From Deltaproteobacteria bacterium (GTDB lineage: Bacteria > Desulfobacterota > Syntrophia > Syntrophales > JAAYKM01): a stretch of DNA of 34,545 nt. Position 1 is the first letter of the stretch; every line of letters begins with the position of its first letter. Below the pieces are notes generated by a model that saw nothing but the letters and a program-made list of their open reading frames with translations, was not told the DNA's origin and did no database searches. Where the stretch lies: NCBI GenBank assembly GCA_012522415.1, contig JAAYKM010000137.1, forward strand, positions 1-34,545, read 5' to 3'. Of this stretch, positions 1 through 34,545 are shown in pieces. A program made the position numbers and the translations under genes.

Positions 1-755
1 GCCAAGGCCATGACCAGTTCTTCCATGGCGGCGTTGCCGGCCCGTTCTCCGATGCCGTTGATTGTGCATTCCACTTGACGGGCGCCGGCGCGAATCGCGG
101 CGAGGGAATTCGCGACGGCCAAGCCCAGGTCGTTGTGACAATGCACAGCGATGATTGCCTTGTGAATGTTTTTTACATGGGCGAAAAGATGAGCGATCAG
201 GCCGCCGAACTCTTCAGGAATGGCATAGCCGACCGTATCGGGGATATTGACCGTTTTGGCCCCTTCCGATATGACGGCTTCCACCATTTCACACAGGTAA
301 TCCCGGTCGGATCGGGTGGCATCCATGGGGGAGAATTCAACGTTATCCGTGTAGCCGCAGGCGTACCTCACCGCTTCCCGTGCCTCAAGCAACACCTGCT
401 TCCGGGATTTTTTCAGTTGGTATTTCAGGTGAATGTCCGACGAAGAGATAAAAGTGTGGATACGAGGGTTTGCGGCGTCTTTGATGGCCTCCCAGCATCG
501 GTCGATATCAAGCAGGTTCGTTCGCGCCAGTCCGGCAATCTGGGAACCGCGGATTTCGCGGGCAATCCGTTGTACCGAAGAAAAATCCCCTTCGGAGGCG
601 AGGGGAAAACCCGCCTCAATGATGTCGACACCCAACTTCTCCAACTGCTTGGCAAGACGGAGTTTTTCATCCGGATTCATGCTGCAGCCGGGAGACTGTT
701 CGCCATCTCTTAAGGTTGTATCGAAGATAAATACGGTATCGTTCCTTTCGCTCAT
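1..755 (-). CDS. leuA: 2-isopropylmalate synthase, N-terminal part (runs off window)
   Basis: Condenses acetyl-CoA with 2-oxoisovalerate in the first committed step of leucine synthesis, in the cytoplasm. 251 codons are visible; the rest of the TIM barrel and the C-terminal leucine-binding regulatory domain lie outside the window. Residues 13-23 carry the family signature [11 protein letters not shown] (catalytic Arg16, metal-binding Asp17), and HCHND at 205-209 supplies the two metal-binding histidines (His205, His207). [10 protein letters not shown] follows at 233-242. The start ATG (755) has GGAGAG at 759-764. GEQSPG and the AGFPLAS segment favour LeuA over citramalate or homocitrate synthase. 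Expression is very probably set by the attenuation leader directly upstream. Confidence 0.95.
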
Positions 756-773
756 AAGCTCTCCTTTCCATGG

Positions 774-811
774 AAACAAAAAGGCCATGGGACTGTACGC
801 CCATGGCCTTT
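774..811 (-). terminator. Attenuator terminator of the leuA leader
   Basis: On the minus strand a perfect 12-bp stem, AAAGGCCATGGG pairing with CCCATGGCCTTT, closes an 8-nt loop and runs into TTTTTGTTT. It lies between the leader peptide stop (833) and the leuA start (755), where an attenuator belongs. It should stop transcription unless a ribosome stalled on leader leucine codons favours another fold. Confidence 0.9.
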
Positions 812-832
812 AGGTTTGTCTGTCCGTTTTTC

Positions 833-952
833 CTATTGAACACCTAAAAACGACGGGCGGTGGATATGGCACAATAAGCGCAACAAGCCTATGCAAAGCA
901 GCAGGGAAAGGTAAATCGCATTAATCTGTGCCATTCCGCAAGTCATCTTCAT
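833..952 (-). CDS. leuL: Leucine-rich leader peptide of leuA (attenuation)
   Basis: A 39-codon ORF with AGGAG (957-961) four bases before its ATG. Nine of 39 residues are Leu (positions 15, 17, 18, 19, 23, 24, 26, 27, 36) and four are Ile, with eight of the leucines packed into residues 15-27. This is the layout of a ribosome-mediated attenuation leader: promoter, Leu-rich peptide, terminator, leuA. Two perfectly complementary 8-mers flank the leucine run (minus-strand ATGGCACA at 934-927 and TGTGCCAT at 873-866), so the codons sit inside a potential hairpin that a stalled ribosome would disturb. The symbol leuL is by function; no sequence similarity to enterobacterial LeuL is claimed. Confidence 0.85.
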   Translation of the reverse strand: MKMTCGMAQINAIYLSLLLCIGLLRLLCHIHRPSFLGVQ

Positions 953-977
953 GATGCTCCTGAAAAAGATAGGGCAA

Positions 978-1006
978 AAAATAGACTAAACCGGCCGTTA
1001 TGTCAA
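978..1006 (-). promoter_or_regulatory. Sigma-70 promoter of leuL-leuA
   Basis: On the minus strand TTGACA (1006-1001), a 17-nt spacer and TATTTT (983-978). Transcription would begin near 971, giving a short untranslated stretch before the leader peptide start at 952. Confidence 0.75.
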
Positions 1007-1219
1007 GTGTTTTATAGCCGCCCCCCTCCTGTTGTGTCCGGGAAAACGCAAGGTGGCATTTTTTAGGTGACCCTTCCATTGAACGTCCGTCGCTTCCCGT
1101 GATTGCTGGAGAGCTGAACCCAGCGAAGTACGGCTCTTTTATCCGCCATGTCTCCGAGGAGTCTGTTGTGGAGTGAAAAGAAAAAGGAGTGAGATGCGTG
1201 GTAAACCTGCTGGCAAGTC

Positions 1220-1256
1220 AAGGGGGGTTGTCGGGTGGGACAGCCCCCCTTTTTTT
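1220..1256 (+). terminator. Strong intrinsic terminator facing plus
   Basis: A 13-bp stem (1220-1232 with 1239-1251, one G-U pair) with loop GGGTGG is followed by a T run to 1256. Only the plus orientation has the U tract, although the hairpin also touches the stop codon of the minus-strand molybdoenzyme at 1255-1257. No convincing plus-strand gene precedes it between 1007 and 1219, so either it ends a small untranslated transcript or the hairpin also protects the 3' end of the minus-strand mRNA. Confidence 0.8.
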
Positions 1257-3327
1257 AGATTTTTTTGATCCGGCAGGCAAAATTGCGCATCAGGGCCGGA
1301 TAACCCGTTACGGGATCGTTCGGCTGGTTTTTTGCCAGGACATTTCCATTGTGCGTTCCCTCCCAGCCGTGGGCGATACCGATCACACCGGGCTTTATGT
1401 CTTCGGTTAGAAACGCTTTCAGCCGAATTGACTTGTCGGGTGTTTCTACATATACTTCTTCTCCGTCAGTAATGCCAAGGGATGCGGCGTCCTGGGGATG
1501 CACCTCCACTCGGGGATTCGGTTCCATCCGCCTGAGTTCCTGAATGCTCCTGAATTGCCAGCCGACATAATAAGGACTTCTCATGCCCGTAACGGCGGTT
1601 AGAGGATAGTTTCGTGTCAGGTCGGGGCAAACCGAAGAATCCTGAGGGCTTGCTACATAGGTTGGCAACGGTTCGTAGCCGGCATCTTGCAAGGTTGCGG
1701 AATAGAGTTCGATTTTCCCGGAAGGCGTTCGAATCTTGCCGGTCATGCTATGAGCCCGTTCACCGAACCACATGCCTGAAGGATGTTCTTCTTCCAGTTG
1801 CCTGCGCGTGATACCGCTTGGCTGCAGCAACAAATCCACCATCTCTTCGTCCGTTTGCCAGGGGAAATATTCATCATAACCCATCCGACGTCCGAGTTCG
1901 GCGAAATACTTCCAGTCCGGCCAGCATTCACCGGGAGGATCTATGATCCTGCGGTTCAGGAGGCAATACGGCATTCCTCCGGTTAGCCCATAATTCATGG
2001 CCACGCCGAGGCGCTCGGGATTGGCCGAGGCTGGGAGAACGAAATGGGCGAGCTTTGCCGTTTGTGTCATGAAAAGATCCATAACGACGAGGAGGTCCAA
2101 CTTTGCCATAGCCTGGGTAAAGAGGTCTGAATCGGGCCAGGCGGCGACCATGTTGCTGCCATGAACCAGCATGGCCCTGACGGGATAAGGATTTTCATTG
2201 AGGATGGCTTCCGGCAGGTCCATTTGCCGGCCATAGGGCGATGTCATGCCCCAGAACCCATGGAAAATCGGATAATTCTTGCAGCCGATAGGGACCTGCC
2301 CTTTATAGCCATCGACAAGCCTCAAGTCGGGCATCCGCATGAAGGGATTCTGGCACCAGCCTCCGGGTTTGTTGATGTTGCCCGTGATGGCTTGGAGAAT
2401 AGCCATGGCGCGATTGGTCTGGAATCCGTTGATATGCTGATCCAGAGAACAGATCCCCGCTTCGATGCAGGTGCTTTTCGCACAGGCGAAAATACGGCTG
2501 ATATGGCAGATATCTTCCGCCGCGACCTCACAGATCTCGGCGGCCCATTCCGGTGTGCAAGAAGCCACGTGGGCGCTCAATTTTTCAAAACCGGTTGTAT
2601 AATGATCTATAAAATCCATGTCATAAAGCCGTTCCCGAATGATGACATGGATCATGGCCAGGGCCAGGGCCGCATCCGTACCGGGCTTGATCTGAAGATA
2701 CAGACCCTTCCTTGCCAGGGGGACACGTTTGGGATCAATGACAACAAGCCGTAGCCCCCTGTCCAGGAGTTTGTTGATCCGGGCGGACAGAGGCGGTTCC
2801 GTTGCATCCGGGTTATGCCCCCAGAGGATGATGCATTCGGTATTGTCCGGATCGGAAAGCGGATACATGCCGAAGGTCATCTGCCGGGCCATGATACGGG
2901 ATCGGAAACAGTGTGCCTCGATAGAGAAAAAATTAGGCGTGCCGAATGCGCCCCGCCACCGCTGGGCGAAAGCTGAGATCTGAAAATCTTCTGCTCCCTT
3001 GGACCCGATGGAAAGGCCTACCGCCCGAGCGCCGTGTTCTGCCTTGATGGCCTGCAGTCTTGTCGCAATTTCATCCAGCGCTTCGCTCCAGCTTATCCGG
3101 TCAAATCCCCCGGCGCTGTTTCTTCGCAGGGGATATTTGAGACGGTCCGGGGCGTAAACATATTCAGGAAGCCGGTAGCCCCGGTGACAGAGAACGCCCC
3201 GGCTGAACGGGTGTTCCTTCATCCCCTCCACCTTAACGAGCTTTCCGTCCCTGACATGTGCATCGATCCCGCATACCTGAAAACATAACATACAGACTGT
3301 TTTATAGATTTCCATACCTTCACCCAT
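1255..3327 (-). CDS. Molybdopterin (bis-MGD) oxidoreductase, formate dehydrogenase/thiosulfate reductase-like
   Basis: A 690-residue catalytic subunit of the DMSO reductase superfamily. The N-terminus has a [4Fe-4S] motif, Cys12-x2-Cys15-x3-Cys19-x27-Cys47, followed by RGYRLPEYVYAPDRL, where the cofactor domains begin. The segment EAHCFRSR (about residues 137-144) puts a Cys where the Mo/W ligand is expected, as in formate dehydrogenase and polysulfide reductase types. The C-terminal end fits a molybdopterin dinucleotide-binding domain (GHEW-like segment GWEGTHNGNV). There is no twin-arginine signal, so it should be cytoplasmic. The start at 3327 has GGAGG eight bases upstream and overlaps the upstream gene by 8 nt, indicating translational coupling. 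The substrate is unknown; the OYE-GltD partner suggests flavin-linked electron exchange (inference). Confidence 0.85.
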   Translation of the reverse strand: MGEGMEIYKTVCMLCFQVCGIDAHVRDGKLVKVEGMKEHPFSRGVLCHRGYRLPEYVYAPDRLKYPLRRNSAGGFDRISWSEALDEIATRLQAIKAEHGARAVGLSIGSKGAEDFQISAFAQRWRGAFGTPNFFSIEAHCFRSRIMARQMTFGMYPLSDPDNTECIILWGHNPDATEPPLSARINKLLDRGLRLVVIDPKRVPLARKGLYLQIKPGTDAALALAMIHVIIRERLYDMDFIDHYTTGFEKLSAHVASCTPEWAAEICEVAAEDICHISRIFACAKSTCIEAGICSLDQHINGFQTNRAMAILQAITGNINKPGGWCQNPFMRMPDLRLVDGYKGQVPIGCKNYPIFHGFWGMTSPYGRQMDLPEAILNENPYPVRAMLVHGSNMVAAWPDSDLFTQAMAKLDLLVVMDLFMTQTAKLAHFVLPASANPERLGVAMNYGLTGGMPYCLLNRRIIDPPGECWPDWKYFAELGRRMGYDEYFPWQTDEEMVDLLLQPSGITRRQLEEEHPSGMWFGERAHSMTGKIRTPSGKIELYSATLQDAGYEPLPTYVASPQDSSVCPDLTRNYPLTAVTGMRSPYYVGWQFRSIQELRRMEPNPRVEVHPQDAASLGITDGEEVYVETPDKSIRLKAFLTEDIKPGVIGIAHGWEGTHNGNVLAKNQPNDPVTGYPALMRNFACRIKKI

Positions 3328-5944
3328 CGTTTTGACCTCCCTGATTACATGACGATTTCGAGGATCCTTCTTTTCTGGGAAACAAACCGCACTGCAGGCA
3401 CCGGTCGGCCTCCATCAGTGCTTCCCGTTCTCCCAGGCTCGCTTCCACTTCTGGGAACCCAACCAGACGCTTAGATACGGGAAGGGTCCTGGGAGACACC
3501 CGCCGACGTTTTTTGAAATGATTCATGTCGATCGATTCCCAACCGATGGTCGGTGCTTCGCCAGCTCCCGGAGCCGGAGGCGGTTCTTCGCTGAGATGGC
3601 TGTGAATGGCAAATGCGGCCCGGCGGCCGTCCGCCAAGGCTTCTATGACGGAGGCCGGTCCTCGGACCAGATCGCCTCCGGCAAAAACACCCTCGATTTC
3701 CGTGGCAAGCGTTTGTGAATTCACTGCCAGAGGTTGGTCCGACGGCAAAACCTGGAAATCTGAAGCCAAGGGCGACAGATCAGGCCGCTGCCCGACGGCG
3801 ACGATGGCCATGCCCGCCTGGACAAAAAATTCTGACCCGGAAAGCGTCACCGGTTGTGGGCGGCCGCTTTTATCGGGAGCCCCTGGCTCCGCTTTCAGGC
3901 ATTCAATGCCCATTATTTTCCCATTTTTCGATATAAATCGCTTGGGTATTGCCCTGCAGATGAACTTTACCCCTTCCCTTTCCGCTTCTGCAACTTCTTC
4001 CGCTATGGCCGGCATGTCTTCTCTTGAACGGCGGTAAAGCACCGTAACCGATTTCACCCCCAGGCGGAGGGCGCTGCGGGCCGCATCGATGGCGGTATTG
4101 CCGCCACCGATCACCGCGATAGGGTCTTCGACAAGGGCCGACTTGCCGAGATTGATGTCTTTCAACCAGGATAAGCCGTCCACAATGCCTGCCATATCGG
4201 CCCCCTCGATTTCCAGGGGGATACTTTCCTGTGCCCCCATAGCAAGGAAAACAGCGTTGTATCCCTGATTGAACAGGTCATTTATGGAAAGCCCGGCTCC
4301 TCCGATCGGCTGGTTCAGTTTGATTTCGAATCCATAGTGCTGCAGATAGGCGATCTCCCGGCGTAGGATTTCACGGGGCAGACGGTACGCCGGGATACCC
4401 CAGGCGAGCATGCCTCCAGGCACTTCACCCGCTTCGAACACGGTGACGCCGTATCCAAGGCGGGACAGATAAAAGGCGGCGCTGAGTCCGGCCGGCCCGG
4501 CACCGGCAACCGCCACCCGCTGAGGCTTGGCGGGCCTGACTTTTTCAGCAGGCGGTTCCGATCTGTCTCGTCGCCCATCGGCGACAAATCGTTTCAGAAC
4601 GTTGATGGCCACAGGGGCGCCATCAAAATGGTTGCGATTGCACGCTTTTTCGCAGAAGCGGGGACAGACGCGACCGATGACCATGGGAAGCGGAACCTTG
4701 TTGTGAATCAGGTCAAGGGCCTGTTCGTAATGACCCTGGACGATGCAGTCCATGTATCCGCGGATATCCACATGCGCAGGGCAGGCGTCCTGGCAGGGAG
4801 GGACCAGGAGCCACGGCGAAGGAGCGTTGAGAAGTCCTTCAGGCCACTGGATGCAAGTTACCGGTTCATAGCGTTCATCGGCCTCGCTGCAAAAACCGCA
4901 GGCTGCACACATTACAATGGTGTCTTCACGATTCTCCCTGGCTTTAACGGGCCAGTCGGGATCACACAGGAGGGTGCGGGCCATGCCGATGATATCAGCC
5001 CGTTCTTGGTTTAGAATTGACTCCGCCAGGTCCGGCCTGCGAATTTTTCCGGCTGTGACAACCGGGATGCCATACCCTGCCTGTCGCAATGTCCTTCGAA
5101 TGCCCTCGGCCAGATAAACTTGGGGTCCATCAGGATGCCACCACCGGGGGCTCATGCGGTGTCCGCTGTATCCGGTTCCGGCAAACGGCGGGAAGCCCTC
5201 AGGGGGGGGTGGTGCGTCTTCAAACCGTTCTCCCGCTGAAACACTGATGTAATCAACCCCTTCGTTCGCCAGCCGAAGAGCCACCCGGGTGCTCTGTGAG
5301 AGGGTGTTCCCTTCCAGGGTAAATTCCTCGCCGTTTATTCGTATTCCGACGGGGTAATCTGCCACGGCCTCCCTTACGGCGAGCACCACGTCGGAGGGTA
5401 GCCTGATGCGTCCCTCGAAATCTCCTCCGTAATCATCGGGGCGTTTGTTTCCCAAGGAAAGAAAGGAAGCCAGGGTGGTAAAGTGAGCCATGTGAATTTC
5501 AACGAAATCAAAATCCGCATTCTTTGCCCTCCACGCCCCTCCGGCAAACTGTTGCGGGATGCCTGCGATTTCTTCAGGTGTCAGGTCTTGTACTTTCTGA
5601 CGCCAGCCGCTGCGGGAGAGCTTAAGAAAATGCATGATCTGTAGACCGATCTTTATGTCCGGGTTGACCTCACGGATGGATGCAACAAAGGATTTCAACT
5701 CGTCCACAAGCCGGTCATCACTGACGCGAAAATTAAAGGAGCTCCGCGAGGGGAGCACCACGGCGGCTTCCACCACCATCGCCCCCAGTCCGCCCGCGGC
5801 CATCCTTTGGTATCGTGCTGTGACCTGTGGGGTCACATGGCCGTCCTCTGAGGCCAGGCGCGTGACGGCTGCCGTCGACATGATCCGGTTTGTCAGTTGA
5901 CAATTCCTTATTCTAATGGGGGTAAACAAGTTTGGATACTTCAA
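3320..5944 (-). CDS. Old yellow enzyme fused to GltD-like Fe-S/FAD/NAD(P) reductase
   Basis: An 874-residue fusion. Residues 1 to about 340 form an OYE-type FMN barrel (start MKYPNLFTPIRI; HMAHFTTLASFL, then NKRPDDYGG). Four cysteines, Cys346-x2-Cys349-x2-Cys352-x11-Cys364, follow, like the [4Fe-4S] site of 2,4-dienoyl-CoA and enoate reductases but one residue shorter in the third gap. From about 384 a GltD/NfnB-type module begins: CQDACPAH, then VCPRFCEKAC, GAGPAG near 481-486 for FAD, and GGGNTAIDAA for NAD(P)H. It ends with RCLQCGLF. The likely job is NAD(P)H-driven reduction of an activated double bond; the substrate is unknown. I moved the start from the longer ORF (TTG at 5986) to TTG 5944, which has GGAGG at 5951-5955 and gives a typical OYE N-terminus. 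Confidence 0.88.
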   Translation of the reverse strand: MKYPNLFTPIRIRNCQLTNRIMSTAAVTRLASEDGHVTPQVTARYQRMAAGGLGAMVVEAAVVLPSRSSFNFRVSDDRLVDELKSFVASIREVNPDIKIGLQIMHFLKLSRSGWRQKVQDLTPEEIAGIPQQFAGGAWRAKNADFDFVEIHMAHFTTLASFLSLGNKRPDDYGGDFEGRIRLPSDVVLAVREAVADYPVGIRINGEEFTLEGNTLSQSTRVALRLANEGVDYISVSAGERFEDAPPPPEGFPPFAGTGYSGHRMSPRWWHPDGPQVYLAEGIRRTLRQAGYGIPVVTAGKIRRPDLAESILNQERADIIGMARTLLCDPDWPVKARENREDTIVMCAACGFCSEADERYEPVTCIQWPEGLLNAPSPWLLVPPCQDACPAHVDIRGYMDCIVQGHYEQALDLIHNKVPLPMVIGRVCPRFCEKACNRNHFDGAPVAINVLKRFVADGRRDRSEPPAEKVRPAKPQRVAVAGAGPAGLSAAFYLSRLGYGVTVFEAGEVPGGMLAWGIPAYRLPREILRREIAYLQHYGFEIKLNQPIGGAGLSINDLFNQGYNAVFLAMGAQESIPLEIEGADMAGIVDGLSWLKDINLGKSALVEDPIAVIGGGNTAIDAARSALRLGVKSVTVLYRRSREDMPAIAEEVAEAEREGVKFICRAIPKRFISKNGKIMGIECLKAEPGAPDKSGRPQPVTLSGSEFFVQAGMAIVAVGQRPDLSPLASDFQVLPSDQPLAVNSQTLATEIEGVFAGGDLVRGPASVIEALADGRRAAFAIHSHLSEEPPPAPGAGEAPTIGWESIDMNHFKKRRRVSPRTLPVSKRLVGFPEVEASLGEREALMEADRCLQCGLFPRKEGSSKSSCNQGGQNDG

Positions 5945-6016
5945 GGAAAACCTCCAGATAGCGCTATCAATATCGTTTTCCGTCAAGGGACACGGATATG
6001 GTTAGCCTGTTAATAA

Positions 6017-6045
6017 TTAATACATTAAGTATATTTTCATGTCAA
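6017..6045 (-). promoter_or_regulatory. Promoter of the OYE-GltD operon with an embedded palindrome
   Basis: On the minus strand TTGACA (6045-6040), a 17-nt spacer and TATTAA (6022-6017). The spacer contains the inverted repeat ATAC-N5-GTAT (6020-6032), and a second AT-rich palindrome, TTAATAATTAA (6010-6020), overlaps the -10. The positions would let a bound dimer block RNA polymerase. The divergent MarR gene is the obvious candidate (inference). Confidence 0.6.
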
Positions 6046-6168
6046 GCATTTTCTGTTCATTCCGGATGTTTGTGTGCGTTGATCTGAAGGGTATCCTTTC
6101 ATGAATGCCGAAAAAAAAAAGATACTATGATCGGATTACAGCCCGGCTCATTCGTCGGAGAAGATGCT

Positions 6169-6198
6169 TTGACTTTTTGCGGGGGCCTTCAGTATATT
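6169..6198 (+). promoter_or_regulatory. Sigma-70 promoter of the marR gene
   Basis: TTGACT (6169-6174), an 18-nt spacer and TATATT (6193-6198). It places the transcript start after the TTG at 6197 and so rules that codon out as the MarR start. Confidence 0.55.
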
Positions 6199-6229
6199 GA
6201 TCAGGGCAAAACGAATTATCCCAATTGAG

Positions 6230-6694
6230 ATGGCTATGGCAAAATCAGATTATAAAAACGATGCCAGTCCAAATGAAAAATTGATGCTGACGATTGTCCG
6301 GCTCTCGGAACAATACAAGAAAGACTGTTCCTTGATATTCAGCCGTTACGGATTGACTTTTCCTCAGTATAACGTGCTTCGGATTCTGGATGGTTCTGAA
6401 AATAAAAGGAATACCATCTCGCGGGTGGGTAAGTTGATGCTCGTTTCGGGTGCCAATATGACCGGCATCGCCAAAAGACTGGAACGGGACGGCTTTCTTG
6501 TCCGTAGGGGTGTTCCGGAAGATGCGAGAATTGCGTTTCTGGAGATCACCACGAAAGGAAAACAAACCCTGGCAACCATTGCCACCCATCGTGATGCCCT
6601 GATCGATCATTATCTTTCCGATTATGATGAGGAAACCAGACAGAGACTTCGATCCATCTTACGTGATTGCCTGAGAAAAGTGACAGACAGGTGA
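6230..6694 (+). CDS. MarR-family transcriptional regulator
   Basis: 154 residues, the usual MarR length. The winged helix is visible as FPQYNVLRIL, then an HTH region around ISRVGKLMLVSGANMTGIAKRL and the wing with the acidic DAR motif (GVPEDARIAFLEIT), followed by a C-terminal dimerisation helix. Such proteins bind palindromes as dimers and are released by small, often phenolic or acyl, ligands. The gene is divergent from the OYE-GltD/molybdoenzyme operon, whose promoter holds a palindrome, so that operon is the likely target and its substrate or product a possible ligand (inference). The start ATG 6230 is chosen because the longer TTG start falls in the promoter -10; ATG 6236 is also possible. 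No strong ribosome binding site is visible. Confidence 0.9.
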   Translation: MAMAKSDYKNDASPNEKLMLTIVRLSEQYKKDCSLIFSRYGLTFPQYNVLRILDGSENKRNTISRVGKLMLVSGANMTGIAKRLERDGFLVRRGVPEDARIAFLEITTKGKQTLATIATHRDALIDHYLSDYDEETRQRLRSILRDCLRKVTDR

Positions 6695-6848
6695 TTGTCA
6701 TGACTGGTGTGGCAGGGGAGCCCGTTTGCCAAAAAGCGAAAGCTGCGAGAAAAAACTTGCTTTCCCGTTGCCGTATCGTTACCGAAGGGCGTATCAGGAG
6801 ATACGGGTGAAACGTATTTTCAACATGACAAAACAGGAGGACGGGAAT

Positions 6849-7499
6849 ATGAAGAAGACACTGATAGTGGGGGGATTGTGCTTTTCGATGATGATCGGAT
6901 GTGCCGCGCCCCAGACAAACACACAGAAAGGTGCCGTTTACGGGGCCGCCGGTGGGGCCGTGGCGGGTGCGGTTGCAGGACAGGTGATTGGGCGCGATAC
7001 GAAGGGAACTTTGATCGGTGCGGCTATTGGTGCCGCAGTGGGGGGAGTGGGCGGGGCCGCCGTCGGGAGAATGATGGACAATCAGGAAAGGGCCATGCGC
7101 GATGCAATGGCTGAATCCGAAGCGGCACAAATTTCGCGGGAAGGGAATATGCTTGCCGTGACCTTCAAAGGGGATGTGACGTTTGACACCGATTCAGATG
7201 TCGTCCGACTGGGACTGCTTTCCGAGATCGACCGGGTCGCGGGAGTCATGAGGTCATATCCCGATACCTACATCCGGGTGGAAGGGCATACAGACAGTGT
7301 GGGATCTGAGGAATACAACATGGGTCTGTCCATGCGGCGGGCCAATGCGGTGAAAATTTTGCTGGTACAGAGGGGCATTACGGAAAACCGCATCGAGGCG
7401 GTGGGATTTGGAGAAGATTTGCCGGTTGCCACCAACGATACCGAAGCGGGTCGTCAAAAAAACCGGAGAGTCGAGATCAAGATCGTCCCGAAATCCTAG
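6849..7499 (+). CDS. OmpA-family lipoprotein with glycine-zipper segment
   Basis: 216 residues. A lipoprotein signal peptide ends in the lipobox MIGC, with the lipidated Cys at 18. Residues about 26-75 are a glycine zipper rich in GAxxGAxxG repeats that can insert into or pack on a membrane. Residues about 105-214 are an OmpA-like peptidoglycan-binding domain (DVTFDTDSDVV, VEGHTDSVGSEEYN, then RRANAV and the NRRVEI end). It probably sits in the outer membrane and ties it to the cell wall, like YiaD/Pal-type proteins. The start ATG 6849 has AGGAGG eight bases upstream. It is a single transcription unit with a terminator at 7581. Confidence 0.92.
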   Translation: MKKTLIVGGLCFSMMIGCAAPQTNTQKGAVYGAAGGAVAGAVAGQVIGRDTKGTLIGAAIGAAVGGVGGAAVGRMMDNQERAMRDAMAESEAAQISREGNMLAVTFKGDVTFDTDSDVVRLGLLSEIDRVAGVMRSYPDTYIRVEGHTDSVGSEEYNMGLSMRRANAVKILLVQRGITENRIEAVGFGEDLPVATNDTEAGRQKNRRVEIKIVPKS

Positions 7500-7580
7500 T
7501 GGAAAGATCCACCACCCGGCGAATTCCATGAAAACGGCGTTGCACGGATCTTCATGAATTGAGTGCGAAAAAACATTTAA

Positions 7581-7617
7581 GCTCGATCCCCACGTAGCGA
7601 TGGGGATCGAGCCTTTT
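7581..7617 (+). terminator. Intrinsic terminator after the OmpA-type lipoprotein gene
   Basis: A perfect 12-bp stem, GCTCGATCCCCA (7581-7592) with TGGGGATCGAGC (7601-7612), an 8-nt loop and a short T stretch. The rest of the 7500-7826 gap shows no gene. Confidence 0.8.
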
Positions 7618-7826
7618 CCCTAGACAAATCCCTACCTTTACGCCATCGTCTTTTCAAAATTATTTGTTATAAAGCCCATCGGAAGGTCTGTACAATAGAC
7701 TTCGCTGATATGGCAGGAAGCGTCATAATCGCTTGCTGGAGGGAGAACGCGATACACCGGTTGCAAATATCATTTTCACTTGAGGTCTGACAAAACGTCC
7801 TGCATCGATTCGGAGGAGTGAAAGGT

Positions 7827-8501
7827 ATGTCCGGTACGAAAAAGCCACATGCCGGGTCACGCCGTCATGTGGCTTTTTTTTCTGAATTTCTTAAACATCC
7901 CTTGCAGATCGGGTCGCTCATTCCAAGTTCCCATTTTCTGGAGCGACGTATTTTGGAAGCAGCGGGGATTGCTTCTGCACGGACCGTCGTTGAATTGGGT
8001 TCAGGCACTGGAGGTACGACCCGGGCGATTTTACAGGCTATGGAACCGGTTTCCAAACTCCTGAGCATTGAAATCAACCCAAATTTTCACAGTATAATCA
8101 GAGATATTCAGGATGAGCGGCTCATCGCACACTTGGGAAGCGCCTGTGAATTGAAGGAAATTCTGTCTGTCTACGGGCTCGATGCCCCGGAAACCGTCAT
8201 CTCCGGGATTCCCTTTTCCACGATGCCACGCAACATTGGCTGTCAGGTTGTCGAAGCGATTTCATCGACGCTTGCACCAGAGGGTTGTTTTGTCGCATAT
8301 CAACTGAGTGATCGTGTCGCCACGCTCTGTCGACCTTATCTGGAGATGGAGCAGATGGAGCTGGATTTGATCAATGTGCCTCCCATGCGTGTGTACCGGT
8401 GGCGCAAAAATGGTTTTCACCGTGATCAAATGGCTAAGACGCATCCAGAAAAGGCAGGGGTTTTCCCAGCCGATAAACCAGGGCCTGACAAGACGCGATG
8501 A
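7827..8501 (+). CDS. SAM-dependent methyltransferase, PmtA-like (phospholipid N-methyltransferase type)
   Basis: 224 residues. The N-terminal stretch HVAFFSEFLKHPLQIGSLIPSS is typical of PmtA-like proteins, which methylate phosphatidylethanolamine stepwise to phosphatidylcholine at the inner membrane. Motif I is VVELGSGTGGTT (near residues 56-67), and the adjacent strand ends in an acidic residue in LSIEINP. VISGIPFSTMP resembles the motif IV region of this family and of KsgA-like enzymes. The start ATG 7827 has GGAGGA nine bases upstream; a GTG at 7818 overlaps that site. The last 68 bases overlap the convergent thioesterase gene. The lipid substrate is inferred from the family; another small-molecule methyltransferase is possible. 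Confidence 0.75.
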   Translation: MSGTKKPHAGSRRHVAFFSEFLKHPLQIGSLIPSSHFLERRILEAAGIASARTVVELGSGTGGTTRAILQAMEPVSKLLSIEINPNFHSIIRDIQDERLIAHLGSACELKEILSVYGLDAPETVISGIPFSTMPRNIGCQVVEAISSTLAPEGCFVAYQLSDRVATLCRPYLEMEQMELDLINVPPMRVYRWRKNGFHRDQMAKTHPEKAGVFPADKPGPDKTR

Positions 8502-8859
8502 GTCGAACGCCTTCGGTCACTTTGATTTCATAAAGAGCCGTTCTATTTGTCTGGTTCGTTTCTTTTGCTTCAGCTGTTAGGGTAGAGCCCTTTGTCGGCG
8601 CGGACGTATAGGCAAGGTTCATGTTCAGGGCAACGGCCATGGTGCCATGGGAATTGGACGCCGTTTCAAAAGCCTCGTCTATCAGGGCAAAAAGGGCACC
8701 GCCGTGGGCTTGGCCAAACATATTTTCCATGTCCGGGGTAAAAATCATTTCCACTTTTGCATAACCAGCCTCCAGAGCGACCAGTTTCAATCCAAATTTT
8801 TCGGCGAAGGGTTCTTTCGCTACCTGTCTATGAATTGCCTTCCGAATTCTGTCATCCAT
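8434..8859 (-). CDS. PaaI/YdiI-type hotdog thioesterase
   Basis: 141 residues, the normal size for a single hotdog domain. The signature GQAHGGALFALIDEAF contains the HGG loop and the acidic residue that acts in acyl-CoA hydrolysis by PaaI-type enzymes. The C-terminal strands (TLTAEAKETNQTNRTALYEI, then VTEGVRLIASCQALVYRL) are standard. It probably cleaves aryl- or acyl-CoA esters in the cytoplasm. I set the start to ATG 8859, preceded by GAGGTG; the ORF stays open further upstream but that part is unlike the family. The 3' end overlaps the convergent methyltransferase by 68 bp, so the mRNAs are complementary there. Confidence 0.88.
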   Translation of the reverse strand: MDDRIRKAIHRQVAKEPFAEKFGLKLVALEAGYAKVEMIFTPDMENMFGQAHGGALFALIDEAFETASNSHGTMAVALNMNLAYTSAPTKGSTLTAEAKETNQTNRTALYEIKVTEGVRLIASCQALVYRLGKPLPFLDAS

Positions 8860-8932
8860 GCGGCACCTCTTGCTGGCGTCTAAAGTGATCGGTTGTTCGT
8901 GTCTTCCCAAAAAATTAACCATCGACCCATTA

Positions 8933-8944
8933 GGTAAGCTTACC
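8933..8944. promoter_or_regulatory. Perfect 12-bp palindrome GGTAAGCTTACC
   Basis: It is fully self-complementary and lies about 75 bp upstream of the thioesterase start. It could be an operator for that gene, but no promoter of clear quality overlaps it. Confidence 0.25.
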
Positions 8945-9232
8945 AAGGAGGTGTTCGAGCGGCAAGAAAAATCGGATTTCCAAGAAGGCAGGCAGGTCAA
9001 GGGGATGCGCGGGAAGACCGCTCGAAACGTTACCGGGACAGAGGGTTCAGTCAATCATCGTTGTCCTTCAGATTTTTTCTAGATCTTGCTCCGGTTCTAG
9101 TATTCCATCCGGGCAGCCCGGGTGCCCTCAATCCCGCGCCTGAGAAAGCAGGAAATTTGCCGTGGGTTCGGTTGAATCACGGGCTAGATGGCGGGCAAAA
9201 AAAATCTTGCAATCGGTCGTTGTCTTTAGTAC

Positions 9233-9250
9233 GTTTCTGCACGCAGAAAC
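9233..9250 (+). promoter_or_regulatory. Inverted repeat abutting the trpR ribosome binding site
   Basis: GTTTCTGC-AC-GCAGAAAC is a perfect inverted repeat that ends at the base before AGGAGG (9251-9256). As DNA it could be an autoregulatory TrpR operator; as RNA it forms a 7-bp stem with a CACG loop against the ribosome binding site. AGGAGG to the trpR ATG is 13 nt, longer than usual. Confidence 0.4.
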
Positions 9251-9269
9251 AGGAGGCTGGTTAAGTCAT

Positions 9270-9545
9270 ATGGAGACAAAAGATGAATGGATCAGAGTTT
9301 TTGCAGAAATAACGGATGTTGGGGAAATGAATGCTTTTTTGCATGAAATGTTTACACCCAAAGAAATGATGGATATTCGGTTGCGCTGGCAACTGTTGAA
9401 GGAATTGCACGAAGGCGAAACCCAGAGAAGTATAGCCTCAAGGCATCGGATGAGTCTTTGTAAAATCACCCGGGGAGCCAAACTTTTAAAGGCGAAAAAC
9501 TCTCTGGTAAAGAAAATTCTTGATAATATGAAGGAGCTTTCATGA
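9270..9545 (+). CDS. trpR: Trp repressor-family protein
   Basis: 91 residues, slightly shorter than E. coli TrpR (108). The all-helical core [20 protein letters not shown] matches the TrpR dimer core, and the helix-turn-helix follows as [10 protein letters not shown] with the recognition segment [13 protein letters not shown], which parallels the ITRGSNSLKA end of TrpR. In the known family tryptophan is the corepressor and trp genes are targets. Here the TGA stop overlaps the trpB start (ATGA), so repressor and TrpB are translated together, as in the trpRBA operon of Chlamydia but without trpA. The start ATG 9270 is the only good one in frame. A YerC-like relative remains possible. Confidence 0.8.
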
Positions 9546-10765
9546 GTTTAATGGCACAGGATATTAAAATGCCCGATGAGGAGGGACGTTTCGGAGAATA
9601 CGGCGGGCGGTATGTTCCCCCTCAGTTGGATGCGGTACTGGAGGAAATCACTTCTGCCTACAATGCAATCAAAGACGATCCGGGATTCAAGGAGGAACTT
9701 TACGCTCTCTATAAGGATTATGTTGGGCGCCCGAGTCCCATTACGTACGCACAGAATTTATCGGATAAGATCGGCGGAGCCCGACTCTATCTTAAACGGG
9801 AGGACCTGAACCATACGGGTGCCCACAAGATCAACCATTGTCTTGGCGAAGTGCTGCTGGCCAAGAAGATGGGCAAGAAAAAGGTCATCGCAGAAACCGG
9901 GGCGGGGCAGCACGGTGTGGCTTTGGCGACAGCCGCAACCCTGCTTGGCCTCGAATGCGATATCTATATGGGTGAAGTGGACATCGTTAAGGAAAAGCCG
10001 AATGTTGTTCGGATGAAAATTCTTGGAGCCAATCTCATCCCCGTAACCAAGGGGCAACGGACTCTCAAAGAAGCCGTGGATGATGCATTCGATGCGTATC
10101 TGAAAGATCCCGTAACGCAACTATACGCGATCGGGTCTGTAGTGGGTCCCCATCCCTTTCCCATGATGGTACGGGATTTTCAGGAGATTGTGGGCATGGA
10201 AGCGCGAGAACAGTTTCAGGAAAAGACCGGAACCCTGCCGGATAACCTGGTGGCTTGCGTGGGTGGCGGCTCCAATGCGATGGGCCTGTTCACTGCATTT
10301 CTCCAAGACGAAAATGTGAACATTTATGGCGTGGAGCCGTCGGGGGTGGGGCTGCAGCAAGGGCAGCATGCGGCGACTCTTACCATGGGAACCCCTGGTA
10401 TTCTGCACGGATTCAAGTCTTATTTGCTCCAGGACACGAAAGGTGATCCCCTGAGTGTCTACTCCGTGGCAAGCGGTCTCGATTATCCGGGTGTAGGCCC
10501 TCAGCACAGTTTGCTCAAGGATATCGGTCGGGTCAATTATGTTACGGCAGACGACCGGGAGACTATTGACGCTTTTTTTGAACTGTCCCGGACTGAAGGT
10601 ATCATACCGGCTCTGGAAAGCGCCCACGGCGTTGCCTATGCAATGAAACTGGCCAAAGAACTGCCCCGTAACAAAACCATTTTGGTCAACCTGTCCGGGC
10701 GGGGTGACAAGGATATCGACTTTGTGGTGGCGAAATATGGCAAGAATTATGGGATTGTAATATAA
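9542..10765 (+). CDS. trpB: Tryptophan synthase beta chain
   Basis: 407 residues, normal TrpB length. It joins indole and serine to make tryptophan using [11 protein letters not shown] at 91-98 contains the PLP lysine (Lys96), [10 protein letters not shown] has the catalytic glutamate, GGGSNA is the phosphate-binding loop and NLSGRGDKD lies near the C-terminus. These are canonical TrpB1 motifs, including the part that contacts TrpA. The ATG overlaps the trpR stop by 4 nt. No trpA follows, so either trpA is elsewhere or this copy works alone, for example salvaging indole (inference). No clean terminator follows. Confidence 0.95.
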
Positions 10766-11201
10766 AATCGATGAAGTTTGCTGTCTTCCATATTCTTCAG
10801 TGGATACCGATTTTTTTGTCTCGTTCTTCGGGAGATTTTCTCTGCGTTCGTTTCTTTTGAAGGATAGGCAATCGGATAAATCGATGTCTACATAAAAAGG
10901 TCTCTTTTTAGTCATCTTTTCATGGTTCGGCTAACCTTTCTCACGGGTCGGCACACGGACAAAGGAAAATGGCTTGCATGGATGTCTCGCCATTTTTTGG
11001 TTGCAATACGAAGCCGTTTTCGGGTATTGTTTTATACCTAATTAGGATTTTCCTTTCCCAACCACTGTTTCGTATGATGGTGGTCCCAATTTTATTTTAA
11101 CGGAATACATGGCATACGTGCTTGGCTATGTCTATAGCGCCGCGATATTTCCCATTGTGAAATGGTAGTTCCATAACCGGTTCGATGAAAAGGTGAAAGT
11201 A
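10766..11201. other. Gap between trpB and the Fe-S flavoprotein gene
   Basis: About 435 bases without a supportable gene. It contains a weak hairpin, AAAAAG-N4-CTTTTT (10893-10908), that may be a poor terminator, and a small inverted repeat CCATT-N4-AATGG (11152-11165) just before the next gene. No clear promoter was found. Confidence 0.4.
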
Positions 11202-13220
11202 ATGAGGAAGCAACATCCGATCGGAAAAGGTGACCCGCAAAAAATTCCATCGCAGCAAAGCCGTTTCCCCTTGGTGACGACATGGGGAGGAAGATTTATC
11301 GACCGGCGTATCAAAAACGCCCCAACCATGGCAGACAATTTCCCGGGCAAATTAGAGGAGCTTCCGTTTAAGGGGATTATGACTTGGAACGGAATTGTTG
11401 TGCGCCACGAAGATGCGGATATCCCCTCCCTGACCTATGCTTATCTGCGAGAAGCAAGGAAAATATCCTGTGGTGAATGTTCCGTATGCATGATCGGCCT
11501 CGATCGGGTTATCGGGATATTTCGCAAATTCATCGAGGGCACCGGGACCATACAGGATCTGAAGGAGATCGAGGAAATCGCCTACCAGGTATCCGTCAAC
11601 GGGAAGTGCTATTTCGGCCGTTCGGCAGCCCTTGTTCCGGTAGCGGACGCCATTAAACATTTCCGCCAAGATTTTCTGGCTCTGATAACGGGGAAGCGGG
11701 TGCTGATCAATCGTGGATATGAGTTCGCTGTTACAGCTCCCTGCATTGAGGCGTGTCCGGCGAGTCTGCCGATTACCGCATATATTGAAAAAATAAAAAA
11801 CTTCCAGTTTCGAGAATCTCTTGAATTGATCCGTTTACAATGCATCCTGCCCGGTGTTATCGGGCGAACCTGTACACATCCCTGTGAAACGGCCTGTATT
11901 CGACAGAAAATAGACGAATCGCTCTCGATCCGCCTTCTTAAAAGGGCCGCTGCGGATGAGGATCTGAAAGAAGGCGCTTCATCCCTGCCGCTACCCCGCA
12001 AGGAAAAACCAGAAAAAGTCTGTATTATCGGGGCGGGACCGGCCGGGTTGGCGGCCGCCTACCACCTGCGGCTTTTCGGATACGGGGTTACGATCTTTGA
12101 GGGCCTTTCCGCCATGGGAGGAATGGCCGCGGTCGGTATTCCGGATTACCGGCTGCCCAAGGAAGTGCTGTTCCATGAGACGAACTTGATTAAACGCATG
12201 GGAGTGGACGTTTTCTTGAATCGTGGCGTGGATGTTCTGAAATGGGATGACCTGAAAAAACAAGGGTTCAAGGCTCTCTTCCTTTCAGTTGGTGCACACC
12301 GAGGGGGAGACATGGGCCTCGCTGGAGAAAATGATCTGGTCGATGGCTTTGAACAAGGTATTGATTTTCTCAGGAAAGTGCAGGAGCGTTGTTCCGACAT
12401 CAAACCGGTACGGAAAGTGTTCATTCTCGGAGGGGGAAATGTTGCCATAGACTGCGCCCGAAGCTGTCTCCGTCTTGGATTTTCCCATGTGGAAATTCTC
12501 TATCGCCGTTCCCGCAAGGAAATGCCGGCATTACCGGAGGAAATTGACGAAGCCTTGAAAGAGGGGGTTAAGATTCGCTATCTCACGGCGCCGCTCAGAG
12601 TCAAGAGCAAATGGGGACGGCTCGAAGGCTTGGAATGTGTGAAGATGAAGTTGGGTGATCCTGACCACACGGGAAGGCGTAAACCCGTTCCGGTGGCGGG
12701 CTCCAGTTTCACCTTAAAGGCCGACAAGGTTATTGCCGCCACGGGTCAGGAAGTCGATACGTCCTTCTTAACGGAAAAAGACAGAGAGAAATTGCTCAGA
12801 GGAAATAAAGTCTGGGCAGATCCGCTTACCTGCCAGACGGACCTGGAAGGTGTCTTTGCCGGGGGTGATTGTGTAACAGGGCCGGCGACTCTCATTGAAG
12901 CGCTTGGCATGGGGAATCGTGCCGCCAGAAGTATCGATGCCTACCTCCAGGGCAAACCGTACAGCCCTCAAAATTTTTTCGCCGGAATCGATACATCCTT
13001 GCAGCGTAATGACGGATTTCTTCCAACGAAACAGGCCGTCCGGGTTAGACTGCTGCCCGAGTCCCGGCGGATGGGTGATTTTATTGAGGTGGAAGCCGGT
13101 TTTACGCGAAACGAAGCCATGGAGGAGGCGCGGCGCTGTCTGCGATGTTATCGCCTTATGGTCTGGGAAGTCGATAAACCAAAAGAGGAGCAGCCAAAGG
13201 GGAGGGGAAGGGGAACATGA
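11202..13220 (+). CDS. NuoF-type cluster domain fused to GltD/NfnB-like flavoprotein
   Basis: 672 residues (ATG start). Residues about 55-140 carry the NuoF C-terminal [4Fe-4S] site, Cys90-x2-Cys93-x2-Cys96-x39-Cys136, in the context ISCGECSVCMIG. The NuoF FMN/NADH Rossmann part is absent. From about 180 a GltD/NfnB-type module begins: TAPCIEACPAS, TCTHPCETAC, then GAGPAG near 277-282 for FAD, MPALPEEIDEA, a second nucleotide site GGGNVAIDCARS, and GVFAGGDCVTGPATLIEA for FAD. It ends with RRCLRCYRL. The likely role is electron transfer between NAD(P)H and ferredoxin-type carriers with the next gene, which it overlaps (ATGA). The start ATG 11202 has AAGGTG six bases upstream; GTG 11193 is the alternative. 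Confidence 0.85.
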   Translation: MRKQHPIGKGDPQKIPSQQSRFPLVTTWGGRFIDRRIKNAPTMADNFPGKLEELPFKGIMTWNGIVVRHEDADIPSLTYAYLREARKISCGECSVCMIGLDRVIGIFRKFIEGTGTIQDLKEIEEIAYQVSVNGKCYFGRSAALVPVADAIKHFRQDFLALITGKRVLINRGYEFAVTAPCIEACPASLPITAYIEKIKNFQFRESLELIRLQCILPGVIGRTCTHPCETACIRQKIDESLSIRLLKRAAADEDLKEGASSLPLPRKEKPEKVCIIGAGPAGLAAAYHLRLFGYGVTIFEGLSAMGGMAAVGIPDYRLPKEVLFHETNLIKRMGVDVFLNRGVDVLKWDDLKKQGFKALFLSVGAHRGGDMGLAGENDLVDGFEQGIDFLRKVQERCSDIKPVRKVFILGGGNVAIDCARSCLRLGFSHVEILYRRSRKEMPALPEEIDEALKEGVKIRYLTAPLRVKSKWGRLEGLECVKMKLGDPDHTGRRKPVPVAGSSFTLKADKVIAATGQEVDTSFLTEKDREKLLRGNKVWADPLTCQTDLEGVFAGGDCVTGPATLIEALGMGNRAARSIDAYLQGKPYSPQNFFAGIDTSLQRNDGFLPTKQAVRVRLLPESRRMGDFIEVEAGFTRNEAMEEARRCLRCYRLMVWEVDKPKEEQPKGRGRGT

Positions 13221-13990
13221 TTCGTATCCATATCGATGATCAAACCGTGGAAACGAAGGGGGGAGGGAGCATCCTGACCGAAGCCGGCAAGCTCCACATC
13301 CGAATCCCCACTCTTTGCTATCATGAAAGCCTTTCCCCCTTCGGGGCTTGTCGCCTCTGTGTCGTGGAAGTCAAACAGGGGAGGAGATGGGACTTGACGA
13401 CTTCCTGCAATACGGAAATTGTACAGGATATGATCGTGAGGACCGATTCACCTGAAATTCGTCGCAGCCGCAAAGCCGCGGCCGAACTGCTTTACTATAA
13501 GTATCCCCGTACCAGGGCGATTCGGGATATTGCGGAAAGGCTGGGCGTCAGGGTCACGCAAACGAAGGAGGATGCACGGGAGTGTATTCTCTGCGGCCTG
13601 TGCGTGCGTGCATGCCAGGAGATCGTGGGAGTGAATGCCCTTCGTTTCGAGGACCGGGGGCCGGACCATCCTGGAGAACCGCCCAGGATAGGCTATCTGG
13701 GGGATTCCTGTATTTGCTGTGGTGCATGCGCCTTTATCTGTCCGACGGGTTATATCCGGATGGAACCGGTTGGGGCGGATCGGCGGATGATCTGGGAGAG
13801 GGTTTTTGAAATGGGGGCTTGCCGGGTGTGCGGAAAGAAGTTCGCCCCGTTGGCGCAATTGGAATACCTGAGCCGCCGGTCCGATATACCGCTTGCCCAG
13901 GTGATGACATGCATTACGTGCCGGGAAGCGGGAATCCCTGCAAGCGTTGTGGACGAAAAGGACTGGGTCTCCATGCACCAACACAGGTAG
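13217..13990 (+). CDS. NuoG/HydA-like ferredoxin subunit: [2Fe-2S] plus two [4Fe-4S]
   Basis: 257 residues. The N-terminal plant-type ferredoxin fold has Cys34-x10-Cys45-x2-Cys48-x15-Cys64 for [2Fe-2S]. The His/Cys cluster that normally follows in NuoG is missing: the corresponding stretch (about 90-115) has no Cys. Two bacterial-ferredoxin motifs follow, Cys123-x2-Cys126-x2-Cys129-x3-Cys133 and Cys165-x2-Cys168-x2-Cys171-x3-Cys175-Pro. The C-terminus adds CxxC pairs at 202/205 and 232/235, like a zinc or rubredoxin-type knuckle. There is no catalytic domain, so it passes electrons between the preceding flavoprotein and an enzyme encoded elsewhere (inference). The 4-nt overlap indicates a co-translated pair. 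Confidence 0.85.
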   Translation: MIRIHIDDQTVETKGGGSILTEAGKLHIRIPTLCYHESLSPFGACRLCVVEVKQGRRWDLTTSCNTEIVQDMIVRTDSPEIRRSRKAAAELLYYKYPRTRAIRDIAERLGVRVTQTKEDARECILCGLCVRACQEIVGVNALRFEDRGPDHPGEPPRIGYLGDSCICCGACAFICPTGYIRMEPVGADRRMIWERVFEMGACRVCGKKFAPLAQLEYLSRRSDIPLAQVMTCITCREAGIPASVVDEKDWVSMHQHR

Positions 13991-13993
13991 GCA

Positions 13994-15367
13994 TTACATA
14001 AATCCGTATTTTTTGAGCTTCTGATGAAGGGTCCGTCGGGTGATGCCCAGTCGCCGGGCGGCCTCGCTCTTGTTTCCCTTGACAAGATCCAGGGTTTTCA
14101 GAATAGTTTCTTTTTCCACTTCCTCCAGGGAGGTGGTGCCGATCGAGGTAAAGCCAGCCCCTGATGCGTCAGGGTCAACCGTCGGGGTTAAAGGGGATAC
14201 GCCATGGATCAGAGGCATATTCTCGGTATCAAGATAATCCGTTCGTGTCAGGACCACCCCTCTTTCAACGACATTCATCAATTCCCGTACATTGCCTGGC
14301 CAGTCGTATTTGAGGAGGTGATCCATTGCGCTGGGAGTGAAGCCCTTGATATTTTTCCGGTTTTTTTCGACAAACTGACTTAGGAAATGATGCGCCAGCA
14401 ACGGAATATCTTCCCGACGGTCCCGCAACGGTGGAAGGGTCAGTGATACGACGTTCAAGCGGTAATATAGATCTTCCCGAAAACGATTTTCGCGGATTTC
14501 CTGAAACAAATCTCTATTCGTAGCCGTAACAAGCCGGACATCCACTTTGATGACCAGATCGCCTCCAACGGGTGTGATTTCCCTTTCCTGGAGCACCCTT
14601 AGGAGCTTGGCTTGCATACCGGGAGACATTTCGCTGACCTCGTCAAGGAAAAGGGTCCCGTGGTCCGCCAGACGGAATTTCCCTTCTCGCTTGCGGTCCG
14701 CTCCCGTGAATGACCCCTTTTCATGGCCAAACAGCTCTGATTCCAGAAGCGTTTCCGTGATCGCGGCGCAGTTGATCCGAATGAAGGGGCCTTCCTTTCT
14801 CGGACTGTTGAAATGGATTGCTGAGGCAATGACTTCTTTTCCTGTACCCGATTCTCCCGTTATGAGTACAGTGGCGTCTGACCCGGCGATATGGACAACG
14901 GTGTCCAAAAGCGAGGTCATGGCAGCACTTCGGCCGATAATATCGCGGCGGTCAAAGCGATTCGAAAGGCTTTCCTTCAAAATCCGGTTTTCTTTCCTGA
15001 GGTGCGCGTGATCCATGGCCCTCTGCATCGCAATTTTCAACTCATCGAAGTCCAGGGGTTTGGTAAGGTAATCGTAGGCACCACTTTTCAGGGCATCTAC
15101 AGCGGTTTCCACAGAAGCAAACGCGGTCATGATGATGACGGGGATGGCGGGATTATAGGCTTTGATCTCATTGAGTGCTTCGAGGCCGGAAACGCCGGCC
15201 ATGCGGATGTCCATGAGGATCAGATCGAATGCCTGCTGGTGTGCCTGGTCGATGGCCTCACTGCCGTCGGAGGCTTCGGTGATATCGTATCCCCATCCTG
15301 ATAGCAGGGCCCGCAACATGGTTCGGTGTGCTCGGTCATCGTCGCAAATTAAGACGGTATTTTTCAT
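13994..15367 (-). CDS. Sigma-54-dependent response regulator, NtrC/ZraR type
   Basis: 457 residues in the usual three domains. The receiver has phospho-acceptor Asp53 (LILMDIRM) and Lys104. The AAA+ domain has Walker A GESGTGKE at 171-178, the sigma-54 contact loop GSFTGA at 218-223 (Ser instead of the more common Ala) and Walker B LFLDEVSEM. A Fis-type HTH ends the protein (NKSEAARRLGITRRTLHQKL). When phosphorylated it should open sigma-54 promoters. The start overlaps the end of the kinase gene by 4 nt, so the two form an operon read from 17100. A sigma-54-like promoter exists in the window at 26106, but nothing ties this regulator to it. Confidence 0.93.
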   Translation of the reverse strand: MKNTVLICDDDRAHRTMLRALLSGWGYDITEASDGSEAIDQAHQQAFDLILMDIRMAGVSGLEALNEIKAYNPAIPVIIMTAFASVETAVDALKSGAYDYLTKPLDFDELKIAMQRAMDHAHLRKENRILKESLSNRFDRRDIIGRSAAMTSLLDTVVHIAGSDATVLITGESGTGKEVIASAIHFNSPRKEGPFIRINCAAITETLLESELFGHEKGSFTGADRKREGKFRLADHGTLFLDEVSEMSPGMQAKLLRVLQEREITPVGGDLVIKVDVRLVTATNRDLFQEIRENRFREDLYYRLNVVSLTLPPLRDRREDIPLLAHHFLSQFVEKNRKNIKGFTPSAMDHLLKYDWPGNVRELMNVVERGVVLTRTDYLDTENMPLIHGVSPLTPTVDPDASGAGFTSIGTTSLEEVEKETILKTLDLVKGNKSEAARRLGITRRTLHQKLKKYGFM

Positions 15368-17100
15368 GAATCCTTTCCTTTCCGTTTGCTTGTCTGGAAC
15401 GCTTCCTCCGCTGGAAGCAGAATGGTTACGGAGGTGCCTTCTTCCTCTTCGCTCCTGATGTGGACATGCCCATTGTGGGCCTCAACAATGCGATGAACGA
15501 TTGCGAGGCCCAGTCCTGTTCCGGAAGATTTCGTAGTAAAATAGGGGTCATAGACATGGGGAAGATCTTGTCGATGAATGCCCCGGCCGGTATCCGATAC
15601 GGTGATTTCTCTCATGGTGTCCGTGGGCTGGGACAATGAAACCGTCAGAAGTCCACCCGGCTCCATGGCATCAAAAGCGTTCAGGTAAAGATTAAGCAAG
15701 ACTTGGGAGATCCTGTCGTCATCGATCCAGGCGAACAATTTCTCCTCCGGCAAATTTCTTTCAATGTGAATGCCTTTTTCTGCGGCTTGGGGCCCCACCA
15801 TCCTCAGTGAGTGCCCAATCAGTCCCCGTAATTCCGTATCCCGCCTTTTCATCGTCAAGGGGCGTGCAAAATCAAGCAGTTGCCCAATGACCCGGTTAAG
15901 CCGTTCCACTTCCCCGATGAGCACCTCCGCGATTTCACCGTCCTCCGGAGTATCCTTGTATTTTTCACGGAAATAGGTGGCGAAGCCCTTTATGGAACTC
16001 AAAGGATTTCGTATTTCATGAGCGATGCCCGCCGCAAGGCTGCCCAGTGATGCCAGCCGCTGAGTCTGGGCCATTTCTTTCCTCAAAAGAATCATTTCGG
16101 TCATGTCCCGGAAGAGCAAGAGATATCCGATAAACGCGCCCTTTTCTTCCGACAGCCTGGTGACGACCATATCGAGGGATATGGTTTTGCCGGATCCAAG
16201 GGGATATTCAATTTCCGTTTCCTGTGCCGGGGCGGCGTGATCCGACCCCGTAATGAGTTCTTGCCAGGACGGTGGCAATCGGTCCATCAACGGCTTGCCC
16301 AGCATCTCCTTCATCTGCAATCCCAGCAGTGCCTCCCCCGCCGGGTTCATTGTGGTTAGTTTTTTCCGGGCATCAAGCAAGACCAAGCCAATGGGCATCT
16401 TGTCGATAATCGTATCGGAGAGGATGGTCATTCTTGACAGGGAGGATTCCGAAGATCGGTAAGCTTGGGCAAGAATCAGGGAGATGATACCTGAACAGCC
16501 GATCAAGAAAAAGATGATTCCCATCCAGATGGTGTGTCGCATGTCAGCCGTTTTCGTGAGTGAGAGGGGACCGGTATCGAGACCGATAAAGAGGATCAGA
16601 GGTGGTTTTATTTGACCAATGATTGCATCGCCGCCGAGGTCGATTTTTACGGTCGGCAGGGATTTGTACACTTCGAAGGTGTCCGCTCCGTCGGAACGGA
16701 CAAACTGGCGCCAACCCGGATCAAGATCCGCGGCGATTTTCTCCAGTGATAGGTTCATGTCGTATTGATCACCGATAACCGTTGGGTCACTGTCGGCAAT
16801 GATCGTACCCGATCTGTCCGTGATAACCACGTAATCGATGTCGGCGTGCCGCGATGTCTCCATCAAGAATTTCTGCAGGAGAAAAGCGTTCCATGGCTGC
16901 CCCGGCCCCGTCCGTATAGCGGCTTCGAAAGACCTGATCATGGCAAAACCCTTCTCACGCAGCAGTTCCGTTATCGAGGCTTGTTGACGTTGGACCCCCC
17001 GGATGGTCATAATCGTTAAGATAGGGATCAGTATAGCCAGGGTGCCGAGTATCACCCAGGGGGATACGTTGAACCAGAAAGGGTGGAGCGTTTTCTTCAT
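15364..17100 (-). CDS. PAS-containing sensor histidine kinase, ZraS/AtoS type
   Basis: 578 residues. Transmembrane segments lie near 13-34 and 190-212, enclosing a sensor loop of about 155 residues likely to lie in the periplasm. A PAS domain follows (about 225-335; IIDKMPIGLVLLDARKK), then HisKA with phospho-acceptor His361 in GIAHEIRNPLSS, and a HATPase with N box LLNLYLNAFDAM, G1 DTGRGI and G2 GTGLGLAI. It phosphorylates the regulator encoded immediately downstream. The sensor loop shows no His/Cys cluster, so zinc sensing as in ZraS is not supported, and the signal is unknown. It is transcribed toward the NuoG-like module, converging with it. Confidence 0.93.
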   Translation of the reverse strand: MKKTLHPFWFNVSPWVILGTLAILIPILTIMTIRGVQRQQASITELLREKGFAMIRSFEAAIRTGPGQPWNAFLLQKFLMETSRHADIDYVVITDRSGTIIADSDPTVIGDQYDMNLSLEKIAADLDPGWRQFVRSDGADTFEVYKSLPTVKIDLGGDAIIGQIKPPLILFIGLDTGPLSLTKTADMRHTIWMGIIFFLIGCSGIISLILAQAYRSSESSLSRMTILSDTIIDKMPIGLVLLDARKKLTTMNPAGEALLGLQMKEMLGKPLMDRLPPSWQELITGSDHAAPAQETEIEYPLGSGKTISLDMVVTRLSEEKGAFIGYLLLFRDMTEMILLRKEMAQTQRLASLGSLAAGIAHEIRNPLSSIKGFATYFREKYKDTPEDGEIAEVLIGEVERLNRVIGQLLDFARPLTMKRRDTELRGLIGHSLRMVGPQAAEKGIHIERNLPEEKLFAWIDDDRISQVLLNLYLNAFDAMEPGGLLTVSLSQPTDTMREITVSDTGRGIHRQDLPHVYDPYFTTKSSGTGLGLAIVHRIVEAHNGHVHIRSEEEEGTSVTILLPAEEAFQTSKRKGKDS

Positions 17101-17148
17101 GGATGAGTTACCACTGTCCTGATATAATGGAAATCCATACGGCTTTGG

Positions 17149-17166
17149 CCTCGTTAAGTGACGAGG
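17149..17166. promoter_or_regulatory. Inverted repeat upstream of the histidine kinase
   Basis: CCTCGT-N6-ACGAGG, perfect 6-bp arms, about 50 bp upstream of the kinase start and between two divergent genes. It could be an operator for either. No good promoter boxes overlap it. Confidence 0.3.
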
Positions 17167-17333
17167 GGATGAAATATTTCAAACCTGTCGATGATCAGAA
17201 GAAAATTTCCTCTTGAGGATTCCTCTTATAGGAAAAGAACCGGAAGATATGCAATATAAACTTTTTCGGAGAACATGACCGGGTATGAAATCCAAGAGAC
17301 CCTGTCAATGAAGCTTGTCTGAAAGGAGTTATC

Positions 17334-17621
17334 ATGAGTGTTTTGATCGATTTTTCCATTTTCCCCGTGGACAAGGGGAGCAGCGTCAGTGCTTACGTAT
17401 CCCGGGTTGTCCAGGTGATTCGCGGAAGCGGCATCGATTTCCAGGTAGGTCCTATGGGAACCTGCATCGAGGGGTCTTGGGGCGAGGTATGGCCATTGAT
17501 TGACCGATGCTTCAAAACCCTGGCCACGGACAGTGACCGGATCTACCTAACAATCAAGGGAGATTTTCGCAGGGGGGCGTCGGGCCGGATCGAGGGTAAA
17601 GTCAAAGCTGTGGCGGAGTAA
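17334..17621 (+). CDS. MTH1187/YkoF-type small protein (UPF0045 family, thiamine-binding fold)
   Basis: 95 residues, the standard size. The sequence begins SVLIDFSIFPVDKG and has the alternating strand-helix pattern of this family (VSRVVQVIRGSGIDFQVGPMG, then CIEGSWGEVW). Members are small ferredoxin-like-fold proteins, some shown to bind thiamine-like ligands; the role here is unknown. AAAGGAG (17322-17328) precedes the ATG by five bases. Its last 20 bases overlap the convergent exonuclease gene. Confidence 0.85.
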   Translation: MSVLIDFSIFPVDKGSSVSAYVSRVVQVIRGSGIDFQVGPMGTCIEGSWGEVWPLIDRCFKTLATDSDRIYLTIKGDFRRGASGRIEGKVKAVAE

Positions 17622-18510
17622 TGATTCCTTGCTTCCTTGATTCTTGAGGATGTTCCGGGAGCAACGGAATCAGTTCGTTTAAATATTTGAAGCAAGTGCT
17701 GCAAGTCGTTTTTTGGGAAATCGCTATCGGATCCGTCAGATCGATTTCCGCACGGGCCAGAGCCATCAATAACCGGTCGTTCAAAAGCAGAAAGGGGGCC
17801 AGATCGATTTCCTGCGCTTTGTGATAGCGCCAGTTGTACAAATTCCGCAACCGATGCTTCTCATGTTCCGGCAGATTGTGATAGCCTGGTAATTTTTTGT
17901 ATCCGGTTGGGTTAAGGCGCTTTTCGTGCCACATGACTTCAGCGATTTCCTGGAAGGCCCTTTCCGCAGTGCCAAGCAAATTCCGCTCATACAGCACTTT
18001 TATCAGGGCCAGATACAGAGGAATCAGGTGGAAGGTGTCCAGGGAGGCATAATGAAGCTGTTCTACTGAAAGAGGCCGTACTTCCCATCGGGACCTTTGA
18101 ATTTTCTTTTTCTTTTTGAAATCAACGGAAAGATATTCACGAATCAGGGTTTCCAGGGAAAGGTAGTGATGTCCCAAGATCGAGGCTGCTTTTTGGGTGT
18201 CAAAGATATTCCGAAAGGTAGAACCGTAATCCCGTTTGATAATCCGAATGTCGTTGTCCCCGGCATGGAAAATCTTCAGAACATCTGAATTTTCGAATAG
18301 CCCGGAAAGGGGACTCAAGTCCAGCTCGGCCATGGGGTCAATCAGGTAGGCGTGCTGCCCGTCGTGAATCTGGACCAGGCAGAGTTTTTCCCGGAAATAA
18401 TGGAGGGAATTATATTCCGTATCGACGGCGATCACGCGGGATGCTGACAATGCGTTGGCGGCGGCTTCCAATGCGTCTGTTCGATCGATCCATGTCCAGG
18501 GACAGGTCAT
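17602..18510 (-). CDS. rnd: RNase D-like 3'-5' exonuclease with HRDC domain
   Basis: 302 residues. The DEDDy exonuclease motifs are all visible: VDTEY (Exo I), FHAGDND (Exo II) and YASLDTFHL (Exo III, with the Tyr-x3-Asp pair). The C-terminal about 90 residues (EHEKHRLRNLYNWRYHKAQE and following) resemble an HRDC domain. RNase D trims tRNA precursors and other structured RNA 3' ends. I moved the start to ATG 18510, which has AAGGAG five bases upstream and gives the family N-terminus; the longer ORF adds 37 unlikely residues. A sigma-70 promoter lies at 18589-18618. Confidence 0.88.
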   Translation of the reverse strand: MTCPWTWIDRTDALEAAANALSASRVIAVDTEYNSLHYFREKLCLVQIHDGQHAYLIDPMAELDLSPLSGLFENSDVLKIFHAGDNDIRIIKRDYGSTFRNIFDTQKAASILGHHYLSLETLIREYLSVDFKKKKKIQRSRWEVRPLSVEQLHYASLDTFHLIPLYLALIKVLYERNLLGTAERAFQEIAEVMWHEKRLNPTGYKKLPGYHNLPEHEKHRLRNLYNWRYHKAQEIDLAPFLLLNDRLLMALARAEIDLTDPIAISQKTTCSTCFKYLNELIPLLPEHPQESRKQGIITPPQL

Positions 18511-18588
18511 TTGGTCTCCTTCGTTACTCATTCTGTGTCTGGCTGTCTTAACCTTAGGCAAGAATATTGGAAGAATAAGATTTGCGAA

Positions 18589-18618
18589 TTTATACAGAAA
18601 AGCGATAGGAGAAGTCAA
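18589..18618 (-). promoter_or_regulatory. Sigma-70 promoter of the RNase D gene
   Basis: On the minus strand TTGACT (18618-18613), an 18-nt spacer and TATAAA (18594-18589), about 80 bases before the start codon at 18510. Confidence 0.6.
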
Positions 18619-18637
18619 CAAAAGGTTTTTTATGTGT

Positions 18638-18735
18638 GGGGGACTGGGCGGAGCGAAATGAAAGGCGGGGTCCTAGCGACTTCGGAGAGCCTTACCGGGC
18701 CGAAGCCCTGTCCGGGAAATATAGGAGGGTCCCCC
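18638..18735. ncRNA. Unidentified structured element, possible small RNA
   Basis: Two nested perfect helices close the element: GGGGGAC (18638-18644) with GTCCCCC (18729-18735), and TCCTA (18671-18675) with TAGGA (18722-18726). Inside, CTTCGG (18680-18685) pairs with CCGAAG (18700-18705). On the minus strand the core instead forms GGGC-TTCG-GCCC (18708-18697), a C(UUCG)G tetraloop stem typical of real RNA folds. The strand is therefore undecided. There is no coding gene here, no intrinsic terminator on either side, and I do not recognise it as SRP RNA, 6S RNA or a riboswitch known to me. Confidence 0.35.
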
Positions 18736-18838
18736 GTTTCTGGCGATCTTCTTTTCATCGACGGCTTGGTGAGGCCGTAAAGAAATGGTACCGTGGCTAT
18801 TCTCTTTAGACAAAAAACTTGACATCACCCATCGATTC

Positions 18839-18866
18839 TTTACAAAGTGAATATCGAAGTTATTAT
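18839..18866 (+). promoter_or_regulatory. Promoter of hsp20-lon
   Basis: TTTACA (18839-18844), a 16-nt spacer and TATTAT (18861-18866). TATAAT at 18864-18869 is an alternative -10 at 19 nt. No sigma-32 or CIRCE sequence was found, so heat control, if any, is not visible here. Confidence 0.4.
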
Positions 18867-18932
18867 AATTTATAGTTGGTGGTTTAAGTCTTTGTTTTAG
18901 GTTCTTCCATCTTTAATTTTCAGGGGACGAAA

Positions 18933-19379
18933 ATGAGTCGTATCGAAATTCATTATCATATTCAGGAAAGGGCTGTGGGAAAACAGCTTCGAAGAGCAAC
19001 GGAGGATGTTTTCAATTTCAATTGTCCAAGTTCTGTACTCTACGAGAGAACGTGGCGTCCCCCGGTGGATATTTTTGAAACCGTCCACGAAATCGTCATC
19101 ATGGTCGATCTTGCCGGCACGAAGCGTGACAATATCTATGTCGAACTCGACAGAAGCAATTTGAGGATCAGCGGAACGCGACAGATAAGGCATGCTGGTG
19201 TGCACCCCCGTTATCATCTGGCGGAAATATCCTATGGTTCCTTTGAGAGGATTTTATTGTTACCCTGTGCGGTGGATAAAAATACGGTCCGGGCGACTTA
19301 CCATGAGGGACTGCTAAAAATCTGGGCGGCCAAGTTGTCTCCGGAACGGGCTCAAAAGATAAAGATCACGCAAAAATAA
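18933..19379 (+). CDS. Small heat shock protein, Hsp20/alpha-crystallin family
   Basis: 148 residues. The alpha-crystallin domain spans about residues 40-135: WRPPVDIFET, IVIMVDLAG, then VELDRSNLRISGTR and GSFERILLLPCAVDKN, followed by HEGLLKIWAAK. Such proteins hold unfolded clients as ATP-independent oligomers in the cytoplasm. The usual C-terminal IxI anchor may be represented by IKI near the end. AGGGGA precedes the ATG by six bases. Thirty-five bases separate it from lon, so holdase and protease are probably co-transcribed. Confidence 0.92.
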   Translation: MSRIEIHYHIQERAVGKQLRRATEDVFNFNCPSSVLYERTWRPPVDIFETVHEIVIMVDLAGTKRDNIYVELDRSNLRISGTRQIRHAGVHPRYHLAEISYGSFERILLLPCAVDKNTVRATYHEGLLKIWAAKLSPERAQKIKITQK

Positions 19380-19414
19380 ACGGTACTGTAAAAAAGTGGT
19401 TTTCGGAGGTTTCC

Positions 19415-21763
19415 ATGACAGAACAAAAGATATCGGAAGATTTTTCGGTTTCGTCACTGCCGGAAATTCTTCCGATTTTGCCCTTATTTGACAATGTCGT
19501 TTTTCCCAAGATGGTCTTTCCCATGGAAGTACTGGGAGACAAGTCCATCCAGTTGATTGATGAAGCCATGGCCAAGGATCGTTTTATGGGTTTGGCTGTC
19601 TCCAAAAAACCCCCTATGGAAACCCAATATCAACCGGAGGACTTCTATTTAGTTGGCACAAGCGTTGTTATTCTCAGGATGGCAAAATCACCGGATAACA
19701 AGGCCCAGTTGCTTCTGCGTGGTATCGAACGTTTCCGCATCAAGGAATTTATCGAAGGCGCGCCTTATCTTCAGGCACGGGTCGAACCTCTCGAAACATT
19801 GGAAATGCATGATATCGAGGTGGAAGCGCTGATGTCCAATCTCGTGAGTCTATTTGACCGGGTCGTTAAACTATCCCCATTCTTGCCTCAGGAATTTGGA
19901 ACCATGGCCAAATCCATTACCGGACCAGGGACTCTGGCCGACATGGTTGCGTCTATTATCAATGCCTCGATTGAAGACAAACAGCAGATTCTGGAGACAC
20001 TCGATATCAAAAAGCGACTTGAGGAAGTAACCCGCCTGGTCAATCATCAGGTCGATATTCTCGAACTGGGAAACAAGATCCAGTCCCAAGTCAAGGACGA
20101 CATGGATAAATCACAGCGGGAATACTATCTGCGCCAGCAGTTGAACGCGATTCGCAAGGAACTGGGCGAGGAGGATGAATCGAAAGTCGAAATCGAGGAA
20201 TACCGTGCCAAAATAGAAAAGAAGAATCTGCCGGATGAGGCAAAACGGGAAGCGGAGCGCGAGCTGGAAAGGCTCTCCCGAATGCATCCGTCCTCTGCGG
20301 AATACACGGTCGCCTCCACCTATCTGGATTGGATCACCGCGCTGCCCTGGAATGAAAAAACCGAGGACAACCTGGATATCAGGAAGGCTCAACGTGTCCT
20401 GGACGAAGACCATTACGGGTTGGAGAAGGCCAAAAAACGGATCATTGAATACCTCGCTGTCCGCAAATTGAAACCCGACACCAAGGGCCCCATTCTTTGC
20501 TTTGCCGGCCCTCCGGGTACGGGCAAAACGTCGCTCGGTCACTCCATCGCCCGCGCTCTGGGCCGGAAGTTCGTTCGAATTGCCTTGGGCGGCGTCCGTG
20601 ACGAAGCAGAAATCCGTGGTCATCGTAGGACTTATGTCGGTGCCCTGCCAGGCCGAATCATCCAGAGCATTCGCCGGGCCGAGTCGAATAATCCCGTGTT
20701 CATGCTGGATGAAATCGACAAGGTCGGAAGCGATTTCCGCGGTGACCCGTCGTCGGCGTTGCTGGAAGTACTTGATCCGGAACAGAATGTTGCATTTGTC
20801 GATCATTACCTGGATGTTCCTTTTGATCTGACCCATGTCATGTTCATCACCACGGCCAATATGCTGGAAACAATTCCTCCGCCCCTTCGGGACAGGATGG
20901 AAGTGATTGAACTCCTCGGATACACGGAGCAGGAAAAAATCAGAATTGCTGAACGTTACCTGATTCCCCGGCAGATCGATGCCAACGGGCTCAAATCGGA
21001 TCAGATCCGTTTTACCCGCAGGGCCTTGCAGCGGATCATTGCCCAGTACACCCGTGAAGCGGGCGTCCGCAACCTGGAAAGAGAAATCGCTTCGATCTGC
21101 CGGGGGGTGGCCAGCGCTGCCGCCGAAGGCCGGATCGGCTCGACGACGATTACGGTCAAGGACATCGCCCGGTACCTTGGACCGGTCAAGGTGATTCCGG
21201 AAATAACGATCCGGGCATCGAAACCCGGCGTTGCCGTTGGGTTAGCCTGGACACCCGTCGGGGGTGAAATCCTATTTGTGGAAGCCACGTCCATGCCCGG
21301 CAAAAGAGGTCTCGCCTTGACGGGACAACTGGGAGAGGTGATGAAGGAATCGGCGAGTGCGGCTTTGAGCTTTATTCGGACCAATGCCGAGGAGTTGGGT
21401 ATCGCATCGAATTTTTTTGATGACCTCGACATACATATCCACATTCCTTCAGGGGCCATTCAAAAAGACGGGCCATCAGCCGGTGTTACCCTGCTTACGG
21501 CTCTCGTCTCGTTGCTGACCGATCGGACGATCAGGAAGAATCTGGCCATGACGGGAGAAATCACCCTAAGAGGCGTGGTCCTTCCCGTCGGTGGAATCAA
21601 AGAAAAGGTGTTGGCTGCACATCGGGCGGGTATCACGGCGCTGATTCTGCCGAAATGGAACAGGAAAGATCTGGATGACATCCCCCTCAACGTGCGAAAA
21701 GGGCTGACATTCCATTTTGTTGACGATATGCGTGAGGTGTTGAAAATAGCACTGGACTATTAA
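19415..21763 (+). CDS. lon: ATP-dependent protease Lon (LonA)
   Basis: 782 residues, typical LonA size. The N-terminal substrate-binding domain covers about 20-210 (LPILPLFDNVVFPKMVFP). A coiled region follows, then the AAA+ module with Walker A GPPGTGKT at 365-372 and Walker B VFMLDEIDK. The C-terminal protease has the Ser688-Lys731 dyad in DGPSAGV and GGIKEK, the same 43-residue spacing as Ser679-Lys722 in E. coli. It degrades misfolded and regulatory proteins in the cytoplasm. CGGAGG precedes the ATG by six bases. It is the second gene of the hsp20-lon unit. Confidence 0.97.
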   Translation: MTEQKISEDFSVSSLPEILPILPLFDNVVFPKMVFPMEVLGDKSIQLIDEAMAKDRFMGLAVSKKPPMETQYQPEDFYLVGTSVVILRMAKSPDNKAQLLLRGIERFRIKEFIEGAPYLQARVEPLETLEMHDIEVEALMSNLVSLFDRVVKLSPFLPQEFGTMAKSITGPGTLADMVASIINASIEDKQQILETLDIKKRLEEVTRLVNHQVDILELGNKIQSQVKDDMDKSQREYYLRQQLNAIRKELGEEDESKVEIEEYRAKIEKKNLPDEAKREAERELERLSRMHPSSAEYTVASTYLDWITALPWNEKTEDNLDIRKAQRVLDEDHYGLEKAKKRIIEYLAVRKLKPDTKGPILCFAGPPGTGKTSLGHSIARALGRKFVRIALGGVRDEAEIRGHRRTYVGALPGRIIQSIRRAESNNPVFMLDEIDKVGSDFRGDPSSALLEVLDPEQNVAFVDHYLDVPFDLTHVMFITTANMLETIPPPLRDRMEVIELLGYTEQEKIRIAERYLIPRQIDANGLKSDQIRFTRRALQRIIAQYTREAGVRNLEREIASICRGVASAAAEGRIGSTTITVKDIARYLGPVKVIPEITIRASKPGVAVGLAWTPVGGEILFVEATSMPGKRGLALTGQLGEVMKESASAALSFIRTNAEELGIASNFFDDLDIHIHIPSGAIQKDGPSAGVTLLTALVSLLTDRTIRKNLAMTGEITLRGVVLPVGGIKEKVLAAHRAGITALILPKWNRKDLDDIPLNVRKGLTFHFVDDMREVLKIALDY

Positions 21764-21846
21764 AATATCCGGAGCAACCTATAAGCACATCCAGCTGTCT
21801 TCTGTTGTTTATGACTCTGGATGAGAGGGGAGGTTTTTCCTTCTCA

Positions 21847-23118
21847 TCATCGAGAAGACGGACTGTCCGGAACCATGCACTGGTTCTTTTTTTTCAGGAC
21901 AAGAATCGCCGTCGTCACAACCAGAAGCAAAACGATGTTGAACAGCCAAACATGTCTGTAGGCCCCGAAACGGTCGTACATATATCCTGCCAGAAAAGGG
22001 CCTATACTTCCTCCCAATCCGATAAAGAAGGTCACAAGGCCGTACACCCCTCCCAGGGCGTGGCGCCCAAAGCGTTCCGCAATGAGAATTGGTGTCAGCG
22101 GGGCCAAACAACCGTACCCGAATCCGAACACCACCGCGAAAAGATAGAGCAAACTAAGAGATTGGGCGATTAAAAGAAAACCCATCCCGCAGGTCATCAT
22201 GAAAAACCCCAAGACTGCCGCATATTTCGCATCCCGGATTCGATCACTCAGCCAACCAAAGAAAAACTGGCCAAAAAATGCGGAAAAACTGACCGTGGCG
22301 AGCGATGAAGCCGCCGCCACTTTTCCAATTCCGTGGTCGAGGGCGTAGGGCACCTGATGCACAAAGACAGACATGATCGCCAGATAGGAGAGGCTCAGGC
22401 ATGCCGACAGCAGCCAGAACTGAATGTCGCAAAGCACAACGCGACGGGAAAGTTGTCTGGGCAGGTCTTCCCATGCCGTCTCGGTTCCTCCCCGCGCCCT
22501 TTTTTCACCGTCGGGATGCCACCCATACGCCTCGGGCACGGTTTTTTGAAAAAACAGGAAAGCCAGGGCAACGCCGATCAGAAAGGTTATCAGGGAAAAG
22601 CATAAAAACCCGGTTTTCCAGTCGTACATCTTGACGATATGGCCCGCCAAGGGTGTCAGTGCCACGGTGCCGGCGCTGATTCCCATGGTTGCCAGGCCGA
22701 CGGCCGTTCCCCGTCTTTTGTGAAACCACTTCGCCACGGAGGAATTGCATACCACCACCCCCAGCCCGGCTGAGCCGATCCCGGCCAGAAGACCGTAGGT
22801 TAGGTAGAAGGCCAGGGGCGTTGTGGCAAACGCCACGAAGCCGAGGCTGAGGGAGGCCATCAAGGCCCCCGCCACGATGATGCGTCTCGGCGGGATCCGA
22901 TCCACCATTTTACCCACAAAAATGGAACAGACGGAATACACGAGCATGTTGAAAGAGGCCCCCAGTGAAATCACCGCACGGGACCAGCCGTATTCTTCCG
23001 CCATGGGTTTAAGAAAAATGCCGAAGCTGTAGCGGACGCCGTAGTTGACAGCCAGAACGAGAAAGGCTCCCAGGACGACATACCACCCCCAAAACAGGAA
23101 TCGTTTATTATTCACCAT
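21847..23118 (-). CDS. MFS transporter, oxalate/formate antiporter-like (monocarboxylate type)
   Basis: 423 residues with about 12 hydrophobic segments. The opening FWGWYVVLGAFLVLAVNYG and the first-loop segment GKMVDRIPPRR fit the OFA/MCT group, which moves small carboxylates across the inner membrane. The second half repeats the pattern (GWLSDRIRDAKYA). A charged cytoplasmic loop lies about residues 190-225. The substrate is not determined; a carboxylate fits its place after gltA (inference). The ribosome binding site is weak (GGAAAG about 15 bases upstream). An intrinsic terminator ends only 20 bases before the start codon, so expression must depend on readthrough or antitermination. Confidence 0.85.
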   Translation of the reverse strand: MVNNKRFLFWGWYVVLGAFLVLAVNYGVRYSFGIFLKPMAEEYGWSRAVISLGASFNMLVYSVCSIFVGKMVDRIPPRRIIVAGALMASLSLGFVAFATTPLAFYLTYGLLAGIGSAGLGVVVCNSSVAKWFHKRRGTAVGLATMGISAGTVALTPLAGHIVKMYDWKTGFLCFSLITFLIGVALAFLFFQKTVPEAYGWHPDGEKRARGGTETAWEDLPRQLSRRVVLCDIQFWLLSACLSLSYLAIMSVFVHQVPYALDHGIGKVAAASSLATVSFSAFFGQFFFGWLSDRIRDAKYAAVLGFFMMTCGMGFLLIAQSLSLLYLFAVVFGFGYGCLAPLTPILIAERFGRHALGGVYGLVTFFIGLGGSIGPFLAGYMYDRFGAYRHVWLFNIVLLLVVTTAILVLKKKNQCMVPDSPSSR

Positions 23119-23137
23119 CTGTCATGCTTGCTTTCCA

Positions 23138-23184
23138 ATAAAAAAGGCATCGATTCGTCTTTCCGCAGACGCTTACCCGATGCC
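23138..23184 (-). terminator. Intrinsic terminator between nudix gene and MFS gene
   Basis: On the minus strand GGCATCG (23184-23178) pairs with CGATGCC (23152-23146), with an inner stem CGTCT/AGACG (23156-23160 with 23167-23171 on the plus strand), followed by TTTTTTATT. It can end the gltA-nudix message, yet it is too close to the MFS start (23118) for a promoter to fit between them. It may therefore be the expression platform of a leader (23185-23272). Confidence 0.8.
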
Positions 23185-23272
23185 TATTCCGACCGGACAA
23201 CCAACTAAGGATCGGCCTTCCGGTGTTGAAATGCTGACGATCTGACCGGAAATCCTTTTCCGTCCGATTTTT

Positions 23273-23719
23273 TTACCAGTAACCTCTTTCCATGCAATTT
23301 TTGATGAAGACTATGGATCGCCGGTTTTCGCTTTGAAAAAAATCATAAAGCTGTTTGCCCACATCGGGGTACAGTGGACAATCCCTGAGCTTATCCACCG
23401 GCAGCCAGGCGACGTCAAGAGAACGGGTGTTGTCCGCCCTGATTTTTGGCGTACCATGGACTTCCGTACACCAGAAAACAACATGGAGGGTCTGAGGACG
23501 GCGCTTGTCGCCCGGGGCTTCTCCCAGCATGATCACATCCCCCACTTCCATTTTGACCCCAAGTTCCTCTTTCCATTCAGCCTTGATGGCGTCGTGGAAG
23601 GGTACATCTCTGTCGACGCCCCCGCCGGGCAGCGCGTAAACATCCTTTCCGCCGTACACATATTTCATGCAAAGGACTTCTCTCCCCTGTTCATACACAG
23701 CTGAAACCCGAACTCTCAT
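23273..23719 (-). CDS. Nudix hydrolase-family protein
   Basis: 148 residues. The Nudix box is recognisable but not canonical: GGGVDRDVPFHDAIKAEWKE then ELGV. The catalytic EWKEE core is kept, but the early Glu and the Arg of the consensus GX5EX7REUXEEXGU are replaced. YALPGGG before it is normal. Family members hydrolyse nucleoside diphosphate derivatives; the substrate is unknown. The start ATG 23719 has a GAGGGGG ribosome binding site. It lies 83 bases after gltA with no terminator between, so it is probably co-transcribed with gltA. Confidence 0.88.
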   Translation of the reverse strand: MRVRVSAVYEQGREVLCMKYVYGGKDVYALPGGGVDRDVPFHDAIKAEWKEELGVKMEVGDVIMLGEAPGDKRRPQTLHVVFWCTEVHGTPKIRADNTRSLDVAWLPVDKLRDCPLYPDVGKQLYDFFQSENRRSIVFIKNCMERGYW

Positions 23720-23802
23720 TGCCGAACCCCCTCTGTTGGATTTTTACTTTCTTTTCTCCGCTTCTACCTGGTCCTTGCATACTCTCCAAGGCGCGACCTG
23801 CA

Positions 23803-25110
23803 TCAACCCCGCGTTCCCTGACCGCTTCGCTGTTCAATGGGGATATAGTCCCGATGGTGCAAGCCCGTATAGATCTGGCGGGGGCGATGCAGCTTCCAGT
23901 CGGGATCATCGATGCTTTCCTTCCACTGGCTGATCCATCCGGGCAAACGTCCTATGGCGAACATGACCGTAAACATGTTGATGGGGATTCCCAGTGCCCG
24001 CAGCATGATACCACTGTAAAAATCGATATTAGGATACAGTTTATGATCGATAAAATAAGGATCCTTCAAGGCGATTTCCTCCAGACGTTTTGCGAGATCC
24101 AGGAGGGGGTCCTTCAAATTCAGCTTCGTGAGGACCTTGTGAACGATTTTCTCCATAATTTTGGCGCGTGGGTCGTAGTTTTTGTAAACCCTATGACCAA
24201 AACCCATGAGACGAAATTCATCGTTTTTATCTTTTGCTCGCCTGATATAGGGCATGATATCGCCGCCATTATCCGAAATTTTCTGAAGCATTTCGATTAC
24301 CGCCTGATTCGCCCCGCCGTGAAGGGGACCCCACAGAGCACTCATCCCTGCGGAAATCGCCGCGTACAGATTGACCCGTGCACTTCCGACCAGACGAATC
24401 GCCGAGGTTGAGCAGTTCTGTTCATGGTCAGCGTGCAAAATCCAGAAAACATTCAGGGCCTTGACCAGATCCTCGTCTACAATGTAGGGCCGCACCGGCG
24501 AATCGAACATCATGCGCAGAAAATTCGCGCAGTAACTCAACTCATGCGATGGATAGGTTAGCTTATGACCCAGTGAAATTTTGTAAGACATGGCCGCCAG
24601 TGTCCGGAGTTTTGAAATAAGACGGGCAAACGTTATTGTTGCCTGCTCTTCCTGACTCCGATCTTTCAAAGTCGGATAAAAAGCGCGCATAGCCGTGACC
24701 ATGGACGACAGAATGCCCATAGGGTGAGCACGTCCCGGGTACTTTTCAAAGAAGGCTCGCATGTCCTCATGGACCAGGGAGTGCTTGTTCAATAAAGCCG
24801 AAAAATCGTTCAGCTCCTCTTGTGTAGGTAAATCACCGTTGATCAATAGGTAGGCGGTTTCAACAAAACTGGAATGTTCCGCCAATTGTTCGATCGGGAT
24901 GCCCCGGTGACGCAGGATACCCTTCTTGCCATCCATGAAGGTAATTGCGCTTCGGCAACTGCCCGTATTCACAAATCCGGGATCCAAGGTGATGAGTCCC
25001 GTATCTTTCAACAGACGGGAAATATCAATTGCCCGCTCTCCCTCAGTTCCTTCAATAATTGGAAGCTCGTAAGTCTTTCCATCTACAGTCAATAAGGCTT
25101 TGCCTTCCAT
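23803..25110 (-). CDS. gltA: Citrate (Si)-synthase
   Basis: 435 residues, close to the hexameric Gram-negative type (E. coli 427). It condenses oxaloacetate with acetyl-CoA. Catalytic residues are in place: His264 (GPLHGGANQA), His306 (GFGHRVYK) and Asp363 (NIDFYSG). The N-terminal small domain of this type is present (LLTVDGKTYELPIIEGTEG). I moved the start to ATG 25110, with GGAGG at 25122-25126, giving the family N-terminus; the longest ORF adds 40 residues unlike it. It is the first gene of a unit with the Nudix gene. A palindrome lies about 100 bp upstream. Confidence 0.95.
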   Translation of the reverse strand: MEGKALLTVDGKTYELPIIEGTEGERAIDISRLLKDTGLITLDPGFVNTGSCRSAITFMDGKKGILRHRGIPIEQLAEHSSFVETAYLLINGDLPTQEELNDFSALLNKHSLVHEDMRAFFEKYPGRAHPMGILSSMVTAMRAFYPTLKDRSQEEQATITFARLISKLRTLAAMSYKISLGHKLTYPSHELSYCANFLRMMFDSPVRPYIVDEDLVKALNVFWILHADHEQNCSTSAIRLVGSARVNLYAAISAGMSALWGPLHGGANQAVIEMLQKISDNGGDIMPYIRRAKDKNDEFRLMGFGHRVYKNYDPRAKIMEKIVHKVLTKLNLKDPLLDLAKRLEEIALKDPYFIDHKLYPNIDFYSGIMLRALGIPINMFTVMFAIGRLPGWISQWKESIDDPDWKLHRPRQIYTGLHHRDYIPIEQRSGQGTRG

Positions 25111-25210
25111 TTTCTGTGCAACCTCCGTCTCCTGTACTGGCTTTCCCCATAGCAAAAAACTTACATCATGCCTATTGTTTTTTGTCATTTTGAATCGGCG
25201 CCGAACGGTA

Positions 25211-25227
25211 GCCAAACATATTTTGGC
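25211..25227. promoter_or_regulatory. Inverted repeat upstream of gltA
   Basis: GCCAAA-CATAT-TTTGGC, a perfect 17-bp operator-like palindrome 101 bp before the gltA start. The divergent flavoprotein gene starts 174 bp away on the other side. Confidence 0.4.
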
Positions 25228-25281
25228 CATTGTTTAGGCATAGTTCGCATTTTCGTTGGTTGTCCCCCTGAAGTCCTTTCT

Positions 25282-25310
25282 TTGACACAGCCTGGCTTCG
25301 ATGGTATTCT
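25282..25310 (+). promoter_or_regulatory. Sigma-70 promoter of the iron-sulfur flavoprotein gene
   Basis: TTGACA (25282-25287), a 17-nt spacer and TATTCT (25305-25310), about 90 bases before the ATG. Confidence 0.55.
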
Positions 25311-25400
25311 CAGTCTGGGTTACACACGGATTCTACGGAAGTCGACCGGTGAAAACCGTGTGGGCTGGTGGACACAAAAAAATATGCGGGAGGAGTTACC

Positions 25401-25976
25401 ATGATCAGAGTCATCGGCATCAATGGCAGCGCCCGGAAGGACGGCAACACCAGCATGTTGATTCGTCGGGTCTTTTCGGAATTGGAAAGGGAAGGAATCG
25501 ATACCGAACTGATCGATCTTTCCGGGAAAAAACTGCATGGATGCATGGCATGTTATCGATGCCGGGATAACCAGAACCGTCGTTGCGCTGTTCAGGATGA
25601 CTGTAACGCCTGTATCGAAAAAATGGAAAACGCGCAGGGCATCATTCTCGGCTCCCCCACCTATTTCGCGGACGTTTCGAGCGAGATGAAGGCCCTTATT
25701 GATCGGGCGGGTATAGTCGCCAAGAGCAACGGGGATATGTTCCGTCTGAAAGTGGGCGCTGCCATCGTTGCCGCCCGTCGTGCGGGTAGCATCCATGCTT
25801 TTGATACGATCAATCATCTCTTCTTCATCAGCCAGATGGTTGTTCCCGGTTCCAGCTACTGGAATATGGGTGTCGGTCGGGAGAAAGGGGATGTCCTGAA
25901 AGATGAAGAGGGGATGCTGACCATGAAAAACCTGGGCCGGAACATGGCTTGGGTGCTGAACAAACTGTACACATGA
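25401..25976 (+). CDS. Iron-sulfur flavoprotein (Isf-like, NADPH-dependent FMN reductase family)
   Basis: 191 residues. A flavodoxin-like fold starts with the FMN phosphate loop GSARKDGNTS. The compact cluster motif of iron-sulfur flavoproteins follows, GCMACYRC with spacing C-x2-C-x2-C-x7-C, and a further Cys pair lies just after it (DDCNACIEK). GSPTYFADVSSEMKALIDR is the second flavin-binding segment. In archaea and anaerobic bacteria such proteins pass ferredoxin electrons to O2/H2O2 or other acceptors. AGGAG lies just upstream of ATG 25401, so the ORF's first 11 residues are dropped. Monocistronic, divergent from gltA. Confidence 0.9.
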   Translation: MIRVIGINGSARKDGNTSMLIRRVFSELEREGIDTELIDLSGKKLHGCMACYRCRDNQNRRCAVQDDCNACIEKMENAQGIILGSPTYFADVSSEMKALIDRAGIVAKSNGDMFRLKVGAAIVAARRAGSIHAFDTINHLFFISQMVVPGSSYWNMGVGREKGDVLKDEEGMLTMKNLGRNMAWVLNKLYT

Positions 25977-26105
25977 ACCGCCTGATCGCCCTTAAGACCA
26001 AAGAATCACTTGCTAGCACGCCGCCTGTTGTCTGCATGGAGCAGCCGTCAGTAGGTATTTTTACCCCACAGGCACCACGGGTGTCTTTCCGGAAAAACAG
26101 TATTT

Positions 26106-26121
26106 TGGCAATGAATTTGCC
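26106..26121 (+). promoter_or_regulatory. Sigma-54-like promoter (-24/-12) upstream of corA
   Basis: TGGCAATGAATTTGCC has the invariant GG and GC 12 bases apart, with TGGCA and TTGC both intact against TGGCACG-N4-TTGCW. It lies about 280 bases before corA. The segment is partly palindromic (GGCAA-N5-TTGCC), so the opposite strand also has GG-N10-GC, but nothing there would be served. Confidence 0.4.
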
Positions 26122-26354
26122 TTGAACGGGGGCATCAATTCAAATTTTCGGTACCATGCAAGGATAATGACTGTGGCATTGTCAATCGTTTTTATGCTAT
26201 GGTCCTTTCGGCGGTCATATCTTCCCCTTTCTCAAGAAATGTTTTCCGGTTAAAAAGATCTTATCTGAAGAGAAGCCTGACTGCCGTTTTTTATCGGTAC
26301 AGGCGTCATGGGGCTGTCTGATCTTATATCGCACAGGTAAATACAAATGGAAAT

Positions 26355-26377
26355 ACAATAGAGAAAACCTCTATTGT
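26355..26377 (+). promoter_or_regulatory. Hairpin in the corA 5' leader
   Basis: ACAATAGAG-AAAAC-CTCTATTGT, a perfect 9-bp stem, is followed after six bases by TTTTTT (26384-26389), and ends 24 bases before the corA ATG. The gap before the T run makes it a poor terminator; it may affect corA mRNA stability or translation. Confidence 0.4.
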
Positions 26378-26401
26378 GCAGAATTTTTTCGAGGCTGCTA
26401 T

Positions 26402-27328
26402 ATGAAAACCTTCTGGAAGAATGGCAAGGGAATCGTTTCATGCCCGCAATGGGAGCCCAACTGTTGGGTTAGAGTGGAAATGCCTGCCGAAGAGGAAAAA
26501 CGTTATTTAATTGACGAACTTGGCATACCTGAGGCGTTCTACAACGATATTGAGGACGTTGATGAGCGTCCGCGCATTGAATACGATGAGGGCTGGTTTT
26601 TTATTATTCTTCGATTGCCCTACAAAAACATCAATTCAAGCATTCCATACTCCACCGTTCCTCTGGGTATTATTTTCAGAGACGATGTTTTTGTGTCGAT
26701 TTGCTTCTATCAGACGGAGGTCCTGCCCGACTTTATTCTGATGACGCAACGGAAAAACATAAACAAACGCGACCATTTTGATTTGGTGCTAAGACTCATG
26801 CTGTCGTCCAGCGTCTGGTTTCTGAAATACCTAAAGAAGATTGACCAGCGAATAAAAGTTGCCGAAACACAACTTGAGCAATCCATTAGAAATGAGGACT
26901 TGCAAACGCTCTTGAAGATAGAGAACAGTTTGGTGTTTTTTACCACTTCGCTCAAGGGCAATGACATTCTTTTGCATAGAGTCAAAAATCTCAGAAAATA
27001 CAAAGATTCATTCGATCCGGAACTGTTGGAAGACGCTGAAATCGAGGTGCGTCAGGCGCAGGAAACCACGAATGTGTATTCCGACATCCTGAGCGCCATG
27101 ATGGACGCATACGCGTCGGTTATATCCAATAACCTGAACGTGATCATGAAACAACTCACGTGCATCTCAATTATATTGATGATCCCCACATTGATTGCGA
27201 GTTTGTACGGCATGAATGTCCCGAACGGTCTTGAGGATGCGCAATGGGCATTTTTGATGATCCTGTTTGTGTCGCTCCTTCTGTCAGTGGTAGGCATAAT
27301 ACTGTTCATGCGAAAACGATGGTTTTAG
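26402..27328 (+). CDS. corA: CorA-family Mg2+/divalent cation transporter
   Basis: 308 residues. The soluble N-terminal alpha/beta domain and long helices come first (LKKIDQRIKVAETQLEQSIR and following). Two C-terminal transmembrane helices flank the signature YGMNVP loop (near residue 270), with the basic tail RKRWF inside. It forms pentameric channels for Mg2+ or Co2+/Ni2+ in the inner membrane. The distant N-terminus is closer to the CorA-like group without tight E. coli similarity. Start ATG 26402 has CGAGG about seven bases upstream. Transcribed alone from a promoter in the preceding gap. Confidence 0.9.
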   Translation: MKTFWKNGKGIVSCPQWEPNCWVRVEMPAEEEKRYLIDELGIPEAFYNDIEDVDERPRIEYDEGWFFIILRLPYKNINSSIPYSTVPLGIIFRDDVFVSICFYQTEVLPDFILMTQRKNINKRDHFDLVLRLMLSSSVWFLKYLKKIDQRIKVAETQLEQSIRNEDLQTLLKIENSLVFFTTSLKGNDILLHRVKNLRKYKDSFDPELLEDAEIEVRQAQETTNVYSDILSAMMDAYASVISNNLNVIMKQLTCISIILMIPTLIASLYGMNVPNGLEDAQWAFLMILFVSLLLSVVGIILFMRKRWF

Positions 27329-27843
27329 TCTTAGCCCCCGGAGTCTGTTTTGATAAAACCGGCGGCTTTTATCGGGATACAACGAGACCGGTAATACCCC
27401 AACGTCTTTACGTGAGTTCGTTATAAAATGCCCTCCGCCCTATTGCCGTTACAAAACGGGAAACATGGTAACAGAACAGGGGCAGGCTGACAGAAAAAAT
27501 GTTGGAAAAACAGTAAATTTTTCTATAGATTTTTTCCCCGTAATGCTATAGTATTCTTTACCGTTACCGCTAAACTTGCTGTTTTTCGGCAGAGTTGCCG
27601 ATGTCCCCAAAAGATTGGATGGTCAGCTCGTGCGGCAATGATCAAACCATCGAGATCGTGTTGGGCTGTTCCATTTTTTACTGATGACGCCCATCTCATG
27701 GATGGGCGCGGTGGTTGTGAAAGTAGAGTTCTTCGTGGCAACAGGTACGGGACACCGTACGCTCGGGGGGAGTGGGCCACGCTGAAAACTTTTTCGTGTG
27801 GCCCCTGATTTTCTGAGAAGCGTTTTCCCGGCCGGGCGGATTC
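27329..27843. other. Gap between corA and the DUF488 gene
   Basis: About 515 bases with no gene I can support. It has a perfect 8-bp hairpin CGCCCATC-TCATG-GATGGGCG (27688-27708) without a T run on either strand, and an AT-rich stem GATAAAA-N8-TTTTATC just after corA (27352-27373) that may be a weak terminator. Confidence 0.4.
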
Positions 27844-28191
27844 TCAGTTGTCGCGTTCCAGGATATGCTTGAGTACCACCGCCTCATTATGTAACTGGTC
27901 TCTTGCGGCATACAGAAGCGTGATGGTTCCCTTGCGCGAAAGTTCCCGAAGCTCCGATAAGGCCGGGTTATTATCCAGTTCGCTGCGATATCGCTTTTCG
28001 AATTCCTGCCATTTTTCAGGATCGTGCCCGAACCACCGGCGAAGCTCGCCGGATGGCGCAACATCTTTGCACCAATGATCAATCCTTGCTTTGATTTTGG
28101 CTACCCCCCGTGGCCAGAGGCGATCAACAAGAACCCGTACACCGTCCGAGTCGGCTGGCGGATCATAAATCCGCTTCAGTCTAATGTCCAT
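27844..28191 (-). CDS. DUF488-family protein (YeaO-like)
   Basis: 115 residues. IRLKRIYDPP, then RVLVDRLWPRGVAK and the C-terminal TITLLYAARD are the conserved segments of the DUF488/YeaO family, small cytoplasmic proteins of unknown function. The length is normal. Two adjacent ATG codons follow GGAGGG (28195-28200); the second, at 28191, gives better spacing and the family N-terminus. It lies 190 bases downstream, in transcription order, of the CorC-type gene on the same strand. Confidence 0.85.
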   Translation of the reverse strand: MDIRLKRIYDPPADSDGVRVLVDRLWPRGVAKIKARIDHWCKDVAPSGELRRWFGHDPEKWQEFEKRYRSELDNNPALSELRELSRKGTITLLYAARDQLHNEAVVLKHILERDN

Positions 28192-28385
28192 CATCCCTCC
28201 CGTGTGGACGTCCAGCTCAACGGGTAAATGCAGGACGCCTGTTTAGTCCATGTGTTCATACACGGCCTGGATTCCCACGTTTCCAAACCGTTCTATAGGG
28301 CCCCGTATGGACCCGAATTCATGGGCCCAAAAACGTAAAGAGAAAAGCGAGGAGGGCAGATTCGTCACGGAGCGTACAAGAAGAT

Positions 28386-29690
28386 TCAATCTCCCCGTGG
28401 GGCCGGCGTCACCAGAACCTTGTCCACCCTGTGGCCGTCCATATCCATGATTTCAAAGCGCAGCCCTTCCCAGTCGAAATAATCCGCCGGTGAGGGAATC
28501 CGGCCCATGTGCATCATGACGAAACCACCCAAAGTCTGGTAGTCGCCTCTTTCTTCTTCGGGCAGTTTCGCGATGTTGAAGATCTCCTTTAGTTCATCGG
28601 CCGGCAGCATCCCGTCCAAGAGCCACGATCCGTCTTCTCTGCGTACGGCGGTCTCCCAGCTTTCCCCTTCCGTACCAGGCATGACTCCCACGATAGCTTC
28701 CATGATATCATGCAAGGTCACGAGTCCTTGGGTGCTTCCATATTCATCGACGACCAAGGCGATATGATTCGAGGATTGTTTAAATAATTCCAATACCTTG
28801 AGTATCGTCATGCCCTCGTGAACAAACAAGGGCTTGATCAGGTTTTGCTTCATGTCGGGGGATTCACCGCGCACCATGGGCAGAATAAGATGTTTCAATG
28901 TCACGATGCCCAGAATATTTTCCAGGGATCCCTGACAGACCGGGAACTGGCTATGGCCGCTATCCTGGATGCGATACCAGTTATCGCCGAAGGAGAGATC
29001 CGCATCCACCCAGATTATTTCGGCACGGGGTGTCATGAGAACGCTCGCCTTGCGGTCCCCCAGACGAAAGACGCTTTCCACCAGATCCTGTTCTACCTCC
29101 TCGAAAATGCCCATGCGAGTCCCATGATCGATAAGAACCTTGATTTCTTCAGGCGTCACCGCCACACTGGATGGTGGATGAATTCTCAGGAGACGGAGGA
29201 TGATTTCGGTTGACAGACTCAGAAAATGGACCAGAGGTGAGGCAAGGCGGGCAAGAAATGACATGGGACCGGCGATTAATGTAGCAATCCGTTCAGGATA
29301 GCTCAAAGCCAGTCGCTTGGGTACCAGTTCCCCGATGATCAGAGAAAAGTAGGTGATCAGCAAAACCACGATAAACAGGGACAGGCTCGCCGCATAGGGG
29401 GTCAAAGCGGGGTATTGAAGCAGGTTCAGTTTGATTTTCTCCGCGACGGTGGCACCACCGAACGCTCCCGCCAAAATCCCGATCAGGGTGATGCCAACCT
29501 GAACAGTCGAAAGGAAATGGCTCGGTTCCGATGCCAGTTCCATTGCCTTTTTGGCTTTCGGATGGCCTTCTTTGATCCACTGCTGGAGTCTTTCCTTTCG
29601 CGAAGAAATAACCGCGATTTCCGACATGGCGAAGACACCGTTGGCGATAATCAGAATCAGAATGATCAGAACTTCAGATCCGAGGGACAT
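28386..29690 (-). CDS. CorC/HlyC-type membrane protein (DUF21, CBS pair, transporter-associated domain)
   Basis: 434 residues. Residues about 1-180 are a DUF21 domain with four hydrophobic segments (LGSEVLIILILIIANGVFA at the start; ELVPKRLALSYPERIA). Two CBS repeats follow (VLMTPRAEIIWVDADLS; KPLFVHEGMTILKVLELFK with VVDEYGSTQGLVTLHDIMEA), then the CorC_HlyC domain. Despite the old haemolysin label, relatives are linked to Mg2+/Co2+ efflux and resistance. The start ATG 29690 has AAGGAAG five bases upstream and replaces the longer ORF start at 29708. An A/T-rich region with a TTGAAA / TATTAT pair lies before it. Confidence 0.9.
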   Translation of the reverse strand: MSLGSEVLIILILIIANGVFAMSEIAVISSRKERLQQWIKEGHPKAKKAMELASEPSHFLSTVQVGITLIGILAGAFGGATVAEKIKLNLLQYPALTPYAASLSLFIVVLLITYFSLIIGELVPKRLALSYPERIATLIAGPMSFLARLASPLVHFLSLSTEIILRLLRIHPPSSVAVTPEEIKVLIDHGTRMGIFEEVEQDLVESVFRLGDRKASVLMTPRAEIIWVDADLSFGDNWYRIQDSGHSQFPVCQGSLENILGIVTLKHLILPMVRGESPDMKQNLIKPLFVHEGMTILKVLELFKQSSNHIALVVDEYGSTQGLVTLHDIMEAIVGVMPGTEGESWETAVRREDGSWLLDGMLPADELKEIFNIAKLPEEERGDYQTLGGFVMMHMGRIPSPADYFDWEGLRFEIMDMDGHRVDKVLVTPAPRGD

Positions 29691-30572
29691 GCAATCTTCC
29701 TTAATCAATCCCGATAATAATCGTTTCTTGTTTCATATAATATAAAAACCTGCCTTCTTTCAATAAGAAAACGATGAGAGAATTTCCTGTTCCTTCCACC
29801 GCCGGAACATCCTTTGACTCGGGGCAACGCTCTCTTTATGCTCTTGGCCGCCAAACGTAATATCCTGAGAACTGTGTTTTGTGCGGCTGGCCTTTCGGTC
29901 ATACTTATAAAACGACATTCCTTCAGTACGGGATCATTCAGGGTATCAATTCGAGTAGACCTGCTCCAGACAACCAGTGAAGCCGGTCATTCAAAAACCG
30001 CGTCTTGTCCGCTTTATGTTGAACCGTTCCATGGAAATGCCCGGCCAATCGGTTCTGTTCTTTGCAACGAGGACAACAAGGAATCCGGGGGCAACCTTGA
30101 TTCCGTCATAGATTGGGCTTTGGCCAAACGACGCTTTCAAGATGCAAGCCGGGATTCCATGACAGGCGGCTTCGCCAGTCATGATGCCCATGAATCCGGT
30201 TTCTTTAGAAGATCAACGTCAGGCAGACCATCGGCACCTCATCCCGTCAGTGTGCGAGGGCGCGATACGACTCGGTGAATCGGGAGGCTCAACGATCTGA
30301 AGCGCACCAGGGCATGCGATGAAGCGGTCATCGAGGAGGTCAAATTCGAAGTCAAGGAATGAACCCAAGGGTTGAGGGATCTTACGATCAAGGCCGGGGG
30401 GAGCTGGAGCGCTGCCTTTGATCTTATGTCTGTCAATCCGTACAAAAAATCCCTTACGGGTAAGGGGCAAAAGGATGATGGAGGCAACAGCACCGGAGGG
30501 CCATATGTCCGCTTATGCGTATCGTTTCCGAAGGCGGCATGTCGGACGGTGCGTGGAAGCCACTCCGATCCG
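29691..30572. other. Gene-poor region before the CxxCxGxG gene
   Basis: About 880 bases with no gene I can support. Short protein-like stretches occur in different frames on both strands: on plus, a frame ending at TGA about 30358-30360 (RTRACDEAVIEEVKFEVKE); on minus, 29991-30191. None is continuous, and each lacks a proper start. A decayed gene is possible. Confidence 0.4.
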
Positions 30573-30923
30573 TCAGGACGCTGCCTGCAGGTAACCCGTT
30601 CCACCGCACTTGGCGCAGGGCAACCGGCCTCTGCCATGGCAATGGGCAAAGCAAGGCGCTTGACCGTCACCCTTGCAGGTTGGGCAAATCATCTTCCCGG
30701 TTCCTTCGCACTGTTGGCAGGCAATTTTCCCTGTACCCCGGCATTGTTTACAACGCATCATGAGGCGTCCCTTGCCGGTTCCATTGCAATCGGGACATTC
30801 AATCAGCCCCAAGGCCTGGCAACGGGGACAGTTGATGCGACCGTGACCTTTGCACCGTTTGCAGAGGCAGTTACACAGCGTGCCGAAACCTTTACAGACA
30901 TTGCATACGATTGGGGATTCCAT
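30573..30923 (-). CDS. Small protein of tandem CxxCxGxG zinc-finger repeats (DnaJ-type)
   Basis: 116 residues made almost wholly of about nine CxxCxGxG-like repeats, against four in the DnaJ cysteine-rich region. Strict copies include CKRCKGHG, CPDCNGTG, CKQCRGTG, CQQCEGTG, CPTCKGDG and CAKCGGTG; two are degenerate (CPRCQALG; CFAHCHGRG with C-x3-C). No J domain or membrane segment is present. It should bind several zinc ions and might act as a chaperone or redox-linked binding protein, but function is unknown. The start ATG 30923 has AAGGAG eight bases upstream, trimming 14 residues from the longest ORF. Divergent from the glycosyltransferase. Confidence 0.8.
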   Translation of the reverse strand: MESPIVCNVCKGFGTLCNCLCKRCKGHGRINCPRCQALGLIECPDCNGTGKGRLMMRCKQCRGTGKIACQQCEGTGKMICPTCKGDGQAPCFAHCHGRGRLPCAKCGGTGYLQAAS

Positions 30924-31055
30924 TCCTGCGGTCTCCTTCTCATTCCGCGGGCATACCATTTCCATGGTGATGAATACCGCAGTATATCACCTGCGTATAC
31001 ATCGGACTATTACAAAATCATTTAAATATCCACTTTTTTGTTGGCGGGTTGCGCT

Positions 31056-31084
31056 TTGACAAGCGGCTCATATTTTTTTATACT
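31056..31084 (+). promoter_or_regulatory. Sigma-70 promoter of the glycosyltransferase gene
   Basis: TTGACA (31056-31061), a 17-nt spacer and TATACT (31079-31084), one of the best matches in the window. Transcription would start about 31091. Confidence 0.8.
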
Positions 31085-31112
31085 TCTGTTGCTTTAAAAT
31101 AAAGCGGTGTTC

Positions 31113-32174
31113 ATGGATTCTGTATTCATGCAAAGAGATCGAGAAAAAGCAATAAAAAGCCTTCTTGTAACACCCACATATTTTCCTCAACTGACCGGTA
31201 ACGCTGTAACGGTCCACCGCATTTCTCAAGGACTCGCCCAAGTGGGCGTGGACTGCCGGATAATTGATTTGTCGAGGACGGATGGAGCCGATCTGCTCCG
31301 CCCTTGTCGAGAATTTAGCCCCGATATCATCCATGGTTTCCATGCGCATAAAGCAGGCCGGTCAAGCCTGTTCCTGAAAAAAGAACTCGGCGCGCCCCTG
31401 GTTACAACGCTGACCGGTACGGATGTGAATATCGATTTGAAAAATCTGGAGCGACGCCGGGCCATCAAAGAGGTATTGGCGGCTTCCGACCTGATCACGG
31501 TATTTAACGATCACGCCTTATCTGTTCTTATTGGATGCGGCATCCCGCGCAACAAGGTAAAGGTGATCCATCAATCTGTCCTTCTGCCGGGGCAGGGAAA
31601 GATTGATTTTCGCGCCCAATATGGCGTTCGGGCAAATGAAACGGTTTTCCTGATGTCAGGCGGTATCCGGCGTGTAAAGCGTATTGGTTACGCGATCGAC
31701 GGCTTGGCCGAGGCAAAAAAAATTCGGTCCGGAATTCGCCTTTTCATTGCCGGCCTTGTTTTGGAGCAGAATGAATATCAGAAAATTCAAAAACGCATGC
31801 AACGGTATCCTTGGGTGAGTTATCTGGGGCAGGTTTCCCGGGAGTACATGCCCTCACTGCTCAAAAGCGTCGATGTAGTGCTGAATACATCGGCTTCCGA
31901 GTCGGAAGCCAACGCCCTGCTGGAGGCGTTCTATTACCGCAAGCCGGTTGTGGCTCGCCGTATTCCCGGTAATGCTTCGCTCTTAACGAGCGAGACGGGA
32001 TTGCTATTTGACAATAGAAAAGAGTTTTACGAAAAAATTCTGTACGCCATCGATAACCCGGCCCGGCTGGAAGATATGTGTAAAAAAGCCGAGAAGTTAA
32101 TACAGACCACCTTCAGATGGTCCTTGGAAACAGACGGATATGCCGCTGTATATAGGGGACTGATGGCGTCGTGA
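31113..32174 (+). CDS. Glycosyltransferase family 4 (GT-B fold)
   Basis: 353 residues. The N-terminal half starts with LLVTPTYFPQLTGNAVTVHR, the usual GT4 opening, with the acceptor-side pattern HGFHAHKAG and TGTD. The C-terminal half binds the sugar nucleotide: SGGIRRVKRIGYAIDGL, GLVLEQNEYQKI, LGQVSREYMP, then STSASESEANALLEAFYYRKPVV with the E-x7-E-like acidic signature, and GNASLL. It probably transfers a sugar onto a lipid or surface glycan; donor and acceptor are unknown. Start ATG 31113 fits the promoter; GTG 31107 and ATG 31128 are possible. No strong ribosome binding site. Confidence 0.85.
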   Translation: MDSVFMQRDREKAIKSLLVTPTYFPQLTGNAVTVHRISQGLAQVGVDCRIIDLSRTDGADLLRPCREFSPDIIHGFHAHKAGRSSLFLKKELGAPLVTTLTGTDVNIDLKNLERRRAIKEVLAASDLITVFNDHALSVLIGCGIPRNKVKVIHQSVLLPGQGKIDFRAQYGVRANETVFLMSGGIRRVKRIGYAIDGLAEAKKIRSGIRLFIAGLVLEQNEYQKIQKRMQRYPWVSYLGQVSREYMPSLLKSVDVVLNTSASESEANALLEAFYYRKPVVARRIPGNASLLTSETGLLFDNRKEFYEKILYAIDNPARLEDMCKKAEKLIQTTFRWSLETDGYAAVYRGLMAS

Positions 32175-32190
32175 CAGAGGAACCGTTGAC

Positions 32191-32280
32191 CTGAAAGCCG
32201 TTAAGAACACCTCCATGTCAATAGCCGAAATTTATGTTGACAGGCTTGAACAAAGTTGGTAGCAGGAGGTCGGCTTTCAG
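32191..32280 (+). other. Nested inverted repeats, large hairpin downstream of the glycosyltransferase
   Basis: Three nested perfect arm pairs: CTGAAAGCCG (32191-32200) with CGGCTTTCAG (32271-32280), ACCTCC (32209-32214) with GGAGGT (32265-32270), and TGTCAA (32216-32221) with TTGACA (32237-32242). The first two right arms abut, so they would stack as one long stem with an 8-nt bulge on the left. There is no T run, so it is not an ordinary terminator. Which RNA carries it is unknown. Confidence 0.5.
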
Positions 32281-32319
32281 TACGGGTAGAAAATGTTGTT
32301 GTCATCTTTGGAGGCAAGG

Positions 32320-32515
32320 ATGGGAACGAAATTTTTAGGAACTGAAATTACTGTTGTCATAAAGGCCAGATATTCGCAGGGGCGGAGTGATGGAGGCGGT
32401 AAAACCGAAAATCAAGAACATCGAATGCGGGCGTTTGAGTTCGCAAGGAATCGGGCTCATTTATAGCCTGGTGGAAAATTATTGCCGGTTTGAAAGCAGA
32501 AAACCCCATCCATGA
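32320..32515 (+). pseudogene. Small overlapping ORFs before the molybdoenzyme (unrecognised)
   Basis: A 48-codon ORF (32320-32466) has a good ribosome binding site, GGAGG five bases before its ATG. A 41-codon ORF in the +1 frame (32390-32515) has GGAG just upstream. The second runs into the terminator, its TGA (32513-32515) lying at the hairpin apex. They may be two real small ORFs, leader peptides, or one broken gene with a frameshift. I recognise no family; the second ends with a GIGLIYSLVENYCRF segment. Confidence 0.25.
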
Positions 32516-32536
32516 TCAACATGGGCGGGGTTTTTT
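32500..32536 (+). terminator. Intrinsic terminator 72 nt before the molybdoenzyme gene
   Basis: AAAACCCC (32500-32507) pairs with GGGGTTTT (32527-32534), with an inner stem CCATG/CATGG and loop ATCAA, followed by TTTTTTCATTTTT. Either it ends the upstream message or it is an attenuator in the molybdoenzyme leader. Confidence 0.85.
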
Positions 32537-32551
32537 CATTTTTGGAATAAC

Positions 32552-32573
32552 CGGGCATGCATTTGGATGCCCG
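32552..32573 (+). promoter_or_regulatory. Second hairpin in the molybdoenzyme leader
   Basis: CGGGCAT-N8-ATGCCCG, a perfect 7-bp stem between the terminator and the start codon. It has no T run. It could be an operator or an mRNA-stabilising stem. Confidence 0.35.
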
Positions 32574-32608
32574 TGGGGCAATGAACCAATGTTGTTGAAA
32601 AGGAGGGT

Positions 32609-34545
32609 ATGACATTGAAAGAGAAACTGAGGGTGGAGACCCAGGCTCGGGCCAATTCCATGAAGCCTGGGAAGTGGATCAACAGTACGTGCAAGATGTG
32701 CATTCACACCTGTGCGATCCGGTGCCATGTTACGCCTGAGGGGGTTATCAACAAGATCGAGGGGAACCCGACCTCACCGTCAAACCGCGGCAAGGTGTGT
32801 GTCAAGGCTGTCTCTGGTATTCTGCGTACGTATGATCCCTATCGTTTGACGCATCCCGTGAAGCGCACCAATCCGAGGAAGGGTCCGAACGAGGATCCCG
32901 GCTGGGTGGAGATTTCCTGGGAGGAGGCGATGAGTACGGTTGCCGAGAAGGTCAAGGCCTGTGTCGACAAGGATCCCCGGGAGTTCATGGCGGCGATTTC
33001 AGACTTCCACAAGATTTACCTATGGGCCTGGCCTGCCTGCGTGGGCAGTGCGAACCAGTTTCACGTTGTCGGTACTTATTGCGGCGGCGGGTACCACATT
33101 ACTGCGGGTATTTACAATTCTGCATTTGCCGGTGCCGGTGACTACCTGTATTGCAAATATTGGATGAATATTGGTACGGGTGATGGCTTTTCATCGCATC
33201 TGCACGTCGGAGGGGCTCAGGGCTACATGTCCGACCTCCGGGATCAGGGTTGCAGGGTGGTCACCGTGGAACCAAGACTTTCAACGGGTGCTTCGAAATC
33301 CGAGGAGTGGGTTCCGATTCGTCCTGCTGCTGACCGTCAGTTTGTTTTGGGCATGATCCACTCGTTGCTTTACGATCACGAGATCTACGATGCGGAGTAT
33401 CTGAAGTGGTACGCGAACGGCGGTTATCTGATTCGTGACAACGGTTTTTTCAAGCGTTCGGCGACAGAGACCCATACGCCTCCTACCGGCCGTCCTGCGG
33501 GGTCAGTGTCTTGGTTTGCCCAGCGGAACCTTGAGAAGCACAAGCCCATGATTTGGGATCCTGTTGACAACAAGGCCAAGGTTTTCGACGATCCGACGAT
33601 CAAGGACATCGCCCTTTTCGGCAATTACGAGGTTGAGGGTGAGCGTGTCCGCCCGGCTCTTCAGTTCATCAAGGACACTTACAAGGAATACACGCCCGAA
33701 TGGGCGGAGAAGATCACGACCGTTCCCGCCGCAACAATTCGTAGGCTGGCAAAGGAATTGGGTGAGGCGGCCCAGATCGGTGCGACGATTACGATCGATG
33801 GAGAAGTTTATCCCTATCGCCCCGTGTCGATTAACTGGTATCGCGGCGCCCAGGGACACAAATGCAGTGCCATGGACAACCAGGTTTTTATTGTCATAAA
33901 TATGCTTCTGGGTTGCTACAATGCGCCGGGCGGCCTGCTGGGTGTTGTTCTTGGCTCTCCCCATATGGCTTGGACGGATGAGCCTGGGTTGGATGGTCTT
34001 TTGGATCCCAAGCCTCATCAATTGCATCCAGAAGTTCCCTTCTCCTGGCCGTCAAATACCGTTCAGTTGGTGGAGCTGTTTCCTATAGGTGTTGATGCCG
34101 GCCAGCTGAGCTATTTCACCTGTAAGGATCCGAAGGCGTTTGGCATGGAATGGAAGCCGAAGGTACTGCTGACTTACCATTCCAACACGATCTGGTCTCT
34201 GCCGGGAAATGTGGAAGGCTGGTACGAGATCTTGAGGAACCTCGAGTTTATTTTTTCTATTGAGCTGTTCCACAACGAGACGAGTACCTTCGCGGACATC
34301 ATTCTTCCCGATACCACCTACCTTGAGTCCTGGGCTTTGCTGATGTGCGAGCCCCCGATCACGGAGGGTTTGAACTGTCGTCAGCCCGTTGTGAAGCCCG
34401 CCGGTTCCTGCCGAGACAGTTTTGACATCATGGCCGAGCTTGCGGAGCGGATCGGGAAGCTGGACATCATGAACGGCGTTTTCTCTTACATTACGGGTTT
34501 GGTGAACGATCCGGATTTGATGCCGGATGTTACGAAGCGCTACAC
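32609..34545 (+). CDS. Molybdopterin (bis-MGD) oxidoreductase, N-terminal part (runs off window)
   Basis: 645 residues visible; the C-terminal dinucleotide-binding domain is beyond the window. A [4Fe-4S] motif, Cys28-x2-Cys31-x3-Cys35-x28-Cys64, opens the protein. TYCGGGYHITAG puts a Cys where the Mo/W ligand is expected. The segment VDAGQLSYFTCKD and ADIILPDTTYLE are typical of the superfamily. No twin-arginine signal is seen. The sequence is a different subgroup from the molybdoenzyme at 1255. Start: ATG 32609 lies only two bases after AGGAGG (32601-32606), whereas TTG 32615 lies eight bases after it, so TTG may be the true start. The catalysed reaction is unknown. Confidence 0.87.
   Translation, partial: MTLKEKLRVETQARANSMKPGKWINSTCKMCIHTCAIRCHVTPEGVINKIEGNPTSPSNRGKVCVKAVSGILRTYDPYRLTHPVKRTNPRKGPNEDPGWVEISWEEAMSTVAEKVKACVDKDPREFMAAISDFHKIYLWAWPACVGSANQFHVVGTYCGGGYHITAGIYNSAFAGAGDYLYCKYWMNIGTGDGFSSHLHVGGAQGYMSDLRDQGCRVVTVEPRLSTGASKSEEWVPIRPAADRQFVLGMIHSLLYDHEIYDAEYLKWYANGGYLIRDNGFFKRSATETHTPPTGRPAGSVSWFAQRNLEKHKPMIWDPVDNKAKVFDDPTIKDIALFGNYEVEGERVRPALQFIKDTYKEYTPEWAEKITTVPAATIRRLAKELGEAAQIGATITIDGEVYPYRPVSINWYRGAQGHKCSAMDNQVFIVINMLLGCYNAPGGLLGVVLGSPHMAWTDEPGLDGLLDPKPHQLHPEVPFSWPSNTVQLVELFPIGVDAGQLSYFTCKDPKAFGMEWKPKVLLTYHSNTIWSLPGNVEGWYEILRNLEFIFSIELFHNETSTFADIILPDTTYLESWALLMCEPPITEGLNCRQPVVKPAGSCRDSFDIMAELAERIGKLDIMNGVFSYITGLVNDPDLMPDVTKRY

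Follow-up and report, generated by a model that had tools for sequence, protein, structure and literature searches.

The window, that is, the whole 34,545-nucleotide stretch of DNA analysed here, contains two adjoining genes on the plus strand, hereafter designated F (11202–13220) and G (13217–13990). F encodes a chimera of the C-terminal part of NuoF and GltD, and G a short iron-sulfur subunit of 257 residues that resembles NuoG and type 2 BfuA. The frame of F is open from GTG 11193, from which its residues are numbered throughout, and ATG 11202, preceded by AAGGTG, appears to be the more plausible start. Domain searches revealed, from the N-terminus onward, a NuoF-type [4Fe-4S] region (PF10589; residues 84–163, E 1.6e-15; 11442–11681) with C93, C96, C99, and C139, a two-cluster Fer4_20 domain (residues 181–260, E 8e-20; 11733–11972) containing Lys250, and a GltD-type double Rossmann unit for FAD and NAD(P)(H) with the NADP-type motifs GxGxxA and YRR (Pyr_redox_2; residues 275–574, E 6.6e-27; 12015–12914), all on the plus strand, to which an alignment of homologues adds a CxxC motif (C649 and C652; 13137–13148, same strand) at the C-terminus. 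The Complex1_51K/FMN domain (PF01512) was not found in the domain search, so that PF10589 is the only NuoF part, and F indeed combines, as the earlier note had read from the letters, the C-terminal [4Fe-4S] motif of NuoF with a GltD-type module and no NADH/FMN domain. The cysteines of F (C93-x2-C96-x2-C99...C139, C184/C188, C227/C231/C235, and C649/C652) are common to the two orphan F proteins described below and to 33 homologues linked to pyruvate:ferredoxin oxidoreductase (POR). An AlphaFold model of F was weak (pLDDT 64.6), with the NuoF-like part barely tested in fold matches; given this weak model, the fold matches of F may serve only to back up the sequence matches.

G shows a Fer2_4 match (residues 1–78, E 1.1e-13), with the [2Fe-2S] ligands C34/C45/C48/C64 (13316–13408), and a Fer4_7 match (residues 123–178, E 1.2e-6) over two [4Fe-4S] sites, C123/126/129/133 and C165/168/171/175 (13583–13741), all on the plus strand. 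These ligands were invariant in the 25 sequences aligned, and neither a His/Cys cluster motif nor a catalytic domain was detected in these sequences or by domain search, in agreement with the cluster content proposed earlier for G. What the earlier note had missed is a further invariant set, C202xxC205...C232xxC235, which makes up a C-terminal CxxC...CxxC ribbon (13820–13921, plus strand) and is also present in G′, a paralogue of G, and in chain A of PDB 9mqx, an electron-bifurcating tungsten aldehyde oxidoreductase. This BfuA-like chain of 247 residues is the best match of G in both sequence and fold, ribbon included (Z 21.2, 3.0 Å over 225 residues), although it is paired there with a complete NuoF (chain B, 622 residues) and the catalytic unit is the tungsten enzyme. 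Thus, in cluster content (A1 [2Fe-2S] and A2 and A4 [4Fe-4S], without A3 and A5) and in its fold match to 9mqx_A, G corresponds to type 2 BfuA.

The stop codon of F and the start codon of G overlap in ATGA (13217–13220, plus strand), by which translation of the two is likely coupled. Compared with a sister species of the same genus (G006), F is 69% identical (pN 0.19/pS 0.75, with saturated synonymous sites) and G 71% identical (pN 0.17/pS 0.56); both genes are evidently under purifying selection, which is not a chance effect. With a GltD-type FAD/NAD(P) unit in F and clusters in G, these data support the reading of F and G as a module for electron transfer with NAD(P)H. Genes for a sigma-54 response regulator and a histidine kinase (13994–17100, minus strand) converge with the pair, and the same neighbours are present in G006 (L067). 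Sigma-54 control of the pair by these adjacent genes was considered and rejected, matches to −24/−12 elements not being in excess. No convincing promoter or terminator was found at F–G, a search for RNA elements found none, and a search for plasmid carriage gave no match.

Catalytic partner of F–G homologues in Syntrophales

Homologues of F were collected by a GTDB genome scan with an alignment of the F junction region and two search patterns, using L082 as the query. Among the matches listed, 37 loci were at least 60% identical to the query and the next ones about 40%, and all of the 37 are from metagenome-assembled genomes of Syntrophales or kin labelled Deltaproteobacteria and similar. Among these listed matches (L086–L122), porB lies directly upstream of F in 36 of the 37 Syntrophales loci, and in the remaining one (L098) the contig starts at F. 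Upstream of porB there follow, contig permitting, porA, porD, and porC, and often the fumarase alpha/beta genes, recR, and dnaX. F is likewise found behind porCDAB in the Syntrophales order genome set, which overlaps with the loci of the scan. The best NCBIfam matches of the por genes were the pyruvate synthase PorA/B/C/D models; PorA–D also match NCBIfam Pad models. The survey of neighbours proposed in the earlier note thus yields, among the matches listed, POR as the shared catalytic partner, and not a hydrogenase or formate dehydrogenase constantly flanking such pairs. That note had also described the pair as lacking its terminal enzyme, which holds for the window genus only and fails in the relatives, with porCDAB directly before F. 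Hydrogenase and formate dehydrogenase were rejected as the partner, being found only beside more distant chimeras (about 37–46%), as was complex I, the heads of which form a clade separate from the POR-linked F, the only G-like matches in the window genome being those in the window, in the por operon, and on C140 and C51.

In other Syntrophales, the same slot behind dnaX–recR–(fumAB)–porCDAB is occupied by NuoE–NuoF–G′, where G′ is about 40% identical to G. With head types assigned by identity band, F-type G was present in 42 and NuoF-type G in 75 of 155 Syntrophales genomes, and both occurred together in only two of the 115 genomes with either, namely, the window genome and G129. The G129 bin has 8% contamination, and its F-type G (L062, G129:C5), nearly identical to that of G112, likely represents contamination or recent transfer. 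G and G′ separate on the G tree along with their heads; counted over well-supported branches only, a minimum of 4 switches of head type is needed on the PorB tree and a minimum of 6 on the PorA+B+C tree. Because the head type switches repeatedly on the POR tree while the heads form separate clades, the heads are, judging from these trees, exchanged as two interchangeable cassettes behind one POR lineage. Binning does not explain these swaps, since each locus has its por genes and its head together on a single contig. PMC9304861 raises the question of why low-potential enzymes such as POR should bifurcate in the first place, and Syntrophales may be regarded as a natural experiment in this respect, in which the same POR has a probably bifurcating head in some species and a presumably simple NADP(H) head in others, with repeated swaps.

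Role of the orphan pair in the window genus

No por gene lies near F–G in either the window or G006, and in this genus F does not directly follow porCDAB. The window genome has one PorB of the porCDAB-head family, on contig C57, together with a NuoE–NuoF–G′ head; other enzymes with a POR_N domain are on C47 and C5. No PorB was found in G006, a genome 72% complete. Because the orphan F (window and G006) nests inside the POR-linked F clade with support of 98/97, a POR head is the most likely ancestor of the orphan pair. The orphan G also falls in the F-linked clade (100/98), with weak finer nesting (86/90) on the G tree.

In F, the GxGxxG motif for FAD, the GxGxxA motif of the second Rossmann fold, and YRR are invariant, as in GltD-type heads linked to NADP(H), and GxGxxA, YRR, and Lys250 are retained in all 35 of the orphan and POR-linked F proteins. 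Judging by GxGxxA and YRR, F presumably uses NADP(H) rather than NAD. We consider it fairly probable that F–G is an NADP(H)-linked head of POR that does not bifurcate and has become detached from porCDAB in the window genus. By homology, electrons would be exchanged between NADP(H) and FAD in the GltD unit, and then, within F, between FAD, the two Fer4_20 clusters, and the NuoF-type [4Fe-4S] cluster, which would communicate through the [2Fe-2S] and two [4Fe-4S] clusters of G with the clusters of PorD and the thiamine site of PorAB. The part of NuoF that remains in F has probably been retained as a docking and electron-transfer face towards G. Such a head would couple pyruvate/acetyl-CoA and CO2 directly to NADP(H), without bifurcation, and the orphan pair would still dock in trans on the single POR of this family (C57) in the genome. 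More tentatively, the same POR could be run in the window genus with either a bifurcating NADH/ferredoxin Bfu head or the non-bifurcating NADP(H) F–G head, the two being exchangeable in trans. If this is true, one enzyme could change its energy coupling by swapping heads in trans. A genus with both heads makes head exchange directly testable. With POR as the partner in relatives, a GltD–NuoF protein that would otherwise be taken for an orphan flavoprotein is placed in a catalytic context.

It is rather unlikely, though the most serious of the alternatives, that the detached pair has a new catalytic partner, or by itself serves as an oxidoreductase between NADPH and ferredoxin or another acceptor. 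The por genes are not nearby, the por slot is occupied by NuoE–NuoF–G′, and related F-like heads elsewhere serve complex I, formate dehydrogenase, and hydrogenase. Moreover, the branch of the orphan F is long (0.63), and otherwise conserved positions are changed in both orphans (14 of 216 in F and 9 of 82 in G), on account of which the partner may have changed. However, there is no conserved catalytic neighbour, only the convergent two-component pair being common to the window and G006, and 93% of the conserved positions in F, together with every cluster ligand, have been kept.

The suggestion of the earlier note that the pair is Nfn-like or bifurcating is not supported, and a flavin-based electron-bifurcating unit of the Nfn or Bfu type now seems improbable. 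F does have the GltD/NfnB fold and aligns with the large subunits of StnC and NfnABC (in sequence, and as a fold match on the weak model), and G is similar to BfuA of bifurcating enzymes. However, F has no FMN domain of the kind found in BfuB, no NuoE/BfuC occurs beside F–G in the window or in the POR-linked F loci, and these two, as BfuBC, make up the defining bifurcation core of Bfu enzymes (PMC9304861); being without this core, the F–G head should not bifurcate. An NfnA partner (PyrK-like, with FAD and [2Fe-2S]) is also absent beside F, the partner gene encoding the NuoG-like G. Furthermore, Lys250, invariant in the two orphans and 33 POR-linked F proteins, aligns with K170 of StnC, the lysine at the FAD-proximal cluster, whereas the residue there in P. 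furiosus NfnB is a glutamate, and the FAD of StnC with this lysine is reported to be non-bifurcating (PMC10482914). A lysine at this position is common in most GltD heads examined and so is not specific; Lys250 argues against an NfnB-type site and alone is no proof against bifurcation.

Least probable of all is that F–G lies on a misbinned contig or is what remains, in decay, of a head displaced by NuoE–NuoF–G′. The rarity of genomes with both heads (the second case, G129, looking like contamination) would suit this reading, but both frames are intact and under purifying selection, with all ligands kept in two species; G006, a genome of the same genus, has F–G beside the same two-component genes (response regulator and histidine kinase); and the composition of the window contig matches that of the por contig (tetranucleotide r 0.97).

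Comparison with known systems

A POR with a bifurcating head is already known as a published hypothesis, namely, the Por-Bfu arrangement with type 2 BfuA proposed by Schut et al. 2022 (PMC9304861), and the C57 operon of the window genome with NuoE–NuoF–G′ has this arrangement. Por-Bfu and F–G have in common a four-subunit POR core and a short iron-sulfur subunit of the BfuA kind, which holds clusters A1, A2, and A4, whereas F–G lacks BfuB (FMN) and BfuC (NuoE), a single GltD–NuoF chimera replacing both. The large subunits of StnC and NfnABC (PDB 8oh5, 9bov, and 9n5u) resemble F–G in leading from a GltD-type FAD/NADPH unit through Fer4_20 clusters to NuoG-type clusters, and resemble F in the lysine ligand next to FAD. 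Their GltD unit, however, forms one chain with NuoG and supplies a bifurcating core containing FMN, whereas that of F is joined to a NuoF remnant, with the NuoG-like subunit as a protein of its own and no such core. NuoF–GltD heads with the domain order of F, about 650 or about 1030 residues long and roughly 37–46% identical, are found in complex I, formate dehydrogenase, and FeFe-hydrogenase clusters; the POR-linked F differs from them in its partner and forms its own clade. Since GltD–NuoF chimeras also head these clusters, the chimera is best regarded as a reusable plug.

Other 2-oxoacid oxidoreductases have a direct NAD(P) link through an added flavoprotein, including phenylglyoxylate:NAD+ oxidoreductase (PadEFGHI) and 2-oxoglutarate:NADP+ oxidoreductase, both from Azoarcus, and the pyruvate:NADP+ oxidoreductase of Euglena. 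To our knowledge, none of these uses a NuoF–GltD chimera with a NuoG-like subunit. Neither a published POR with a GltD–NuoF head nor a repeated head swap was found in the literature searched, which left most subscription papers outside.

Several other arrangements were observed. In Desulfobacterota, GltD–NuoF chimeras of about 650 residues replace NuoE/NuoF within complex I operons (L251–L258, L261, L262, L266, and L267), and four of these loci (L258, L262, L266, and L267) have a formate-dehydrogenase-like gene inside the nuo operon. At L066 (G000:C140), genes for NuoE, a 1018-residue NuoF–GltD chimera, and FeFe-hydrogenase-like (596 residues), NuoG-like (377 residues), and FDH-like (544 residues) proteins are clustered, and the genes for a 587-residue NuoF-like and a 1160-residue StnC-like protein at L004 and L006 (G000:C51) probably encode an Stn/Nfn-Bfu transhydrogenase. 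Elsewhere in the window, a gene with a Trp-repressor domain lies directly 5′ of, and overlaps, a stand-alone trpB (9162–10765), and an Old-yellow-enzyme/GltD fusion (888 residues) adjoins a molybdopterin oxidoreductase (690 residues) on the minus strand (1255–5986), with a MarR-type regulator gene (6197–6694) beside them.
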